A stretch of 64,000 nt of DNA from an uncultured Oscillospiraceae bacterium. GTDB taxonomy: Bacteria > Bacillota > Clostridia > Oscillospirales > Oscillospiraceae. Below the pieces are notes generated by a model. The model had not been told where the DNA came from and did not search any database. It worked only from the letters and a program-made list of their open reading frames with translations. Below, piece by piece: positions 1 through 64,000 of this stretch. A program made the translations under genes and the position numbers. Location of the stretch: positions 1-64,000 of the forward strand of contig CANQRM010000003.1 in NCBI GenBank assembly GCA_947626265.1, in the 5' to 3' direction. Numbering within the stretch: position 1 is the stretch's first letter; the number at the start of each line of letters is the position of its first letter.

Positions 1-24
1 CGGTTTCCCTTTTGGCATAAGCAA

Positions 25-70
25 CACCCCATTCGTTATCAGTATACCATACTGTCTAACAAATGGGGTG
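25..70 (-). terminator. Imperfect hairpin downstream of the thiolase gene
   Basis: Nested complementary arms: CACCCCATT (25-33) with AATGGGGTG (62-70), TTA with TAA, and CAGTAT (40-45) with ATACTG (49-54). The hairpin lies 45 bases beyond the thiolase stop codon. It has no clear U-run on the minus strand, so termination is only a guess. Confidence 0.4.
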
Positions 71-114
71 CTGTTCACAATGAGCCGGGGCTTGATGTTG
101 TTTTGGGGCAGTAA

Positions 115-1374
115 TTACACCTTTTCCCAGATGGTGGCAACGCCCATGCCGCCGCCGATGCACAGGGTGGCAAGGCCCTTCTTGGCCTCGGGGCGCTTGA
201 GCATCTCGTGGATCAGGGTGACGATGATGCGCGCGCCGGAAGCGCCCACGGGGTGGCCCAGGGCGATGGCGCCGCCGTTGACGTTGACCTTGCTCATGTC
301 GAAGCCCAGCTCACGGGCCACGGCGATGGACTGGGCCGCGAAGGCCTCGTTGGCCTCGATGAGGTCCATGTCGTCGATGGTCAGGTCGGCCTTCTTGAGG
401 GCCTGACGGGTGGCGGGCACGGGGCCCACGCCCATGATCTTGGGATCCACGCCGCCCTGGCCGTAGCTGATGAGCTTCGCCATGGGCTTCAGGCCATACT
501 TCTTCACGGCCTCGCCGCTGGCCAGGATGATGCAGGCGGCGCCGTCGTTGATGCCGGAGGCGTTGGCGGCGGTGACGCGCTGGACATGCTTCTTGGTGTC
601 GGCCTCATGGACCTGGGTGGGCTCAAAGGTGTGGACGATCTCGTCCTCCACGCCCTCAGGGCCTACGGGGAAGGCGCCGCGCAGCTTGGCGATGCTCTCG
701 GGGGTCACGCCCTTGCGGGGGAACTCGTCGACCTTGAACTCGATGGTCTCCTTCTTGACCTTCACGGGGACGGGGACGATCTCGTCGTCGAACTTGCCGG
801 CGGCCTGGGCGGCCTCGGTCTTCTGCTGGCTGGAGGCGGCGAAGGCGTCCAGCTCCTCGCGGGTGATGCCCCACACGTCGCAGATGTTCTCAGCGGTGGT
901 GCCCATGTGGTAGTTGTTGTAAGCGTCCCACAGGCCGTCCTTGATCATGGTGTCCACCATCTTGGTGTCGCCCATGCGTGCGCCCATACGGGTGGCGGGG
1001 GTGGCGTAGGGAGCCATGGTCATGCTCTCCATGCCGCCGGCCACGATGATGTCGGCGTCGCCGGCGTTGATGGCCCGGGCGCCCTCAATGACGCTCTTCA
1101 TGCCGGAGCCGCAGACCATGCCCACGGTGTAGGCGGGAACGGACAGGGGCAGGCCGGCCTTGATGCCCACCTGGCGGGCAGGGTTCTGGCCCTGGGCGGC
1201 GGTGAGGATGCAGCCGAACATCAGCTCGTCCACCGCGTCGGCGGGGACGTTGCCGCGCTTCAGGGCTTCCTTCACGACGATGGAGCCCAGCTCCACGGCG
1301 GGGGTCTTGCTCAGGGTGCCCTGGAAGCTGCCGATGGCGGTACGGCAGCAGGATACGAGATAAATGTCTTTCAC
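115..1374 (-). CDS. thlA: Acetyl-CoA acetyltransferase (thiolase)
   Basis: Condenses two acetyl-CoA to acetoacetyl-CoA, the first step of butyrate formation, or runs in reverse; cytoplasmic. All catalytic signatures are present: nucleophilic Cys88 in VCGSG, His374 in [14 protein letters not shown] and Cys405 in CIGGGMG. At 419 residues it is longer than the usual 390-395. The excess is a charged stretch at about 237-266, between the KLRGAF and [10 protein letters not shown] motifs. The start is a GTG preceded by AAGGAGG at 9 bases spacing. It is divergent from a butyryl-CoA:acetate-type CoA-transferase, which fits a fermentative role. The family assignment is secure. Biosynthetic versus degradative direction cannot be read from the sequence. 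Confidence 0.95.
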
Positions 1375-1463
1375 GGGGGGTATCCTCCTTAAAATGATTT
1401 TCAGGTGTTCGCTCCCGGGGGAGCCATGTGCGGGGATAAAATCGTTTAAAATTTAGCGACAAT

Positions 1464-1492
1464 AGTATAGTACAATATATAATGAAAGTCAA
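1464..1492 (-). promoter_or_regulatory. Promoter of the thiolase gene
   Basis: On the minus strand, TTGACT (1492-1487) is separated by 17 bases from TATACT (1469-1464). This is a good SigA-type promoter about 90 bases upstream of the GTG start, back to back with the CoA-transferase promoter. Confidence 0.75.
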
Positions 1493-1549
1493 GACGCCCC
1501 AGGGGGAATTTCCGCTGTGGCCGGCCTTCCCGGCCCGGCGCCGCCGCCC

Positions 1550-1578
1550 TTGACAACCGGGGCGCCGGAGGGTAAACT
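1550..1578 (+). promoter_or_regulatory. Promoter of the CoA-transferase gene
   Basis: TTGACA (1550-1555), a 17-base spacer, then TAAACT (1573-1578). The match to SigA consensus is good at -35 and moderate at -10. It lies 38 bases upstream of the chosen ATG at 1616. Confidence 0.6.
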
Positions 1579-1615
1579 ATTGGCAATAATACATAACAAA
1601 AGGAGACTTTCCCAT

Positions 1616-2950
1616 ATGGACTATCAGGCGCTGTACAAGTCGAAGCTCACCACCCCGGCCGAGGCCGTGAAGCTGGTGAAGTCCGGGGACTGGGTGGACT
1701 ACACCTGGTGCACCAACCATCCCGTGGAGCTGGACAAGGCCCTGGCGGCCCGGGCCCATGAGCTCACCGACGTGAAGGTCCGGGGCGGCGTGACCATGTG
1801 GATGCCCGAGATCGCCAAGGCGGACGACGCGGGAGACCACTTCGCCTGGCACTCCTGGCACTGCTCCGGCGTGGACCGCAAGATCATCGCCAAGGGCATG
1901 GGCTGGTTCAGCCCCATCCGCTACTCCGAGCTGCCCCGGTATTACCGGGAGAACATCGACGTGGACGTGGTGATGATGCAGGTCCCGCCCATGGACGCCC
2001 ACGGCAACTTCTCCCTGTCCCTGGCCCCCTCCCACCTCTATGACATGTGCGCCAAGGCAAAGCACGTCGTCGTGGAGGTCAACGAGAACCTGCCCGTGGT
2101 CTACGGCCTTTACAAGAGCGAGATAAACATTCAGGACGTGGACTATGTGGTGGAGGGCTCCAATCCCCCTGTGGCGGAGCTGGGCTCCGCCGCCCCCAGC
2201 GACATCGACATCGCCGTGGCCAACCTCATCGTGCCCGAGATCCCCAACGGCGCGTGCCTGCAGCTGGGCATCGGCGGCATGCCCAACGCCGTGGGCGCCA
2301 TGATCGCCCAGTCGGACCTGAAAGACCTGGGCGTACATACCGAGATGTATGTGGACGGCTTCGTGGACATCGCCATGGCCGGGAAGATCAACGGCAGGAA
2401 CAAGACCCGGGACTATGGCCGGCAGGTGTTCGCCTTCGCGGCGGGCTCCAAGAAGCTGTATGATTATGTAAACCGCAATCCCGACGTGGTGGGCGCGCCG
2501 GTGGACTACACCAACGACGTGCAGGTCATCGCCCAGCTAGATAAGTTCATCTCCATCAACAACGCCGTGGACCTGGACCTGTTCGGCCAGGTGAACGCCG
2601 AGTCCGCCGGCATCAAGCACATCTCCGGCACCGGCGGCCAGCTGGACTTCGTCATGGGCGCGTATCTCAGTAAGGGCGGCAAGAGCTTCATCTGCCTCTC
2701 CTCCACCATGAAGGCCAAGGATGGCACCGTGAAGAGCCGCATCGTGCCCACCCTCACCCCGGGCTCTATCGCCACGGACCCCCGCTCCTGCGTGCAGTAC
2801 ATCGTCACCGAGTACGGCATGGTGAACCTGAAGGGCCTGTCCACCTGGCAGCGGGCCGAGGCGCTCATCTCTATCGCCCACCCCGACTTCCGGGAGGAGC
2901 TCATCGCCGAGGCCGAGAAGATGCACATCTGGAGAAGGAGCAACAAGTAA
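1616..2950 (+). CDS. Butyryl-CoA:acetate CoA-transferase family protein
   Basis: 444-residue member of the acetyl-CoA hydrolase / 4-hydroxybutyrate CoA-transferase family, which moves CoA between an acyl-CoA and acetate. Seen: the glycine-rich GIGGMP loop at 218-223 and HTEMYVDGF at 241-249, whose Glu243 sits where the family has the glutamate that forms the CoA-thioester intermediate. Length matches the family. The ATG at 1616 is chosen because AGGAGA precedes it by about 8 bases; an in-frame extension to 1517 would run through the promoter. It is divergent from thiolase, so it is probably the terminal enzyme of acetyl-CoA to butyrate. Substrate (butyryl, propionyl or 4-hydroxybutyryl) is not provable from sequence alone. 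Confidence 0.88.
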
Positions 2951-2965
2951 CCTGATAAAAGCAGT

Positions 2966-2991
2966 GACCCCGCCCGTTCCCGGGCGGGGTC
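2966..2991 (+). terminator. Terminator after CoA-transferase
   Basis: GACCCCGCCCG (2966-2976), TTCC loop, CGGGCGGGGTC (2981-2991): a perfect 11-bp GC-rich stem followed by TTCATATT, 15 bases after the stop codon. Confidence 0.8.
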
Positions 2992-3002
2992 TTCATATTG
3001 GA

Positions 3003-3126
3003 GGCTCCCTTGTGCAAAGGGAGCTGGCAGCGCGAAGCGCTGACTGAGGGATTGTTGCGTCACGGACGTTTACAACCCCTCCACCGCACTTCGTGCGGTC
3101 CCCCTCCCCTTGCACAGGGGAGGCTT
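3003..3126 (-). repeat. Intergenic palindromic repeat, family 1
   Basis: About 124 bp bounded by two small hairpins, TCCCTTGTGCAAAGGGA at one end and CCTCCCCTTGCACAGGGGAGG at the other, with an internal CCGCACTTCGTGCGG stem-loop. Reverse-complement copies lie at 29849-29978, 47027-47150 and 53483-53605, with a diverged relative at 37234-37355. There is no ORF inside. It behaves like a non-autonomous mobile or REP-type element. Confidence 0.8.
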
Positions 3127-3141
3127 TACGTTGGGAAAGTA

Positions 3142-3303
3142 TTATTCCTCGCTGTCTTCCGCGATGTACAGCTCTTCCGCCTTATCCAGCGCCTGTTGCA
3201 GCGTCTCCCGCCCGGCGGCGTTCTCCGCCGTCTCCGGCAGCTTGTCCAGCGCCTCCGACGCCGCAGCGCACACAATGGCGTACATCTTTTTATAGTCCGG
3301 CAT
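3142..3303 (-). CDS. Small acidic conserved-looking protein of unknown function
   Basis: 53 residues, predicted mostly helical, with an acidic tail (IAEDSEE). No family recognised. GGAGGTGAGG lies just upstream of the ATG at 3303, making this start much more likely than longer in-frame readings. It has its own promoter (TTGCGT, 17 bases, TATGCT) and is divergent from two Cro/C1-type regulators, with a palindrome between that overlaps both promoters. It may therefore be part of a small regulatory module. No signal peptide, transmembrane segment or cysteine cluster. Confidence 0.6.
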   Translation of the reverse strand: MPDYKKMYAIVCAAASEALDKLPETAENAAGRETLQQALDKAEELYIAEDSEE

Positions 3304-3323
3304 GGTCCTCACCTCCATGGGTG

Positions 3324-3363
3324 AGCATAACATATTTGTGAGATATACGCAAGTGCGTATACG
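3324..3363. promoter_or_regulatory. Divergent promoters with shared palindromic operator
   Basis: The perfect inverted repeat TATACGC-AAGT-GCGTATA (3344-3361) covers the -35 (TTGCGT, 3352-3347) of the leftward promoter, whose -10 is TATGCT (3329-3324). It also covers the spacer and -10 (TATACG, 3358-3363) of a rightward promoter with TTGTGA at 3336-3341. Such an operator is expected for the adjacent helix-turn-helix protein; binding is inferred. Confidence 0.55.
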
Positions 3364-3405
3364 CGTGTGCGGACAAAACGATACTATCGCTGTTGAGGTG
3401 ATAGT

Positions 3406-3648
3406 ATGATGGTGAAGGACGCGGTGGCCGCGCGGTTCGCGGAGCTGTGCCGGGAGCGGCATATCAAATATAACGAGCTGGCGACGCTGTCCGGCGTGAC
3501 GCCCTCCACGGTGTACAGCATGATGGACCAGGCCCGCCGGGATGTATCCGTCACCACGGTCAAAAAACTCTGTGACGGTCTGGACATCACCCTGGGCGCG
3601 TTCTTCTCCGCGCCGGTGTTTGACGAACTGGAACAGGAAATACGGTAA
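3406..3648 (+). CDS. Cro/C1-type helix-turn-helix regulator
   Basis: 80-residue single-domain XRE-family DNA-binding protein. The HTH spans about residues 20-45 (YNELATLSGVTPSTVYSMM), followed by a conserved KLCDGLDITLGAFF segment typical of this family. Two adjacent ATGs (3406, 3409) follow GAGGTG. An 8-bp inverted repeat, ATACTATC (3381-3388) with GATAGTAT (3400-3407), encloses the ribosome-binding site in its loop, so translation may be structure-sensitive. It is probably an autoregulator acting on the palindrome at 3344-3361. Target genes are unknown. Confidence 0.85.
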   Translation: MMVKDAVAARFAELCRERHIKYNELATLSGVTPSTVYSMMDQARRDVSVTTVKKLCDGLDITLGAFFSAPVFDELEQEIR

Positions 3649-3686
3649 AGACCGCTCCACCGGGGCGGTCTATGGAGGCGTCTATC

Positions 3687-3893
3687 GTGGTGAGGCTGAA
3701 TGTGCTGGAGCTTTTGGAGAAGAAGGGGAAGACAAAGTATTGGCTTTATAAGCAGCTGGGGATGAGCTATCAGAATTTCAGCCGCATGGTCAATAACGAG
3801 ACCAGCTCCATCAAACTGGAGCGCATCGAGACCCTTTGCCAACTGCTGGATTGCACGCCCAATGAGCTTTTTGTGATCGACTGGGATAAATAG
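3687..3893 (+). CDS. Second Cro/C1-type helix-turn-helix regulator
   Basis: 68-residue protein of the YozG/HTH_26 type: an N-terminal VRLNVLELLEKKGKTKYWL segment, an HTH around YKQLGMSYQNFSRMV, and a C-terminal CTPNELFVIDWDK that is usual for this group. GGAGG at 3674-3678 places the start at GTG 3687 (8-base spacing); an in-frame ATG at 3672 overlaps that ribosome-binding site. It lies 38 bases behind the first regulator and ends just before a strong terminator, so the two probably share a transcript. Confidence 0.83.
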   Translation: MVRLNVLELLEKKGKTKYWLYKQLGMSYQNFSRMVNNETSSIKLERIETLCQLLDCTPNELFVIDWDK

Positions 3894-3927
3894 TGCCTCC
3901 CTCATCAGAGAAGGCCATACACAGTGA

Positions 3928-3955
3928 AACCCCCGCCCGTTCCCGGGCGGGGGTT
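3928..3955 (+). terminator. Terminator of the two-regulator transcript
   Basis: AACCCCCGCCCG (3928-3939), TTCC loop, CGGGCGGGGGTT (3944-3955). Nearly the same hairpin follows the CoA-transferase at 2966-2991. Confidence 0.8.
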
Positions 3956-3964
3956 CATATTATA

Positions 3965-4170
3965 TCAGGCGTATTTCAGCCTTCCCTTGGGCTGGGGTAT
4001 CTCCCAGCCTAACTGCTGGGCTGTCTCTATCCACTCTTTTGCGATGACTTCCACATTGCGCAGCGCGTCCAGCTGTGTCGGCCCGTCGGCATGCAGCCGG
4101 GCAATTCGGGCACTTCCGCGATGTAGGCATCGTCCTCATTGCTCCAATAGAGGATGACTTCATACTTCAT
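3965..4170 (-). pseudogene. hicB: hicB-type antitoxin gene, frameshifted
   Basis: On the minus strand an ATG at 4170, behind GGAGGTGG, begins MKYEVILYWSNEDDAYIAEV followed by PELPGCM. Reading then shifts by one base, and the remainder (ADGPTQLDALRNVEVIAKEW, then a short segment ending PKGRLKYA) matches the rest of a HicB-family fold. The whole is 206 bases, one short of 69 codons, with the lost base near the Met-Ala-Asp-Gly turn. Both halves are recognisable, so this is a recent single-base deletion or a sequencing error. No hicA toxin gene lies next to it: 4171-4230 is too short, and a GNAT gene follows upstream. Confidence 0.75.
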
Positions 4171-4198
4171 GCAGACCACCTCCCAACCGAATATACCA

Positions 4199-4252
4199 CT
4201 CCGCCGAGCGGACGGTGTTCACCAAATATTTTATGACCTCCACGTGGTATTG
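4199..4252 (-). repeat. Remnant copy of the pyruvate kinase 3' end
   Basis: These 54 bases match 4730-4783 at 49 positions. The second copy is the last coding part of the barrel-only pyruvate kinase. Read in the same frame, this copy still encodes VEVIKYLVNTVRSAE but no gene body. The two copies flank the GNAT gene, indicating insertion with a duplicated end or deletion of a second kinase copy. Confidence 0.75.
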
Positions 4253-4713
4253 CCCCGCAGCTCCTCTTTCACATACACCTGGGAATCCTCGCCGCTCATG
4301 GACGGCAGAAGGCGGTCGAAGCGCCAGCCGTATTTTTCGTACAGGCCCGTCTCGCCGGTGGAGATGTAGACACGCTTTGCTCCCTCGGCCACGGCCGTTC
4401 GGAACGCGTGGTCCAGGAGCTGGCCCGCGTACCGATGACCCCGCCAGGCCGGGAAGGTGTACACAAAACCGATCCATGGGCCCAGGTCCGTGTCCCGCAC
4501 GTCGTCCTGCTCCGCCAGGGTGCAGAAGCTGACAAGATCGGCGCCCTCTGTCAGAAGATACACCCGCGCCGTCTTGCCGCATAGAGGCCGGAAGGCCCCG
4601 GAGCACAGCAGCCAGTAGAGGAGCTGTCCCGCGGCCCAGTCGCTCTCCCTGAGTTTGTCCAGCCAGCGGTCCTTATCCGGCTGGGGCAGGGCATAGTATT
4701 CCAGGATATCCAT
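4231..4713 (-). CDS. GNAT-family N-acetyltransferase
   Basis: 160 residues. The central acetyl-CoA-binding region is visible: an FVYTFPAWRGHRYAGQLLDHA segment with the R/Q-G-x-G/A loop degenerate as RGHRYAG, then the beta5 ISTGETGLYEKYGW segment typical of the family. Substrate unknown. The ATG at 4713 follows GAGGTG, which lies inside the last codons of the upstream gene; only one base separates the two reading frames, so translation is coupled. The final residues and stop lie inside the duplicated kinase tail (4199-4252), so its C-terminus was remodelled on insertion. Function beyond acyl transfer is not assignable. Confidence 0.8.
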   Translation of the reverse strand: MDILEYYALPQPDKDRWLDKLRESDWAAGQLLYWLLCSGAFRPLCGKTARVYLLTEGADLVSFCTLAEQDDVRDTDLGPWIGFVYTFPAWRGHRYAGQLLDHAFRTAVAEGAKRVYISTGETGLYEKYGWRFDRLLPSMSGEDSQVYVKEELRGNTTWRS

Positions 4714-4714
4714 G

Positions 4715-5677
4715 TCACACCTCAAAATTCTCCGCCGAGCGGACGGTGTTGACGAGATACTTTATGACCTCCACGGGGTATTGGCCGGCGGCGGTCTCGC
4801 CGGTGACCATCACCGAGGCGGCGCCGTCCAGCACCGCGTTGAAGATGTCGCTGACCTCCGCCCGGGTGGGGACGGGGCTATGCTCCATGCTGGCCAGCAT
4901 CTGGGTCACCACCATGAAGGGCCTGTCCACCCCCCGGCACTGGGCGGCGATGCGCTTTTGCAGGGCGGGCAGGTCCCACAGGGGGACGGCGTTGCCCAGG
5001 TCCCCCCGGGCGATGACGATCTCGTCCGCGGCGGGGATGAGCGCCGCCAGCCTCTCCGCCCCGGCCAGGTTCTCGATCTTGGCGAACAGCCGGACATGGC
5101 CGCAGTCCGCCTCATCCAAGGCCGCCCGCACCGCCTCCAGGTCCGCCCGGTCCCGGACGAAGGGCTGCATGACCCCGGTGACGCCGTACACCGCCGCGTC
5201 CCGGAGGTTTTCCTTATCTGCCTCCGTCAGGGCGGGCAGGCGCACGTCCAGCCCCGGCAGGGCCAGGCTCTTCCGGCTTTGGAGCAGGCCGCCCCGCAGG
5301 ACCTTTGCCCTCCCGCCGCCGGATGCCTCCAACAGCAGCTTTCCATCATCCAGGAGCATCCGCTGTCCGGCCGCCAGCATGGGCAGGACGGGAGCGGGCA
5401 GGGAGATGGCGTCAAGGTCAATGGTGGCGCCCTCTTCCAGTGTCAGAGGCTCTGCCAGGGCGCCCACCCGCAGCTCCGGTCCCTGCATGTCGATGAGCAG
5501 CTTTGGTTGTATGCCCGCCCGCTTCGCGGCGGCGTGGAAGGCATCCAGCAGGGGGGCGGAGGCCCGCAATGTGGTGTGGGAAAGATTGAGGCGCATGCCG
5601 GTCATACCGGCGCGAAACATGGCCTCCAACGTGTCCTCTGACCCGCAGGCGGGGCCCAGGGTGCCGTATATTTCCAT
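4715..5677 (-). CDS. Barrel-only pyruvate kinase-like protein
   Basis: Pyruvate kinase transfers phosphate between phosphoenolpyruvate and ADP. Present: MRLNLSH (28-34), KIEN with Lys200 and Glu202, ARGDLG (223-228), VVTQMLASM (256-264) and PTRAEVSD (270-277). At 320 residues the C-terminal allosteric domain (roughly 150 residues in standard enzymes) is absent, and the B-domain is short. The reading frame is intact and GGAGG precedes the ATG, so this looks like a distinct short subfamily rather than a fresh truncation. The 54-bp duplication at its 3' end shows rearrangement here. It may be an unregulated kinase or a related PEP-utilising enzyme. Confidence 0.75.
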   Translation of the reverse strand: MEIYGTLGPACGSEDTLEAMFRAGMTGMRLNLSHTTLRASAPLLDAFHAAAKRAGIQPKLLIDMQGPELRVGALAEPLTLEEGATIDLDAISLPAPVLPMLAAGQRMLLDDGKLLLEASGGGRAKVLRGGLLQSRKSLALPGLDVRLPALTEADKENLRDAAVYGVTGVMQPFVRDRADLEAVRAALDEADCGHVRLFAKIENLAGAERLAALIPAADEIVIARGDLGNAVPLWDLPALQKRIAAQCRGVDRPFMVVTQMLASMEHSPVPTRAEVSDIFNAVLDGAASVMVTGETAAGQYPVEVIKYLVNTVRSAENFEV

Positions 5678-5756
5678 GAAACGCGCCTCCTTTTTGCTTC
5701 TGTCAAAAACATATCATATCCCCAGCCGGGGCGCAAGAGTTTCCAGTTATCGCCTA

Positions 5757-5785
5757 TTGACATACCCGGCGGATTTTGGTATATT
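5757..5785 (+). promoter_or_regulatory. Promoter of the 2-oxoacid oxidoreductase operon
   Basis: TTGACA (5757-5762), 17 bases, TATATT (5780-5785): a near-consensus SigA promoter 70 bases upstream of the CoA-transferase ATG. Confidence 0.8.
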
Positions 5786-5855
5786 TAGCGAGGTGCATAA
5801 GAAAAAGTTTTGCCAAGCATTAAAAACACTCACATATTGGAGCGCATAGAATAGA

Positions 5856-7151
5856 ATGGATTATAAAAGCGAGTACCGGAAGAAACTGACGGGCGCCGAC
5901 GGCGTGGCGGCCATGATCGAGAGCGGCTGGACCTGCGTCACGGACGCAGCGGCGGCCATCCCCCCGGCCATATTGGAGGCCCTGGGCCGCCGGGCAGAGG
6001 CGGGGGACGTGAAGGACCTGACGTTCCACGGCCTTCTGGACCTCATGCCCAACGCTATGTTCTCCTATCCGGGCATCTTCACCCCCGTGTCTTGGTTCTC
6101 TGGGAAGATCGCCAAGGCGGCGGCCAACCGGGGCGAGGCGGACATCATGCCCTGCTACTACCGGGATATGCCGGGGCTGTACCGGGACTACATCCATGTG
6201 GACGCATTTCTGATCGTGGTGTCCCCCATGGACGCGGACGGGTTTTTCAGCGCCGGGGTCACCGGGTCCTATACGGCGGCCCTCTTTGAAAAGGCGGAGC
6301 ACATCTTTTTGGAGGTCAACCCCAAAATGCCCCGGGCGGTGACGGCCCCGAAGATACATATCTCCCAGGTGACGGCCCTGTGCGAGTCCGACGCGCCTCT
6401 GCCCATCCTGCCCCCGGCGCAGCTGGACGACGTGAGCCGGACCATCGGCGGGTACATCGCTGAGGAGGTGCCCAGCGGCGCTACCCTGCAGCTGGGCATC
6501 GGCGCGGTGCCCGAGGCGGTGGGCCTGGCGCTCAAGGGTAAGCACGACCTGGGCATCCACACGGAGCTGCTGCCCGACAGCATGATAGAGCTCATCGAGT
6601 GCGGCGCGGTCACCAACATGAAAAAGCCCATCCACACCGGCAAGACCGTGGCCACCTTCACCTTCGGCTCGGAGCGGCTCTATAAATTTGTCGACAACAA
6701 CCCGGACGTGGAGATACTGCCGGTGGACTACGTGAACGACCCCGCGGTCATCGCGAAGCACCCCAACTTCATCTCCGTGAACGGGGGCCTGGAGGTGGAC
6801 TTCTTCGGCCAGGTCTGCGCCGAGAGCATCGGCACCGTCCATGTCTCCGGCACCGGCGGTCAGACGGACTATGTCCGGGGGGCCATCCAATCCCCCGGGG
6901 GCAAGAGCTTCATCGCCTTCCCCTCCACCGCCGCGGGGGGCACCGTGAGCCGCATCCGGCCCACATTGAATCCCGGCGCGCGGGTGAGCACCAGCAAGAA
7001 CGACGTGGACTACATCGCCACGGAGTACGGCCTGGCCAAGCTCCGGGGCAAGACCGTGTCCCAGCGGACCAAAGCCCTGATCGCCATCGCCCATCCCAAA
7101 TTCCGGGAGGAGCTGACCGCTCAGGCCAGGGCCATGCACATCCTGATATGA
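5856..7151 (+). CDS. Acetyl-CoA hydrolase/CoA-transferase family protein (operonic paralogue)
   Basis: 431 residues, same family as the gene at 1616 but clearly diverged. It has GIGAVP at 214-219 and HTELLPD at 235-241, with Glu237 in the catalytic position. It begins a six-gene run with a 2-oxoacid:ferredoxin oxidoreductase. The natural reading is that the oxidoreductase turns a branched-chain or other 2-oxoacid into an acyl-CoA, and this enzyme exchanges the CoA with acetate, releasing the acid and saving acetyl-CoA. The ribosome-binding site is weak (GGAG, 13 bases away). The exact acyl substrate is inferred, not seen. Confidence 0.85.
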   Translation: MDYKSEYRKKLTGADGVAAMIESGWTCVTDAAAAIPPAILEALGRRAEAGDVKDLTFHGLLDLMPNAMFSYPGIFTPVSWFSGKIAKAAANRGEADIMPCYYRDMPGLYRDYIHVDAFLIVVSPMDADGFFSAGVTGSYTAALFEKAEHIFLEVNPKMPRAVTAPKIHISQVTALCESDAPLPILPPAQLDDVSRTIGGYIAEEVPSGATLQLGIGAVPEAVGLALKGKHDLGIHTELLPDSMIELIECGAVTNMKKPIHTGKTVATFTFGSERLYKFVDNNPDVEILPVDYVNDPAVIAKHPNFISVNGGLEVDFFGQVCAESIGTVHVSGTGGQTDYVRGAIQSPGGKSFIAFPSTAAGGTVSRIRPTLNPGARVSTSKNDVDYIATEYGLAKLRGKTVSQRTKALIAIAHPKFREELTAQARAMHILI

Positions 7152-7161
7152 GGAGGCGCCC

Positions 7162-7851
7162 ATGACGAATGATCTTCCCGCCTGGATGACCGCCCATCGG
7201 CTCACGGCCATCGTGGGCCACATGGGCGGCGGCAAGACGGAGCTGGCGGTGAATATGGCGGTGGCCCTGGCAAAGGCGGGGGAAAAGACCGCCATCGCGG
7301 ACCTGGACGTGGTGAACCCCTACTTCCGCAGCCGGGAGCAGCGGGAGATGTTCAAGACTCTCGGCATCCGGTTCGTGGCCTCCGCCCAGAGCCTCATCGA
7401 CGCGGATGTGCCCTCATTGCCTGCTGAGCTCAACACCCTTTTGCAGGACGAGAGCTTTTTTAGCGTCCTGGACATCGGCGGGGACTCGGGGGCAAGGGTC
7501 CTGGCCCGGTACCGGCACCAGATCGCGGCCCGGGACTTCGCCGTCTGGTTCGTTTTGAACGCCCGGCGGCCCCAGACCGCCACCCTGGAAAAGGCCGTCT
7601 GGTCCCTTCGGAAGATCGAGGAAGAGATGGGCCTTCCCGTGACGGGCGTCGTCAACAACACCCATCTCTGCGCCGAGACCACGGCCGGGGACGTTCTTCT
7701 GGGCGCGGGCCTGGCCGACGAGGTCTCTTACGTTACGAACATCCCGGTCATCTGCCACACGGCGCCCCGGCCCATCGCGGCGGGGCTGCCCCAGCTGGCG
7801 GAACCGGTGTTCCCCATAGACATCTACATGAAAAAGCCCTGGGAGCGCTGA
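7162..7851 (+). CDS. ParA/MinD-like P-loop ATPase of the oxidoreductase operon
   Basis: 229 residues. The Walker A loop is GHMGGGKTE at 19-27, followed by a SIMIBI-class layout: AIADLDVVNPYFRSREQ as the switch region and SVLDIGGDSGA as Walker B. The single-lysine P-loop differs from the deviant Lys of ParA. GGAGG lies just upstream of its ATG, 10 bases after the CoA-transferase. Its position between that gene and the ferredoxin subunit suggests an accessory role, for instance cofactor or Fe-S assembly, or regulation of the complex. No specific function is established by the sequence. Confidence 0.75.
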   Translation: MTNDLPAWMTAHRLTAIVGHMGGGKTELAVNMAVALAKAGEKTAIADLDVVNPYFRSREQREMFKTLGIRFVASAQSLIDADVPSLPAELNTLLQDESFFSVLDIGGDSGARVLARYRHQIAARDFAVWFVLNARRPQTATLEKAVWSLRKIEEEMGLPVTGVVNNTHLCAETTAGDVLLGAGLADEVSYVTNIPVICHTAPRPIAAGLPQLAEPVFPIDIYMKKPWER

Positions 7852-7882
7852 TGAGCGCGAGGGAGAGGGGAGGTGACAACCT

Positions 7883-8095
7883 ATGACCGTGTTTTTACAT
7901 TTCGACAGCGACCGCTGCAAGGGCTGTGAGCTGTGCGTGTCGGTGTGCCCCAAGCACATCCTGGCGCTGGACATGGCCGCCGTCAACGTGAAGGGCTACC
8001 ACCCGGCGTCGGTGACGGACCCGTCGGCGTGCATCGCCTGTGCCAGCTGCGCGAAGATCTGTCCTGATTCGGTCATCAGCATTGAGAAGGAATAA
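7883..8095 (+). CDS. 2-oxoacid:ferredoxin oxidoreductase, ferredoxin-like delta subunit
   Basis: 70 residues carrying two [4Fe-4S] motifs: CKGCELCVSVCP near residues 12-23 and CIACASCAKICP near 50-61. It passes electrons from the catalytic subunits to soluble ferredoxin. GGAGGTG precedes the ATG. Gene order delta-alpha-beta-gamma is the usual one for VOR/KOR enzymes. Confidence 0.9.
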   Translation: MTVFLHFDSDRCKGCELCVSVCPKHILALDMAAVNVKGYHPASVTDPSACIACASCAKICPDSVISIEKE

Positions 8096-8117
8096 CGGTG
8101 AAAAGGAGATGAATACC

Positions 8118-9185
8118 GTGGAAAAAGAACTGTGGAAGGGCAACGAGGCCGTGGCGGAGGCCGCCATACGGGCGGGCTGCAAGTGCTTCTTCGGTTACCC
8201 TATCACCCCTCAGAATGAGATACCGGAATACATGTCCGCCCATCTGCCCGAGGCGGGGGGCGTGTTCGTCCAGTCGGAGTCGGAGCTGGCGGCCATCAAC
8301 ATGGTCTACGGCGCGGCGGCCTCCGGCGTGCGGGCCATGACTTCCTCTTCCTCCCCCGGCATCAGCCTGAAGCAGGAGGGCATCAGCGCCATGAGCAGCG
8401 GCGAGCTGCCCGGCGTGGTGGTGAACATGATGCGCGGCGGCCCGGGCCTGGGCACCATACAGCCGTCTCAGTGCGACTACTTCCAGGCCACCCGGGGCGG
8501 CGGCAACGGCGACTACCGCACCATCGTGCTGGCCCCCTGCGACATCCAGGAGGCCGTGGACATGACCCAGGAGGCCTTCGACCTGGCGGACATCTACCGC
8601 ATGCCCGTGATGATACTGGGCGACGGCATGATCGGCCAGATGATGGAGCCCATCGTGTGGCACGATATCCCCAAGCGGGAGCTGCCCCCCAAGGACTGGT
8701 GCGCCGGCGGCCGGAAGGGCCGGGATCACAGCAATTTCGTGACCTCCCTTCGCATCGACGCCCAGGACTGCGAGGACTTCAACCGGCATCTTGAGGCCAA
8801 GTACAAGACCATCGCCGAGAAGGAGACCCGGTGGGCGGAGAAGGACGCCGAGGGCTGCGAGATATTGATCGCCGCCTACGGCACACCGTCCCGCATCGCC
8901 CTGTCCGCGGCGGAGGAGCTGGAGGCCAAGGGCATAAAAGCCGGCCTCTTTAGGCCCCAGACCGTGTGGCCCTTCCCGTCGAAGCGGCTGGCGGAGCTGG
9001 CCGCCCAGGACAGCGTCAAGGCCATACTGGTGGTGGAGATGAGCCTGGGCCAGATGCTGGAGGACGTGCAGCTGGCTGTGCAGGGCATCAAGCCCGTGCG
9101 GTTTTACGGCCGCGTGGGCGGCATGGTGCCCAGCGTGGAGGAGATCGCCGAGGAAGCGGAGAAGATCCTTCAGGAGGTGCAGTGA
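8118..9185 (+). CDS. vorB: 2-oxoacid:ferredoxin oxidoreductase alpha subunit (VorB-type)
   Basis: 355 residues; the pyrimidine-binding half of the thiamine-diphosphate site. N-terminal WKGNEAVAEAAIRAGCKCFF and GYPITPQNEIPEY are typical of VorB/KorA, as is the C-terminal RFYGRVGG. The GTG at 8118 is preferred because AAGGAG ends 9 bases before it; the in-frame ATG at 8109 abuts the ribosome-binding site. With beta, gamma and delta subunits it oxidatively decarboxylates a 2-oxoacid to acyl-CoA, CO2 and reduced ferredoxin. Whether the substrate is 2-oxoisovalerate, 2-oxoglutarate or another acid cannot be decided here; the CoA-transferase neighbour favours a fermentable branched-chain acid. Confidence 0.88.
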   Translation: MEKELWKGNEAVAEAAIRAGCKCFFGYPITPQNEIPEYMSAHLPEAGGVFVQSESELAAINMVYGAAASGVRAMTSSSSPGISLKQEGISAMSSGELPGVVVNMMRGGPGLGTIQPSQCDYFQATRGGGNGDYRTIVLAPCDIQEAVDMTQEAFDLADIYRMPVMILGDGMIGQMMEPIVWHDIPKRELPPKDWCAGGRKGRDHSNFVTSLRIDAQDCEDFNRHLEAKYKTIAEKETRWAEKDAEGCEILIAAYGTPSRIALSAAEELEAKGIKAGLFRPQTVWPFPSKRLAELAAQDSVKAILVVEMSLGQMLEDVQLAVQGIKPVRFYGRVGGMVPSVEEIAEEAEKILQEVQ

Positions 9186-9186
9186 T

Positions 9187-9930
9187 ATGACCACAGTATA
9201 TCGCAAGAGCGCGGGTCTGCAGGACCGGGAATTGCATTACTGCCCCGGCTGCAGCCACGGTATCGTACATAAACTGGTAGCGGAGTGCATGGAGGAGCTG
9301 GGCCTCATCGACACGGCCATCCTCGTCTGCCCGGTGGGCTGCTCCGTGTTCGCGGGCAACTACTTCGCCTGCGACTGCATCGAGGCCATCCACGGCCGGG
9401 CTCCGGCGGTGGCCACCGCCGTGAAGCGCACCCACCCGGACCAGCTCGTCGTCACCTATCAGGGCGACGGCGACCTTGCTTCCATCGGCGCGGCGGAGAT
9501 CGTCCACGCCGCCATGCGGGGCGAGAAGTTCACCACGGTCTTTATCAATAACGCCATATACGGCATGACCGGCGGCCAGATGGCCCCCACCACCCTTTTG
9601 GGCCAGCGGGCCACCACCGCCCCCCACGGGCGCATCAAGGAGCTGCACGGCAGTCCCATCCGCATGGCGGAGCTTCTGTCCACCATGGACGGGCTTGCCT
9701 ACGCCGAGCGGGTGTGCGTGGCGGACATCCCCCATCTGAACAAAGCGAAAAAGGCCATCAAAAAGGCCTTCGAGGTGCAGCTTTCCGGCGCGGGCTTCTC
9801 CTTCGTGGAGGTGCTGTCCGCCTGCCCCACCAACTGGGGCATGACGCCGCTGGAGGCCAACAAGTGGCTTTTGGAGAACATGGCCGCCTACTATCCCCTG
9901 GGGGTCATCAAGGAGGTGCCCGAGGCATGA
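9187..9930 (+). CDS. 2-oxoacid:ferredoxin oxidoreductase beta subunit (TPP-binding)
   Basis: 247 residues. It carries HYCPGCSHG (17-25) and the thiamine-diphosphate/Mg motif GDGD at 93-96 through NNAIYGMTGGQ (121-131), as in KorB/VorA. AGGAGG ends a few bases before the ATG, one base after the alpha-subunit stop, and the end overlaps the next gene by ATGA. Cysteines near residues 49, 52, 62 and 64 probably add to the Fe-S site found in this subunit. It forms the catalytic core with the alpha subunit. Confidence 0.92.
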   Translation: MTTVYRKSAGLQDRELHYCPGCSHGIVHKLVAECMEELGLIDTAILVCPVGCSVFAGNYFACDCIEAIHGRAPAVATAVKRTHPDQLVVTYQGDGDLASIGAAEIVHAAMRGEKFTTVFINNAIYGMTGGQMAPTTLLGQRATTAPHGRIKELHGSPIRMAELLSTMDGLAYAERVCVADIPHLNKAKKAIKKAFEVQLSGAGFSFVEVLSACPTNWGMTPLEANKWLLENMAAYYPLGVIKEVPEA

Positions 9931-10463
9931 AAAAGCAGATCACCATCGCCGGTTTCGGCGGCCAGGGCGTCATGAGCATCGGCAAGAGCCTGGTGGAGGC
10001 AGCCGTCAACGAGGGCCTGCACGCCACGTGGGTGCCCTCCTACGGCCCGGAGATGCGGGGCGGCACCGCCAACTGCGAGGTGGTGCTCAGCGAGGAGCCG
10101 GTGGGCTCCCCCGTGTTCACCTACCCCACGGAGCTCATCGCCATGAACCGGCCCAGCCTTCACAAGTTCGAGGACAAGGTGAAGCCCGGCGGCATCATCT
10201 TCGTCAACAGCTCCATCATCGGGGACAAGGTCCAGCGCACGGACGTGAAGGCCGTGTATGTGCCCTGCGACACCATCGCGGACGAGCTGGGCAACAAGAA
10301 GGTGTCCAATATGGTGATGCTGGGGGCCTATATCGCCGCCACCGGCGCGCTGAAGGAGGAGACCATCCGCCAGATGCTGGTGCATATGTTCACGGGCCCC
10401 AAGGCCAAGCTGGTGGACCTGAACATGAAGGCCCTGGAGCGGGGCGCGGCCTGCATCGGCTGA
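9927..10463 (+). CDS. 2-oxoacid:ferredoxin oxidoreductase gamma subunit
   Basis: 178 residues with the family opening ITIAGFGGQGVMSIGKSL, then VPSYGPEMRGGTANC, both hallmarks of the POR/KOR gamma domain that binds the CoA substrate. Its ATG overlaps the beta-subunit stop (ATGA), so translation is coupled. It is the last gene of the operon; a strong terminator starts 22 bases later. Confidence 0.92.
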   Translation: MKKQITIAGFGGQGVMSIGKSLVEAAVNEGLHATWVPSYGPEMRGGTANCEVVLSEEPVGSPVFTYPTELIAMNRPSLHKFEDKVKPGGIIFVNSSIIGDKVQRTDVKAVYVPCDTIADELGNKKVSNMVMLGAYIAATGALKEETIRQMLVHMFTGPKAKLVDLNMKALERGAACIG

Positions 10464-10484
10464 CAGTTCACAAGAATACAGCAA

Positions 10485-10510
10485 GACCCCGGGGCGGGAG
10501 CCCCGGGGTC
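10485..10510. terminator. Terminator after the oxidoreductase operon
   Basis: GACCCCGGGG (10485-10494), CGGGAG loop, CCCCGGGGTC (10501-10510), followed by ATTTTGTTT on the plus strand. The convergent surface-protein gene ends at 10518, so it may serve both directions. Confidence 0.85.
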
Positions 10511-10517
10511 ATTTTGT

Positions 10518-12215
10518 TTACCGCTTTCTGTACATCTCTGTTGTCACCGCCAGCAACCCGGCCAGGGTGACGGCCAGGGCCAGCCAGCGGAGGACGTCTG
10601 TCTCGTCCCCGGTCCGGGGGGCCGTCTGGCCGCCGGTGGGGGGCTGGGCCGGTCCCGTGGGGCCGTCTGCCGCCGGGATGGGCGCGCCAGGAGCCATTGT
10701 GGAGGCTGGGGGTGTCTCGGTGGGGACGGATGGCGTTTCTGCGGCTGGAACAGGTGTCCCGGTGGGGATAGGCGTTGGCGTATCGGTTAGAATGGGCGTT
10801 GAAGTGGGGGATGCGGTCGGTTCCGGCGTCGGCGCAGGTGTGTCTGTGGGGAACGGAGCCGGTTTTATCGTTGGGATAGGCGTCATGGTGGGGGACGCGG
10901 TCGGTTCTGTCTTGGGAATTGGCGTATCGGTGGGGACAGGAGACGGTTCTGCTGTCGGTATTGGCGTTCCAGTGGGGACCGGCGACGGTTCCATGGTGGG
11001 AACAGGCGTGTCCGTGGGGACAGGTGCGGGTTCTGTGGTGGGTATGGGCGTCTGGCCGGGGCTGTCGCTGGGCGCCGCGGTGTAGACCGGGTCCTGGGTG
11101 GGGTCCGGCGACGGCGCAGGGTCGGGTCCCGGCGTATCGGAGGGCTCCGGCACTACGGTGGGCTCCGGTGTGGCGACAGGCTCCGGCGTGGCGGGGATGA
11201 TGGCCTCGAAGTCCAGCACGGGGTAGCCGTTGTTCTGCCCCGGCACGGCCTGATAGAAGGCCTCGCTCAGCAGGGCGGGGAAGGGGGCGCTCTGCATCTG
11301 GATGGTGGGCGCGCCCGTGACCGCGCCGCCGTAGGCCCCCGCTCCGAAAGCGGTCAGGGGGGCTGTCAGCTCTCCGTCGTGCCAGACGTTGTTGAAACTG
11401 GACCCGCCCGTGGTTCCCGCGAAGGCCCCGGCGGTGTTGGCGCCGGTGACCATGCCCCCTGCGGCGTAGCTGTCCGTCACCTGGCTGCCCGCCAGGTACC
11501 CGGCGTAGCCGCCCAGGACGAGCCCGGCGTCGTTGCCGAAGACATAGGCGGTGGAGTAGCAGTTGGTGAGGGCACCGCCGTCGAGATAGCCTATCGCGCC
11601 GCCCACATATACCCTGGCGCCGAAGGCCCCCGCCGCCCCCAGGGAGCCCCGGGCGGCGCACCGGTCCATGACGGTCCGGCCCTCCGTCCGGCCCGCGAGC
11701 ACCCCCGCGGCCAGCACGCCGTCGGGGGAGACCGCCCAGCTCCCGGCGGTGACGACGCCGTCCACCGCCACGTTCAAGAGCGTAGTATCGACCATCCGGC
11801 CCGCCAGGCCGCCTGCGGCGGTCTGGCCCTGGGCGCTGACCGTGACGGCCAGATGCAGGTCCTTCACCACCGCCCCCCGGAGGGCGGCGAACAGCCCCGG
11901 CCCGGCGATGGCCAGCCCCTGTATGGTATGGCCCTGGCCGTCGAAGACGCCCTGGAAGACCTGACCGCCGTCGGGCGTGTCCCGGCCGATGGGGGCCAGG
12001 GCCCGGCCGGTCATGTCGATGTCTCCGGCCAGAAGCACAGTCCGGCCGGCGTAGGTCTGCCCGGCGGACACGCTGTCGCTGAAGGCGGCCAGCGCCCCGG
12101 GCCCGTCGATGACCACCGGCCCCTCCGCCCCGTAGGCGGCGGGGAGCCAGGCGATCAGCAGCGATAACAAAAAGAGACCGGCTATACACCCGGTCACGAT
12201 GCGACGTATTCTCAT
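10518..12215 (-). CDS. Secreted surface protein with Pro/Thr stalk and sortase-like tail
   Basis: 565 residues. Signal peptide about 1-30 (RIRR, hydrophobic core, AYGA). Residues 33-340 are Gly/Ala-rich with GLUG-like beta-helix units (FQGVFDGQGHTIQGL, VGGAIGYLDGG, LGGYAGYLAGS). Residues 342-520 are a Pro/Thr/Glu stalk with six 14-residue repeats at 394-477 of the type MEPSPVPTGTPIPT. The C-terminus has PRTGD (533-537), a membrane span about 542-558 and a KR tail, an LPXTG-like sorting signal. It should sit on the cell surface with the stalk spanning the wall. Ligand or partner unknown. No sortase gene is in the window. Confidence 0.8.
   Translation of the reverse strand: MRIRRIVTGCIAGLFLLSLLIAWLPAAYGAEGPVVIDGPGALAAFSDSVSAGQTYAGRTVLLAGDIDMTGRALAPIGRDTPDGGQVFQGVFDGQGHTIQGLAIAGPGLFAALRGAVVKDLHLAVTVSAQGQTAAGGLAGRMVDTTLLNVAVDGVVTAGSWAVSPDGVLAAGVLAGRTEGRTVMDRCAARGSLGAAGAFGARVYVGGAIGYLDGGALTNCYSTAYVFGNDAGLVLGGYAGYLAGSQVTDSYAAGGMVTGANTAGAFAGTTGGSSFNNVWHDGELTAPLTAFGAGAYGGAVTGAPTIQMQSAPFPALLSEAFYQAVPGQNNGYPVLDFEAIIPATPEPVATPEPTVVPEPSDTPGPDPAPSPDPTQDPVYTAAPSDSPGQTPIPTTEPAPVPTDTPVPTMEPSPVPTGTPIPTAEPSPVPTDTPIPKTEPTASPTMTPIPTIKPAPFPTDTPAPTPEPTASPTSTPILTDTPTPIPTGTPVPAAETPSVPTETPPASTMAPGAPIPAADGPTGPAQPPTGGQTAPRTGDETDVLRWLALAVTLAGLLAVTTEMYRKR
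10785..11036 (-). repeat. Six 42-bp tandem coding repeats
   Basis: Encodes residues 394-477 of the surface protein as six 14-residue Pro/Thr units. Units differ at several codons, so the array is old, but the period is regular. Confidence 0.85.
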
Positions 12216-12240
12216 GTGTATACCCCTCTCATACGATTTA

Positions 12241-12260
12241 GTGAGGCGCTATGGCCTCAC
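12241..12260. promoter_or_regulatory. Inverted repeat upstream of surface protein gene
   Basis: GTGAGGC (12241-12247) and GCCTCAC (12254-12260) with a 6-base spacer, about 26 bases upstream of the ATG. It could be an operator or a 5' UTR hairpin. Confidence 0.35.
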
Positions 12261-12312
12261 TCCATTGTATACAGAGGGGCATGGATAGGTGCGGACAGGC
12301 ATATTCTGGAAA

Positions 12313-12341
12313 AGCCGCGGGCACATCATGTGTCCGCGGCT
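12313..12341 (-). terminator. Terminator of the MFS gene
   Basis: AGCCGCGGACAC and GTGCCCGCGGCT arms on the minus strand (12341-12313) with a short loop, then TTTTCC. It starts 7 bases beyond the stop codon of the MFS gene at 12348. Confidence 0.75.
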
Positions 12342-12347
12342 CAGATT

Positions 12348-13646
12348 CTATTCGTCCTCCAGGGCGCGTATGGCCCGGTCCCGGCGGAAGGCGAGGCACA
12401 GGGCGACCCCCGCGAAGCCCAAAAGACCCAGCAGCAGCGCCGCGCCGCCGCCCCTGCCGGCGCCCACCAGCCGCGCCGCCCACGCGCCCGGGGCCAGCGA
12501 CGCCATATAGGGCTCGAATACCCGGTCCACCGCCAGCCCGCCCAGAAAATACCCCAGGGGGATGGTGAAATACTGCAGGCAGTTTCGCACCGCGTAGACC
12601 CGGCCCTGGAGGGCGGCGGGGATGCGCAGGCGGAACAGCGCGCTCATGCAGGCGTTCATCAGCGGGATGGGCGCCCAGCCCAGGAAGGACCCCAGACACC
12701 ACGCCCCCGGGCTCCGGCCGAAGGCCAGGAGGAAATTCTCCGTGCCCAGGGAGATGAAGAGGCACAGCCATATGGTCCGGACCCGGCTCCCGGGCGCGGG
12801 CAGCGCCGCCGCCAGAAGGCTCCCGGCCAGCATGGCCAGCCCCGCCGTGGAGCTCACCAGGCCCATGACACGCTCCCCGCCGCCGGCCCGGGACAGGAGC
12901 ATGGCGGGAAAGGCGGCCTCGTACAGGGAGGACACCAGATTGACCGCCGCCAGAAACAGGATCATATGGGCCAGCCCCGGCTCCCGGCGGAGATAGGCCA
13001 GCCCCTGGCCCACCGCCCGCAGCAGGCTCTCATCCTGCCGGCCGGGCGCAGCCGGCGCCGGGGGGATATGGATAAAGAACAGCAGCGCCAGCGCCGCTAT
13101 GGCGAAGGAGCCCAGGTCCAGGGCCAGCACGGCCCCCATGCCCCAAAGGCCCATCACCGCCGTAGTGAGAAGGGGCGTCAGAAGCGTGGTCACGGACCCG
13201 GAAAGCTGGCTCAGGCCCCCGGCCCGCTGGTAGTACTTTTCCGGCAGCAGCAGCGTCACCGCCACCTCCGAGGCGGGCTGCTGGACGGAGTTCATCAGCC
13301 CCGTCAGGGCGTTGATGAGGTAGAGATGCCCCACCCGGAGCCGCCCGGTATGGAGAAGGACCGCCACCGCCAGGGTGCCCGCCGCGGCCAGACCGTCGCA
13401 GCAGAGCATGGTGCGCTTTTTGTCCCACCGGTCGCTGAGGGCCCCGGCGAAGACGCTGACCAGCACGTAGGGCGTGTAGGAGCACACCATCAGAAGGGCG
13501 GTGCGCAGCGCCGAGCCGTGTTGGCCATAGGACCAGAGCACCAGGGCATACGCCGTCATGGCGCTGCCCAGGCCGGAGAGGGCCTGGGTGCTCCACAGCA
13601 GAAGAAAGGGCCCCATGTCGTGAAGGCCCCGTTTGAAGTTGTTCAT
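12348..13646 (-). CDS. MFS exporter, macrolide-efflux-like
   Basis: 432 residues, about 12 hydrophobic spans. MFS motif A is seen as GALSDRWDKKRTM between spans 2 and 3, and the overall layout resembles drug-efflux MFS proteins of the Mef/MdfA-like groups. Cytoplasmic membrane, probably a proton antiporter. AAGGAG precedes the ATG. Its 100-base leader contains a 13-codon ORF whose 3' half is complementary to the AAGGAG/start region, the layout of antibiotic-induced translational attenuators, which argues for a ribosome-targeting drug as substrate. Substrate itself is inferred. Confidence 0.82.
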   Translation of the reverse strand: MNNFKRGLHDMGPFLLLWSTQALSGLGSAMTAYALVLWSYGQHGSALRTALLMVCSYTPYVLVSVFAGALSDRWDKKRTMLCCDGLAAAGTLAVAVLLHTGRLRVGHLYLINALTGLMNSVQQPASEVAVTLLLPEKYYQRAGGLSQLSGSVTTLLTPLLTTAVMGLWGMGAVLALDLGSFAIAALALLFFIHIPPAPAAPGRQDESLLRAVGQGLAYLRREPGLAHMILFLAAVNLVSSLYEAAFPAMLLSRAGGGERVMGLVSSTAGLAMLAGSLLAAALPAPGSRVRTIWLCLFISLGTENFLLAFGRSPGAWCLGSFLGWAPIPLMNACMSALFRLRIPAALQGRVYAVRNCLQYFTIPLGYFLGGLAVDRVFEPYMASLAPGAWAARLVGAGRGGGAALLLGLLGFAGVALCLAFRRDRAIRALEDE

Positions 13647-13648
13647 TT

Positions 13649-13754
13649 GCTTTGCTCCTTTTTTGATTCTTGTTCAGGTCAAAGAGCAAAGCCGGCAGGA
13701 TAGGAGACATCCTGCTCCATGCGGCCCCTATCCTATGCGGCTTCGCATGGAGCA
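13649..13754 (-). promoter_or_regulatory. Leader-peptide translational attenuator of the MFS gene
   Basis: On the minus strand GCTTTGCTC plus TTT (13692-13681) is complementary to AAGGAGCAAAGC (13660-13649), hiding the MFS ribosome-binding site in a stem of 9 Watson-Crick pairs plus 3 more (one G-U). The 5' arm is the end of a short ORF (13720-13679). Competing stems are TGCTCCATGCG (13754-13744) with CGCATGGAGCA (13723-13713), and GCAGGAT with ATCCTGC. A ribosome paused on the leader ORF would open the RBS stem. There is no U-run, so control is probably translational. Confidence 0.6.
13679..13720 (-). CDS. Leader peptide of the MFS exporter
   Basis: 13-codon ORF, MEQDVSYPAGFAL, stop TGA. 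It has an upstream AGGGG and ends 33 bases before the MFS start codon. Its start codon lies in one hairpin and its last codons form the arm that can cover the MFS ribosome-binding site. It is supported by architecture only. Confidence 0.45.
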   Translation of the reverse strand: MEQDVSYPAGFAL

Positions 13755-13796
13755 AAAACGATGGCAAGGGGTAAAACGATCATAGTATGTCCTTTC

Positions 13797-15365
13797 TCAC
13801 ATGAGGGGGGCGGCGATCTTCAAGAGCGCCGCGGCCAGGCGGGTGGAGAGCTTCATGTTCTTCACCGTCTCTTCCGTCACGGCCCGGCACTTGGGGAAGG
13901 TGTCCTGAAAGTCCCGCATGATGTCGGCAAGGACCGGGGACTTGTAGAGATAGGCCGCGCACTCGAAGTTGAGGTAGAGACTCCGGTAGTCCAGGTTGAT
14001 GGTGCCCACCACGGCGCAGGTATCATCTGCCAGGAACACCTTGGAGTGGATGAACCCGGGGGCGTATTCGTATATCTTCACCCCCGCCTCCGTCAGGGCC
14101 TTATAGTGGCCCTTGGCCAGAAGGTTGGCGTACTTCTTGTCCGGGATGCCCGGCAGGATGATGCGCACGTCCACCCCCCGGCGGGCGGCGAAGGTGAGGG
14201 CCGTGGCCATCTCCCCGTCCAGGATGAGGTAAGGGGTCATGATGTACACGTACCGCCGGGCGGTGTTGAGGATGTGCAGGTAGAACATCTCCCCGGTGCG
14301 CTCGTCGTCCATGGGGCTGTCTCCGTAGGGGATGACGTAGCCCAGGCTCCCGTCGGAGGCGGGACCGGGGTCGTTCAAATAAGGGGCGTACTCCTGCTGC
14401 TTCTCGCCGGCGTTCCATATCCGCAGGAACATGATGGTCATGCTGCGCACCGCGTCGCCGGTGAGCATGATGCCCTCGTCCTTCCAGTGGCCGAACTTCT
14501 CCCGGCGGTTGATGTACTCGTCCGCCAGGTTCACCCCGCCGGTGAAGCCCACCTTCCCGTCGATGACCAGGATCTTCCGGTGGTCACGGTTGTTGTAGCT
14601 GGTGGAGATGAAGGGACGGATGGGGGCGAAGACCTTGCACTTTATCCCTAAGGCCCGCAATGTCTTGGGGTAGCTGGCCGGCAGGCGCAGCAGGGAGCAG
14701 GTGCCGTCGTAGAGGACCCGCACATCCACGCCTTCGCGCACCTTGCGCTTCAGGATGTCCAGCACGGCGTCCCACATCTCCCCCTCCTCCATGATGAAGT
14801 ACTCCAGGAAGATGAACTTCTCCGCCTTCTCCAGCTCCCGCAGGAGGGCGGCGTACTTGTCCTCCCCCTGGGGGTAGTACTCGGCGGCGGTGTTCTCATA
14901 TACGGCGAAGCCGTTGCGTTTGGAGGCATACACGGCCAGAGGATAGAGGTCCGGCTCGGCGTCTTTGAGCCGCTCCATGAGCTCGGCCTGCTGGGGCATA
15001 TAGGGGGCGCTGGCCGCCACCTGGGCCCGGAAGATGCGCTGCTCCGCCCGGTGGCCAAAGTCGAAGGTGATGAAGAGATAGAGGAGCACGCCGAACACCG
15101 GCACCAGCGCGATGATGACGCACCAGCTCAGTTTGATGCTGGGGTCGGAGCCGGTGTTCAGAAGGTACACCAGAAACAGCCCCGCCAGCAGGTCCACCGC
15201 CCAGGTCAGGTAGAAGTTGGACCGCTGCAGCCGGAAAAAGAGCAGGAAGATGAAGAGGAACTGCATCAGCAGCAGTATGGCCGCCACGGCGCCCCGGCCG
15301 AACAAGATGCTAAAAACCCCCCGCCGGGACCGGGTGTTCCGGGAGTTATTTTCTTTTTCCGGCAT
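13797..15365 (-). CDS. cls: Cardiolipin synthase (phospholipase D superfamily)
   Basis: Joins two phosphatidylglycerol molecules into cardiolipin and glycerol at the membrane. 522 residues: three N-terminal hydrophobic segments (about 25-45, 53-70, 80-101) and two HKD catalytic motifs, H262-K264-D269 in DHRKILVIDGK and H440-K442-D447 in HSKVFLADD, each followed by the GG/GT-x-N stretch. Length is normal for bacterial Cls. GGAGG lies before the ATG, and a TATAAT -10 lies at 15400-15395 on the minus strand. Transcription leads towards the MFS gene. Confidence 0.93.
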   Translation of the reverse strand: MPEKENNSRNTRSRRGVFSILFGRGAVAAILLLMQFLFIFLLFFRLQRSNFYLTWAVDLLAGLFLVYLLNTGSDPSIKLSWCVIIALVPVFGVLLYLFITFDFGHRAEQRIFRAQVAASAPYMPQQAELMERLKDAEPDLYPLAVYASKRNGFAVYENTAAEYYPQGEDKYAALLRELEKAEKFIFLEYFIMEEGEMWDAVLDILKRKVREGVDVRVLYDGTCSLLRLPASYPKTLRALGIKCKVFAPIRPFISTSYNNRDHRKILVIDGKVGFTGGVNLADEYINRREKFGHWKDEGIMLTGDAVRSMTIMFLRIWNAGEKQQEYAPYLNDPGPASDGSLGYVIPYGDSPMDDERTGEMFYLHILNTARRYVYIMTPYLILDGEMATALTFAARRGVDVRIILPGIPDKKYANLLAKGHYKALTEAGVKIYEYAPGFIHSKVFLADDTCAVVGTINLDYRSLYLNFECAAYLYKSPVLADIMRDFQDTFPKCRAVTEETVKNMKLSTRLAAALLKIAAPLM

Positions 15366-15467
15366 GGCACTCTCCTCCTGTTCTTTCAGTCTCTATTATA
15401 ATACTGCCACGCTTGGGCGGAAAAATCAAGTAGCGGGGCGTGCGCGCAAAAAATAACAAAGAGGCAC

Positions 15468-15514
15468 TTGACAGGGAGGGACGCATATGATAATATATGA
15501 ACAATAATTCATAT
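15468..15514 (+). promoter_or_regulatory. Metal-responsive promoter with ArsR/SmtB operator
   Basis: TTGACA (15468-15473), 17 bases, TAATAT (15491-15496). Overlapping the -10 and start region is ATATGAA-CAATAA-TTCATAT (15495-15514), a perfect 7-bp inverted repeat of the TGAACA...TTCA type recognised by SmtB/CadC/ZiaR repressors. Confidence 0.75.
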
Positions 15515-15537
15515 GTTTGTTTGAAGGAGGCGGGACC

Positions 15538-15897
15538 ATGGCGGAGAACGATGTGGAGCGGTGCGGCTTTCTGTTCGTCCACGAGGCCGTGGTGGAGCAG
15601 GTGCTGTCCCAGATGCCGGAGGACGAGAAGCTCTACGACCTGGCGGAGCTTTTCAAGGTCTTCGGCGACTCCACCCGCATCAAAATTCTGTACGCTCTGT
15701 TCGAGGCGGAGCTTTGCGTATGCGACATCGCCCAGCTCTTGGGCCTCACCCAGTCCGCCGTGAGCCATCAGCTGCGGGTGCTGAAGGCCGGACGGCTGGT
15801 GAAGCCCCGGAAGGACGGCAAGACGGTATTCTACTCCCTGGCCGACGACCATGTTCGGACCCTCATCGCCCAAGGGATGGAACACATAGAGGAATAA
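15538..15897 (+). CDS. ArsR/SmtB-family metal-sensing repressor (CadC-like)
   Basis: 119 residues, winged-helix. ELCVCDIAQLLG at 58-69 carries the Cys60-x-Cys62 of the alpha-3 metal site with an extra Cys9 near the N-terminus, as in CadC-type Cd/Pb/Zn sensors. The DNA-recognition helix is TQSAVSHQLRVL (71-82). His105 and His116 could form an alpha-5 site. The ATG at 15538 follows GGAGG; an ATG at 15517 lies in the operator and is unlikely. It should repress its own promoter and the downstream HMA/ATPase genes until metal binds. Confidence 0.9.
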   Translation: MAENDVERCGFLFVHEAVVEQVLSQMPEDEKLYDLAELFKVFGDSTRIKILYALFEAELCVCDIAQLLGLTQSAVSHQLRVLKAGRLVKPRKDGKTVFYSLADDHVRTLIAQGMEHIEE

Positions 15898-15901
15898 AGA
15901 C

Positions 15902-15999
15902 ACCAGGGCGGACGAGCCCGACAGGGCCCCTCCCGCTAAAGTTCGCTTCGCTCACCGAGCGCGTGCGGGGCACTGCCGGTTCTCGCCGCCCGTCGGACT
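15902..15999 (+). repeat. Intergenic repeat, family 2
   Basis: About 98 bp, containing a GAGCCCGACAGGGCCC stretch, CGCTAAAGTTCGCTTCG and CACCGAGCGCGTGCGGGGCAC. A copy about 90 % alike lies inverted at 39464-39557 and a more diverged direct copy at 39574-39669. A fragment is at 53452-53479. It sits inside the metal cassette between the repressor and the HMA gene. Confidence 0.75.
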
Positions 16000-16035
16000 G
16001 GCAAAAAATAATCAATTTGAGAGGAGATATACATC

Positions 16036-16257
16036 ATGAAGAAGTCATTCAAACTGGTGGACCTGGACTGCGCCAACTGCGCCCGGAAGATGGAGGACGC
16101 CATCAAGAAGCTGGACGGCGTCAACGACGCCACCGTCAGCTTCCTCACCCAGAAGATGACCGTGGACGCGGACGACGGCCGCTTCGACGACATCATGAAG
16201 CAGGTGGTCAAGTGCTGTAAGCGGGTGGAGCCCGACTGTGAGATCGTGCTGAAGTGA
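16036..16257 (+). CDS. Stand-alone heavy-metal-associated (HMA) domain protein
   Basis: 73 residues with the ferredoxin-like HMA pattern. The metal site LDCANCARKM has Cys12 and Cys15, in place of the more common GMTCxxC. Further cysteines lie in the tail (VVKCCKRVEPDC). GAGGAG precedes the ATG. It ends 13 bases before the P-type ATPase, which lacks its own N-terminal HMA domain, so this protein probably supplies that domain in trans as a metal donor or sensor. Confidence 0.85.
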   Translation: MKKSFKLVDLDCANCARKMEDAIKKLDGVNDATVSFLTQKMTVDADDGRFDDIMKQVVKCCKRVEPDCEIVLK

Positions 16258-16270
16258 GGAGGCGGGGCTC

Positions 16271-18112
16271 ATGACCCGGAAGGAGAAAAAGGCCCTGGCG
16301 CGGATACTGGTCGCCGGGGCGCTGCTCATCGCGGTGAGCGTATGGAAGCCGGAGGGCTATATCGCCCTGGCGGCGTATCTGGTGCCCTACGCCGTGGTGG
16401 GCTGGGACGTGCTGTGGAAGGCGGTGCGGAACATCGCCCACGGACAGGTGTTCGACGAGAACTTCCTCATGGCCCTGGCCACCGTGGGGGCCCTGGCCCT
16501 GGGGGAGTATTCCGAGGCCGTGGGCGTCATGCTGTTCTACCAGGTGGGCGAGCTGTTCCAGACCCACGCCGTGGGCCAGAGCCGCAAGTCCATCGCCGCC
16601 CTGATGGACATCCGCCCGGACACCGCGTGTGTAGAGCGGGACGGGGCGTTCGTGGAGGCTGACCCGGAGGAGGTGGCCGTGGGCGACGTCATCCAGGTGA
16701 AGCCGGGGGAGAAGGTGCCCCTGGACGGCGTGGTGCTCACCGGCGCGTCCACCCTGGACACCGCCGCCCTCACCGGCGAGAGCGTGCCCCGGCGCATCGG
16801 CGAGGGGGATGAGATCGTCTCCGGGTGCGTGAACCTCTCCGGCGTGCTCACCATCCGCGTGACCAAGCCCTTCGGGGAGAGCACCGTGGCGAAGATACTG
16901 GAGCTGGTGGAGAACGCCGCCAGCAAGAAGGCCCAGGCGGAGAACTTCATCACCCGCTTTGCCCGGGTGTACACCCCCGCGGTGGTCATCGGCGCGGTGT
17001 GCCTGGCCCTCATCCCGCCGCTCTTCGTGGGCGGGTGGGCCACTTGGGTCCACCGGGCGCTCATCTTCCTGGTCATCAGCTGTCCCTGCGCGCTGGTCAT
17101 CTCCATCCCCCTGGCCTTCTTCGGGGGCATCGGCGGGGCGTCCCGCCGGGGCATCCTGGTGAAGGGCGGCAACTATCTGGAAAAGCTGGCCCAGGTGAAG
17201 GTGGCGGTGTTCGACAAGACCGGCACCCTCACCAAGGGCGAGTTCGAGGTGGCCGCCGTCCATCCGGCGGCGGGCGTGACGGAGGCGGCGCTCCTGGAGA
17301 CCGCCGCCCTGGCGGAGCAGTACTCCACCCACCCCATCGCCCAGTCCCTCCTGCGGGCCTATGGGAAGGCCCCGGACCCGGCCCGTGCCGCTGATGTGGC
17401 CGAGGTGGCCGGCCAGGGCGTCACCGCCCTGGTGGACGGGGAAAAGGTGGCCGCCGGGAACCGGCGGCTCATGCAGGCCCAGGGGCTGGACACCCCTGAG
17501 GACGGCTGTGCCGGCACGGTGGTGCACGTGGCCCGGGCGGGCAGATATATGGGCCATATCCTCATCGCCGACGGGGTGAAGGAGACCACCCCCGCCGCCA
17601 TCCGGGAGCTGAAAGCGCGGGGCATCCGCACCGTCATGCTCACCGGCGACGCCCAGGCCGTGGGCGACGCGGTGGGCGCGGAGCTTGGCCTGGACGAGGT
17701 CCACGGCGGGCTCCTGCCCGGGGACAAGGTGGACCGGCTGGAGGCCATCCTGGCCCAAAAGGACCCGTCAACAGCCCTGGCCTATGTGGGCGACGGGGTA
17801 AACGACGCGCCGGTCTTAAGCCGGGCGGACGTGGGCGTGGCCATGGGGGCCATGGGCTCCGACGCGGCCCTGGAGGCGGCGGATGTGGTGCTCATGGACG
17901 ACGACCTGGGCAAGCTTGTCCAGGCCATGGACGTGGCCCGCAAGTGCAGCCGCATCGTGAAGGAGAACATCGTCTTCGCCCTGGGGGTGAAGGGGCTGTT
18001 CCTCATCCTGGGCGCCTTCGGCCTGGCCTCCATGTGGGAGGCGGTGTTCGCCGACGTGGGCGTGGCCGTCATCGCTATCATCAACGCGGGAAGGATGCTA
18101 AGGACGAAGTGA
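16271..18112 (+). CDS. cadA: P1B-type Zn/Cd/Pb-exporting ATPase
   Basis: 613 residues. It has the transmembrane metal site CPC at 271-273 (SCPCALVIS), the phosphorylated aspartate Asp315 in DKTGTLTKG, a nucleotide-domain HP in STHPIAQS, and the hinge GDGVNDAP at 507-514. The membrane layout is that of the Zn/Cd/Pb group. No N-terminal HMA domain; a separate HMA gene lies directly upstream. It exports soft divalent cations across the cytoplasmic membrane. Co-transcribed with the CadC-like repressor; a 21-bp perfect terminator follows. The exact metal set is inferred. Confidence 0.92.
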   Translation: MTRKEKKALARILVAGALLIAVSVWKPEGYIALAAYLVPYAVVGWDVLWKAVRNIAHGQVFDENFLMALATVGALALGEYSEAVGVMLFYQVGELFQTHAVGQSRKSIAALMDIRPDTACVERDGAFVEADPEEVAVGDVIQVKPGEKVPLDGVVLTGASTLDTAALTGESVPRRIGEGDEIVSGCVNLSGVLTIRVTKPFGESTVAKILELVENAASKKAQAENFITRFARVYTPAVVIGAVCLALIPPLFVGGWATWVHRALIFLVISCPCALVISIPLAFFGGIGGASRRGILVKGGNYLEKLAQVKVAVFDKTGTLTKGEFEVAAVHPAAGVTEAALLETAALAEQYSTHPIAQSLLRAYGKAPDPARAADVAEVAGQGVTALVDGEKVAAGNRRLMQAQGLDTPEDGCAGTVVHVARAGRYMGHILIADGVKETTPAAIRELKARGIRTVMLTGDAQAVGDAVGAELGLDEVHGGLLPGDKVDRLEAILAQKDPSTALAYVGDGVNDAPVLSRADVGVAMGAMGSDAALEAADVVLMDDDLGKLVQAMDVARKCSRIVKENIVFALGVKGLFLILGAFGLASMWEAVFADVGVAVIAIINAGRMLRTK

Positions 18113-18124
18113 AGGATATATAGT

Positions 18125-18171
18125 GCAAAAACTACCGCCTTCCCGGCATACGGGAAGGCGGTAGTTTTTGC
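18125..18171. terminator. Bidirectional terminator
   Basis: Perfect 21-bp stem (18125-18145 with 18151-18171) around a GCATA loop, with A-run on one side and T-run on the other. It serves cadA on the plus strand and the convergent small gene ending at 18184. Confidence 0.92.
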
Positions 18172-18183
18172 CACGGTCTGCGG

Positions 18184-18381
18184 TCACAATTTACTGTACT
18201 CGCAGGCCTTGCATATCTGTCTTGCGGCCTCAATATCCTTGACCTCGGATAGCTCCGGTATCGAGGACACCTTCACGTCTCTTTTTAACCCGCACAGGGA
18301 TTCATAGCAGAGGTCCGCGCAGATCACCCGTTCATAGACCGGGCAATAGTGATCGGCCTCGTAGTCCAGTTTATAAGCCAT
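18184..18381 (-). CDS. Small cysteine-rich protein of unknown function
   Basis: 65 residues with six cysteines, in YCPVYERVICADLCYESLCG near the N-terminus (13, 21, 25, 30) and CKACEYSKL near the end. Possible metal or Fe-S ligands, but no recognised family. GGAGG precedes the ATG. It lies 18 bases downstream of yihY on the same strand and ends at a bidirectional terminator, so it is probably transcribed with yihY. Confidence 0.6.
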   Translation of the reverse strand: MAYKLDYEADHYCPVYERVICADLCYESLCGLKRDVKVSSIPELSEVKDIEAARQICKACEYSKL

Positions 18382-18399
18382 GGTTTTGTGCCTCCGTTT

Positions 18400-19224
18400 T
18401 TATTCTTCCTTCTCCCTCGGCCACTTTTCGATGATGGTGTTGAGCCAGGCGCCCAGGAAGAGGAGGTACAGCGACGCGTACATCCAGAACAGGGAGATGA
18501 TGACGACGGCGAGGCCGCCGTAGATGCTGTAAAAGCCGAAGCTGGACACCGCCCAGGAGTAGATGCGGGAGAAGATGAGCCAGGCCGCCGCCGAGAAGGC
18601 CGCGCCGGGCAGCTGCTTTGTATACCGCAGTTCCTTCTGGGGCACGTGGGTGAAGAGCAGCGCGTTCAGGGCCGTCACGATGAGGAAGAACACGATCTCC
18701 CGGCCCCGGATGAGGACTGACCATAACCCCGACCACTTGGAGATGAATCCGATGGAGGCCAGTATCTTTTCCCCGGTGAACAGCAGCACCATGTTGCCCA
18801 GGATGATGACCACCAGCGCGGCGGTATAGAGGGCGCCCCGGAGGCGGCGCAAAAGGAAGCTGCCGTGGGTCTTTCCGTCGTAGATGAGCTCCACGGTGCG
18901 CATGATGAGGCTGAACACCTTGCCCGCGGACCAGAGCTCTACCACAAGGCCTATGCCGATGGCCGCGGTGGACCCTGCGTATACCCCGTCCACCAGCCGG
19001 CCGATGAGCTCCCGGAAGGGCTCCGGCGCGTAGCCCAGGAGCGCGTCCATCAGCTGCTCCTCGGTGAAGGGCATATAGGGCAGCAGGCCCAGCAGCACCA
19101 CCAGCAGCGGGCCCAGGGCGAAGAACAGATAATAGGCCCCGCTGGTGGCGTACAGCCACATGCTGGTCCTGCCGTATTCCCCGGCGGCCCAGCGGAGCTT
19201 ATCCATGGCGGGACTGTCCTTCAT
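18400..19224 (-). CDS. YihY/BrkB-family membrane protein
   Basis: 274 residues, six or so hydrophobic segments. The family signatures are visible: GAYYLFFALGPLLVVLLGLLP near residue 30, a central SAGKVFSLIMRTVELIYDG, and the C-terminal YSIYGGLAVVIISLFWMYAS. Once called RNase BN in error; now an integral membrane protein family of unsettled function, possibly transport. AAAGGAAG precedes the ATG. Neighbours (Fur-type regulator, CDF) do not define the role. Confidence 0.88.
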   Translation of the reverse strand: MKDSPAMDKLRWAAGEYGRTSMWLYATSGAYYLFFALGPLLVVLLGLLPYMPFTEEQLMDALLGYAPEPFRELIGRLVDGVYAGSTAAIGIGLVVELWSAGKVFSLIMRTVELIYDGKTHGSFLLRRLRGALYTAALVVIILGNMVLLFTGEKILASIGFISKWSGLWSVLIRGREIVFFLIVTALNALLFTHVPQKELRYTKQLPGAAFSAAAWLIFSRIYSWAVSSFGFYSIYGGLAVVIISLFWMYASLYLLFLGAWLNTIIEKWPREKEE

Positions 19225-19311
19225 GGCGTCTTCCTTTCGTCCTTATCGAAAAAGGCCGCCCGGCGCGGGGCGGCTTATGGGCTTATTATAGTATGCTTTA
19301 CCCGCAGGCGG

Positions 19312-19680
19312 TCATGCCTTTTTCCGGCAGACGGGGCAGAGGTGGTACAGCTTCAGGTCGTAGCCGGTGATGTCCTCCCCCAGTTCCAGGGCGAAGGGGC
19401 GCAGCAGGCCGTCGGGCATGACAAGGTCCTCCACCTTCCCGCACCGTTCGCACACCAGATGGGGGTGGGGCCGCCGCTCCCGGTCGTACCGGGCGGGGGC
19501 GTCGGGCATTTCCAGCTTGCGTATCTGCCCCTCCCGGACCAGCAGGCCCAGGTTCCGGTACACGGTGCCCCGGGCCAGGGAGGGCATCTCCGCCCTGGCC
19601 AGGTCGTATATCTCCTCCGCTGTCCGGTGCTCCGGCGCGGCCATGATGAGATCGAAGATGAGCTGTCGCTGCCGGGTCAT
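19312..19680 (-). CDS. Fur/PerR-family metalloregulator
   Basis: 122 residues: N-terminal winged helix with HRTAEEIYDLARAEMPSLARGTVYRNLGLL, then the dimerisation domain with HPHLVCERCGK (His72, His74, Cys77, Cys80) and the second structural zinc pair Cys115-x-x-Cys118 in LCPVCRK. The four cysteines point to a structural Zn site as in PerR/Zur. A near-consensus promoter with an embedded TTAGGA-N5-TCCTAA palindrome lies upstream, so it probably controls itself. PerR, Fur and Zur cannot be told apart with confidence. Confidence 0.9.
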   Translation of the reverse strand: MTRQRQLIFDLIMAAPEHRTAEEIYDLARAEMPSLARGTVYRNLGLLVREGQIRKLEMPDAPARYDRERRPHPHLVCERCGKVEDLVMPDGLLRPFALELGEDITGYDLKLYHLCPVCRKKA

Positions 19681-19694
19681 GGTCTCACCGCCTT

Positions 19695-19743
19695 TTAGGA
19701 TTCATTCCTAATTTATTATACCCGCCCCGGGCGGCGTTGTCAA
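19695..19743 (-). promoter_or_regulatory. Consensus promoter and Fur-type box of the regulator gene
   Basis: On the minus strand TTGACA (19743-19738), exactly 17 bases, TATAAT (19720-19715): full consensus. Immediately downstream, TTAGGA-N5-TCCTAA (19711-19695) covers the start site, the position of an autoregulatory Fur/PerR operator. Confidence 0.85.
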
Positions 19744-19747
19744 CGGG

Positions 19748-20416
19748 TCATATGGTGGTCAGATACTCGTAGAGCGGCACCAGGGTCTCGTACACGTCCA
19801 GTACCCGGTCTAATAGCTCCTTTCCCGGCGGGTCGGGCTCAAAGTACTCCGTCATGCCCATCTCCACCGAGCGGGCGTTGTACCAGTCATAGAGCAGCGG
19901 CCCCGGGTCACCCTTGGGCTTTTTGTAGACCTCCCCGTAGCGGTGCAGCTCCGGGTGCCTGTTCAGGGCCTTCACGATGGGCGTCAGCCGCTGAGGGGCC
20001 AGGTCGATGCTCTTCCGCCAGCGCTCCAAGAGATCCCCCTTCATGTTCCAGCAGCCCATGCCCGCCTCCCAGCTCTTGGCGTCGATGCCGAACCAGAACT
20101 GGGGCAGGGGGGTGTATATCTCCCCGGACAGCCCAAGAGAGAACCACATATGCTCTTTGAAGGGTCCCCGGCCGAAGAGCCGCCGGGCGTCCCGCCAGAT
20201 GCGGGAGACGTGCAGCGCCGGAGCAAGACCGGGATGGCGCTCGGCCATAGCCGCCTTCACGTCCTCCGCCAGGGCGTGGATGGGGATATCCAGACACCGC
20301 TCGAAGTCCTCCCGGTGGGCGTTGAACCAGGGCCGTTCGTTGTTGAAGCTGAGCCCCCACAGAAAGTCGGGCAGGTCCTTGGGAAAGCCTTCAAAAGGGG
20401 GAATATTCTTGGGCAT
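19748..20416 (-). CDS. DUF2461 family protein
   Basis: 222 residues. It opens with the typical PDFLWGLSFNNERPWFNAHR and continues through SRIWRDARRLFGRGPFKEHMWFSL, both diagnostic of DUF2461 (TIGR02453). Biochemical role unknown. Soluble, no signal peptide. GGGAGAGG precedes the ATG. It is between the CDF transporter and the Fur-type gene; its stop lies within a few bases of the regulator promoter, so the two are separate transcripts. Confidence 0.88.
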   Translation of the reverse strand: MPKNIPPFEGFPKDLPDFLWGLSFNNERPWFNAHREDFERCLDIPIHALAEDVKAAMAERHPGLAPALHVSRIWRDARRLFGRGPFKEHMWFSLGLSGEIYTPLPQFWFGIDAKSWEAGMGCWNMKGDLLERWRKSIDLAPQRLTPIVKALNRHPELHRYGEVYKKPKGDPGPLLYDWYNARSVEMGMTEYFEPDPPGKELLDRVLDVYETLVPLYEYLTTI

Positions 20417-20442
20417 GGGAATTCACCTCTCCCCCATAATAG

Positions 20443-20477
20443 CACACGCGCCGGTGAAAAAACAACCGGCGCGTGTG
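20443..20477 (-). terminator. Hairpin after the CDF transporter gene
   Basis: CACACGCGCCGGT (20443-20455) and ACCGGCGCGTGTG (20465-20477): a perfect 13-bp stem with a 9-base A-rich loop, 11 bases beyond the CDF stop. No clear U-run follows. Confidence 0.65.
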
Positions 20478-20488
20478 GGTGTGTGCGT

Positions 20489-21667
20489 TCAGTTTTTGGG
20501 AGACATGTAGTTGTGGTCGATGTTCAGCTCTACCTCCGCCTCCGGGTACTGCTCCCGGACGATGGCGGCCAGCCGCCGGCGCAGGGCCCCCTCGGGGATG
20601 GGCACCTCCGGCGGGGCAAAGCAGTCGAAGCGGACAAGGGTGCGGCCCTGCTCCTGCGATATCTCCAGGTCATGGACCGTGAGGCGGGTGTCCAGAGAGG
20701 CCATGCGGCCGATGAGGTAGGTCTGAAGCCGGTTTTCCGGGCTGTCGTCCCGGGAGATGGGGTCCAGCTGGAACAGGATATGCAGTCCGTCCTTTTCCAG
20801 AAACTCCGCCGCCAGGGCCGCCAGGGCCCGGTGGAGGGTCATGATGTCGTCCTCCGCCGGGAACTCCACGTGGGCGCTGGCATAGCGCCGCCCGGGGCCG
20901 TAATCGTGCAGCAGCAGGTCGTGGGTGCCCAGCACCCCGGGGCAGGCCAGAATGCGCTCTCGGATGGACTCGATGACCTCCGGCTCGGGCCGCCGGCCCA
21001 GCAGGGGGTCCAAGGTGTCCCGGACGATGCCGCAGCCGCTCCATAGGATGAAGAGGGCCACCCCCACGCCAAGATACCCGTCCAGGTCGAAGCCGGTGAT
21101 GGCGGAAACGCCCATGCCGAAGAGCACCACGCTGGTGGCGATGGCGTCGTTGCGGCTGTCCATGGCCGTGGCGGCCAGGGTAGAGGAGGATATGCGCTTT
21201 CCCGCGTCGGCGTTGAAGGCCATCATCCAGAGTTTTACCACGATGGACCCGGCCAGCACCAGGGCCATGGGCCAGGAGAACGCGGGCGTCTCGGGATGCA
21301 GGATGCGGGTGACGCCGCTCTTTAACAGCTCCAGCCCCGCCAGCAGCACCAGCACCGACACGGTGAGCCCGGCCAGGTACTCGTACCGGCCGTGGCCGTA
21401 GGGGTGCTCCTCATCCGCGGGCCGGGCCGCCAGCCGGAAGCCCAGCAGAGATATGACGTTGGAGGCGGCATCGGAGATGTTGTTCACCGCGTCCGCCACG
21501 ATGGCCACCGACCCGGCGGCGAGACCGGTCAAAAGCTTGAAGAGGAACAGCATGCCGTTGCAGACGATGGCCAATATGCCCGCCAGCCGGCCATAGGCCG
21601 CCCGGACTTCGGGCCGCTCCGTTTTCTCATAGTCCCGTATGCACTTCGACGCCAGAAACCGGAACAT
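20489..21667 (-). CDS. Cation diffusion facilitator (CDF) transporter
   Basis: 392 residues, six membrane spans followed by a long cytoplasmic part. Metal-site segments: ADAVNNISDAASN (58-70, Asp59 and Asp66) in span 2, EHPYGHGRYEYLAG (87-100), and MDSRNDAIATS in span 5. It exports divalent cations such as Zn, Mn, Fe or Co by proton exchange. The C-terminal extension beyond the usual 300 residues may be a second regulatory domain. Own promoter upstream (TTGACA-18-TATCAT). Metal specificity is not decided by the sequence. Confidence 0.9.
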   Translation of the reverse strand: MFRFLASKCIRDYEKTERPEVRAAYGRLAGILAIVCNGMLFLFKLLTGLAAGSVAIVADAVNNISDAASNVISLLGFRLAARPADEEHPYGHGRYEYLAGLTVSVLVLLAGLELLKSGVTRILHPETPAFSWPMALVLAGSIVVKLWMMAFNADAGKRISSSTLAATAMDSRNDAIATSVVLFGMGVSAITGFDLDGYLGVGVALFILWSGCGIVRDTLDPLLGRRPEPEVIESIRERILACPGVLGTHDLLLHDYGPGRRYASAHVEFPAEDDIMTLHRALAALAAEFLEKDGLHILFQLDPISRDDSPENRLQTYLIGRMASLDTRLTVHDLEISQEQGRTLVRFDCFAPPEVPIPEGALRRRLAAIVREQYPEAEVELNIDHNYMSPKN

Positions 21668-21696
21668 CCCGCCGCCCCCTTTCCTGTCTTTTGGTC

Positions 21697-21726
21697 ATGA
21701 TATGCCTGAAAAAGTTTCTTTGTCAA
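21697..21726 (-). promoter_or_regulatory. Promoter of the CDF gene
   Basis: TTGACA (21726-21721), 18 bases, TATCAT (21702-21697) on the minus strand, 30 bases from the ATG. The rest of the 306-base gap up to 21973 holds only a hairpin and a weakly supported mini-ORF. Confidence 0.7.
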
Positions 21727-21764
21727 CGCTAACTGCACCCGGTACCTCCGCCCTGTAGAGACAA

Positions 21765-21790
21765 AGCCGGCCACCCGAGGGTGGCCGGCT
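21765..21790 (-). terminator. Hairpin terminator downstream of the sigma/anti-sigma pair
   Basis: AGCCGGCCACC (21765-21775), CGAG loop, GGTGGCCGGCT (21780-21790), followed on the minus strand by TTGTCTC. It is about 180 bases beyond the anti-sigma stop; nothing between them looks like a gene on this strand. Confidence 0.55.
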
Positions 21791-21817
21791 CTGCAACAAA
21801 GAAGAGAGGAGTGAAAA

Positions 21818-21889
21818 ATGAAAAATGTCGGTGGTGTCATGCCTGCTGTCCGGTCTCGGGGGCGTCGGCTCGCTCCCTTGACCTTGTGA
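21818..21889 (+). CDS. Possible 23-residue small protein
   Basis: ATG 5 bases after AGAGGAGTG, then 23 codons ending with TGA; the product is basic (MKNVGGVMPAVRSRGRRLAP and a short tail). No promoter recognised on this strand. Support is only the ribosome-binding site and an open frame. Confidence 0.2.
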   Translation: MKNVGGVMPAVRSRGRRLAPLTL

Positions 21890-21973
21890 CTGTATGATAC
21901 CGCACTCCTCCCGGGAAGTGGTGAATAAACTTGTAATGAATTGTAAACAAATGATGAATGGTTTTTTAACGGC

Positions 21974-23080
21974 TCAGGCATTGGGCAGCGCCAGCTCATG
22001 GCCCTGGAAGGTGACAGCCGTCACCTCGTCCAGGTCGATGGGGGCGGCGAACTCGATGGACATGACGCACACATCCTCCTCCGGCCAGTGGTTGCTGGTG
22101 CCGCTGATGACCGCCGTGCCGCCGGCATAGGCGACCTCCAGGTCCCAGGGGTCCACGATGGTCTGCTTCTCCCGGGGCTCAAATTCATAGGTGCACACCG
22201 CGCCCATGGGGGACAGCTTCAGGGACGTGATGGTGACGTCCACTTCCTCCGTCTGGATGGTGAGGCCGGTGTGGGCGTCCAGCATGGTGCCCGGCTCCAG
22301 CTCCGCCTGGTCCAGGGGGATGCCCTTGTAATAATAGCAGCTGACCGTGGCCTTGGCGTCAAAGGGCTCCGTCACCAGCTCCACCTCCTGCTGTTCCGGC
22401 GGGGTCACGGTGAACCGGAACGTCCAGGGGCCCTCGGACAGGAGTGCGTGCTCGCCCCGCCCGTCCCGTATCTCGGTCAGCGTCAGCGTCAGCGGATAAG
22501 ACCAGTCCGGCCCCTTATCCAGCAGTTCCAGGGGGACGCTCTTTTCCAGCAGAAAGCTGTATACGCCCTCTGTCCCGCTGTCCAGGGGGGTGCCGCTCCC
22601 GCCGCCGGAAAAGAGGTCCTCCGGCGCGCTGGGGTCAGAGCTTACCAGGGTCCAGTCCGGGAAGAGGGTCCCGCAGTCGGTCCCCTCCGGGGCCTGGACG
22701 TCCAGCTTCATGTAGCAGTACTGCCCGTCGGTCATGGCCGAGTCCAATGTCACGGTCCAGCCGTCGGCGGTGACGGACTGGCCGACGCCCGCGGCGGCCC
22801 GGTCGATGTACTCTATCTGCCCCTCGGTGAGCTCCGCCTGGCCCGCGTCGGCGAACCAGCCCTTGAACCATGCCGCCCCGTCCAGGGCGGCGTAGGCGGT
22901 GACCCCCAGGGCCAGCACCAGCGCGGCGGCCAGGGCCAGGGTGACGATGCGCTTCGTATATTTTGTTGTTCTCATATCCTGCTCCTTTCTCATGGACGCT
23001 TTCACCCGCCCCAGCAGGGCCGGGTCCGGCGCGCCCGGGTCCAGGGCCCGGCGGAGCAGCGCTTCGGTATCAGTTTTCAT
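21974..23080 (-). CDS. Anti-sigma factor-like membrane protein (DUF4179 type)
   Basis: 368 residues. A cytoplasmic N-terminus of about 43 residues is followed by one membrane span (about 44-65, VTLALAAALVLALGVTAYAA) and a large extracytoplasmic domain with a WFADAGQAELTEGQIEYID segment typical of DUF4179 proteins paired with ECF sigma factors. Its ATG overlaps the end of the sigma gene by 11 bases, so the two are translationally coupled. It is expected to hold the sigma factor at the membrane. The signal it senses is unknown. Confidence 0.8.
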   Translation of the reverse strand: MKTDTEALLRRALDPGAPDPALLGRVKASMRKEQDMRTTKYTKRIVTLALAAALVLALGVTAYAALDGAAWFKGWFADAGQAELTEGQIEYIDRAAAGVGQSVTADGWTVTLDSAMTDGQYCYMKLDVQAPEGTDCGTLFPDWTLVSSDPSAPEDLFSGGGSGTPLDSGTEGVYSFLLEKSVPLELLDKGPDWSYPLTLTLTEIRDGRGEHALLSEGPWTFRFTVTPPEQQEVELVTEPFDAKATVSCYYYKGIPLDQAELEPGTMLDAHTGLTIQTEEVDVTITSLKLSPMGAVCTYEFEPREKQTIVDPWDLEVAYAGGTAVISGTSNHWPEEDVCVMSIEFAAPIDLDEVTAVTFQGHELALPNA

Positions 23081-23585
23081 CCTCGGCCAGTCCTTTCTCC
23101 ACCAGCGCCCGGGCCGTATAGAGGCGGCGCTTCACCGTCCCCGCAGGCAGGCCCAGCGTCCGGGCGATATCGTTTACCTTCATCTCCATGCCGTAGTACA
23201 GCGCCAGGGGCAGCCGGTACTTCTCCGGCAGGGCCGCCGCGGCGGCCCGCACCCGCTCCAGCTCCTCCCGGGCCAGGGCCTCCGCCTCCGGCTCGGGCCC
23301 GCCGGCCGCGTCCCGGTCCTCCAGAGGGCCGGTGGGGGCGATGCGGGCCCGGCGGGCGTGCTTTCGCTTTCCGCTCCGCCAGAGGCTCAGGGCGGTGGAG
23401 AACAGGAAGTTCTTCGGGTCCGCCGCCAGCTTTCCCGGCCGCTCCAGGGCCTTTAAAAAGGTGTCCTGGAACAGGTCCTCGGCGTCCTCCCGGTCAAAGG
23501 CCAGGCTCCGGCAGAAGCGGTACAGCATGGGGCCGTAGGCATCCGCCAGAGCGTCCGTATCCACTTTCGCGCGCAAGCCGTCCAC
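23070..23585 (-). CDS. ECF-type RNA polymerase sigma factor
   Basis: 171 residues from the GTG at 23585, which has GGGAGGAGG 6 bases upstream; a longer frame from TTG 23636 has no ribosome-binding site. Region 2: YGPMLYRFCRSLAFDREDAED with LFQDTFLKALERP; region 4: LPEKYRLPLALYYGMEMKVN and DIARTLGLPAGTVKRRLYTARALVEKGL. It directs transcription of an unknown regulon under control of the overlapping anti-sigma gene. Confidence 0.88.
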   Translation of the reverse strand: MDGLRAKVDTDALADAYGPMLYRFCRSLAFDREDAEDLFQDTFLKALERPGKLAADPKNFLFSTALSLWRSGKRKHARRARIAPTGPLEDRDAAGGPEPEAEALAREELERVRAAAAALPEKYRLPLALYYGMEMKVNDIARTLGLPAGTVKRRLYTARALVEKGLAEDEN

Positions 23586-23648
23586 GGACGCCCTCCTCCC
23601 GGTGTGTATGCCTGTATATCGCCGCGGGAGCGGCAAAGGTTCGCTCGG

Positions 23649-23677
23649 TTGACGAAAATTTTTTCATATGCTATAAT
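23649..23677 (+). promoter_or_regulatory. Promoter of the CNNM/CorC-type pair
   Basis: TTGACG (23649-23654), 17 bases, TATAAT (23672-23677); the ATG at 23722 follows 44 bases later. Confidence 0.8.
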
Positions 23678-23721
23678 AACCAACTGATTTAACTTTGGAA
23701 AGCATGAGGTGGTTTTTCCCG

Positions 23722-25008
23722 ATGGATGATGGCAGTTGGCTGTCTATCCTGTTTCTCATCGCGCTTCTGGGCATGGCCATGTACTTCGCCTTCGCGGAGA
23801 CGGCCTTCGCCTCCGTGTCCAAAAACCGCATCCGCGTCCGCCAGGAAAAGGGGGACGTCCGGGCCAAAAAGGCCATGTGGGTGCTGGACAATTTTGACCG
23901 CGCTATCACCACGATCTTGATCGGCACCAATATCGCCCACCTGACGGCGGCGGCGGTGATGACGGTGCTTGTGACCCACCATTTCGGCATGGGCGCCGTG
24001 GCCTGGGGGACCCTGGTCACGACGCTGGTATTGTTCCTCTTCGGGGAGATGCTCCCCAAAACGATAGCTAAAAAATACAGCGAGCGGTTCTGCCTGGGCA
24101 CCGCCGGTTCGCTGTGCTTTTTTATGCACTTTTTTGCCCCGCTGGCGGCGCTGCTCACGGCCATCGGCCAGGGGTTGGCCAAGCTCTCCAAGGGGGAGGG
24201 CGAGGTGTCCGTGACGGAGGATGAGCTCTACGACCTCATCGAGGACATGACCGACGCGGGGAGCCTTGACGAGGACCAGGGGGACCTGGTCCAGTCGGCA
24301 CTGGAATTCGGCGACATCACAGTAGAGCACGTGCTCACCGCCCGGGTGGACATGGCCGCCATCGACGTATCCTGGCCCGCGGAGAAGGTCATTGAATTCA
24401 TCCGCTCCCAGCGCCATACCCGCCTGCCCGTCTATGAGGGGCAGGTGGACGACATCATCGGCATATTGCAGATACGAAAGTACATCCGGGCCTGGCTGAG
24501 CCAGGGGGACGCCGTGGATATCCGGAGCCTTCTGGACGTGGCCTATTTCGTGCCCTCCACCACCAAGGTGGACGACCTGCTGCCGGAGCTGAGCCGCAAC
24601 CGCTCCAACATGGCCGTGGTCACGGACCCCTGGGGCGGGACCCTGGGCGTGGTGACCGTGGAGGACATCCTGGAGGAGCTGGTGGGCGAGATATGGGACG
24701 AGGAGGACGAGGTGGAGGAGCTTCTGCAGCCCATCGGCGGCGGCCGGTACGAGGCCGACGGGAGGCTTGACGTGGACGAGCTTTTTGACCGCATGGACTG
24801 GGAGGACCCGGACCATGACGAGCAGCTTATCCACAAGCCCCTGGCGGAGTGGACCCTGGAGCATTTCGAGCTCATGCCCCAGCAGCGGGACAAGTTCACC
24901 TACCACGACCTGGAATTCACCGTCTCCGACGTGCGCCAGCACCGCATCCGCAAGCTCACCGTGCGCCGCCTGCCCCAGGCGGCGGAGGAAGGGGGCGAGC
25001 AGGCATGA
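23722..25008 (+). CDS. CNNM/CorC (HlyC)-type transporter protein, first copy
   Basis: 428 residues: DUF21/CNNM membrane domain with about four spans (about 5-160), including AFAETAFASVSKNRIRVRQ and FLFGEMLPKTIAKKYS, then paired CBS domains (about 200-330) and a C-terminal CorC_HlyC domain. Older annotations call these hemolysins; current work links them to Mg2+/Co2+ transport or resistance. The start at 23722 is set by GAGGTGG at 9 bases; earlier TTG/ATG codons have poorer sites. The end overlaps the next paralogue by ATGA. Confidence 0.88.
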   Translation: MDDGSWLSILFLIALLGMAMYFAFAETAFASVSKNRIRVRQEKGDVRAKKAMWVLDNFDRAITTILIGTNIAHLTAAAVMTVLVTHHFGMGAVAWGTLVTTLVLFLFGEMLPKTIAKKYSERFCLGTAGSLCFFMHFFAPLAALLTAIGQGLAKLSKGEGEVSVTEDELYDLIEDMTDAGSLDEDQGDLVQSALEFGDITVEHVLTARVDMAAIDVSWPAEKVIEFIRSQRHTRLPVYEGQVDDIIGILQIRKYIRAWLSQGDAVDIRSLLDVAYFVPSTTKVDDLLPELSRNRSNMAVVTDPWGGTLGVVTVEDILEELVGEIWDEEDEVEELLQPIGGGRYEADGRLDVDELFDRMDWEDPDHDEQLIHKPLAEWTLEHFELMPQQRDKFTYHDLEFTVSDVRQHRIRKLTVRRLPQAAEEGGEQA

Positions 25009-26282
25009 CCGCGTATGTTCTGGCCCTTTTGGTGTGCCTGGCCCTGTCTGGGTTCTTCTCTGCGGCGGAGATGGCCCTGTCCGCCGCCAACAGGCTCCGG
25101 CTGGAGGGCGCGGCAGAGAACGGCAATAAGTCCGCCAGGACCGCCCTGGCCCTGCTGGACGACTTCGACAAGGCCCTGGGCGCCATCCTCATCGGCAACA
25201 ACCTGGTGAACGTGGCGGCCAGCTCCCTGAGCTCCGTCATCGCCATCGGCGTCGCCATGCGCACCGGCGTGGCGGACGGCCTGGCCTCCACGGTGGCTAC
25301 CATTATCGTGACCGTGCTGGTCATCATCTTCGGCGAGACCGTGCCCAAGATATTCGCCCGGAAAAACGCCACCCGCCTGACCCTGGCGGTGGCCGGGCCC
25401 CTGCGGGCGCTGGCCGTCGTGCTGTCGCCCCTGGTGTGGTGCGCCGTGGGCCTGACCCGGCTCATCGGCGGCGCCCTCAAAGGGGAGAGCCCCGAGGACG
25501 CCCAGGAGGCGGCGGTGGAGGAGCTGCAGTCCATCATCGAGACCGCCCAGGACGAGGCCGTGCTGGACGACGACCGGGGGGAGCTTCTGCAGGCCGCCCT
25601 GGACTTCGGCGACGTGTCCGCCAGCCAGGCCATGACCGCCCGGGTGGACATGATGGCCCTGGACATCGACGACGGCCTGGAAAAGATATTGGAAGAGGTC
25701 AGCGACTGCCCCCACTCCCGTCTGCCCGTCTATGAGGGCGACACGGACAACATCATCGGCGTGCTGCACCTCAATACCCTCTACCGGGCCCTTTTGGAGG
25801 GCCCCGACGTGGACATCCGGGCCATCCTCACCGAGCCCTGCTGGGTCTATAAGACCGTGAAGCTGCCTGCGGTGCTGGAGATGCTGCGGGAGAAGCAGAC
25901 CCATCTCGCCATCGTCACCGACGAGTACGGCGGCACCGCCGGCGTCATCTCCATGGAGGACGTGCTGGAGTACCTGGTGGGGGACATCTGGGACGAGACC
26001 GACGAGGTGGAGGAGGAAGTGGTCCAGACCTCCGAGGACAGCTGGGAGCTGGACGGCGACCTGCCCATCGGGGACTTTCTGGAGCTGGTGGACCTGGACG
26101 GCGAGGATTTCGACTTCGAGAGCGAGACCGTGGGCGGCTGGGTCATGGAGCTCATGGAGGGCTACGCCTCCGCCGGCAGCGCCGTGACATATGAGGATCT
26201 GAACATCACGGTCCTGGAGGCCGACGACAAGCGGGTGGAAAAGGTCCGTGTTACCCGGAGCAGGCCCGCGGAAAAGGAATAA
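25005..26282 (+). CDS. CNNM/CorC (HlyC)-type transporter protein, second copy
   Basis: 425 residues with the same domain order as its neighbour: DUF21 spans (SGFFSAAEMALSAANRLRLE; IIFGETVPKIFARKNATR), CBS pair with RLPVYEGDTDNIIGVLH and IVTDEYGGTAGVISMEDVLE, then a CorC_HlyC domain. The ATG overlaps the stop of the first copy, so the two are co-translated and may form a heteromer. Identity between them is moderate, so this is an old duplication. Confidence 0.9.
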   Translation: MTAYVLALLVCLALSGFFSAAEMALSAANRLRLEGAAENGNKSARTALALLDDFDKALGAILIGNNLVNVAASSLSSVIAIGVAMRTGVADGLASTVATIIVTVLVIIFGETVPKIFARKNATRLTLAVAGPLRALAVVLSPLVWCAVGLTRLIGGALKGESPEDAQEAAVEELQSIIETAQDEAVLDDDRGELLQAALDFGDVSASQAMTARVDMMALDIDDGLEKILEEVSDCPHSRLPVYEGDTDNIIGVLHLNTLYRALLEGPDVDIRAILTEPCWVYKTVKLPAVLEMLREKQTHLAIVTDEYGGTAGVISMEDVLEYLVGDIWDETDEVEEEVVQTSEDSWELDGDLPIGDFLELVDLDGEDFDFESETVGGWVMELMEGYASAGSAVTYEDLNITVLEADDKRVEKVRVTRSRPAEKE

Positions 26283-26288
26283 AGGGAC

Positions 26289-26663
26289 ATGATGGAACAG
26301 GTCATCCGCCGATACTTCCGCGCGTGGCTGGATAAGGACATCGGGGCCGTCAGGGATACGTTTTCCGACGGCGCGGTGTACAGCGAGTGCTACGGCCCGG
26401 AATACCGCGGCCTCTCTCAAATTTTGCAGTGGTTCAAAGATTGGAACCAGCGGGGCCGGGTCCTGGAGTGGTCGGTGAAACGGGTAATAGAGAAGGACCG
26501 CACCGCCGTGGCGGAGTGGTATTTCCAATGCGAGTATGACGGCGTGATAGACGGGTTCGACGGGGTCACGATAGCCGATTTTGACGAAAACGGGAAGATC
26601 GTAAAGCTGTGCGAGTTCCAGTCCAAAGCGGAGCACTGCTATCCCTATGGGAGCGCTGACTGA
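26289..26663 (+). CDS. SnoaL/NTF2-like protein
   Basis: 124 residues with the cone-shaped NTF2-fold pattern: an N-terminal helix IRRYFRAWLDKDIGAVRDTF, SDGAVYSECYGPEYRGLSQI, then beta strands WSVKRVIEKDRTAVAEWYF and DGVTIADFDENGKIVKLCEF. Proteins like this are often small binding or isomerase-like enzymes; no substrate can be named. It begins 6 bases after the second CNNM gene and shares its transcript, ending in a perfect terminator. Confidence 0.8.
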   Translation: MMEQVIRRYFRAWLDKDIGAVRDTFSDGAVYSECYGPEYRGLSQILQWFKDWNQRGRVLEWSVKRVIEKDRTAVAEWYFQCEYDGVIDGFDGVTIADFDENGKIVKLCEFQSKAEHCYPYGSAD

Positions 26664-26676
26664 CACAAACAAGGAA

Positions 26677-26704
26677 AGAGCCCGGAGCGATCGCTCCGGG
26701 CTCT
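26677..26704. terminator. Bidirectional terminator
   Basis: Perfect 28-base palindrome: AGAGCCCGGAGCGA and its complement, 26677-26704, between the SnoaL-like gene and convergent rpmB. Confidence 0.85.
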
Positions 26705-26719
26705 CGTATTTACGGAAAA

Positions 26720-26908
26720 TCAAACGGCGCGCTGGACCTTGCCGCTGCGCAGGCAGCGGGTGCAGACATACACATGCTGGGGCTTTCCGTCCACGACCGC
26801 CTTCACGCGCTTTACGTTGGGCTTCCACATGCGGTTGGAACGCCGGTGGGAGTGGCTGACCTTGATGCCGAAAGTCACGCCTTTTCCGCAAACCTCACAT
26901 TTTGCCAT
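26720..26908 (-). CDS. rpmB: 50S ribosomal protein L28
   Basis: 62 residues: MAKCEVCGKGVTFGIKVSHS and RRSNRMWKPNVKRV are diagnostic of L28. Four cysteines in two CxxC pairs (CEVC, CTRC) mark the zinc-binding form. AAGGAG precedes the ATG. Monocistronic, with promoter TTGCAT-17-TATTAT. Confidence 0.97.
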   Translation of the reverse strand: MAKCEVCGKGVTFGIKVSHSHRRSNRMWKPNVKRVKAVVDGKPQHVYVCTRCLRSGKVQRAV

Positions 26909-26949
26909 CGTAATCAGCTCCTTCCTGCTGTCCGGCGGACAGCCTCAAT

Positions 26950-26978
26950 ATAATAACAGAGCCTAAGACAAAATGCAA
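26950..26978 (-). promoter_or_regulatory. Promoter of rpmB
   Basis: TTGCAT (26978-26973), 17 bases, TATTAT (26955-26950) on the minus strand, 42 bases from the rpmB ATG. Confidence 0.6.
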
Positions 26979-27090
26979 GCATTTTTTTCGCATACGGGAA
27001 AAACTTGAAAAAATCCGGCGGGAACGATTGCGCCGGTGGGTGTTCTGTATTAAAATATAATGGACATAAACTGCAAAGGATGTGGTCGCC

Positions 27091-28032
27091 TTGGAGAAGA
27101 AATACTTTGTGGACCTGAAAGAGCTGGCGCGGGAACATGACCTGAAGGTGGTCTACGCCGCCCCGGACTATGACACCATGCGCATCGGCTCCGTGGACCT
27201 GAACCGGCCCGGCATCCAGCTGATGGGCTATCTGGAGCACTTCGACGACACCCGCATCCAGGTCATCGGCCGGAGCGAGAACGCCATGATGGAGGAGCAG
27301 GACCACCAGCAGCGGGTGGCGGGTTTCGCCGCCATCATGAGCCGGCGGGTGCCGGCGGTGATCGTGGCCCACGACGAGGTGGTGCTGCCCGAGTGCCTGG
27401 AGATGGCCCAAAAGTTCGGCGTGAGCCTTCTGACCACCGACATGGACACGTCAGAGTTCTCCGCCCGGCTCATCCACTCCCTGCGCTACCACCTGGCCCC
27501 CCGGGAGACCATCCACGGGGTGCTCATGGAGGTCTACGGCGAGGGCATGCTCATCATCGGCGACAGCGGCGTGGGCAAGTCGGAGACCGCTCTCGGCCTT
27601 TTGAAGCAGGGCCACCGGCTTATCGCCGACGACGCGGTGGAGATCCTGCGCACATCCTCCTTCCACCTGGAGGGCCGCTCCCCCTCCATCATCAAGCACT
27701 TCATGGAGCTTCGCGGCATCGGCGTCATCAACGTACCCAGTGTGTTCGGCATCGGCGCGGTGAAGCCCTCCTGCCAGATCGATTTGGTGGTGCAGATGGA
27801 GATATGGGACGAGACGAAGCACTATGACCGCCTGGGCCTGGACACCCGGACCACGGAATATCTGGGCGTGGACGTGCCCCTGGTGACCATCCCGGTGCGG
27901 CCCGGCCGGAACCTGGCCGTCATACTGGAGATCGCGGCCATGACCAACCGGCAGAAAAAGACCGGCTACAACGCCGCCGAGGACCTGGCCCGCCGGGTGG
28001 ATGAGAGCGTGGATGCCGGCATAATGTTCTGA
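27091..28032 (+). CDS. hprK: HPr kinase/phosphorylase
   Basis: Phosphorylates and dephosphorylates HPr on Ser46, the switch of carbon catabolite control in Firmicutes. 313 residues: Walker A GDSGVGKS at 157-164 and the HprK signature MELRGIGVINVPSVFG at 205-220. The most likely start is TTG 27091, 8 bases behind AAAGGATG; a GTG at 27082 overlaps that site. First gene of the hprK-murB-rapZ-whiA-dnaE-hflX-yigZ run, all on the plus strand and mostly within 20 bases of each other. Confidence 0.96.
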   Translation: MEKKYFVDLKELAREHDLKVVYAAPDYDTMRIGSVDLNRPGIQLMGYLEHFDDTRIQVIGRSENAMMEEQDHQQRVAGFAAIMSRRVPAVIVAHDEVVLPECLEMAQKFGVSLLTTDMDTSEFSARLIHSLRYHLAPRETIHGVLMEVYGEGMLIIGDSGVGKSETALGLLKQGHRLIADDAVEILRTSSFHLEGRSPSIIKHFMELRGIGVINVPSVFGIGAVKPSCQIDLVVQMEIWDETKHYDRLGLDTRTTEYLGVDVPLVTIPVRPGRNLAVILEIAAMTNRQKKTGYNAAEDLARRVDESVDAGIMF

Positions 28033-28042
28033 TCGAGGTTTT

Positions 28043-28951
28043 ATGGACTATACGAAGTTAGCAAACGACATACGCATCGCCCTGCCCGGGCTGGACCTGC
28101 GGGAGGGGGAGCCCATGGCGGAGCATTGCTCCTTCCGCATCGGCGGCCCGGCGGCGGCCATGGTCCTGCCCCGGTCGGCCCGGGAGCTGGAGGCGCTCTG
28201 CCGTCTGCTGCGGGAAAAGGGGATAAAGCCCCTGCTCATCGGCAACGGCACCAACATCCTGCCCCCGGACAGGGGGCTGGACCGGTTCGTCATCGCCACC
28301 TGCCCCGGCGCGGGGGAGGTGAGCGTGGATGGGAACACCGTCACGGCGGACTGCGGCGCCACATTGGCGGCGGCGGCCATGGCCGCGGCGGAGGCGGGCC
28401 TCACGGGTCTGGAATTTGCCCACGGCATCCCCGGCAGCGTGGGGGGCGGCGTGGTGATGAACGCCGGCGCCTACGGCGGGGAGCTGAAGGACGCGGTACA
28501 GCGCACCCAGTACCTGGACGAGGACCTCATCCCCCGCACGGCCGAGGGAGAAGAGCACGATTTTGCCTACCGGCACAGCGCTTTTTCCGGGAGGGAAGCG
28601 GTCATACTGCGCACCACGTTTGCCCTGGTCCCCGGGGATAAGGAGGCCATCCAGGGGCGGATGCGGGAGCTGGCGGCGAAGCGCCGGGCCAGCCAGCCTT
28701 TGGATATGCCCTCGGCGGGCAGCACCTTCAAGCGGCCGGTGGGGGGCTACGCCGCCGCCCTCATCGACGAGGCGGGGCTCAAGGGATTCTCCGTCGGCGG
28801 GGCCATGGTGTCGGAAAAGCACGCCGGGTTCGTGGTGAACGCGGGGGGCGCCACCTGTGGGGATGTGCTGCGGCTCATGGAGCACATCCAAAAGACCGTC
28901 CTGGCCCGCAGCGGCATCGCGCTGGAGCCGGAAGTGCTGGTGCTGGGGTAA
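28043..28951 (+). CDS. murB: UDP-N-acetylenolpyruvoylglucosamine reductase
   Basis: FAD enzyme that reduces UDP-GlcNAc-enolpyruvate to UDP-MurNAc in peptidoglycan synthesis. 302 residues with NTSFRIGG-like HCSFRIGGPAAAMVLP, the FAD-binding LIGNGTNILPPDRGLD, GIPGSVGGGVVMNAGAYGGE, and the catalytic serine region PSAGSTFKRP. This is the type II (Firmicutes) form lacking the extra loop of E. coli MurB. GAGG precedes the ATG. Confidence 0.96.
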   Translation: MDYTKLANDIRIALPGLDLREGEPMAEHCSFRIGGPAAAMVLPRSARELEALCRLLREKGIKPLLIGNGTNILPPDRGLDRFVIATCPGAGEVSVDGNTVTADCGATLAAAAMAAAEAGLTGLEFAHGIPGSVGGGVVMNAGAYGGELKDAVQRTQYLDEDLIPRTAEGEEHDFAYRHSAFSGREAVILRTTFALVPGDKEAIQGRMRELAAKRRASQPLDMPSAGSTFKRPVGGYAAALIDEAGLKGFSVGGAMVSEKHAGFVVNAGGATCGDVLRLMEHIQKTVLARSGIALEPEVLVLG

Positions 28952-28954
28952 GAC

Positions 28955-29800
28955 ATGGAATTTCTCATCATAACGGGCCTGTCCGGCGCGGGCAAGAGCC
29001 GGGCGGCGGACATATGCGAGGACCTGGGCTATTATTGCGTGGACAACCTGCCGGCGGCGCTGGCAGGCCGGTTTGCGTCCCTGTGCCTGGCGACCCGGGG
29101 CCGGTACGAGCGGGTGGCCCTGGTGATGGACGCCCGGAGCGTCACGGACTGCGCCGAGCTCATCGGCGCGCTGGAGGAGCTGAAGGGGCTGGACTGCCGG
29201 GTGCGGATGCTGTATCTGGAGGCGGACACGGACACCCTCATCCGCCGGTATAAAGAGTCCCGCCGTCCCCATCCCCTGGGGGAGCGGGGCCTGACCATCG
29301 CCCAGGCCGTGGAGCGGGAGCGGACGTTCCTCGCGCCCCTGCGGGCCCGGGCGGACCATATCATCGCCACCGACGCGGGGTCCCTGAATCAATTGAAGGC
29401 GCAGATGTGCCGCTGCCTGGGGCAGCGGGAGGGCTCCTTTGCCGTGACGGTCATGAGCTTCGGCTTCAAGCGGGGCCTGCCCCCGGAGGCGGACCTGGTG
29501 TTCGACGTGCGGTGTCTGCCCAACCCCTACTATGAGCCGGACCTGGCGGACCTGACCGGCCTGGACAGGCCGGTGCGGGACTATGTGTTCAAGTCCGGGG
29601 ACGCCCAGGCGCTGCTGGATAAGCTGACGGAGCTTTTGGCCCTGACCATCCCTCTCTTCGAGGCGGACCGGCGGGAGCTCACCGTGGCGGTGGGCTGCAC
29701 CGGGGGCCGCCACCGGAGCGTGGCCATGGCCCAGGCGCTGGGGGAGGCGCTGAAAAGCAAAGCCGCCGTGACGGTGTTCCACCGGGAACTGGGAAGCTGA
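28955..29800 (+). CDS. rapZ: RNase adapter RapZ
   Basis: 281 residues. Walker A GLSGAGKS at 8-15, VMDARS, the DTLIRRYKESRRPHPLG segment and the C-terminal sensor domain with GCTGGRHRSVAMAQALGE are diagnostic. Binds nucleotide and, in other bacteria, regulates amino-sugar metabolism through small RNAs. Starts 3 bases after murB. In related genomes rapZ is followed by yvcK and whiA; here a repeat stands between rapZ and whiA. Confidence 0.96.
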   Translation: MEFLIITGLSGAGKSRAADICEDLGYYCVDNLPAALAGRFASLCLATRGRYERVALVMDARSVTDCAELIGALEELKGLDCRVRMLYLEADTDTLIRRYKESRRPHPLGERGLTIAQAVERERTFLAPLRARADHIIATDAGSLNQLKAQMCRCLGQREGSFAVTVMSFGFKRGLPPEADLVFDVRCLPNPYYEPDLADLTGLDRPVRDYVFKSGDAQALLDKLTELLALTIPLFEADRRELTVAVGCTGGRHRSVAMAQALGEALKSKAAVTVFHRELGS

Positions 29801-29801
29801 A

Positions 29802-29978
29802 AAAGCCTCCCCTGTGTAAGGGGAGGGGGCGAGCGAAGGCCCAACCCCAAAGCCTCCCCTGTGCAAGGGGAGGGGGACCGCACGAAGTGCGGTGGAGGGG
29901 TTGTCTGTTATCTGACGTTACAATCCCTCAGTCACCGCCTGACGGCGGCGACAGCTCCCTTTGCACAAGGGAGCCTTA
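29802..29978 (+). repeat. Family 1 repeat with a partial copy in front
   Basis: A half copy (29802-29848) followed by a full 130-bp copy (29849-29978), reverse-complementary to 3003-3126. It occupies the whole gap between rapZ and whiA. The same half-plus-full arrangement recurs at 46979-47150. CCGCACGAAGTGCGG forms the internal hairpin. Confidence 0.82.
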
Positions 29979-30006
29979 AGAAGTGTGCAAAGCACGGAGA
30001 GAATAA

Positions 30007-30909
30007 ATGAGCTTTTCATCGGAGGTAAAAACGGAGCTGTGCCGGGCGGAGGTGAACCGCCGGTGCTGCGCCCTGGCGGAGGCCTATGGGGTGCTGCTGT
30101 ACGCCAACAGCTTCACCCTGAGCCAGGTCCGGGTCATGACGGAGAGCGACGCCTTTGCCGCCCGGCTGCCCCGGCTTTTTCGCCGTGCCTTCGGGCTGGA
30201 TTTCGACGTACTGCCCCCGGAGGGAGCAGAGGGCAAGCGGTCCTTTCTCATCACCGACGGGGACAAGCTCCGGGCCATTTTCGCCGCCTTCGGCTACGAC
30301 CCGGACAAGGCCGTTTCTCATCATATAAACCTGGCCGTGGTGGAGCAGGAGTGCGACCGGGTATCCTTCCTGCGGGGGGCGTTTCTCGCCGGCGGCAGCG
30401 TCACGGACCCCCACCGCAGCTACCACATGGAGCTGGCAACCGGCCACGAGAGCGTGTGCCGGGAGACCCACGCGCTGCTTCTGGAGATGGGCTTTGAGCC
30501 CCGGGACGCGGTGCGGGGCCGGACATGGATAACCTACTTCAAGCGCAGCGAGGCCATCGAGGACCTGCTGGTGACCATGGGGGCCAGCGTGGCCGCCATG
30601 GGCATCATGGAGGCCAAGGCGGAAAAGCACATGGCCAACGCCATGAACCGGCTCACTAACTGCGACATGGCAAACGCCGACAAGATCACCGTCTCCGCCG
30701 CGGAGCAGCTGGCGGCCATCCGGGCCATCGAGGCGGGGCCGGGGCTGGACGCCCTGCCCCAGGCGCTGCAGGAGACGGCGCTATTGCGCATCGCGAACCC
30801 CGCCGGCAGCATCTCGGAGCTTGCCCAGCTTGCTTATCCCCCCGTGACGAAAAGCTGCATGAACCACCGGCTCCGCAAGCTCATGGAGCTGAGCCGGACC
30901 CTGGAATGA
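30007..30909 (+). CDS. whiA: DNA-binding protein WhiA
   Basis: 300 residues: N-terminal LAGLIDADG-homing-endonuclease-like domain (RGAFLAGGSVTDPHRSYHME near residues 120-140) and a C-terminal HTH (ISELAQLAYPPVTKSCMNHR). Opens FSSEVKTELCR, the family signature. Needed for cell division and chromosome segregation in Firmicutes. GGAGAG precedes the ATG, which comes just after the repeat. Confidence 0.95.
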   Translation: MSFSSEVKTELCRAEVNRRCCALAEAYGVLLYANSFTLSQVRVMTESDAFAARLPRLFRRAFGLDFDVLPPEGAEGKRSFLITDGDKLRAIFAAFGYDPDKAVSHHINLAVVEQECDRVSFLRGAFLAGGSVTDPHRSYHMELATGHESVCRETHALLLEMGFEPRDAVRGRTWITYFKRSEAIEDLLVTMGASVAAMGIMEAKAEKHMANAMNRLTNCDMANADKITVSAAEQLAAIRAIEAGPGLDALPQALQETALLRIANPAGSISELAQLAYPPVTKSCMNHRLRKLMELSRTLE

Positions 30910-30918
30910 GGATTAGAC

Positions 30919-33900
30919 ATGAGCTTCGTACATCTTCATGTACACAGTGAATACAGCCTTCTGGACGGGGCCTGCCGGGTCGGCGAGATGGCGCAGTACG
31001 CCAAAGAGCTGGGCCAGGAGGCCCTGGCCGTCACCGACCACGGGGTCATGTACGGCGTGGTGGCGTTCTACAAGGCCTGCCGGGACGCGGGGATCAAGCC
31101 CATCATCGGCTGCGAGGTCTATGTGGCCCCCCGAGGCTATACGGACAAGGAGGCGGGGCTGGACAACCGCTACTCCCACCTCATCCTCCTGTGCCGGAAC
31201 GAGACGGGGTACCACAACCTCTGCCGGATGGTGAGCGAGGCCTTTGTAAACGGCTTTTATATCCGCCCCCGCATCGACTGGGACATGCTCCATGCGCATG
31301 CCCAGGGGCTCATATGCCTGTCGGCGTGTCTCGCCGGGGACATCCCCCAGAAGATCGTGGGCGGCCAGTACGAGGCCGCCAAGGCCCGGGCCCTGGAGCT
31401 TTCCGAACTCTTTGGCCCCGACGGGTTTTACCTGGAGCTGCAGGACCACGGCATCGCCGACGAGCGCCGGGCCGCTCAGGGGCTCATCCGCATCCACGAG
31501 GAGACGGGCATCCCCCTGGTGGTCACCAACGACGCCCACTACCTGCGCAGGGACGACGCCTATATCCAGGACATCCTCATGTGCGTGCAGACGGGCAAGA
31601 AGGTGGACGACCCGGACCGGATGCGCTTTGAGGGCCAGGAGATGTACCTCAAGAGCGAGGAGGAGATGCGCTCTCTCTTCCCCGACTTCCCGGAGGCGTA
31701 CGACAACACCGTAAAGATCGCGGAGCTATGTAACTTCGACTTTGAGTTCGGCCACTATCACCTGCCTCAGTTCCAGCTTCCCGAGGGAGAGACGGACAGC
31801 TTCGAATACCTGAAGAAGCTCTGCTACGCGGGCCTGGCCGAGCGCAGGCCCGGCTGCGGGGAGGAGTATGCCCGGCAGCTGGAATACGAGCTGGGGGTCA
31901 TCTCCCAGATGGGGTTCGTGGACTACTTCCTCATCGTCTGGGATTTCCGGAACTACGCCCGCACCCAGGGCGTTCCCACCGGCCCGGGCCGGGGCTCCGC
32001 CGCCGGGAGCCTTGTGAGCTACGTGCTGCACATCACCGACGTGGACCCCATCAAGTACAGCCTGTTCTTCGAGCGGTTTTTGAACCCCGAGCGGGTGACC
32101 ATGCCGGATATCGACATCGACTTCGGCGACGAGCGCCGGGGCGAGGTCATCGACTATGTGCGCCGGAAATACGGCGCGGACAACGTGGCCCAGATCGTCA
32201 CCTTTGGCACCATGGCCGCCCGGGCGTCCATCCGGGACGTGGGCCGGGTGCTGGACGTGGGCTACGCCGAGACGGACGCGGTGGCCAAGCAGGTGCCCTT
32301 CGCCCCGAAGATCACCCTGGACGAGGCCATGCGCCTTTCCCGGCCCCTCAAGGAGATGTACGAGACCGACGGGAAGGTGCGGGACCTCATCGACACCGCC
32401 CGCCGTCTGGAGGGCATGCCCCGCAACGCCTCCACCCACGCCTCCGGCGTGGTCATCACCGCCCGGCCCCTCACCGACTATCTGCCCCTGGCCCGCACCG
32501 ACGAGGCGGTGGTGTGCCAGTTCGACATGGTCACCGTGGAGCAGCTGGGCCTTCTCAAGATGGACTTTCTGGGCCTGCGGAACCTGACCGTCATGGACGA
32601 CGCCGCCCGGCTCATCCGCCGGTATGTGCCGGATTTCCGGGTGGACGCCATCCCCGAGGACGACGAGGAGACCTACCGGATGCTCTCCGACGGGCGCACC
32701 AGCGGCGTGTTCCAGCTGGAATCCGCGGGCATGACCGGCGTGTGCACGGGTCTGAAGCCCCGGTCCATCGAGGACATCACCGCCGTCATCGCCCTGTACC
32801 GCCCCGGGCCCATGGCCTCCATCCCCCGGTTTCTGGAGTGCGCCTCGGACCCCTCCCACGTGACCTATAAGCACGAGCTGCTGCGGCCCATCCTGGACGT
32901 GACCTACGGCTGCATCGTCTACCAGGAGCAGGTGCTGGACATCTTCCGGAAGCTGGCGGGCTTCTCCCTGGGTCAGGCGGACATGATCCGCCGGGCCATG
33001 AGTAAGAAAAAGCACAGCGTCATCGACGCCGAGCGAAAGGCCTTCGTCTATGGAGACCCCGCCCGGAACATCGCCGGGTGCCTGGCCAACGGGGTGCCGG
33101 AGGATATCGCCAACAGCATATACGACGAGATCATCGACTTCGCCTCCTACGCCTTCAACAAGGCCCACGCGGTGGTGTACGCCATCGTGGCCTACCGGAC
33201 CGCGTGGATGAAGTGCCACTGGCCGAAGGAATACATGGCCGCGCTGATGACCAGCGTGCTGGGCTCCTCCGCCAAGGTGGCGGAGTACACGGCGGCCTGC
33301 AGGGCCATGGGCATCGACGTGCTGCCCCCGGACGTGAACGAGTCCGACGCGGACTTTTCCGTGGCGGGCCCCAACATCCGCTACGGCCTGGCGGCCATCA
33401 AGAACGTGGGCGTGGGCTTCGTGGAGCAGATGAAGGCCGAGCGGGAGGCGGGGGGACCCTTCACCGCCTTCGACGAGTTCTGCCGCCGGATGTACGGCAA
33501 GGAGCTGAACCGAAAGCCGGTGGAGAGCCTCATCCAGGCCGGGGCCTTCGACTCCATGGGCTATAAGCGCAAGGCCCTGCTGCAGGTGCTGGACAAGGTC
33601 CTGAACGGCGTGAATTCCGCCGGGCGGCGGAATCTGGAGGGCCAGTTCGACCTGTTCTCCATGGACACGGAGGAGGAGCCGGTCTCCACATTGGAACTGC
33701 CCGACGTGGAGGAATTTTCTGTGCGGGAGAAGCTGGCCATGGAGAAGGCCGTCACCGGCCTTTACATGAGCGGCCACCCCATGGACGACTACGCCGATAC
33801 GGTCCAAAAGCTGGGCGCGGCCCCCATGGGCGCTATCCTGGAGGACTTCGCCCTGGAGGACGGCCCTCAGCAGTACCGGGACGGCCAGAACGTGATCTTA

Positions 33901-34452
33901 GCGGGGGTGGTGTCCGCCGCCCGGACCCGGAGCACGAAAAACAACACCCTCATGAGCTACGTGACATTGGAGGACCGGTCCGGGTCCATGGAGATGCTGG
34001 CCTTTCAGCGGGCATTGGACCAGGGCGGGGCGTACCTCCGGGAGGGGGAGGCGGTGTGCTGTACCGGGCGGCTGTCCGTCCGGGAGGACAAGCCCCCCCA
34101 GCTCATGCTGGACGCGGCCTACCCCCTGGACGGCATGACCGACAGCACCGTCGCCGCGGTGAAGAACGCCGCGAAGGACGGGGGCTACGCCGGCCGCCGG
34201 GCGCCCATGCAGGTGCAGGCCCCTGCCGCGCCCGCTCAGGACGGGCGGAAGCTGTGGGTGAAGGTCCCGGGGCGGGGCCATCCCGCCTTCCACCACATCC
34301 AGCTGGTGCTCAATATGTTCCCCGGCGCTGAGCCCATGGTGGTCTACTTTGAGGACACGAAAAAGCGCCTGGGTGCCAAATGCGTCATCCACCCGGCCCT
34401 CGTGGAGGAGCTTACGGAGCTCCTGGGGGCGGAGAACGTGGTGGTCAAATAA
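30919..34452 (+). CDS. dnaE: DNA polymerase III subunit alpha (DnaE)
   Basis: 1177 residues. PHP domain at the N-terminus (HLHVHSEYSLLDGACR; CLSACLAGDIP), polymerase palm with catalytic aspartates in PDIDIDF (Asp397, Asp399, Asp401 region), the YQEQVLDIFRKLAGFSLGQAD segment, tandem HhH in the fingers/beta-binding region and a C-terminal OB fold (about 990-1090). DnaE-type rather than PolC-type, as the exonuclease domain is absent. Starts 9 bases after whiA behind GAGGAT. Confidence 0.97.
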   Translation: MSFVHLHVHSEYSLLDGACRVGEMAQYAKELGQEALAVTDHGVMYGVVAFYKACRDAGIKPIIGCEVYVAPRGYTDKEAGLDNRYSHLILLCRNETGYHNLCRMVSEAFVNGFYIRPRIDWDMLHAHAQGLICLSACLAGDIPQKIVGGQYEAAKARALELSELFGPDGFYLELQDHGIADERRAAQGLIRIHEETGIPLVVTNDAHYLRRDDAYIQDILMCVQTGKKVDDPDRMRFEGQEMYLKSEEEMRSLFPDFPEAYDNTVKIAELCNFDFEFGHYHLPQFQLPEGETDSFEYLKKLCYAGLAERRPGCGEEYARQLEYELGVISQMGFVDYFLIVWDFRNYARTQGVPTGPGRGSAAGSLVSYVLHITDVDPIKYSLFFERFLNPERVTMPDIDIDFGDERRGEVIDYVRRKYGADNVAQIVTFGTMAARASIRDVGRVLDVGYAETDAVAKQVPFAPKITLDEAMRLSRPLKEMYETDGKVRDLIDTARRLEGMPRNASTHASGVVITARPLTDYLPLARTDEAVVCQFDMVTVEQLGLLKMDFLGLRNLTVMDDAARLIRRYVPDFRVDAIPEDDEETYRMLSDGRTSGVFQLESAGMTGVCTGLKPRSIEDITAVIALYRPGPMASIPRFLECASDPSHVTYKHELLRPILDVTYGCIVYQEQVLDIFRKLAGFSLGQADMIRRAMSKKKHSVIDAERKAFVYGDPARNIAGCLANGVPEDIANSIYDEIIDFASYAFNKAHAVVYAIVAYRTAWMKCHWPKEYMAALMTSVLGSSAKVAEYTAACRAMGIDVLPPDVNESDADFSVAGPNIRYGLAAIKNVGVGFVEQMKAEREAGGPFTAFDEFCRRMYGKELNRKPVESLIQAGAFDSMGYKRKALLQVLDKVLNGVNSAGRRNLEGQFDLFSMDTEEEPVSTLELPDVEEFSVREKLAMEKAVTGLYMSGHPMDDYADTVQKLGAAPMGAILEDFALEDGPQQYRDGQNVILAGVVSAARTRSTKNNTLMSYVTLEDRSGSMEMLAFQRALDQGGAYLREGEAVCCTGRLSVREDKPPQLMLDAAYPLDGMTDSTVAAVKNAAKDGGYAGRRAPMQVQAPAAPAQDGRKLWVKVPGRGHPAFHHIQLVLNMFPGAEPMVVYFEDTKKRLGAKCVIHPALVEELTELLGAENVVVK

Positions 34453-34472
34453 GATTTTGCGAGGATAAAGCC

Positions 34473-35744
34473 ATACAAGACACAACGGTAAAAAAGGAAC
34501 GGGCCGCCCTGGCGGGGCTGGCGGCGGCCAGCATGGACCCGGCCGAGCGCAGCGACGACGTAAGCATGGACGAGCTGTGGCGGCTGGCGGAGACGGCCGG
34601 AGCCGAGCCGGTGGGCGCGGTGCTGCAGACCCGGGACAAGCCGGACCCCCACAGCTTTCTGGGCCTGGGCAAGGTGCAGGAGCTCAAAGAGCTTGTGCAG
34701 AACGAGGGGTGCGACCTCGTCATGTTCGACAACGACCTGACCCCCTCCCAGGCGAGGGTGCTGGAGGAGGCCCTGGGGGTCCGGGTGCTGGACAGGACGG
34801 GCCTCATCCTGGACATCTTCGCCCAGCGGGCACGCACCCGGGAGGGCAAGCTGCAGGTGGAGCTGGCCCAATATAAATACCTCCTGCCCCGGCTCACGGG
34901 TATGTGGACCCACCTGAAACGCCAGGCGGGCACCTCCGCCCCCATCGGCACCCGGGGCCCCGGCGAGACCCAGCTGGAGACGGATAGGCGGCACATCCGC
35001 CGGCGCATCCAGAAGCTCAGCGAAGAATTGGAGCAGGTGCGCCGGGTCCGGGGCACCCAGCGGCGGAAGCGGGAGAGAAACGCCGTGCCCGTGGCGGCCC
35101 TGGTGGGCTATACCAACGCGGGGAAGAGCACCCTTTTGAACACCCTCACCGGGGACAGCATCCAGACCGGGGACCGGCTCTTCGACACCTTGGACACCAC
35201 CACCCGGCGGCTGGACCTGCCCGAGGGTGGCCAGGCCCTTCTCTCCGACACGGTGGGCTTTATCCGAAAGCTCCCCACGGAGCTGGTGGACGCGTTCAAG
35301 GCCACGCTGGAGGAGCTGACCTACGCCGACCTTCTTCTTCACGTCATCGACATCTCCAACCCGGACTGGGAGACCCAGGCCCGGGTGGTGGACGACCTCA
35401 TCGAAAAGCTGGGCGCGGGGCAGACGCCCTGCCTGCGGGTATATAATAAGTGTGACGCCTATGTGGGCCGCCTGCCGGCGGGCCAGGACGAGGTGTGCGT
35501 CTGCGCCCGGACCGGGGAGGGGACGGGAGAGCTCCTCTTCGCCGTGGGGCGGAAGCTGAACGGGGACATGGCCCGGGTGGCGCTGCGGGTGCCCTACGAT
35601 AAGGCGGGGCTCATCGAGCAGCTGCGCCGGGAGGCAAGCGTCCTGGACGTGCGGTATACGGACGAGGGCGCGGAGGTGCTGGCCGTGGTGCGGCCGGCCA
35701 TGCATGAGGCGGTGCGGCCCTATGAGGTAGAGAGCCATGGGTGA
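34473..35744 (+). CDS. hflX: Ribosome-associated GTPase HflX
   Basis: GTPase that rescues and splits stalled or heat-damaged ribosomes. N-terminal domain with HSFLGLGKVQELKELV, then the RGPGETQLETDRRHIRRRI glycine-rich linker and the G domain (GYTNAGKST; SDTVGFIRKLP). No ATG, GTG or TTG is present near the conserved N-terminus. The only well-placed initiation codon is ATA at 34473, 6 bases behind GAGGAT; the next ATG (34533) would remove conserved residues, and an ATG at 34380 lies inside dnaE without a ribosome-binding site. So an ATA start, or a substitution of ATG, is the best reading. 423 residues. Confidence 0.93.
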   Translation: MQDTTVKKERAALAGLAAASMDPAERSDDVSMDELWRLAETAGAEPVGAVLQTRDKPDPHSFLGLGKVQELKELVQNEGCDLVMFDNDLTPSQARVLEEALGVRVLDRTGLILDIFAQRARTREGKLQVELAQYKYLLPRLTGMWTHLKRQAGTSAPIGTRGPGETQLETDRRHIRRRIQKLSEELEQVRRVRGTQRRKRERNAVPVAALVGYTNAGKSTLLNTLTGDSIQTGDRLFDTLDTTTRRLDLPEGGQALLSDTVGFIRKLPTELVDAFKATLEELTYADLLLHVIDISNPDWETQARVVDDLIEKLGAGQTPCLRVYNKCDAYVGRLPAGQDEVCVCARTGEGTGELLFAVGRKLNGDMARVALRVPYDKAGLIEQLRREASVLDVRYTDEGAEVLAVVRPAMHEAVRPYEVESHG

Positions 35745-36345
35745 GCGCATGCGCCTATCCGGCTATGGCACGGGCCAGTACGAGGAAAAGCGCTCCCGGT
35801 TCATCGGGGAGATATTCCCCGTGTCCGGCGAGGAAGAGGCCCGGGAGTGCCTTGGGAAGGTCAAGAAGAAATATCCCGACGCCCGGCACCACTGCTGGGC
35901 CTGGGTGATGCCCGACGGGGCCTGCCGCTGGTCCGACGACGGGGAGCCCGGCGGCACCGCGGGCGGCCCCATGGCGGCGGTGCTGAAAGGCGCGGACGTA
36001 TACGGCGCGCTGTGCGTGGTGACCCGGTACTTCGGCGGCACGCTTCTGGGAAGCGGCGGGCTGGTGCGGGCCTATTCCAAGGCCGCGGCCCTGGCCCTGG
36101 CCGACGCGGGCACCGAGCCGGACCCGGAGATGGCGCTTCTATCCATTGCCTGCCCCTGGGACAGCGTGGACAGGGTCCACCGGCTCATCCGGGAATACGA
36201 GGGAGAGCTCACGGACAGCGACTACGCCTCCGACCCGGAGCGGGCAAAGCTCACCGTGCGGCTCCTGGCTGACCGGGCGGAGGAACTGGCCCGGCGGGTC
36301 ACCGACGCCACCAACGGCCGGGGGACGGCGGCACCGGGGGGATAA
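35737..36345 (+). CDS. yigZ: YigZ/IMPACT family protein (UPF0029)
   Basis: 202 residues. The IMPACT domain opens EKRSRFIGEIFPV, then KKYPDARHHCWAW, DDGEPGGTAGGPM and VTRYFGGTLLGSGGLVRAY, which are diagnostic; a C-terminal ferredoxin-like half follows. Ribosome or stress-translation role suspected in bacteria. ATG overlaps the end of hflX by 8 bases. Last gene of this long run; a GC-rich hairpin lies 45 bases beyond. Confidence 0.93.
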   Translation: MGERMRLSGYGTGQYEEKRSRFIGEIFPVSGEEEARECLGKVKKKYPDARHHCWAWVMPDGACRWSDDGEPGGTAGGPMAAVLKGADVYGALCVVTRYFGGTLLGSGGLVRAYSKAAALALADAGTEPDPEMALLSIACPWDSVDRVHRLIREYEGELTDSDYASDPERAKLTVRLLADRAEELARRVTDATNGRGTAAPGG

Positions 36346-36389
36346 AACGGGATTTCGTAAAAGTCAGGTTTGGTTACCAAAATGTCATG

Positions 36390-36412
36390 GCCGGCGCGTT
36401 GAAGGCGCCGGC
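36390..36412 (+). terminator. Hairpin after yigZ
   Basis: GCCGGCGC (36390-36397) and GCGCCGGC (36405-36412) with a 7-base loop; the downstream sequence is only weakly T-rich. Confidence 0.5.
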
Positions 36413-36505
36413 TCTGCCATGTTAAAATCTTAAAGGGAAATTTTTTCGTTCCGATTAGCCCTTTTGCCTGGCTGGAACGTATAAAGAGACGGAACACGAA
36501 ATGAT

Positions 36506-36531
36506 GAAACGACGCGAAGCGCGTTTCAAAT
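36506..36531 (+). promoter_or_regulatory. 5' element of the first leader-peptide gene
   Basis: Hairpin with arms GAAACG and CGTTTC around a CGC-GAA-GCG core, then AAAT. The same element, slightly changed, precedes the second gene at 36848-36872. Both are 25-30 bases before their ATGs. Confidence 0.5.
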
Positions 36532-36555
36532 ACATTTTTAGAAGGAGAAAAAACG

Positions 36556-36789
36556 ATGAACGAGGAAATGCTGAAAAAGCTGGCGGGGGGGGTTAAGTCC
36601 CCTGAAGAGGTCCTGGCCATTGTAAAGGAGTATGGCAAGGAGCTGACACTGGAGCAGGCGCAGGCGCTTTTTGACAAGCTGAAAGCGTCCGCCACCGGCG
36701 AGCTGTCCGACGACGTGGTGGAAGCCGTCGCCGGCGGTAACATCATCGACGATTACTTGAGTTGGATTGGTAGCCTGTTTGGAAAATAA
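36556..36789 (+). CDS. RiPP/bacteriocin-like precursor with double-glycine leader (first)
   Basis: 77 residues. The helical leader MNEEMLKKLAGG... KEYGKELTLEQAQALFDKL runs to ELSDDVVEAVAGG, where Gly60-Gly61 is a classic C39-peptidase-type cleavage site of Nif11-like, NHLP and class II leader peptides. The remaining 16 residues, NIIDDYLSWIGSLFGK, form an amphipathic, aromatic core with no Cys and only two Ser and no Thr, so lanthionine chemistry is unlikely. AGAAGGAG precedes the ATG. Followed by a terminator and a second, homologous gene. No transporter or modifying enzyme lies next to it on this strand, so maturation would depend on genes elsewhere. Confidence 0.65.
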   Translation: MNEEMLKKLAGGVKSPEEVLAIVKEYGKELTLEQAQALFDKLKASATGELSDDVVEAVAGGNIIDDYLSWIGSLFGK

Positions 36790-36801
36790 TTCCAAACCAT
36801 G

Positions 36802-36840
36802 ACAAGGGGCTGCCACTCCCGTGACAGCCCCTTGTTTTTA
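36802..36840 (+). terminator. Terminator between the two leader-peptide genes
   Basis: ACAAGGGGCTG (36802-36812) and CAGCCCCTTGT (36825-36835) then TTTTTA: a perfect 11-bp stem with U-run. Confidence 0.85.
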
Positions 36841-36847
36841 CATAAAA

Positions 36848-36872
36848 GAGACGACGCATCTGCGTTTCAAAT
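36848..36872 (+). promoter_or_regulatory. 5' element of the second leader-peptide gene
   Basis: GAGACGACGC, ATCT, GCGTTTCAAAT: the counterpart of 36506-36531, with an ACGC/GCGT stem. The conserved position supports a regulatory or transcript-stabilising role. Confidence 0.45.
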
Positions 36873-36900
36873 AAAAAGCATGAAAGAGGAGGAGCATCCA

Positions 36901-37194
36901 ATGAACGAGGAAATGATCGCGAAGCTGAAAAAGGCAAAGTCCGCAGAGGACGTCATCGCCATCGCGAAGGAGTACGGCAAGGAGCTGGCGATAGAGCAGG
37001 CCAAGGCCCTGTTGGACCGGGTGAAGGGCGCCGAACTGTCCGACGACGCCCTGGGTGCCGTCGCCGGAGGGGCCGTCGGGAGCATCCTCCACGATGCCCA
37101 TTCTCGCATCCCCGATCCCGACATTACGAGCCGCTTTTTGAGCGCATTGACACCACAAACAGTAGAGGACGCGGCCGACCCCCAGAATTGGTGA
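36901..37194 (+). CDS. RiPP/bacteriocin-like precursor with double-glycine leader (second)
   Basis: 97 residues. Leader homologous to the first gene (MNEEMIAKLKKAKSAEDVIA; KEYGKELAIEQAKALLDRVK) ending ELSDDALGAVAGG at Gly56-Gly57. The 40-residue remainder (AVGSILHDAHSRIPDPD to DPQNW) is unlike the first core, is polar and has no Cys. Common leader with divergent core is the usual mark of secreted precursor families. The ATG at 36901 follows GGAGGAG; earlier in-frame codons fall in the upstream terminator. Confidence 0.62.
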   Translation: MNEEMIAKLKKAKSAEDVIAIAKEYGKELAIEQAKALLDRVKGAELSDDALGAVAGGAVGSILHDAHSRIPDPDITSRFLSALTPQTVEDAADPQNW

Positions 37195-37233
37195 GAGGCG
37201 GCGCGGCGCGGCTTAGCATCCAACGTATAGAAT

Positions 37234-37355
37234 AAGGCCCCCTCAGACGAGGGGGCTGTCGCCGCTGAAAGCGGTGACTGGGGGAGAGAAATAATCTGTC
37301 TCTCCCTCCGCCTCCGGCTTGCGCCGGAGCCACCTCCCTCGTCCGAGGGAGGCTT
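37234..37355 (-). repeat. Diverged family 1-type repeat
   Basis: Same plan as the family 1 copies but different sequence: GCCCCCTCAGACGAGGGGGC hairpin at one end, CTCCGGCTTGCGCCGGAG inside, and CCTCCCTCGTCCGAGGGAGG at the other end. Lies between the second leader peptide and the convergent gene at 37363. Confidence 0.65.
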
Positions 37356-37362
37356 TTGGTGT

Positions 37363-38235
37363 TTACGTCTCCCGGTAATAGAAATTCATCGTAAGCCGGT
37401 CACGGTCGTCCAGGGCCAGGGCCAGGATGGGGCAATAAAACCGGGGATGGGCGTCGTCCCAGGCCATCAGCTCTTCGACCTGCCGGAGCAGCAGGGGGTC
37501 CTGTTCCCTCCCCAACGCCTCCGCCAGGCCCTGATAGAGGAATATGGGGCCGGTGATGTAGATTTTATATTTCCGCTCCCCGGTGAGCCAGTAGTCCGTC
37601 CCCACCATGCATACGTCTCCGCCGCAGCAGCCCAGCACGTCCCGGACCAGGGGGCAGAGGCGCTCCATGGCGGGAATGCCGCTCTGCTCCAGCCAGGTAA
37701 GAAAATAGCCGCTGTCATAACGGCCCAGCCGCGGCGGCGTGGAGACGTCCCTATGCCTGCGGCAGAGATAGTGGCATTTCAGGGCCGTGACCCGGTCGTC
37801 CTCAGAGACGAAGCCCAGAAAGTGCATGCCGGCCAGGGGAAACGCCCGCGCGTCGCATATGGGCATGGCGGCCAGCGTTCGGATCTCGGCCTCCTGCCGG
37901 GAGAATATGCTGACATGTTCGTTCAGCCAGGCGAAGAGGGCCTCCATATTGTCGTCGGTGCGTCTTTTGAGGCCGATGTCGTAGCGGAACCGCCGGCGGC
38001 CGCCGGTGTCCTCCGCCAGGGTCAGGAAGCGGATCATGTCCCGCTCCCGGAGAAGGTCAAGGAGGGAGGACGGCCGTCCCTCGCTGAACGTGAGGGTGTA
38101 GTCGTTCAGATAATATATTTTGAACAGCGGCTCGTCCCCGCCGATGTTGACGCCCAGATAATCCACCCGCTTCCGGGCGTAATCCTCGCTGTGTTGCGCC
38201 ACGAATCCGTCCAGTTTCTCCGGCCAGTCCGCCAT
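37363..38235 (-). CDS. Protein with five-fold internal repeat pattern, possible ABBA-type prenyltransferase fold
   Basis: 290 residues, soluble, not recognised by family. A hydrophobic strand pair of the type x-G-x...D/E...K-x-Y-Y recurs: YLGVNIGGDEPLFKIYY (26-42), RFRYDIGL (82-89), HFLGFVSEDDRVTALKCHY (138-156), VGTDYWLTGERKYKIYI (211-227) and LALALDDRDRLTMNFYYR (271-288). Five such units of about 60 residues joined by helices is how ABBA/PT-barrel aromatic prenyltransferases, including RiPP prenyltransferases, are built. This is inference from pattern only. It is convergent with two leader-peptide genes; no promoter or operon partner is obvious. AAGGCGG precedes the ATG. Confidence 0.6.
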   Translation of the reverse strand: MADWPEKLDGFVAQHSEDYARKRVDYLGVNIGGDEPLFKIYYLNDYTLTFSEGRPSSLLDLLRERDMIRFLTLAEDTGGRRRFRYDIGLKRRTDDNMEALFAWLNEHVSIFSRQEAEIRTLAAMPICDARAFPLAGMHFLGFVSEDDRVTALKCHYLCRRHRDVSTPPRLGRYDSGYFLTWLEQSGIPAMERLCPLVRDVLGCCGGDVCMVGTDYWLTGERKYKIYITGPIFLYQGLAEALGREQDPLLLRQVEELMAWDDAHPRFYCPILALALDDRDRLTMNFYYRET

Positions 38236-38399
38236 GATATGCGCCGCCTTTCTGTAGAGCTCATCCTACTTTAAAGTCCGCCGCCCCGTCTGTCAACCGG
38301 GCGGAGGCGGATATCACGCAAACGTCATATTTGACCGCGAAAACGTCAAAAAATTTTTTCCAAGAGAAAAAGGGAAAAAGCAAAAATGCGGCGTATAAG

Positions 38400-38431
38400 G
38401 GTATTGCAAAGTGATTTGCGATACCTTTTTT
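38400..38431 (+). terminator. Intrinsic terminator in the dgt leader
   Basis: GGTATTGCAAA (38400-38410), GTGA loop, TTTGCGATACC (38415-38425) then TTTTTT. It ends 19 bases before the dgt start codon and no plus-strand gene lies just upstream, so it may attenuate dgt. Confidence 0.7.
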
Positions 38432-38450
38432 ACATATCGGGGGTATGGTC

Positions 38451-39452
38451 ATGCCCAGCTTTCGGGAGATACGCCAGCAGCAGGAGGCGCTGATCATCGG
38501 GCCCTACGGGACGCTTTCCGTGAACAGCAGGGGCCGGCCCGTGCCGGAGCCGGAGGACGAGGTGCGCACCTGCTTCCAGCGGGACGTGGACCGGGTGACC
38601 CACTCCAAGGCCTTCCGCCGCCTGCGCCACAAGACCCAGGTGTTCCTGCGGCCCGAGGGGGACCACTACCGCACCCGCCTGACCCATACGCTGGAGGTGG
38701 CCCGCATCGCCCGGACCATCGCCCGGGCATTGGCCCTCAACGAGGACCTGACCGAGGCCATAGCATTGGGCCATGACCTGGGCCACACCCCCTTCGGCCA
38801 CGCCGGAGAGCGGGCCCTCAGGGACATCACCGGGGGCTTTCACCACTATGAGCAGAGCCTGCGGGTGGTGGACAAGCTGGAGAAGGAGGGCCAGGGCCTC
38901 AACCTCTGCCAGGAGACCCGCATGGGCATCCTGAACCACACCACCGGCGCGCCCAAGGATACCGTGGAGGCGGACGTGGTGCGCCTGGCGGACCACATCG
39001 CCTATTTGAACCATGACCTGGACGACGCGGAGAGGGCGGGTATCGTGCTGGCCACGGATGTGCCCCTCATCATCCGCACCCGGGTGGGCACCCGCAACTC
39101 CCAGCGCATCAACGCCATGGTCACGGACGCCATCGTGTCCGGCGGCCAGGGCGCGGTGGGCTTCTCCCCGGACATGGAGGAGGCCTACAAGGCCTTCGAG
39201 GAGTTCATGTACGCCGCCGTGTACCACAACCCCACCGCCAAGGGGGAGGAGTCCAAGGTGAAGGGCATTCTGGGTCCCATCATGGAGTACTACGGCAAGC
39301 ACCCGGACAAGCTGCCCGCGGAGTACCGGGCCATCGCCGACAATGAGGGCGTGGCCGTGGCCGTGACGGACTACGTATCCGGCATGACCGACAGCTTCGC
39401 CATCTATACGTTTGAAGACCTGTTCATCCCGGCCAGCTGGTCGGTGAAGTAA
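38451..39452 (+). CDS. dgt: Deoxyguanosinetriphosphate triphosphohydrolase-like protein
   Basis: Hydrolyses dNTPs to nucleoside and triphosphate, lowering dNTP pools. 333 residues with the HD-domain metal ligands: FRRLRHKTQVF, YRTRLTHTLEVARIARTIA and GHDLGHTPFGHAGE, as in the type 2 dNTPase family. ATG at 38451 has GGGGG 7 bases upstream; an in-frame ATG at 38445 is closer than usual. Preceded by an intrinsic terminator-like leader. Neighbour dnaG fits a link with DNA synthesis. Confidence 0.92.
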   Translation: MPSFREIRQQQEALIIGPYGTLSVNSRGRPVPEPEDEVRTCFQRDVDRVTHSKAFRRLRHKTQVFLRPEGDHYRTRLTHTLEVARIARTIARALALNEDLTEAIALGHDLGHTPFGHAGERALRDITGGFHHYEQSLRVVDKLEKEGQGLNLCQETRMGILNHTTGAPKDTVEADVVRLADHIAYLNHDLDDAERAGIVLATDVPLIIRTRVGTRNSQRINAMVTDAIVSGGQGAVGFSPDMEEAYKAFEEFMYAAVYHNPTAKGEESKVKGILGPIMEYYGKHPDKLPAEYRAIADNEGVAVAVTDYVSGMTDSFAIYTFEDLFIPASWSVK

Positions 39453-39463
39453 GGGGCCGCCAA

Positions 39464-39669
39464 CTTGACGGGCGGTGAGAACGGCAGTGCCCCGCACGCG
39501 CTCGGTGAACGAAGTGAACTTTAGCGGGAGGGGCCCTGTCGGGCTCAGCCGCCCTGGGACCAGGTAGGTTTTGCCCGGACGGGCCCGGCAGTATGCCTGC
39601 TGCTAAAGTTCGCGTTGCTCACCAACCGCATCCGGCACACTGCCGGCTCCCGCCGGGCGTCGGACTGGC
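39464..39669. repeat. Two family 2 repeats, head to head
   Basis: 39464-39557 is the reverse complement of 15902-15999 at about 90 % identity; 39574-39669 is a direct, more diverged copy sharing GCTAAAGTTCGCGTTGCTCA and the GGCACACTGCCGG end. They fill the 262-base gap between dgt and dnaG. No ORF. Confidence 0.75.
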
Positions 39670-39714
39670 GTAGGGCGGCCTCGCTGCCTGTCGGAAAAAA
39701 GGAGGTGACCACGG

Positions 39715-41454
39715 ATGGCATTCCCTGAATCGTTCATCGAGGAACTGAAGGAGCGCAACGACATCGTGGACGTGGTCGGCTCCTATGTGCCGCTGACGAA
39801 AAAGAGCGGCGGCAGCCTCTTCGGCCTGTGCCCCTTCCACAACGAGAAGACTCCCTCCTTTTCCGTCAACCAGGGCATGCAGATATACCACTGCTTCGGC
39901 TGCGGCAAGGGCGGCGGCGTGGTCAACTTCATCATGGAGATCGAGAACCTCTCCTATCCGGACGCGGTGCGGTTCCTGGCCAAGCGGGCGGGGATGGAGG
40001 TGCCCGAGGACACCTATGACCCCCGCCGGGGCCGGCGGGAGCGGATGCTCCAGCTGAACCGGGAGGCGGCGCGGTTCTTTAGGGCCCAGCTTTTGGCTCC
40101 CACGGGCGCGGCGGGACAGGCATATGTACAGAAGCGGGGCATCGTGAAGATGGTCAACCCCTTCGGCCTGGGCTATGCCCCGGACAGCTGGCAGGCCCTG
40201 ACGGACGCCATGACCGCCAAAGGCTACACCCACGAGGAGCTGGTGGACGCGGGGCTTTCCCGGGTGGGGAAATCGGGCGGGCTTTACGACTACTTCCGCA
40301 ACCGGCTCATGTTTCCCGTCATCGACGTGCGGGGCAACGTCATAGGCTTTTCGGGACGCATCCTGGGGGATGGGGAGCCCAAGTATCTCAACAGCCCCGA
40401 TACTCTCGTCTACAGCAAGAGCCGGAGCCTTTTCGCCCTGAATCTGGCTAAAAAGTCCAAAAGCGGATATATTCTTCTCGCGGAGGGAAATATAGACGTT
40501 GTCAGCCTCCATCAGGCGGGGTTCGACAGCGCCGTGGCAAGCCTGGGCACCTCCCTCACGCCGGATCAGGCCCGGCTGATGGCCAATTACACCACCCGGG
40601 TGGTCATCGCCTATGACGCCGACGCCGCCGGCCAGAAGGCCGCCCAGCGGGCCATCGGCATCCTCCAGCCCCTGGACCTGAAGATCAACGTGGTGAAGAT
40701 ACCCGGGGCCAAGGACCCGGACGAGTTCATCCAGGCCAACGGCCCGGATAAGTTCCGCCAGCTCATCGAGCGCAGCGGCAACCAGACGGAGTACCGCCTG
40801 GAGGAGACCGCCGCCCAGTTCGACCTGAAGACCGACGATGGCCGGCTCAATTATCTGAGGGCCGCCGCAAAGCTGATCGCCTCCCTGCCGGGGAGCGTGG
40901 AGCGGGAGATATACGGCATGCGGGCGGCGGAGAAGGCCAATGTGTCCAGGGACGCCTTCATGCTGGAGGTGGAGAAGGTCCGGCGGCAGAACACCTCCGC
41001 CGCCCGGAAAAAGCGGGAGCGGGAGGCCGCCGCGCCTCTGCGCTCGGCCCAGCCGGCGGACCGGAGCCTGCGGTATCAGAACGTGCCCAGCGCCGTGGCG
41101 GAGGAGGGGGTGCTGAATCTTCTCTGCCGGTTCCCGGAGCAGTTCAGAAATCTGCCGCTGGGCAAAGAGGACTTCACCAGCCCCGCCCTGGGCGGGCTCT
41201 TTGAGGCCGTATACGCCCAGGCCCGGGCAGGGAGTGGCTTCTCGGTAGCTGCGCTGGAGCAGAGCTTCCCGCCCGAACAGATGGCCCTGCTGACGGGGAT
41301 ATTGCAGCGGGACGAGATATCCGCCGCTGCCGCGGAGCAGGCCATGGGCGACTACATAAAAAAGATACGCGCGGAAAAAGACAAAACGGCCCCGGGGGAT
41401 GACCTGCGGGCCTACGCGGAAAAGCTGAAACGAACGAAAGGGTATGGTTCATAA
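39715..41454 (+). CDS. dnaG: DNA primase
   Basis: 579 residues. CHC2 zinc-binding domain with Cys39, His42, Cys60 and Cys63 ([21 protein letters not shown]), then the RNAP-like primase core and TOPRIM ([32 protein letters not shown]) and a C-terminal helicase-interaction region. GGAGGTGACC precedes the ATG. Directly followed by rpoD, the usual macromolecular synthesis arrangement. Confidence 0.97.
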
Positions 41455-41456
41455 GG

Positions 41457-42899
41457 ATGGCTGCACAGAAAAAGAAAGCAACGGAAGAGACCGCCGCCCC
41501 CGTGGCGGACCAGACCGCCCCCGTGACGGAAGAGACCGCCGCTCCCGTGGAGGCGGAGGCCAAGCCTGCCAAGAAAAAGGCGGCGAAGAAAGCTCCCGCT
41601 GAAAAGAAGGCGCCTGTGGAGGAAATGTCCGCCGGGGCGGAACCTGTGGGAGAAGTGTCCGCGGAGCCTGCCCCCAAAAAGAAGTCCCGGAAGAAGGCCG
41701 CGGCCGCTGAGGAGGCCGCCGAAAAGCCGGCGGAGGAGGCTGCTTCGGAGCAGCCGGCCCATGAGAAGACCAACGAGGAGAAGATCGCCGAGCTCATCGA
41801 AAAGGGCAAGAAAGCCGGCAAGCTCACCAGCAAGGAGCTTTCCGACGTGCTGGACAACATGGGCCTCACCCCCGACGAGGTGGACGCCGTCTACGACCAG
41901 CTGGAGGATCTGGGCATCGAGACCGCCGGGGACGAGTTCCTGCCGCCCCTGGAGGACGACGCCCTGCCCGAGCTGGAGGAACTGGACGAACTGGAGGAGC
42001 TGGAGGACCTGGAGATCGGCGAGGTGGCCGAGGAGGAGATCGTGGACACGGACGCCGTGGCCGAGAGCTTCTCCACCGACGACCCGGTGCGCATGTATCT
42101 GAAGGAGATCGGCAAGGTGCCCCTGCTGACCCCGGAGGAGGAGGTGGCCCTGGCCGCCCGCATGGCCGAGGGGGACGAGGAGGCCAAGCGCCGCATGGCG
42201 GAGGCCAACCTGCGCCTGGTGGTGTCCATCGCCAAGCGCTACGTGGGCCGGGGCATGCTCTTCCTGGACCTCATCCAGGAGGGCAATCTGGGCCTCATCA
42301 AGGCCGTGGAGAAGTTCGACTACACCAAGGGCTACAAGTTCTCCACCTACGCCACCTGGTGGATACGCCAGGCCATCACCCGGGCCATCGCCGACCAGGC
42401 CCGGACCATCCGCATCCCCGTGCACATGGTGGAGACCATCAACAAGGTCATCCGGGTGTCCCGCCAGCTCCTCCAGGAGCTGGGCCACGACCCCTCCGCC
42501 GAGGAGATCGCCGAGGAGATGAACATCCCCGCCGACAAGGTCCGGGAGATATTGAAGATCGCCCAGGAGCCCGTGAGCCTGGAGACGCCCATCGGCGAGG
42601 AGGAAGACTCCCACCTGGGGGACTTCATTGAGGACGAGGGGGCCTCCGAGCCCTCCGAGGCCGCCAGCTTCACGCTGCTGAAGGAGCAGCTCATGAACGT
42701 GCTGGACACCCTGACCCCCCGGGAGAAGAAGGTGCTGGAGCTGCGCTTCGGCATCCTGGACGGCCGTACCCGCACCCTGGAGGAGGTGGGCAAGGAGTTC
42801 CAGGTCACCCGTGAGCGCATCCGCCAGATCGAGGCCAAGGCCCTGCGCAAGCTCCGCCACCCCTCCCGGTCAAAGAAACTGAGGGACTTCCTCAACTGA
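41457..42899 (+). CDS. rpoD: RNA polymerase primary sigma factor
   Basis: 480 residues. Regions 1.2-4.2 from about residue 205: [18 protein letters not shown], region 2 with [15 protein letters not shown] and [18 protein letters not shown], region 3, and region 4.2 [20 protein letters not shown]. About 105 residues at the N-terminus are Ala/Lys/Glu/Pro-rich and low in complexity, so the protein is roughly 100 residues longer than a typical Firmicutes SigA. Starts 2 bases after the dnaG stop. Followed by a strong terminator. Confidence 0.97.
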
Positions 42900-42912
42900 T
42901 AACAAAACAGAC

Positions 42913-42949
42913 GCCCCCGGGACTGCGGTCCCGGGGGCTTGTCTTTTTT
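42913..42949 (+). terminator. Terminator of dnaG-rpoD
   Basis: GCCCCCGGGAC (42913-42923) and GTCCCGGGGGC (42928-42938) then TTGTCTTTTTT: a perfect 11-bp stem and U-run. Confidence 0.92.
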
Positions 42950-42973
42950 GCGCAGGTATGATATCCTGCTTTT

Positions 42974-43190
42974 GGTGCTTCGGCACCAGGGCGCTGTACA
43001 ACGGCAGGCGGTTAATCACACTCCCTGAAAGGGGGTGTGGCGTATGCCTATTACGCTGACGTTACATATCGGAAGATATACGATAACGTTGACTGTAAGA
43101 AGGACGAACCGCCACCGGGCAGGGTGACGGTTCAGTTCTAGAACTGTAACCAACTCGGGCTAACCGCTTGTCACAGCGCCCTTTTTGTGT
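42974..43190 (+). ncRNA. Structured RNA with embedded mini-ORF (type I toxin mRNA-like)
   Basis: GGTGC-TTCG-GCACC hairpin at 42975-42989, then AGGGCGCTGT (42989-42998), which pairs with ACAGCGCCCT (43172-43182). GGCAGGCGGTTA (43003-43014) pairs with TAACCGCTTGTC (43161-43172, with wobbles). CTTTTTGTG follows as a U-run. Inside, CACACTCCC (43017-43025) pairs with GGGGGTGTG (43031-43039), covering the ORF ribosome-binding site, and CAGTTCTAGAACTG (43133-43146) is a perfect palindrome. A consensus promoter faces it from the far end. No promoter of its own on the plus strand is clear. This is the only content of the 440-base rpoD-hrcA gap before the CIRCE promoter. Confidence 0.55.
43044..43127 (+). 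CDS. 27-residue peptide, putative type I toxin
   Basis: ATG 8 bases behind GGGGG, 27 codons, stop TGA. N-terminal half alternates hydrophobic and polar residues (MPITLTLHIGRYTITLTV), followed by a basic tail (RRTNRHRAG). An amphipathic segment with a cationic end is compatible with membrane-active type I toxins, but no known family is claimed. The ribosome-binding site lies in a 9-bp hairpin and the whole ORF is inside a folded transcript. Confidence 0.45.
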   Translation: MPITLTLHIGRYTITLTVRRTNRHRAG

Positions 43191-43194
43191 GTTC

Positions 43195-43224
43195 ATTATA
43201 GACCGGACTATGCTTGTTTGTCAA
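43195..43224 (-). promoter_or_regulatory. Consensus promoter antisense to the mini-ORF RNA
   Basis: TTGACA (43224-43219), 18 bases, TATAAT (43200-43195) on the minus strand. Transcription would start near 43188, at the 3' end of the structured element, and run through it. No ORF exists in that direction, so the product would be an antisense RNA. Confidence 0.75.
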
Positions 43225-43293
43225 GTGTGGTCCGATCCTTTTGTTTTCTTCCCCCAAATCATGAACAAATTACAAATTATAATCCCCCGCCCC

Positions 43294-43347
43294 TTGACAT
43301 ACACTGAAAGACGTGGTAAATTAGCACTCGGAAAGAAAGAGTGCTAG
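43294..43347 (+). promoter_or_regulatory. Heat-shock promoter with CIRCE operator
   Basis: TTGACA (43294-43299), 17 bases, TAAATT (43317-43322), and the CIRCE element TTAGCACTC-N9-GAGTGCTAG (43321-43347) directly at the start of transcription. HrcA, encoded next, is the known repressor of CIRCE. Confidence 0.95.
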
Positions 43348-43379
43348 CACCAATGAGCTGGGAATGCCAGGAGGCGCGC

Positions 43380-44468
43380 ATGGACCTGAGCGAGAGAAAA
43401 AAGCGCATACTGACCGCCGTGGTGGAGGGCTACATCGCCACCGCCGAGCCGGTGGGCTCCAAGCATTTGGCGGAGCAGATCGGCTGTTCCTCGGCCACCA
43501 TCCGCAACGAGATGAGCGAGCTCACCGCTATGGGCTACCTGGAGCAGCCTCACACCAGCGCGGGGCGGGTCCCCTCCCCGGCGGGCTATCGGCTATATGT
43601 CAACGAGCTGATGGAGAAGCAGAAGCTCACCGAGGCGGAGACCGCCGCCATCAACGAGAAGCTGGCCCGGAAGGACGAGCAGATCGAAAAGCTCATGGCG
43701 GAGGTGGGGCAGCTCACCAGCTCCATGACCCAGTACCCGGCCTACGCCCTGACCATGAAGCCGCCGGTGGCGGTGAAGCGCTTCGACTTCATCTATGTGG
43801 ACCAGAACACCTTCATCGTGGTGGCGCTGCTGACCGACAACATGGTGAAGAACAAGCTCATCCACCTGCCCTTCTCCGTCCACCAGGAGCAGATCACCAC
43901 CCTCTCCGCCCTCTTCAACGCCAACTTCACCGGCGTGACGGACCGGGAGATCACCGAGTCCATTATCCGCTCCACGGAGCGGGCCGCGGGGGACACCTAC
44001 GGCCTGGTGGCGGTGGTGGCCAGCTTCACCATGGAGTGCCTGGCGGCGGCGAGAACGGCCCCTGTGGGGATAGCCGGAGCTTCCCGGCTCCTCAATCAGC
44101 CGGAGTACCGGGACCCGGACAAGGCCCACGCCCTGATGAACTTCATCGCCGACGGCAGCCGCCTGGTGGACGACCTGCCCCCCGCGGGCATGGGCGCGGA
44201 CGGCATCCGGGTGACCATCGGACCGGAGAACCTGGCGGAGGAGCTGAAGGACTCCAGTGTGGTCATGGCCTCTTACGACGCCGGGGACGGCATGCGGGGC
44301 TACATCGGCGTGGTGGGCCCCACCCGCATGGACTATTCCGGCGTGGCCGCCAAGCTGAGCTATATCGCCGCGGGCCTGAGCCGGCTTCTGGCCGGCACCG
44401 ACGCCCCGGCGGGCCTTGATAACAAACTGGTTTTGAAGGAAAGTGAACACCATGAGCAAGAAGGATGA
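43380..44468 (+). CDS. hrcA: Heat-inducible transcription repressor HrcA
   Basis: 362 residues. Winged-helix N-terminus LSERKKRILTAVVEGYIATA followed by EPVGSKHL and SSATIRNEMSEL, then the GAF-like domain and the dimerisation region. Start ATG 43380 behind AGGAGG; an earlier frame start at 43341 lies inside the CIRCE element. It represses this operon with help from GroE. Overlaps grpE by 17 bases. Confidence 0.96.
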   Translation: MDLSERKKRILTAVVEGYIATAEPVGSKHLAEQIGCSSATIRNEMSELTAMGYLEQPHTSAGRVPSPAGYRLYVNELMEKQKLTEAETAAINEKLARKDEQIEKLMAEVGQLTSSMTQYPAYALTMKPPVAVKRFDFIYVDQNTFIVVALLTDNMVKNKLIHLPFSVHQEQITTLSALFNANFTGVTDREITESIIRSTERAAGDTYGLVAVVASFTMECLAAARTAPVGIAGASRLLNQPEYRDPDKAHALMNFIADGSRLVDDLPPAGMGADGIRVTIGPENLAEELKDSSVVMASYDAGDGMRGYIGVVGPTRMDYSGVAAKLSYIAAGLSRLLAGTDAPAGLDNKLVLKESEHHEQEG

Positions 44469-45009
44469 GAAAAAGAACAAGCCCCAGCAGCCCGAGGAGC
44501 CCAAGGCAAAAGAGGTAAAGACCGAGGAAGCCCAGAAGCCCGCGCCGGAACCGGCCCCCGAGGAGAAAAAGCCAAGCGAGGCGGAGACCCTGAAGGCCAG
44601 CCTGGCCGAGGCCAACGACAAGTACCTGCGCATGCTGGCGGAGTACGATAACTACCGCCGCCGCAGCCAGAAGGAGCGGGAGAGCATCTACGCCGACGTG
44701 CGGGCGGACACGGTGAAGAAGTTCCTGCCGGTGTACGACAACCTGGCCCGGGCCATCCAGCACGAGACGGACGACGACACCCGCAAGGGCGTGGAGGGCA
44801 TCTTCAACCAGCTCAAGGCCATATTGGAGGGCCTGGGGGTCACGGAGATCGAGACCGTGGGGAAGAAGTTCGACGCCAACCTCCACGACGCGCTGCTGCA
44901 CATCGAGGATGAAAAATACGGCGAGGGCGAGATCGTCCTGGAGCTGGAAAAGGGCTTCAAGCTGGGCGATAAGGTCATCCGCTTCGCCAAGGTCCAGGTG
45001 GCCAATTAA
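44452..45009 (+). CDS. grpE: Nucleotide exchange factor GrpE
   Basis: 185 residues. Long charged N-terminal coil (Lys/Glu/Pro-rich, residues 1-55), then LAEANDKYLRMLAEYDNYRR and the beta-domain end GFKLGDKVIRFAKVQVAN. Releases ADP from DnaK. ATG 44452 chosen; a GTG at 44443 is in frame but too close to AAGGA. Second gene of the hrcA operon. Confidence 0.94.
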   Translation: MSKKDEKKNKPQQPEEPKAKEVKTEEAQKPAPEPAPEEKKPSEAETLKASLAEANDKYLRMLAEYDNYRRRSQKERESIYADVRADTVKKFLPVYDNLARAIQHETDDDTRKGVEGIFNQLKAILEGLGVTEIETVGKKFDANLHDALLHIEDEKYGEGEIVLELEKGFKLGDKVIRFAKVQVAN

Positions 45010-45081
45010 AATGTAAACCCGTCCCGGATGGGACATGAAAATATATAAACTGCGAATTTTGAATACAGGAGGAACATCAAA

Positions 45082-46935
<1,854 letters not shown>

Positions 46936-46944
46936 GAAGCGGAG

Positions 46945-46974
46945 ACGGAGGGCGCGTTTTCCCGCGCCCTCCGT
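46945..46974 (+). terminator. Hairpin between dnaK and dnaJ
   Basis: ACGGAGGGCGCG (46945-46956) and CGCGCCCTCCGT (46963-46974) with a TTTTCC loop. A strong stem without U-run, 10 bases after the dnaK stop; it may be a partial terminator or RNA-stabiliser inside the operon. Confidence 0.55.
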
Positions 46975-46978
46975 TGAA

Positions 46979-47150
46979 AAAGCCTCCCCTGTGCAAGGGG
47001 AGGTGCCGAGCGAAGAAAAAACCACCAAGCCTCCCCTGTGCAAGGGGAGGGGGACCGCACGAAGTGCGGTGGAGGGGTTGTCGTACCCTGGAGAACAATC
47101 CCTCAGTCACGGCTTCGCCGTGCCAGCTCCCTTTGCACAAGGGAGCCTAA
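46979..47150 (+). repeat. Family 1 repeat with partial copy between dnaK and dnaJ
   Basis: A half copy (46979-47026) and a full copy (47027-47150), the same arrangement as 29802-29978. CCGCACGAAGTGCGG hairpin inside and CTCCCTTTGCACAAGGGAG at the end, ending 15 bases before the dnaJ ATG. Confidence 0.82.
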
Positions 47151-47165
47151 GAGGTAGTGATTTTA

Positions 47166-48290
47166 ATGGCAGACAAACGGGATTATTATGAGGTCCTGGG
47201 GCTGAAAAAGGGCGCCACGGACGAGGAGATCAAAAAAGCATACCGCCAGGCCGCCAAGGCCAACCACCCGGACCTGCACCCCGGCGACAAGGCCGCGGAG
47301 GCCCGGTTCAAGGAGGCCAACGAGGCCTATGCCGTGCTGTCCGACCCGGACAAGAAGGCCAAGTACGACCAGTTCGGCTTCGCCGGCGTGGACCCCAGCT
47401 ATGGCGCGGGCGCCGGCGGTTTCAACGGAGATTTCAGCGACCTGGGGGACATCTTCGGGGACATTTTTGGCGGCTTCGGGGGCTTCGGCGGATTTGGCGG
47501 CGCCCGGCAGCAGTCCCGCACCGGCCTCCGCCGGGGGGAGAACCTGCGGGTGAGGCTCGCCATCTCCTTTGAGGAGGCGGCCTTTGGCTGCAAGAAGGAC
47601 ATAAACGTCACCAAGGTGGACCCCTGCCCGGAGTGCAAGGGCACCGGCTGCGCCCCCGGCACCACGCCGGAGGTGTGCCCCGACTGCCGGGGCAGCGGCA
47701 CGGTGATGCGCCAGCAGCGCACCCCCTTTGGCATGATGCAGTCCACCGGCCCCTGTCCCAAGTGCGGCGGCACGGGGCGCATCATCCACTCCCCCTGCAG
47801 CAAGTGCCGGGGCGCCGGGTCCATCCGGGCCCAGCGGAAGCTGAATGTGTCCATCCCCGCGGGCATCGACGACGGGGAGACCGTGTCCCTCCGGGGCCAG
47901 GGCAACGCCGGGGCCAACGGCGGGCCCGCCGGGGATCTGCTGGTGACGGTCCAGGTCCGGCCCAGCCCCACCTTCCGGCGGGACGGGACCAACCTCTACA
48001 CCACCGCCTCCATCAGCTTCGTCCAGGCGGCCCTGGGCACGGAGATACAGGTGCCCACCCTGGACGGCCAGGTGAGCCTGAACATACCCGAGGGCACCCA
48101 GACGGGCAGCGTGTTCCGCCTGCGGGGCAAGGGCGTGCCCAGCCTGCGCACAGGGCTCAAGGGCGACGAGTTCGTGACCGTGGACCTGACCACCCCCAAG
48201 AACATGAACCACCGGCAGAAGGAGCTTCTGCAGGAGTTCGCGGACATCGCGGGGGAGAAGGCGGGCGGCAAAAAGAAAAAGCGGTTTTAA
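47166..48290 (+). CDS. dnaJ: Chaperone DnaJ
   Basis: 374 residues: J-domain with HPD at 34-36, a Gly/Phe-rich region (FGGFGGFGGFGG near 100), four CxxCxGxG zinc motifs starting at Cys154 (CPECKGTG, CPDCRGSG, CPKCGGTG, CSKCRGAG) and the client-binding C-terminus. ATG 47166 chosen with AGAGGT upstream. Partners DnaK and GrpE. Terminator follows at 48315. Confidence 0.97.
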   Translation: MADKRDYYEVLGLKKGATDEEIKKAYRQAAKANHPDLHPGDKAAEARFKEANEAYAVLSDPDKKAKYDQFGFAGVDPSYGAGAGGFNGDFSDLGDIFGDIFGGFGGFGGFGGARQQSRTGLRRGENLRVRLAISFEEAAFGCKKDINVTKVDPCPECKGTGCAPGTTPEVCPDCRGSGTVMRQQRTPFGMMQSTGPCPKCGGTGRIIHSPCSKCRGAGSIRAQRKLNVSIPAGIDDGETVSLRGQGNAGANGGPAGDLLVTVQVRPSPTFRRDGTNLYTTASISFVQAALGTEIQVPTLDGQVSLNIPEGTQTGSVFRLRGKGVPSLRTGLKGDEFVTVDLTTPKNMNHRQKELLQEFADIAGEKAGGKKKKRF

Positions 48291-48314
48291 AAAGCGAACA
48301 TTCCTTTAATCTTT

Positions 48315-48353
48315 ACCGGGGACATTGCAGTGTCCCCGGTTTTGGTATATAAT
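48315..48353 (+). promoter_or_regulatory. dnaJ terminator overlapping a downstream promoter
   Basis: ACCGGGGACA (48315-48324) and TGTCCCCGGT (48331-48340) then TTTT form the terminator. TTGCAG (48325-48330), in its loop, and TATAAT (48348-48353) make a promoter with 17-base spacing for the mannosyltransferase gene. The compact overlap suggests that heat-shock and downstream transcripts interfere with each other. Confidence 0.7.
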
Positions 48354-48397
48354 ACCTGTGTCTGACTATAAAGCGAGCACGGAAAAGGAACACCCAT

Positions 48398-50266
48398 ATG
48401 ACGGTGCGCGATATGATAAACAATCTGACGATCATCTTCCCGCTGGCGGTGGCCCTGGGGATACTGCTGTGGTGCCTGCGCTGGGCGGCCATCCACCGCC
48501 GGGCGGCTTTGGCCACGCCGGAGGGGGAGGTGCGCCCCGCCCCGGACCGGGCCATGAAGAAGGCGGACTGGCTGGTGCTGGCCGCCCTGACGGCGGTGTG
48601 GGCCTGCATCGCCTATATCGGCCTGGGCTCCACCAAGGCGCCCCAGACCTTCCTCCACTATGAGCAGGGCAACACCTACGCCCAGCTGGAGCTTACGGAG
48701 CCCCAGTATATCACATCTCTCCGCTACTACTCGGGTCTTTGCACCGAGCCCTATGAGCTGCAGTTCTCCCTGGACGGGGAGGAATGGGAGACCCAGATGA
48801 AGGAGGACTTCACCTCCGGCATGACCCAGGAGTACACCCAGCTCTTCCGCTGGAACGACGCCTACTTAAACGCTGACCGGGGGCCGGTGCGGTATATCCG
48901 CATCATCTCCGGCGGGGAGGAGTACCTGGGGGAGGTGGCGGTCTACGGCGAGGACGGGCTATTGCTGGACGCCGCCGACATCACCGCCGCGCCGGGGTGC
49001 GAAATGCTTTTGGACGAGCAGGACGTGATACCCGCCGCCTACAGCTACAAAAACGGCACCTACTTCGACGAGATATACTTTGCCCGCACGGCCCTGGAGC
49101 ACATCCAGGAGCGCTGGCCCTATGAGATCACCCACCCGCCCCTGGGCAAGATGATACTGGCCATCGGCATTCGGCTGTTCGGCATGACGCCCTTCGGCTG
49201 GCGGTTCATGGGGACGCTCTTCGGCGTGCTGATGCTGCCGGCGCTGTATCTGCTCTTAAAGCGCATGTTCGGGTATCTCCCCGCGGCGGCCTGCGGCAGC
49301 ACGGTGTTCGCCTTTGACTTCATGCACTTCGTCCAGCCGCGCTTGGCCACCATCGACTCCTACGCGGTGTTTTTCATCATATTGATGAACCTCTTCATGT
49401 ACCTCTGGCTCACGGAACCGCCGGACCGGGAGAAGAGGCGGCTTTTGTGGCTGGGCCTCGCGGGTCTCTCCTTCGGTCTCGGCGCGGCGACAAAGTGGAT
49501 ATGCATCTATGCCGGCGCGGGCCTGGGGGTGCTGTGGGCCGTCTACTGGATCATGCGCTTCGTCCGGGAGAGGAAGGCGGTGCGGCGGGCGTTCCTCCAC
49601 AACGTGGGCTGGTGCCTTCTCTTCTTCGTGCTGGTGCCCTGCGCGGTGTACTACTGCAGCTACTGGGCCTACGGCCCCAGCCAGGGGGCGGACGGGCCCT
49701 TCCGCTGGTTCAGCCCCAAGTATTTGAAGGTGGTGCTGGATAACCAGACCTATATGTGGAACTACCACTCCGGCCTGGAATCCACCCATCCCTATTCCTC
49801 CAAGTGGTACCAGTGGCTGTTCGACGTGCGGCCCATCCTCTACTACATGGACAATCCCGGCGCCGGGACCACCATCCGCTTCGCCTCCTTCAACAGCCCC
49901 ATCGTCTCCTGGGCGGGCCTGGCCGCCATGGTGGGCATGGGGTGGCTGGCTGTAAAGGAGAAGGACGAGCGGGCCATATTCATCCTCATCGGGTACCTGG
50001 CCAATCTCCTGCCCTGGGTGCTGGTGAGCAGGCTCGTCTTCGCCTATCACTACTTCCCCAGCGTGGTGTTTCTGGTGCTGGCCATCAGCTATATTTTCGC
50101 GGACCTTTACCAAAAAGACCCCCATTGGAAGGCCTCCGTGGGAGGCTTCACGGCGGCCTGCATTGGACTATTCTGTATGTTCTATCCCGTGCTGGCCGGT
50201 ACAGAGGTCAGCACCGCGTACTGCGCAACATTCTTGAGGTGGTTTACAGACACATGGCCGTTTTAG
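48398..50266 (+). CDS. PMT-family membrane glycosyltransferase with discoidin-like insert
   Basis: 622 residues. After one N-terminal span the first loop (about 80-190) has a beta-rich stretch, YAQLELTEPQYITSLRYYSG and VRYIRIISGGEEYLGEVAVY, like an F5/8-type (discoidin) carbohydrate-binding domain. The rest is the GT39 membrane part: THPPLGKMILAIGIRLFG, FDFMHFVQPRLATID, several spans, and the C-terminal YHYFPSVVFLVLAI. Phospholipid-carrier-dependent mannosyl- or other glycosyl transfer to surface proteins is the expected role. Target and sugar unknown. Confidence 0.82.
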   Translation: MTVRDMINNLTIIFPLAVALGILLWCLRWAAIHRRAALATPEGEVRPAPDRAMKKADWLVLAALTAVWACIAYIGLGSTKAPQTFLHYEQGNTYAQLELTEPQYITSLRYYSGLCTEPYELQFSLDGEEWETQMKEDFTSGMTQEYTQLFRWNDAYLNADRGPVRYIRIISGGEEYLGEVAVYGEDGLLLDAADITAAPGCEMLLDEQDVIPAAYSYKNGTYFDEIYFARTALEHIQERWPYEITHPPLGKMILAIGIRLFGMTPFGWRFMGTLFGVLMLPALYLLLKRMFGYLPAAACGSTVFAFDFMHFVQPRLATIDSYAVFFIILMNLFMYLWLTEPPDREKRRLLWLGLAGLSFGLGAATKWICIYAGAGLGVLWAVYWIMRFVRERKAVRRAFLHNVGWCLLFFVLVPCAVYYCSYWAYGPSQGADGPFRWFSPKYLKVVLDNQTYMWNYHSGLESTHPYSSKWYQWLFDVRPILYYMDNPGAGTTIRFASFNSPIVSWAGLAAMVGMGWLAVKEKDERAIFILIGYLANLLPWVLVSRLVFAYHYFPSVVFLVLAISYIFADLYQKDPHWKASVGGFTAACIGLFCMFYPVLAGTEVSTAYCATFLRWFTDTWPF

Positions 50267-51072
50267 TCGATTATCACTGCCACACGGATATATCCCTGGA
50301 CAGTCACGCAAAATACCTGGACATGGTGACGGCGGAGTATGCCGCCGGGGTGCGGTGGCTTTGCATCACGGACCACTGCGACACGGTGGACTGGCGGACG
50401 CTTCAGTTCCACCAGGAGTGTCTCACCGTGGCCCAAAGGGAGCTGGAGGCCTACGAGGCGGCGAAGGACCGTATCCCCAGGGATATGCATCTGCGCATGG
50501 GCATGGAGCTGGCCGAGCTCATCTTCCATCCGGAGCTGGTGGGGGAGCTCTCCAGCCCCCCGTGGCTGGACTTCATCCTGGGCTCCTATCATATCACCCG
50601 GGAGCACGGGGACTTCCATGAGCAGGACTACCGGGATCCGGCGTTCTGCAAAGAGCTCACCGACATCTATCTGCGGGACCTGCAGTGGGTGGCGGACTTA
50701 AACTATTTCGACGTGATGGCCCATATCGGCTACTTCCGCCGGTACGCCTCCTGGCAGGGGGTGGACACAGGGCTCACCCTCGCCGAGCACGGGGACCGCA
50801 TCGAAAATATCCTGAAGACCGTCATCCAAAACGGCAAGGGCATCGAGATCAACTGCTCCGGCCTGCGGGACGGGGTGGGCCCCTTCCCCTCGGAGGAGAT
50901 ACTGAGGCTCTATAAGTCCCTGGGGGGCGAGATCGTCACCGTGGGCTCCGACGCCCACCGGCCGGAGGACGCGGCCAAGTGCGTGGACATAGGCCAGCAG
51001 GTGTTGAGCGCCTGTGGTTTCAGGTACGTCACCGTGTTCACCAAGAGAAAGCCTGAATTCATCCCCATCTGA
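50254..51072 (+). CDS. PHP-domain phosphatase, histidinol-phosphatase (HisJ) like
   Basis: 272 residues with the PHP metal motifs: DYHCHTDISLD, ITDHCDT, GMELAE, SYHITREHGDF, AHIGYFRR and GSDAHRPED. Most like HisJ-type histidinol-phosphate phosphatases, but no other his gene is here, so a broader phosphoesterase role is possible. The ATG overlaps the end of the preceding gene by 13 bases, behind GAGGTGG. Confidence 0.85.
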   Translation: MAVLVDYHCHTDISLDSHAKYLDMVTAEYAAGVRWLCITDHCDTVDWRTLQFHQECLTVAQRELEAYEAAKDRIPRDMHLRMGMELAELIFHPELVGELSSPPWLDFILGSYHITREHGDFHEQDYRDPAFCKELTDIYLRDLQWVADLNYFDVMAHIGYFRRYASWQGVDTGLTLAEHGDRIENILKTVIQNGKGIEINCSGLRDGVGPFPSEEILRLYKSLGGEIVTVGSDAHRPEDAAKCVDIGQQVLSACGFRYVTVFTKRKPEFIPI

Positions 51073-51088
51073 AAAGGAGAGTTTCATC

Positions 51089-51523
51089 ATGATCGCTATC
51101 GCATCGGACCATGCGGGCTATGCCCTGAAAGGGCTCATCATCGACCACCTGAAGGAACGGGGCGTCCCCGTGGAGGACCTGGGCTGCGGCGGCGAGCCGG
51201 TGGACTATCCCCTGTACGCCGACAAGCTCTGCCGGGCCATAGTGGACGGAAAGTATGAGCGGGGCATCCTGGTCTGCGGCACGGGCATCGGCATGTCCAT
51301 CGCCGCCAACAAGATACCCGGCATCCGGGCGGCCCTGTGCGGGGACTGCTTCTCCGCGGAGATGAGCCGCCAGCACAACGACGCCAACGTCCTGTGCCTG
51401 GGCGGGCGCGTGGTGGGCCCCGAGCTTGCCAAGCGCATCGTGGACACCTATCTGGACACGGGCTTTTCCAACGGGGAGAGCCACATCCGCCGTCTCGGCC
51501 AGATACGCGATATGGAGAAATAA
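51089..51523 (+). CDS. rpiB: Ribose 5-phosphate isomerase B
   Basis: 144 residues. SDHAGYALK at the N-terminus, GILVCGTGIGMSIAANKIPG with the catalytic cysteine, and ALCGDCFSAEMSRQHNDANVL are diagnostic of RpiB/LacA-type isomerases. Pentose-phosphate pathway. AAGGAGAG precedes the ATG, 16 bases after the PHP gene. Confidence 0.95.
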   Translation: MIAIASDHAGYALKGLIIDHLKERGVPVEDLGCGGEPVDYPLYADKLCRAIVDGKYERGILVCGTGIGMSIAANKIPGIRAALCGDCFSAEMSRQHNDANVLCLGGRVVGPELAKRIVDTYLDTGFSNGESHIRRLGQIRDMEK

Positions 51524-52648
51524 ATGCCCTACCGTCCCAAGGACATATACAGGGGCCGCCGGAAATTCAAGGTGCCCCTGAACATATTCCTGTTCGTGCT
51601 GGCGCTGCTTCTGGTCGGCGCCGTGTCGCTGTTCTACTTCTTGCAGCAGTACGCGGTGTACGACGACGAGGGAGCGCACCTGGAGCTGCCCTTCGGTAAA
51701 GAGAAAGAGGAGCAGGTCCCGGAGGAGGACCCCGCGGCCGTCACGCCGGAGCCCACCTTTGAGCCGGTGCCGGTGGAGGTCATCTGGGAGGACCCGGACT
51801 TTGAGGACGTGGACATGGGCGGCTGGGAGGACCTAAAGCCCATCCATGGCCGGTTCATCGCCATAAGCGACGTGATGAGCGGGAACCTGACCTCCGCGGT
51901 GGCCTCTGTGACCGACGGGGACTACTATAACGCCGCCGTTTTCCAGATGAAGGACTCCAGCGGCCAGCTGGCCTGGTCCTCCGTGGCGCCCACCGCCGTG
52001 TCCTACGGCACCTCCGGCACCGCGGACGTGTCCGAGGCCATCGACGCCTTGCACGGGGCGGGGAAGACCGCCGTGGCGCAGATCAGCTGCTTCACCGACA
52101 CCCTGCTGGCCCAGCGGAACTGGCCTGTGGCGCTCATGAAGGACGGCATGACCTACCGGGACGACAGCGGCCGGTACTGGGTGGACCCCTATAACCAGAC
52201 GGTGCGCACCTATATCACGGACCTGGCGAAGGAGCTGGCCTCCATGGGTTTCGACGAGATCATCCTGGCGGACCTGGAGCACCCCGTGACCGACTCGGAG
52301 ACGGGCTTTACCTACACCACGGAGCTTCGCACCAGCCCGGACCCGGTGGTGGCCGTGTGCCAGATGGGCCGGCGGGTGGTCCAGGCGCTGGAGGGGACCG
52401 GCACGGCGGTGTCCGTGCGCCTCAATGACGCCAGCCTCCGGCAGGGCCTGGGGGCCCGGACCGGCCAGGATATCTCCATCTTCTGGCGGCTCTTCGCCCG
52501 GCTCTACTGCCCCACCAGCCCGGAGGTGCTGGCGAATGACATGGAGCTGGCCGTGGACAAGATGAACGACGGCGACGCCGACGTGCGGTTCGTACCCGTC
52601 ATGGGCCTGGTCCCCGAGGTGGGGGACTCCTATGTCATCACCAGCTGA
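51524..52648 (+). CDS. Membrane-anchored putative glycoside hydrolase (GHL13/DUF4015-like)
   Basis: 374 residues. A short cytoplasmic N-terminus and one span (about 18-40, FLFVLALLLVGAVSLFYFLQ), a Pro/Glu-rich linker, then a TIM-barrel-like domain with AAVFQMKDSSGQLAWSS, VRTYITDLAKELASMGFDEI and ILADLEHP. The layout fits DUF4015 proteins, proposed as glycosidases acting outside the cell. ATG directly follows the rpiB stop. Catalytic residues are not assigned. Confidence 0.75.
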   Translation: MPYRPKDIYRGRRKFKVPLNIFLFVLALLLVGAVSLFYFLQQYAVYDDEGAHLELPFGKEKEEQVPEEDPAAVTPEPTFEPVPVEVIWEDPDFEDVDMGGWEDLKPIHGRFIAISDVMSGNLTSAVASVTDGDYYNAAVFQMKDSSGQLAWSSVAPTAVSYGTSGTADVSEAIDALHGAGKTAVAQISCFTDTLLAQRNWPVALMKDGMTYRDDSGRYWVDPYNQTVRTYITDLAKELASMGFDEIILADLEHPVTDSETGFTYTTELRTSPDPVVAVCQMGRRVVQALEGTGTAVSVRLNDASLRQGLGARTGQDISIFWRLFARLYCPTSPEVLANDMELAVDKMNDGDADVRFVPVMGLVPEVGDSYVITS

Positions 52649-52660
52649 GAGATAAAACTT

Positions 52661-52697
52661 ATACCGCCCTGTCCCGTTGGATAGGGCGGTATTTTTG
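52661..52697 (+). terminator. Terminator of the PMT-PHP-rpiB-GHL13 run
   Basis: ATACCGCCCT (52661-52670) and AGGGCGGTAT (52683-52692) with a 12-base loop, then TTTTTG. Confidence 0.88.
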
Positions 52698-52725
52698 TGG
52701 GCAAGCTAAAAATATGCGCAGATTT

Positions 52726-52768
52726 TTTATATAAATCGCTTGACAAAGTTTATATAGCGCGGTAGAAT
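52726..52768 (+). promoter_or_regulatory. Promoter with TTTATATA direct repeats
   Basis: TTGACA (52740-52745), 17 bases, TAGAAT (52763-52768). TTTATATA occurs at 52726-52733 and again at 52749-52756, 23 bases apart, flanking the -35. This is a plausible operator for the ribbon-helix-helix protein encoded downstream. Confidence 0.6.
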
Positions 52769-52786
52769 ATTTCTGAGGTGAGAGAT

Positions 52787-53437
52787 ATGAAGAAGACCCT
52801 GTACAGCCTGATGCTCTCCGACGACGTGGTCCGGGCGGTGGATGCCCTGGCCCATCGGATGGGCACCAACCGCTCGGCCCTGGTGAACCAGATACTGGCC
52901 GAGTACACGGACATGGTGACGCCGGAGCGCCGGGTCCAGGACATCTTCCGCCAGATCGGGGAGATACTGGGCGCGGACACGGACCTGGTGCCCTTCGTGG
53001 CCCCCAACGCCATGACCATGAGCATGAAGTCCAGCCTCCAGTACCGCTACCGGCCCACGGTGAAGTACTCCGTGGAGCTGTACCGGGACAGGGAGGAGGC
53101 CCTGGGGGAGCTTTCCGTGGTGTTCCGCACCCAGTCCAGGGAGCTTCTGGACGCCATGGGGGATTTCTTCCGGCTGTGGAAGCAGGTGGAGGATGAATTG
53201 ATCGCTCCCCACAAGAGCTACGCCACGGACTACGCCCTCTATCCGGGACGCTTCACCCGCACCATCGCCCTGCCGGGCCGGCGGGACTATGCCACCGGCG
53301 ACGTGGCTGCGGCCATCAGCGCCTACGTGCAGCTTTTTGACCGGCTCATGAAAGGGTATCTCGCCGGGAACATGGCCCCCCGGGACGTGGAGAGCGAGTA
53401 TCTTGCCTGGCTCCGCGCGGGGAATACGATATTGTAA
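52787..53437 (+). CDS. Ribbon-helix-helix domain protein
   Basis: 216 residues. N-terminal RHH fold of the CopG/MetJ/Arc type: YSLMLSDDVVRAVDALAHRM and GTNRSALVNQILAEY (about 4-43). The other 170 residues form a helical domain, with KSSLQYRYRPTVKYSVELYR, not recognised. Probable DNA-binding autoregulator. ATG 52787 follows GAGGTG; GTG 52778 lies within that site. It does not look like a short antitoxin, because the C-terminal part is much longer and no toxin gene is adjacent. Confidence 0.7.
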   Translation: MKKTLYSLMLSDDVVRAVDALAHRMGTNRSALVNQILAEYTDMVTPERRVQDIFRQIGEILGADTDLVPFVAPNAMTMSMKSSLQYRYRPTVKYSVELYRDREEALGELSVVFRTQSRELLDAMGDFFRLWKQVEDELIAPHKSYATDYALYPGRFTRTIALPGRRDYATGDVAAAISAYVQLFDRLMKGYLAGNMAPRDVESEYLAWLRAGNTIL

Positions 53438-53442
53438 TACGG

Positions 53443-53605
53443 GCCGCCCAATGCCAGCCCGACGCCCGGCGGGAACCGGCAAAAAGCCTCCCCTGTGCAA
53501 GGGGAGGTGCCGAGCGACAGCGAGGCGGAGGGGTTGTACGCCGGAGAACAATCCCCCAGTCAGCGCTTAAGGCGCTGACAGCCCCCTTTGCACAAGGGGG
53601 CCTAA
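53443..53605 (+). repeat. Family 2 fragment followed by a family 1 copy
   Basis: 53452-53479 matches one end of family 2 (GACGCCCGGCGGGAACCGGC). 53483-53605 is a family 1 copy with CCTCCCCTGTGCAAGGGGAGG and GCCCCCTTTGCACAAGGGGGC ends. The two fill the space in front of clpB. Confidence 0.75.
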
Positions 53606-53640
53606 GAAGTCATGATTAAATCCAAAGGAAGTGACCTGTT

Positions 53641-56235
<2,595 letters not shown>

Positions 56236-56244
56236 AATAACGGC

Positions 56245-56270
56245 CCGCCGCGGAGAACTCTCCGCGGCGG
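56245..56270 (+). terminator. Terminator of clpB
   Basis: CCGCCGCGGAGA (56245-56256) and TCTCCGCGGCGG (56259-56270): a perfect 12-bp stem, followed by TGTTGCGTTTT. Confidence 0.8.
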
Positions 56271-56272
56271 TG

Positions 56273-56540
56273 TTGCGTTTTGGGCCAGGATATGGTATAC
56301 TCTGCTCATCTGATAATGATCTGAGGTGAAAAGATGATCAACGCTTCCTGCTGACAGCGTGGCATGACGGGCTTACCATAGGCCCGGCGGCGCGAGCCGC
56401 CGTTTCGTCATGCCGGTCCTGCGGGGAGCGGCATTCTTTTCATCCGATATTCAGCGGCATAGGCGATGACTATGCCCTCCGTCGGCTGTGGGAGCGTTCT
56501 CCCGCGGCCGATATTTTTGTTTTTGGGAGGGCATGACTTT
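56273..56540 (+). promoter_or_regulatory. Promoter and attenuator leader of the ABC-F gene
   Basis: Promoter TTGCGT (56273-56278), 17 bases, TATACT (56296-56301). Leader ORF at 56334. GGCATGACG (56361-56369) pairs with CGTCATGCC (56406-56414); GGCGGC-GCGA-GCCGCC (56386-56401) and GGCATAG/CTATGCC (56457-56463, 56470-56476) are further stems. The intrinsic terminator is 56482-56511 (TCGGC...GCCGA with GGGAG/CTCCC) then TATTTTTGTTTTT. ATGCCCTCC (56472-56480) is complementary to GGAGGGCAT (56526-56534), which contains the ABC-F ribosome-binding site. Alternative pairings fit ribosome-mediated attenuation. Confidence 0.75.
56334..56354 (+). CDS. Leader peptide MINASC of the ABC-F gene
   Basis: ATG 5 bases behind GAGGTG, six codons (MINASC) and TGA, directly after a good promoter and before the terminator structure. 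Supported by position and ribosome-binding site. Confidence 0.6.
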   Translation: MINASC

Positions 56541-58028
56541 ATGGCATTGATAGACGTTTCCGACCTGTCCTTCGCCTATGGCGGGGGCTATGACTACATC
56601 TTCCGGCACGTGAGCTTTCAGGTGGACACCAACTGGCGTCTGGGCTTCACCGGCCGCAACGGACGGGGCAAGACAACCTTTCTGCAGCTGCTCATGGGCC
56701 GGTACGAGTACCAGGGGACCATCACGGCCCCGGTGGAGTTCGAGTATTTTCCCTATCCCGTTCAGGACCCGGACGCTGACACCGCCGGCGTATTGGAGGC
56801 GGTGTGCCCGGACGCCCCGGCGTGGAAGCTGCGGCGGGAGCTGGCGGCCCTGGACGTGGAGGAGGGCATTTTGTACCGGCCTTTCTCCACCCTGTCCAAC
56901 GGGGAGCGCACCAAGGCGCTGCTGGCGGCCATGTTCCTGCGGGAGAACGCCTTCCTGCTCATCGACGAGCCCACCAACCACCTGGATATGCGGGGCCGGG
57001 AGCTGGTGAGCGATTATCTGCGGCGGAAAAAGGGGTTCATCCTGGTGAGCCACGACCGGGCCTTTCTGGACGGGTGCGTGGACCACATCCTGTCCATCAA
57101 CCGGGCGGATATCCAGGTGTGCCGTGGGAACTTTTCCACCTGGTGGGAGAACAAGCAGAACCAGGACGAGTTTGAGCTGGCGGAGAACGAAAAGCTGAAA
57201 AAGGAGATAAAACGCCTCAAACAGACCGCCCGGGAGAAAGCCGGCTGGTCGGACGCGGCGGAGCGGCGCAAGACGGGGATCGACCGGAACAAGGTGGACA
57301 ACATCAAGGGCTGGGCGCCCAAGCAGGGGGCCAAGGCCAAAAAGCAGATGAGCCGCGCCAAGGCCATCCAGGCCCGGCAGCAGCGGGCGGTGGAGGAGAA
57401 GTCGAAGCTATTGAAAAACATTGAGAGCGCCGAGGACCTGAAGCTGTCGCCTTTGTCTTGGCACAGCCCCCGGCTGGCGCTTCTGCAGGACCTGACGGTG
57501 GACTACGGAGAAGGGCCGGTATGCCCGCCCGCCGCGTTCACCGTGGAGCGGGGGGACCGGATCGCCCTCGTTGGCCGCAACGGCGCGGGCAAGTCCAGCC
57601 TCCTGAAGCTCATCTGCGGGGAGGATATCCCCTATACCGGCGTGCTGGAGCGGGGCGAGGGACTGCGGATATCCTATGTGCCCCAGGACACGGCGGGCCT
57701 GGCCGGGCGATTGGCGGACTACGCCGACCGGTGCGGCATAGACGGGGACCTGTTCCGGGCGATACTGCGCAAGCTGGACTTCGACCGGGAGCAGTTCGAC
57801 AAGGACATGGACGACTACTCCGCCGGGCAGAAGAAAAAGGTGCTCATCGCCCGCAGCCTCTGCCAGCAGGCCCATCTGTACGTGTGGGACGAGCCCATGA
57901 ACTATATCGACGTGCTCAGCCGTATGCAGATCGAGCAGCTCATTCTGCGGGCCCGGCCAACGCTGCTGTTCGTGGAGCACGACCGGGCCTTCTGCGAAAG
58001 GATAGCCACAAAGACGGTGGACCTATAA
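56541..58028 (+). CDS. Lsa-type ABC-F ribosomal protection protein
   Basis: 495 residues with two ABC domains and no membrane part. First Walker A GRNGRGKT at 38-45 after DTNWRLGFTG, signature LSNGERTKALLAAMF, Walker B LLIDEPTNHLD, an inter-domain linker of charged helices (about 215-300, FELAENEKLKKEIKRLKQTA), and second Walker A GRNGAGKS near 344. The opening and linker resemble Lsa/Vga proteins that displace lincosamides, streptogramin A and pleuromutilins from the ribosome. A terminator leader with a mini-ORF precedes it, as for known ABC-F resistance genes. Drug spectrum is inferred. Confidence 0.88.
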   Translation: MALIDVSDLSFAYGGGYDYIFRHVSFQVDTNWRLGFTGRNGRGKTTFLQLLMGRYEYQGTITAPVEFEYFPYPVQDPDADTAGVLEAVCPDAPAWKLRRELAALDVEEGILYRPFSTLSNGERTKALLAAMFLRENAFLLIDEPTNHLDMRGRELVSDYLRRKKGFILVSHDRAFLDGCVDHILSINRADIQVCRGNFSTWWENKQNQDEFELAENEKLKKEIKRLKQTAREKAGWSDAAERRKTGIDRNKVDNIKGWAPKQGAKAKKQMSRAKAIQARQQRAVEEKSKLLKNIESAEDLKLSPLSWHSPRLALLQDLTVDYGEGPVCPPAAFTVERGDRIALVGRNGAGKSSLLKLICGEDIPYTGVLERGEGLRISYVPQDTAGLAGRLADYADRCGIDGDLFRAILRKLDFDREQFDKDMDDYSAGQKKKVLIARSLCQQAHLYVWDEPMNYIDVLSRMQIEQLILRARPTLLFVEHDRAFCERIATKTVDL

Positions 58029-58031
58029 TAA

Positions 58032-58062
58032 ATACCGGGAGAGCATATCACTCTCCCGGTAT
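58032..58062. terminator. Bidirectional terminator between ABC-F and MFS genes
   Basis: ATACCGGGAGAG (58032-58043), 7-base loop, CTCTCCCGGTAT (58051-58062): perfect 12-bp stem between convergent genes. Confidence 0.85.
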
Positions 58063-58076
58063 CCGGTTTATGCCTA

Positions 58077-59228
58077 TTATCGGAAATACCGCCGGCAGAA
58101 GATACCTGCGGCCAGGGCGCAGAGGATGCACACCACCCCGCCCAGCCAAAACGCCGTGTCCAGGGACACGTCCGCCGCCCGGCCAAAGACAAGGGTGCCC
58201 CCGGCGGCCACGGCCTCATCCAGCACCGCGTAGATGCTCAGCTGGGTGGCCCGGTCGGCGGTGGCCACCTGCCGGTTCCACACCTGGCCCATGAGGGGGC
58301 TTATGAGGGCGCTGGAGCCCTCCAGAAAGAGGATGCAGCCCACGGAGAGGACCGCCGAGCGGGTCAGCGTCAGCGTGACGCAGGCCGCGCCCGTCAGTGC
58401 CAGCGTGCCCAGCACGGCCCGGGCCCGGCCCACCCTGTCGGTGAAGCGCTGGGAAAACATGCCGGCCATGGATACCGCCGACACGGCGATATAGACCCAG
58501 CCCATGGCTTGGCTCCCCATGCCGCAGCGGAGATACTGGTTCTGGCTGAGCCAGGTGCACACGGTGCTGAGCACCACGCCGTACAGCGCCCAGCAGACTA
58601 CCAGGAGCAAAAACCGCCCCTGGCGCAATGTGCCGCCCAGCAGCCGGAAAAACGCCCGCACCGGCGCCCGCCGCTCCCTCTCCGGGGGCCGGACCTCCGT
58701 GAGGAATGCCGTGAGCGCCGCAGCCAGGGCGTAGGCGATAAGGGTGGCGAGAGCTGCCAGAGCGTAGTCGTCGGCCATCCAAAGGGCGAAGGCCCCGGCG
58801 CTCAGGAGAAGTCCCGCTGTGCTCCAGGCGCCGGACCGGCCGAAGACCTTTTGGCTGTCCCCGTCGCCGCAGGAGAGATACAATATGCTCTCGTCCACCC
58901 CGGACAGGGCGGCCACGGCGGCGCTCAAGAGTACCCGCTCGAGAAAAAAGCCCCCAAAGCTGTCCGCCCGCCAGAAGATGAGCTTGGAAAGGGCGAAGAC
59001 GCCGCAGCCGGCGAGCATGGTTTTTTTGTAGCCGATGCGGTCGGCGAGCACGCCCCAGGGCAGCTCCATGGCCAGCTGAATGAGGAAGGAAACGCTTTCC
59101 AGAAGGGCGATCTGCCCCAGGCTCAGGCCCCGGGCCTGGCGGTACAGGGAGGCCACGGGGGCGTAAAACACCATGCCCTGCAAAAATGACACGGCGTAAA
59201 GGATATAGATATTGCGTTGGTTTTTCAT
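58077..59228 (-). CDS. MFS exporter, tetracycline/macrolide-efflux-like
   Basis: 383 residues from the ATG at 59228 (GAGGTC upstream), about 12 spans. Motif A is GVLADRIGYKKTM after span 2; an acidic residue pair (GVDESIL) lies in span 4-5. Drug-proton antiport is the likely role. The earlier frame start at 59297 falls inside a terminator hairpin. Its leader has a 5-residue ORF, an intrinsic terminator and an anti-RBS segment, matching antibiotic-induced attenuation. It is convergent with an ABC-F resistance-type gene. Confidence 0.82.
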   Translation of the reverse strand: MKNQRNIYILYAVSFLQGMVFYAPVASLYRQARGLSLGQIALLESVSFLIQLAMELPWGVLADRIGYKKTMLAGCGVFALSKLIFWRADSFGGFFLERVLLSAAVAALSGVDESILYLSCGDGDSQKVFGRSGAWSTAGLLLSAGAFALWMADDYALAALATLIAYALAAALTAFLTEVRPPERERRAPVRAFFRLLGGTLRQGRFLLLVVCWALYGVVLSTVCTWLSQNQYLRCGMGSQAMGWVYIAVSAVSMAGMFSQRFTDRVGRARAVLGTLALTGAACVTLTLTRSAVLSVGCILFLEGSSALISPLMGQVWNRQVATADRATQLSIYAVLDEAVAAGGTLVFGRAADVSLDTAFWLGGVVCILCALAAGIFCRRYFR

Positions 59229-59407
59229 GACAAAATGACCTCGAAAACAAAAAACTTGGACCCAAATGGGCGCAAAAAGACCACGGCAAAGCGGCAAGCC
59301 TCAGCTTGCCCTATCGACCGTGGTCATTTTTGTTTTCTACGCCAGCAATGCCATGTTAAATTTACCTCGCGCAGGATATTATACGCTCCCGTCGGAGCCC
59401 CTGTCAA
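59229..59407 (-). promoter_or_regulatory. Promoter and attenuator leader of the second MFS gene
   Basis: Promoter on the minus strand: TTGACA (59407-59402), 18 bases, TATAAT (59383-59378), overlapping the end of the dnaC-like gene. Leader ORF 59354-59337. Terminator: GACCACGG (59325-59318) with CCGTGGTC (59286-59279), inner GGGCAAGC with GCTTGCC, then TTTTTG. ACAAAAATGACC (59333-59322) is complementary to GGTCATTTTGT (59240-59230), which includes the ribosome-binding site GAGGTC. Layout matches the ABC-F leader at 56273-56540. Confidence 0.78.
59337..59354 (-). CDS. Leader peptide MALLA of the second MFS gene
   Basis: ATG behind GCGAGGTAAA, five codons (MALLA) and TAG, 24 bases after the -10 box, just before the terminator stem. 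Supported by position and ribosome-binding site. Confidence 0.6.
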   Translation of the reverse strand: MALLA

Positions 59408-60384
59408 CCCAGGCTCCGGGCCTTTTTCAGCGCCCGGACGTCGCTGCCTACGAAGGACAGCACCTGATACTCCCCCTCCAGCCGGGAGACGATGGGCGCC
59501 GGGTACCGGGCCGCCATCTGCTCCGCGGTGAGGTTGGTGCTGATGATGGTGCTCTTCCGGGCCGTCAGCCGGGTGTTCACCAGGGTATAGAGGGCGCTGA
59601 CGGACAGGGAGTTCACGCTCTCCGTGCCCAGGTCGTCCAATATGAGCAGGTCGCAGCATTCCATACGCCGGACCTTGTCCTGAGCGTCTTCATCGGCGTC
59701 ATAGCCCCGGGCGCCGCGATAGGCCTCCATGGCCGCCACGGCGGTCTCGTACACCACGGAGAAGTCCCTTTTGGCCACCTCCCGGGCGATGCAGGCGGAA
59801 AGGAACGTCTTGCCGAGACCGGTCCCGCCCCGGAAGAGCAGGTCCATGTGCCCCCGGCCGAAGCTGCGGGCATAATCTTTACACAGGCCGTAGACCGTCT
59901 CCATCTGGGCCCGGGGGGACACCCCGGATACCGGGTCGGGCCTATCGTCGTAATAGCTCAGATCAAAGTCGCCGAAGCTCTCGTTCTCCGCCGTCAGCAG
60001 GGCGGAGAGGTCCCGGACCCGGGCCTTCTCGTAGAGCGCTTTAAGGCAGTCGCACATCTGGCCCTCCACGTAGCCCGTGTCCCGGCAGCGGGGGCAGTCC
60101 CACGCCCCGTCCAGAAAGTCCATGGGCCAGCCGTGGGCGGTGAGAAGTTCCGCCCGCCGGGCCTGCAGCTCCAAACTCCGGGCCCGCAGATCGTCCAGGG
60201 AGCCTTTGCCGTTCATAATGCCCGCGGCGGCCCTGGGCACCAGGGCCGCGATGTCCGCGTCAAGCTTTTGCAGTTCGGGCACCCTGGCGTATGCCTCCTC
60301 ATGGCGCTGCCGGTCTGTGCGCAGGGCCTGGCGGCGGATATTTTCCTTTTCCTCTCTGGCCTGAGCCAGTAGTCTCCCGTCCAT
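59404..60384 (-). CDS. DnaC/DnaI-type helicase loader
   Basis: 326 residues. N-terminal part with a zinc site (Cys97, Cys100, Cys111, Cys113 in CPRCRDTGYVEGQMCDC), then an AAA+ ATPase domain: Walker A GGTGLGKT (186-193), Walker B LLILDDLG and an STNL sensor region. Loads the replicative helicase DnaB/DnaC in Firmicutes. GGAGAG precedes the ATG; starts 10 bases after the dnaD stop, so the two form an operon. Confidence 0.88.
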   Translation of the reverse strand: MDGRLLAQAREEKENIRRQALRTDRQRHEEAYARVPELQKLDADIAALVPRAAAGIMNGKGSLDDLRARSLELQARRAELLTAHGWPMDFLDGAWDCPRCRDTGYVEGQMCDCLKALYEKARVRDLSALLTAENESFGDFDLSYYDDRPDPVSGVSPRAQMETVYGLCKDYARSFGRGHMDLLFRGGTGLGKTFLSACIAREVAKRDFSVVYETAVAAMEAYRGARGYDADEDAQDKVRRMECCDLLILDDLGTESVNSLSVSALYTLVNTRLTARKSTIISTNLTAEQMAARYPAPIVSRLEGEYQVLSFVGSDVRALKKARSLG

Positions 60385-60393
60385 GCTCTCTCC

Positions 60394-61326
60394 TCAGCTG
60401 TTCGTCAGCTTTTCCCGTATCTTCCGCATCCGCTCCAGCTCCCCGGCGTCCGGGGCGGCGGGGGCGGCGCTTCTCCGTCCGGCGGGCGTCTTCCGGTCGC
60501 CCTTTTCGATCTCGGGGACGGTGTGCAGGCCCTTTTTGTGCCAGGAATTGACGATGGAGTCCATGTATTTCCACTTGAGGGCCCCTGTGTTGGTGACGGT
60601 CCGGTCCGCCGCCAGAGCCAGCGCCTCCGGGCCGAAGCCCATGTCCATCCAGGCGGCGATATATTTTCTCTCCGTGGGGGACAGCTCCCGGTCCCGGATG
60701 CCCATGGCCCGTTGGATCTCCCCGGCCAGGCTCCGGCGCTTTTCCTGCTCTTCGAGCCAGGCCTCCGCCTGCTCGTAGGTCATGAGCTCCCGGTCGAACC
60801 AGGCGTAGGCCTCCCGCTCGATGACGGAAAAGCCCAGGTGCTTCTCCGCGCCGTAGCGCCGGTCGTGCTCCTGCTTGCAGTGGTGGATGAGCAGCATGAT
60901 CACGTCCGCGGGAAGCCCCAGATCGTCGTATATGCCGAAGAGCTTTTTAAGGTCCGTGGAGGATAAAACCCTTCCCAGAGTGGTCTGGGTCTCCTCCACC
61001 AGGGCCTGAAAGGCCGGGTCCGACTGGCTGCGCCGGACCACGTCCGCCGCCCGGTATTCGGGGGGCTCCCGGTCCGGCAGGGGCTTGGCGTCTCCCTCGG
61101 ACAGCAGGCCCATGCCCTCCAGACGCATGGCCAGGTTCTCAATGCGCCGGGCCGACAGGCGCAGCTCCGCCGCCGCCCGGGCAATGTCCAGCGCCCCGCC
61201 GTTTTTCAGGATGTGCAGATAGAGGAGCGCCGCGTCCCCGTCGCCGGACTCCAGGAGCCGGTCCGCGTGCTGCCGGGGCACCGCCAGCAGGGCGGGGCAG
61301 TTCAGTTTTAGTTTCGTGTCGTCCAT
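60394..61326 (-). CDS. DnaD-domain primosome protein
   Basis: 310 residues: N-terminal winged-helix-like region (LYLHILKNGGALDIARAAAE) and two DnaD/DnaB_2 helical modules (LFGIYDDLGLPADVIMLLIHHC; SPTERKYIAAWMDMGFGPEALALA), ending with a MDSIVNSW segment. Works with DnaI/DnaC in replication initiation or restart. Promoter TTGTCA-17-TATAAT upstream. Confidence 0.88.
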   Translation of the reverse strand: MDDTKLKLNCPALLAVPRQHADRLLESGDGDAALLYLHILKNGGALDIARAAAELRLSARRIENLAMRLEGMGLLSEGDAKPLPDREPPEYRAADVVRRSQSDPAFQALVEETQTTLGRVLSSTDLKKLFGIYDDLGLPADVIMLLIHHCKQEHDRRYGAEKHLGFSVIEREAYAWFDRELMTYEQAEAWLEEQEKRRSLAGEIQRAMGIRDRELSPTERKYIAAWMDMGFGPEALALAADRTVTNTGALKWKYMDSIVNSWHKKGLHTVPEIEKGDRKTPAGRRSAAPAAPDAGELERMRKIREKLTNS

Positions 61327-61369
61327 GGGGAACGTCCTTGTCTCATTTGTGTAAGGTCCTCAACTGAAC

Positions 61370-61398
61370 ATTATATCAGAACTGACCCGCTGTGACAA
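61370..61398 (-). promoter_or_regulatory. Promoter of dnaD-dnaC
   Basis: TTGTCA (61398-61393), 17 bases, TATAAT (61375-61370) on the minus strand, 44 bases from the dnaD-type ATG. Confidence 0.75.
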
Positions 61399-61402
61399 GT
61401 TT

Positions 61403-61430
61403 TGCTTGTTTGGCCCGAACATGATATACT
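61403..61430 (+). promoter_or_regulatory. Promoter of the PHP gene
   Basis: TTGCTT (61403-61408), 16 bases, TATACT (61425-61430); back to back with the dnaD promoter. Confidence 0.5.
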
Positions 61431-61465
61431 GACAGAAAAGGGACAGAAAAAAGGAGAGCGCGCCG

Positions 61466-62335
61466 ATGAAGGGAAACGTCGATCTGCATATCCATACCAC
61501 GGCCTCGGACGGGACGTATACGCCCCGGGAGGCGGTGGAGCTTGCCCATGAGCTGGGTCTCGCCGCCATAGCGGTGACCGACCATGACACGGCGGCGGGG
61601 GTGCCCGAGGCCGTGGCAGCCGGGGCGGCGCTGGGAGTGGAGGTCATCCCCGGGGTGGAGATGAACGCCCGGTACCGGGACAAGGGCGTGCACATTGTGG
61701 GCCTTTTTATAGACCCCGCCGCGGAGAGCATCCGCGCCGCTATGGACTTCGCCGTCCGGGGCCGGGATGAGCGCAACGAAAAGATCGCCGCGGCCATGGC
61801 CGCCGACGGGTTCGATATCACTGTGGAGGGCCTGCGGCAGGCGTACCCCGGGGCGGTGCTGGGCCGGCCCCACATCGCCCAGTGGCTGGCGGACAACGGC
61901 TTCGCCCCCACCGTGGACGACGCCTTCCGCCTGTATTTGGGGAAGAAAGGGCGCTACTATATTCCCCGGGTGCGGATGGCGCTTGGCGAGGCGGTGGCGT
62001 CCATCCGGGAGGCCGGGGGCCTCGCGGTGGCGGCCCACCCCCTGCAGTACGGCTACGAGGGGGAGGACCTGGAGGCCTTTCTGCGGGCGGCGAAGGACGC
62101 CGGGTGCGGGGCCATGGAGGTGTGGTATCCCGGCTATACGGAGGAGGAGCGGGCCATGCTCCTGGGCCTGGCGAAGCGGCTGGGCCTGACCCCCTCGGGG
62201 GGCAGCGACTTCCACGGCAGCCGCAAGCTCCACATCGCCATGGGTACCGGCAGGGACGGGGACCTGGCGGTGCCGTACGAGGTGCTGGAGGGCCTGCGGG
62301 CGGCCCGGGAGGCGAATTTATTACAAAGACCTTAA
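61466..62335 (+). CDS. PHP-domain phosphoesterase (RNase AM / TrpH type)
   Basis: 289 residues. PHP motifs VDLHIHTTASDGTYTP, VTDHDT, GVEMNARY, GRPHIAQWL, AHPLQYGYEG and GGSDFHG are those of the YciV/TrpH family that removes 3'-phosphate from nucleoside 3',5'-bisphosphates and 5' ends of RNA. Size matches. AAAGGAGAG precedes the ATG. Stand-alone. Confidence 0.88.
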   Translation: MKGNVDLHIHTTASDGTYTPREAVELAHELGLAAIAVTDHDTAAGVPEAVAAGAALGVEVIPGVEMNARYRDKGVHIVGLFIDPAAESIRAAMDFAVRGRDERNEKIAAAMAADGFDITVEGLRQAYPGAVLGRPHIAQWLADNGFAPTVDDAFRLYLGKKGRYYIPRVRMALGEAVASIREAGGLAVAAHPLQYGYEGEDLEAFLRAAKDAGCGAMEVWYPGYTEEERAMLLGLAKRLGLTPSGGSDFHGSRKLHIAMGTGRDGDLAVPYEVLEGLRAAREANLLQRP

Positions 62336-62350
62336 TTTGGGGATTTGTAC

Positions 62351-62379
62351 TTGTTTTATGGGCAGATGTTGTTTATAAT
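62351..62379 (+). promoter_or_regulatory. Promoter of the U32 gene
   Basis: TTGTTT (62351-62356), 17 bases, TATAAT (62374-62379), 47 bases before the ATG. Confidence 0.65.
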
Positions 62380-62426
62380 ATAGTGGCCTATACAGTTTTT
62401 TCAGTCATCGTATCATGTGAGGGACT

Positions 62427-64000
62427 ATGCTTGAGCTTTTAGCCCCCGCCGGGAGCACCGAGGCGGTCATCGCCGCGGTGCAGAGCGGGGCGGACACAGT
62501 ATATATGGGCGACGCGCTCACGGCCCCGGGCAAAAGCGGACAGGACCTGGACCGGGAGGGCCTGGCCAGGAGCATCCGCTACTGCCGCCTGCGGGGCTGC
62601 AAGGCCGCGGTATCCGTGGGCGGGCTCTGCACCGACGAGAGCATGGGCCGTGCCCTGGATCTCGCCGTATTCGCCGCGAAGGAGGGCGCGGACGCCCTCG
62701 TCGTCCGGGACATCGGCCTTATCGGCGCATTGCGCCGGGTGCTGCCGGATATGCCCCTGTGGGGGGACATCCGCATTGCCGCCAGCAGCCTGGAGGGCGT
62801 GACGGCGGCCGCCGCCATGGGGCTTTCCCGGGTGGCGCTGGCCCCGGAGCTTTCCGCCGAGCAGCTGGCCGTCATCGCCCGGGCCGCCCCCATCGAGACG
62901 GCGGTGTGCGTCCACGGGCCGGTATGCGTGGCCCACGGGGGCCGCTGCTACATAGGCGCCCTGGCCCACGAGCACCGCAGCGACAGCTGCATGAACTGCA
63001 CCGAGCCCTGCCGGGGCCGGTTCTCCCTGGGCGGGCGGATGGACGAGCGGCCCCTTTCCATGGCGGACGTGTGCCTCATAGACCACCTGGAGGGCCTGGA
63101 GGCGGTGGGCGTTGCCTGCGCCTTCATTGAGGGCCGGAGCCGGACGCCGGAATATGTGGCCTATGTGACGAAGTTATATGCCCGGGCCATCCGGGAGCAG
63201 GTGATGCCCTCGGACGAGGAACGGGAGACTTTGCGGAGCGTATTTTCCTCCGGCGCGCTCACGGACAGCTGGTTCACCGGGGAGCCGGGGCCGGATATGT
63301 TCGCCCTGCCGGAGACAAAGCCGGACCGGGCCGCGGCCCGGACGGCCGCCGAGGTGCGCAAGGGCTATATGAACGGGGAGCTTCGCCGGGTGCCGGTGAA
63401 GTTTTACGCGGTGATGGAGCAGGGGAAGAAGGCCCTGTTCGCCGTGGAGGACGGCATGGGCCGCCGGGCGGCCTACCGGGGCTATGAGCCCCTGGATATG
63501 GGCCGGCAGGGCATATCCGAGGGCCGGGTAAGAGAAATACTCTACCGCACGGGGGGCACCCCCTTTTACTGCACCGAGGCCAACTGCGCCATCGGCCAGG
63601 GCCTGGACTACCCCGACGAGGCGGTGGAGGAGGCCCGAAAGGCCCTTCTGGCGGAGCTGGCGGACAAGACCCGGGAGACGGCGCCCATCCGGGAGGGAGA
63701 GCGCCCGGCCATGCCGGAGACGGTCCCGCCCCAGGGCCCGCCCAAGCTCATCATCCAGGTGACCAACGAAAACCAGCTGACGGCAGAGCTTGCAGCCGAG
63801 GGGCCGGACCTTCTGTATGTACCGGCGGAGCTTCTGGCCGCGGGCACGGCGGGCATCGAGCCTTTTAGGGCCCGGGGCGTGCGCATCGCGGCGGTGCTGC
63901 CGGCGGTGGTGTCCGAGGCGGAAAAGCCGGAGCTGCGGGAGCTTTTGGAGACCTTGAAGGCCCAGGGCATAACCGAAGTGCTGGCCGGGGACCTGGGGCT
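62427..64000 (+). CDS. U32 family protein (partial, runs off the window)
   Basis: At least 524 residues, open at the right edge. Opens LELLAPAGSTEAVIAAVQSG and ADTVYMG, the U32 peptidase/collagenase-like signature. A central CVHGPVC...GRCY and CMNC-x4-C cluster near 155-195 (Cys188, Cys191) fits the Fe-S ligands of U32 proteins such as TrhP/RlhA, which now are known as RNA-hydroxylating enzymes rather than peptidases. A longer C-terminal part is normal for the double-domain type. GAGGG precedes the ATG. Whether it is peptidase- or RNA-modifying is not decided. Confidence 0.85.
   Translation, partial: MLELLAPAGSTEAVIAAVQSGADTVYMGDALTAPGKSGQDLDREGLARSIRYCRLRGCKAAVSVGGLCTDESMGRALDLAVFAAKEGADALVVRDIGLIGALRRVLPDMPLWGDIRIAASSLEGVTAAAAMGLSRVALAPELSAEQLAVIARAAPIETAVCVHGPVCVAHGGRCYIGALAHEHRSDSCMNCTEPCRGRFSLGGRMDERPLSMADVCLIDHLEGLEAVGVACAFIEGRSRTPEYVAYVTKLYARAIREQVMPSDEERETLRSVFSSGALTDSWFTGEPGPDMFALPETKPDRAAARTAAEVRKGYMNGELRRVPVKFYAVMEQGKKALFAVEDGMGRRAAYRGYEPLDMGRQGISEGRVREILYRTGGTPFYCTEANCAIGQGLDYPDEAVEEARKALLAELADKTRETAPIREGERPAMPETVPPQGPPKLIIQVTNENQLTAELAAEGPDLLYVPAELLAAGTAGIEPFRARGVRIAAVLPAVVSEAEKPELRELLETLKAQGITEVLAGDLG

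Follow-up and report, generated by a model that had tools for sequence, protein, structure and literature searches.

The gap between rpoD and hrcA in the window, by which we mean the whole stretch of 64,000 nucleotides analysed here, is occupied by a compact convergent promoter pair flanking a structured RNA with a 27-codon ORF. The ORF lies on the plus strand at 43044-43127, where it had been proposed, with its ATG at 43044 and its TGA stop at 43125-43127, and encodes the peptide MPITLTLHIGRYTITLTVRRTNRHRAG. Ahead of it, the ribosome-binding site AGGGGGTG (43030-43037) sits within a predicted hairpin at 43017-43039, which the original prediction had placed there with 9 pairs and which has 10 in our fold. 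The two ends of this RNA had been described as complementary, and the predicted fold, together with covariation, gives an outer long-range stem of 42989-42996 with 43174-43181 and an inner one of 43008-43017 with 43158-43167. A U-run follows the closing stem at 43182-43186, as claimed, and the facing promoter of full consensus is found on the minus strand at 43224-43195 (TTGACA at 43224-43219, an 18-base spacer, TATAAT at 43200-43195). These positions had been predicted to within one or two bases.

Three things had been missed, namely a sense promoter, a third stem around the stop codon (43106-43133) and membership of a family. As read from the sequence, the sense promoter spans 42939-42967 (TTGTCT at 42939-42944, a 17-base spacer, TATCCT at 42962-42967); it has mismatches at 4 of 12 positions, carries a TG at 42959-42960, one base ahead of the -10, and overlaps the U-run of the hairpin that comes after rpoD. 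Taken with the closing stem and its U-run, it suggests a toxin mRNA of about 214 nt (42974-43187), which would begin with the hairpin GGTGC-TTCG-GCACC (42974-42987), predicted by folding and present in several close copies. The stop-codon hairpin is a helix of 10 pairs supported by covariation and may act as the terminator of the antisense RNA. Promoter and hairpin together would give a minus-strand transcript of about 100 nt (43188-43091) ending past the hairpin, with a weak U-run, GTCCTTCTTA. The statement that no ORF exists in the antisense direction is literally false, since mechanical ORFs of 44 and 45 codons occur on the minus strand; across the 43 copies scoring at least 150 bits, the longest minus-strand ORF varies from 17 to 52 codons. 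Before hrcA, at 43321-43347, is an inverted repeat, TTAGCACTC-N9-GAGTGCTAG, which resembles the CIRCE operator of the HrcA regulon.

Around hrcA, 29 loci of the genus were compared, and five of them hold the element, in one case inverted relative to hrcA. The rpoD end is present on the same locus in only 13 of the 29, four of which have the element, so that contig ends account for some of the cases in which it is missing. The inverted element (L291, 571-764) keeps an upstream terminator-like hairpin of its own. Extra sequence is seen in six of the 11 rpoD-hrcA intervals inspected (L291, L297, L298, L299, L306 and L307). One of them, L299, has an HTH_3 regulator (546-728, minus strand; Pfam 1.3e-15) facing a 50-codon ORF that has no Pfam match (880-1029, plus strand), and sequence resembling this pair was recognized by eye in the other five; the regulator and the 50-codon ORF are both absent from the rpoD-hrcA gap of the window.

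Copies, fold and promoters of the family

The same genome contains another copy (G000:C2:14254-14466, 76% identity by blastn), and blastn matches were obtained in 23 of the 99 genomes of a sample of relatives, the element's own genome counted. A covariance model, R1, was built from 24 aligned copies (193 positions, 37 pairs). Within the order, and with the own genome again counted, R1 at E ≤ 0.01 per genome matches 81 of 395 genomes, which belong to 41 of 172 genera; about four of the 81 would be expected by chance if the rough E-values hold. Within the phylum, with the own genome counted here too, it matches 17 of 398 genomes, in 13 of 271 genera, at E ≤ 0.001. Strict covariance filters lose weak matches, and distant members are under-counted because all searches use R1, which was built from the element's own class.

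A pattern for the stop hairpin matched at least 119 stretches, 80 of which (L122-L201) were scanned, and was found on 19 viral contigs. The titles of these 80 loci include Oscillibacter, Gemmiger, Evtepia, Pseudoflavonifractor, Dysosmobacter, Oscillospiraceae and Lachnospiraceae, besides others. R1 matches 97 of 99 hairpin-pattern loci, in some cases in part only, and every one of the 19 viral loci is among the 97. Copies may stand in tandem, and among the matches listed the contig L124 alone has at least five; arrays of three to five copies were observed in L124 (Lachnospiraceae bacterium UBA3287), L074 and L044. At the copy in Vescimonas fastidiosa no gene is listed in a gene table that is incomplete. 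L031 and L319 are both NZ_AP023416.1 of this species, a record of 860,917 bases called a plasmid, which looks like part of a chromosome because dnaA, dnaN, recF, rnpA and rpmH are present.

Family-wide counts were made on a set of 191 copies from 165 loci, 105 of the copies being chosen without the hairpin pattern and 86 coming from hairpin-pattern loci. Partial, truncated, reverse-strand, duplicate and some low-scoring rows are omitted from it, and three copies lack clean downstream sequence. The ORF picker returned none in 11 of the 191 copies, one of which (L044_1793) has an ORF by eye; some wrongly picked ORFs remain in the stop-hairpin counts, and six were dropped from the hydropathy counts.

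The plus strand of the element folds with a minimum free energy of -100.3 kcal/mol (z -6.5), and none of 200 dinucleotide shuffles does as well. The minus strand folds well too (-89, z -6.45), so folding energy alone cannot tell the strand. A covariance search for the fold in relatives, proposed earlier as a check, was run, and compensatory changes are present: in the alignment of 24 copies 98.3% of the stem cells are paired, and nine of the 37 pairs have changed on both sides. None of 500 shuffles comes up to the observed values, be it for pairing, for the number of doubly changed pairs or for covariation, and when the partner is slid by one to three columns pairing falls to 36-49%. Further standard pair types, at 24 against 26.4 in shuffles, are not above the shuffles in these 24 copies. 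In the same alignment the outer long-range stem has eight pairs (two doubly changed, 99.5% of cells paired), the inner one 10 (one doubly changed, 98.8% paired) and the stop-codon hairpin 10, of which four are doubly changed; the ribosome-site hairpin contributes six scored pairs (one doubly changed, 95.8% of cells paired). Predicted fold and covariation describe a putative toxin mRNA that is closed, with the ribosome site hidden and the 5′ and 3′ ends paired. An A-C apposition on the plus strand would read as G-U on the minus strand. The plus strand has 87 G-U and 8 A-C among its stem cells, a count somewhat biased towards G-U because the long-range fold was predicted on that strand; the excess is large and points to the mRNA as the folded RNA under selection.

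The antisense promoter lies outside the covariance model and so serves as an independent check. It is present with at most one mismatch in 12 in 160 of 188 copies, as against 0.1 copies expected when these flanks are shuffled by mononucleotide; the copies are related, so that the 160 are not independent events. Mostly it stands 8 to 16 bases past the RNA frame. At the same threshold it is found in 85 of the 103 copies not chosen by the hairpin pattern and in 75 of the remaining 85, and it is at the expected place in 48 of 51 copies of 35-60 bits and in 4 of 14 copies below 35 bits. To judge from these copies the sense promoter is less uniform. Counted within one searched stretch per copy, it has at most one mismatch in 12 in 76 of 186 copies (0.1 in shuffles) and four or more in 60 of 186; an extended -10 motif occurs in 118 of 187 copies, as against 9% in shuffles.

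All 109 ORFs of the element's peptide class have their stop codon within the hairpin, a result due in part to the way in which they were selected; so do 59 of the 71 ORFs outside the class. In 12 bases spanning the hairpin base, a count that includes stem bases, the minus strand has at least six T in 102 of 109 class copies and 49 of 71 others, and the plus strand in 56 of 109 and 20 of 71. The lysine codons ahead of the stop would then double as the U-run of the antisense terminator.

The peptide and its class

Comparison of the copies indicates that the short ORF, preceded by a ribosome site, is under coding constraint. Its frame is open in all 24 aligned copies, as against 20 and none for the other plus-strand frames and 16, none and three for the minus-strand frames across the ORF region, and the indels inside it are of 6 and 3 bases. 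Over 105 ORFs of the class, the three codon positions differ at 0.33, 0.23 and 0.57, and the uncorrected pN/pS is 0.48 in the part before the stop hairpin. Conservation of the frame in homologues, proposed earlier as a check, holds within the peptide class; family-wide, ORFs differ from one class to another, which makes the RNA the better conserved of the two.

The class is defined by an N-R-H ending, which is encoded within the stop hairpin and is invariant in 55 peptides, partly by construction because of this definition and because 76 of the 109 class ORFs came from the stop-hairpin scan, whose pattern spells N-R-H in frame. The peptides of L049 and L054 end right at the hairpin without an N-R-H tail, and that of L150 is likewise shorter; the part before the hairpin therefore seems to be the working part.

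A structure model was made for a 31-residue class member from an alignment of 55 sequences. It places strands at residues 5-11 and at 14-20 (mean pLDDT 79.3, 92 for residues 11-20, pTM 0.35). The class of the peptide at 43044-43127 is accordingly predicted by this model to be a β-hairpin with a basic tail. The β moment exceeds the α moment in 92 of 92 class peptides, which is weak evidence alone because 49 of 64 other peptides behave in the same way, and the lengths of the stretches compared differ. Type I toxins are usually, though not universally, small hydrophobic membrane helices. The peptide at 43044-43127 does not have this trait, its best 15-residue Kyte-Doolittle mean being 0.80; a mean of at least 1.6 is reached by 18 of 92 class peptides and by 58 of 64 distinct peptides outside the class.

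The original prediction recognized no known toxin family, and this stands for the peptide at 43044-43127 in Pfam, NCBIfam, PHROGs and PADLOC. Four class peptides gave no match in the first three of these collections and two gave none in PADLOC, and a profile of 55 class peptides matched none of the PDB sequences. The peptide of L032 has a sub-threshold similarity to MpPF26 (E 0.022).

Unlike peptides on one RNA frame

Distant members keep the RNA frame and encode other peptides, mostly hydrophobic. The groups outside the class have I-x-A-K-like endings, VTYSEL or VTYAEL near the start, or short KK/KKK endings, and there are others. One of these peptides, from L112, is a confident member of Hol_Tox (4.3e-11) on the RNA frame; other Hol_Tox-looking peptides fall below the Hol_Tox cut-off. 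A protein-profile search for Hol_Tox (PF16935, putative holin-like toxins) yielded 30 loci, and the 10 best R1 matches among them all lie over the ORF on the same strand, with E from 4.9e-5 to 0.066 in 90,738 bases, several of these loci coming from the same genera. The remaining 20 gave no convincing R1 match. In several Hol_Tox loci a further hairpin is seen by eye between the frame and a downstream -10-like sequence.

The strongest case of unlike ORFs in alike frames is L044, with four tandem copies. Copies 1501 and 1793 are identical at 113 of 120 positions of promoter and leader (94%) and at 71 of 80 of the 3′ stem and antisense promoter, whereas their ORFs are 51.1% alike, compared with a shuffled mean of 48.0 and a maximum of 55.4; one of the two encodes MRITLHIGAFTVTIIVKRRNRHPGR and the other MVTYSELFQLLMFLVAFAGLILQLSKRK. 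Mixed neighbouring copies also occur in L045, L184 and L243. From these alignments it appears that unrelated tiny peptides have been swapped within one RNA frame. We lean, by a little, towards a broader statement, that one inherited frame, made up of convergent promoters, a locked leader, a stop hairpin common to both RNAs and a closing 3′ stem, is a cassette that exchanges toxins of unrelated fold, among them a β-hairpin class of type I toxin, and that the conserved part is the RNA and not the toxin.

The frames of a type I system might instead be alike by convergence, with no exchange of ORFs within one inherited frame, an explanation that we regard as rather unlikely. With R1, scores of the Hol_Tox loci do not exceed 21.0-33.1 bits, and for these loci convergence may hold; bsrG of SPbeta is unmatched (best partial score 6.7 bits), as are the 50 kb around yonT. 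The L044 array is different, as convergence cannot, on its sequence, explain near-identical flanks around ORFs that are alike at shuffle level, and the mixed neighbours in the other three loci speak in the same direction.

Type I loci are commonly recognized by their toxin. If the cassette reading is true, what defines the present type I family is its RNA frame, while the peptides can be exchanged; the frame being the conserved part, a search for it uncovers small peptides that a protein search misses. The reading also raises the question of whether one antisense frame can silence any short ORF put into it. For gut Clostridia, R1 and the peptide class described above are now at hand.

A candidate type I toxin-antitoxin family

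At gathering score, no Rfam 15 family lies over the element, and 20 loci of relatives gave only a tRNA; at E up to 10 nothing convincing was found on the element. BsrG (RF01412) scores 10 bits on it against a gathering score of 55, and has no match in the element's own genome. Among the papers searched, no title or opening part of an abstract describes the RNA family, and the peptide motifs were not found in the texts searched. On this sequence evidence the element is outside BsrG and Hol_Tox, and no Rfam family fits it.

Its architecture has counterparts in several known systems. In bsrG/SR4 of Bacillus subtilis, a convergent antisense RNA is described as pairing with the 3′ part of a toxin mRNA whose ribosome site is partly sequestered, first contact being made through the antisense terminator loop (PMC6562991). 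The element has the same convergent arrangement at the 3′ part and, as predicted from sequence, a sequestered ribosome site, but the bsrG toxin is a membrane peptide, whereas a β-hairpin is predicted for the peptide class of the element. The account of aapA/IsoA in Helicobacter pylori gives several chromosomal copies, a locked mRNA, a long-range 5′/3′ interaction and an antisense RNA (PMC6733600). Likened by description only, the element has multiple copies and a predicted locked mRNA with 5′/3′ pairing, in a different phylum; set against aapA/IsoA, the putative antisense RNA of the element overlaps the 3′ half of the mRNA and has a hairpin in common with the stop codon. Convergent RNAs are also a feature of Fst with RNAI and RNAII (par of pAD1), where toxin and antitoxin RNAs have a terminator in common; this likeness too is by description only, and neither Pfam nor NCBIfam matches the peptide at 43044-43127. 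For Clostridioides difficile, the toxins of type I systems are summarized as small peptides, 34 to 59 residues long, that have a transmembrane domain and a charged C-terminal part and are under an RNA antitoxin (PMC6563280). By description, the element resembles them in belonging to Clostridia and encoding a small peptide with a charged C-terminal part, and differs in having 27 residues and a predicted β-hairpin. Hol_Tox may be linked to the family through L112, which combines the frame with a confident peptide, and through the R1 matches over 10 of 30 ORFs; the peptide at 43044-43127 has no PF16935 match. A holin-like toxin gene on pSOL of C. acetobutylicum is reported with a mapped transcription start and 41.2% identity to the antibacterial Tmp1 (PMC9045289).

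Both transcripts, antisense repression, toxicity and target are what we infer, the mechanism being drawn by comparison with bsrG/SR4 (PMC6562991) and aapA/IsoA (PMC6733600) as these are outlined there. The mRNA from the sense promoter, about 214 nt long, would be locked as soon as it is made, with its ribosome site in a hairpin and its ends paired, and the convergent promoter would yield an antisense RNA of about 100 nt ending at the stop-codon hairpin. By analogy, pairing of the antisense RNA with the 3′ half of the mRNA may lead to decay, keep the mRNA closed, or both, and the peptide may be made when antisense RNA is scarce or the 3′ end of the mRNA has been trimmed. Harm to the cell would then follow from the peptide, with the membrane as its most likely site of action. 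The inherited unit would be the RNA frame, in which the ORF between leader and stop hairpin is exchanged: many distant members have hydrophobic peptides that probably span the membrane, and the element's class has a predicted β-hairpin peptide.

The type I reading with which the locus was first put forward is supported comparatively, by covarying stems, a kept frame, a conserved antisense promoter, toxin-like relatives on the same frame, tandem copies and copies on viral contigs. Two of the outcomes named in advance as refuting it, a lack of compensatory changes and an ORF not kept along with the RNA, were looked for and the opposite was found, in the second case within the peptide class. Comparison has established the promoters, the stems, the frame and the occurrence of unlike ORFs in near-identical frames. 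Known systems have a locked mRNA, antisense pairing at the 3′ part or long-range 5′/3′ pairing, as described for bsrG/SR4 and aapA/IsoA (PMC6562991, PMC6733600), and where sequence can tell, the element seems to have the general type I features, except the usual membrane-helix peptide. Against the type I reading are a peptide that is less hydrophobic than usual toxins and has no match in the four protein collections, the weak antisense terminator, a sense promoter that is often poor, the scarcity of the antisense promoter at its place in copies below 35 bits, the count of further pair types, and a long-range stem predicted on the plus strand, where this favours G-U. On balance we consider it likely that these elements form a type I toxin-antitoxin family that is new and whose toxins can be exchanged.

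We think it distinctly unlikely that the locus is a regulated small-peptide gene without a toxin, whose product serves the cell, for example in a stress or phage response, and harms it only incidentally on over-expression. The predicted fold of the class, a soluble-looking amphipathic β-hairpin rather than a membrane helix, would suit such a peptide, as would copies kept in frame, but hydrophobic peptides resembling toxins are found on this frame in further lineages, and even in copies next to one another, and two locking layers with an antisense promoter are what would be expected for something harmful. A mobile, MITE-like repeat with inward promoters and a short ORF by chance would explain dispersed and tandem copies and an optional, once inverted one at the rpoD-hrcA site, but is very improbable: the stems show covariation and a bias towards the mRNA strand, the ORF is under coding constraint, both promoters are kept and no clean insertion ends were seen in the sites compared by eye.

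Apart from the type I reading itself, three copies (L144, 1336-1556; L034, 482-644; L017, 814-999) have a 5′ half unlike that of the family and keep the 3′ half and the antisense promoter; they could be remnants or antisense RNAs acting in trans.
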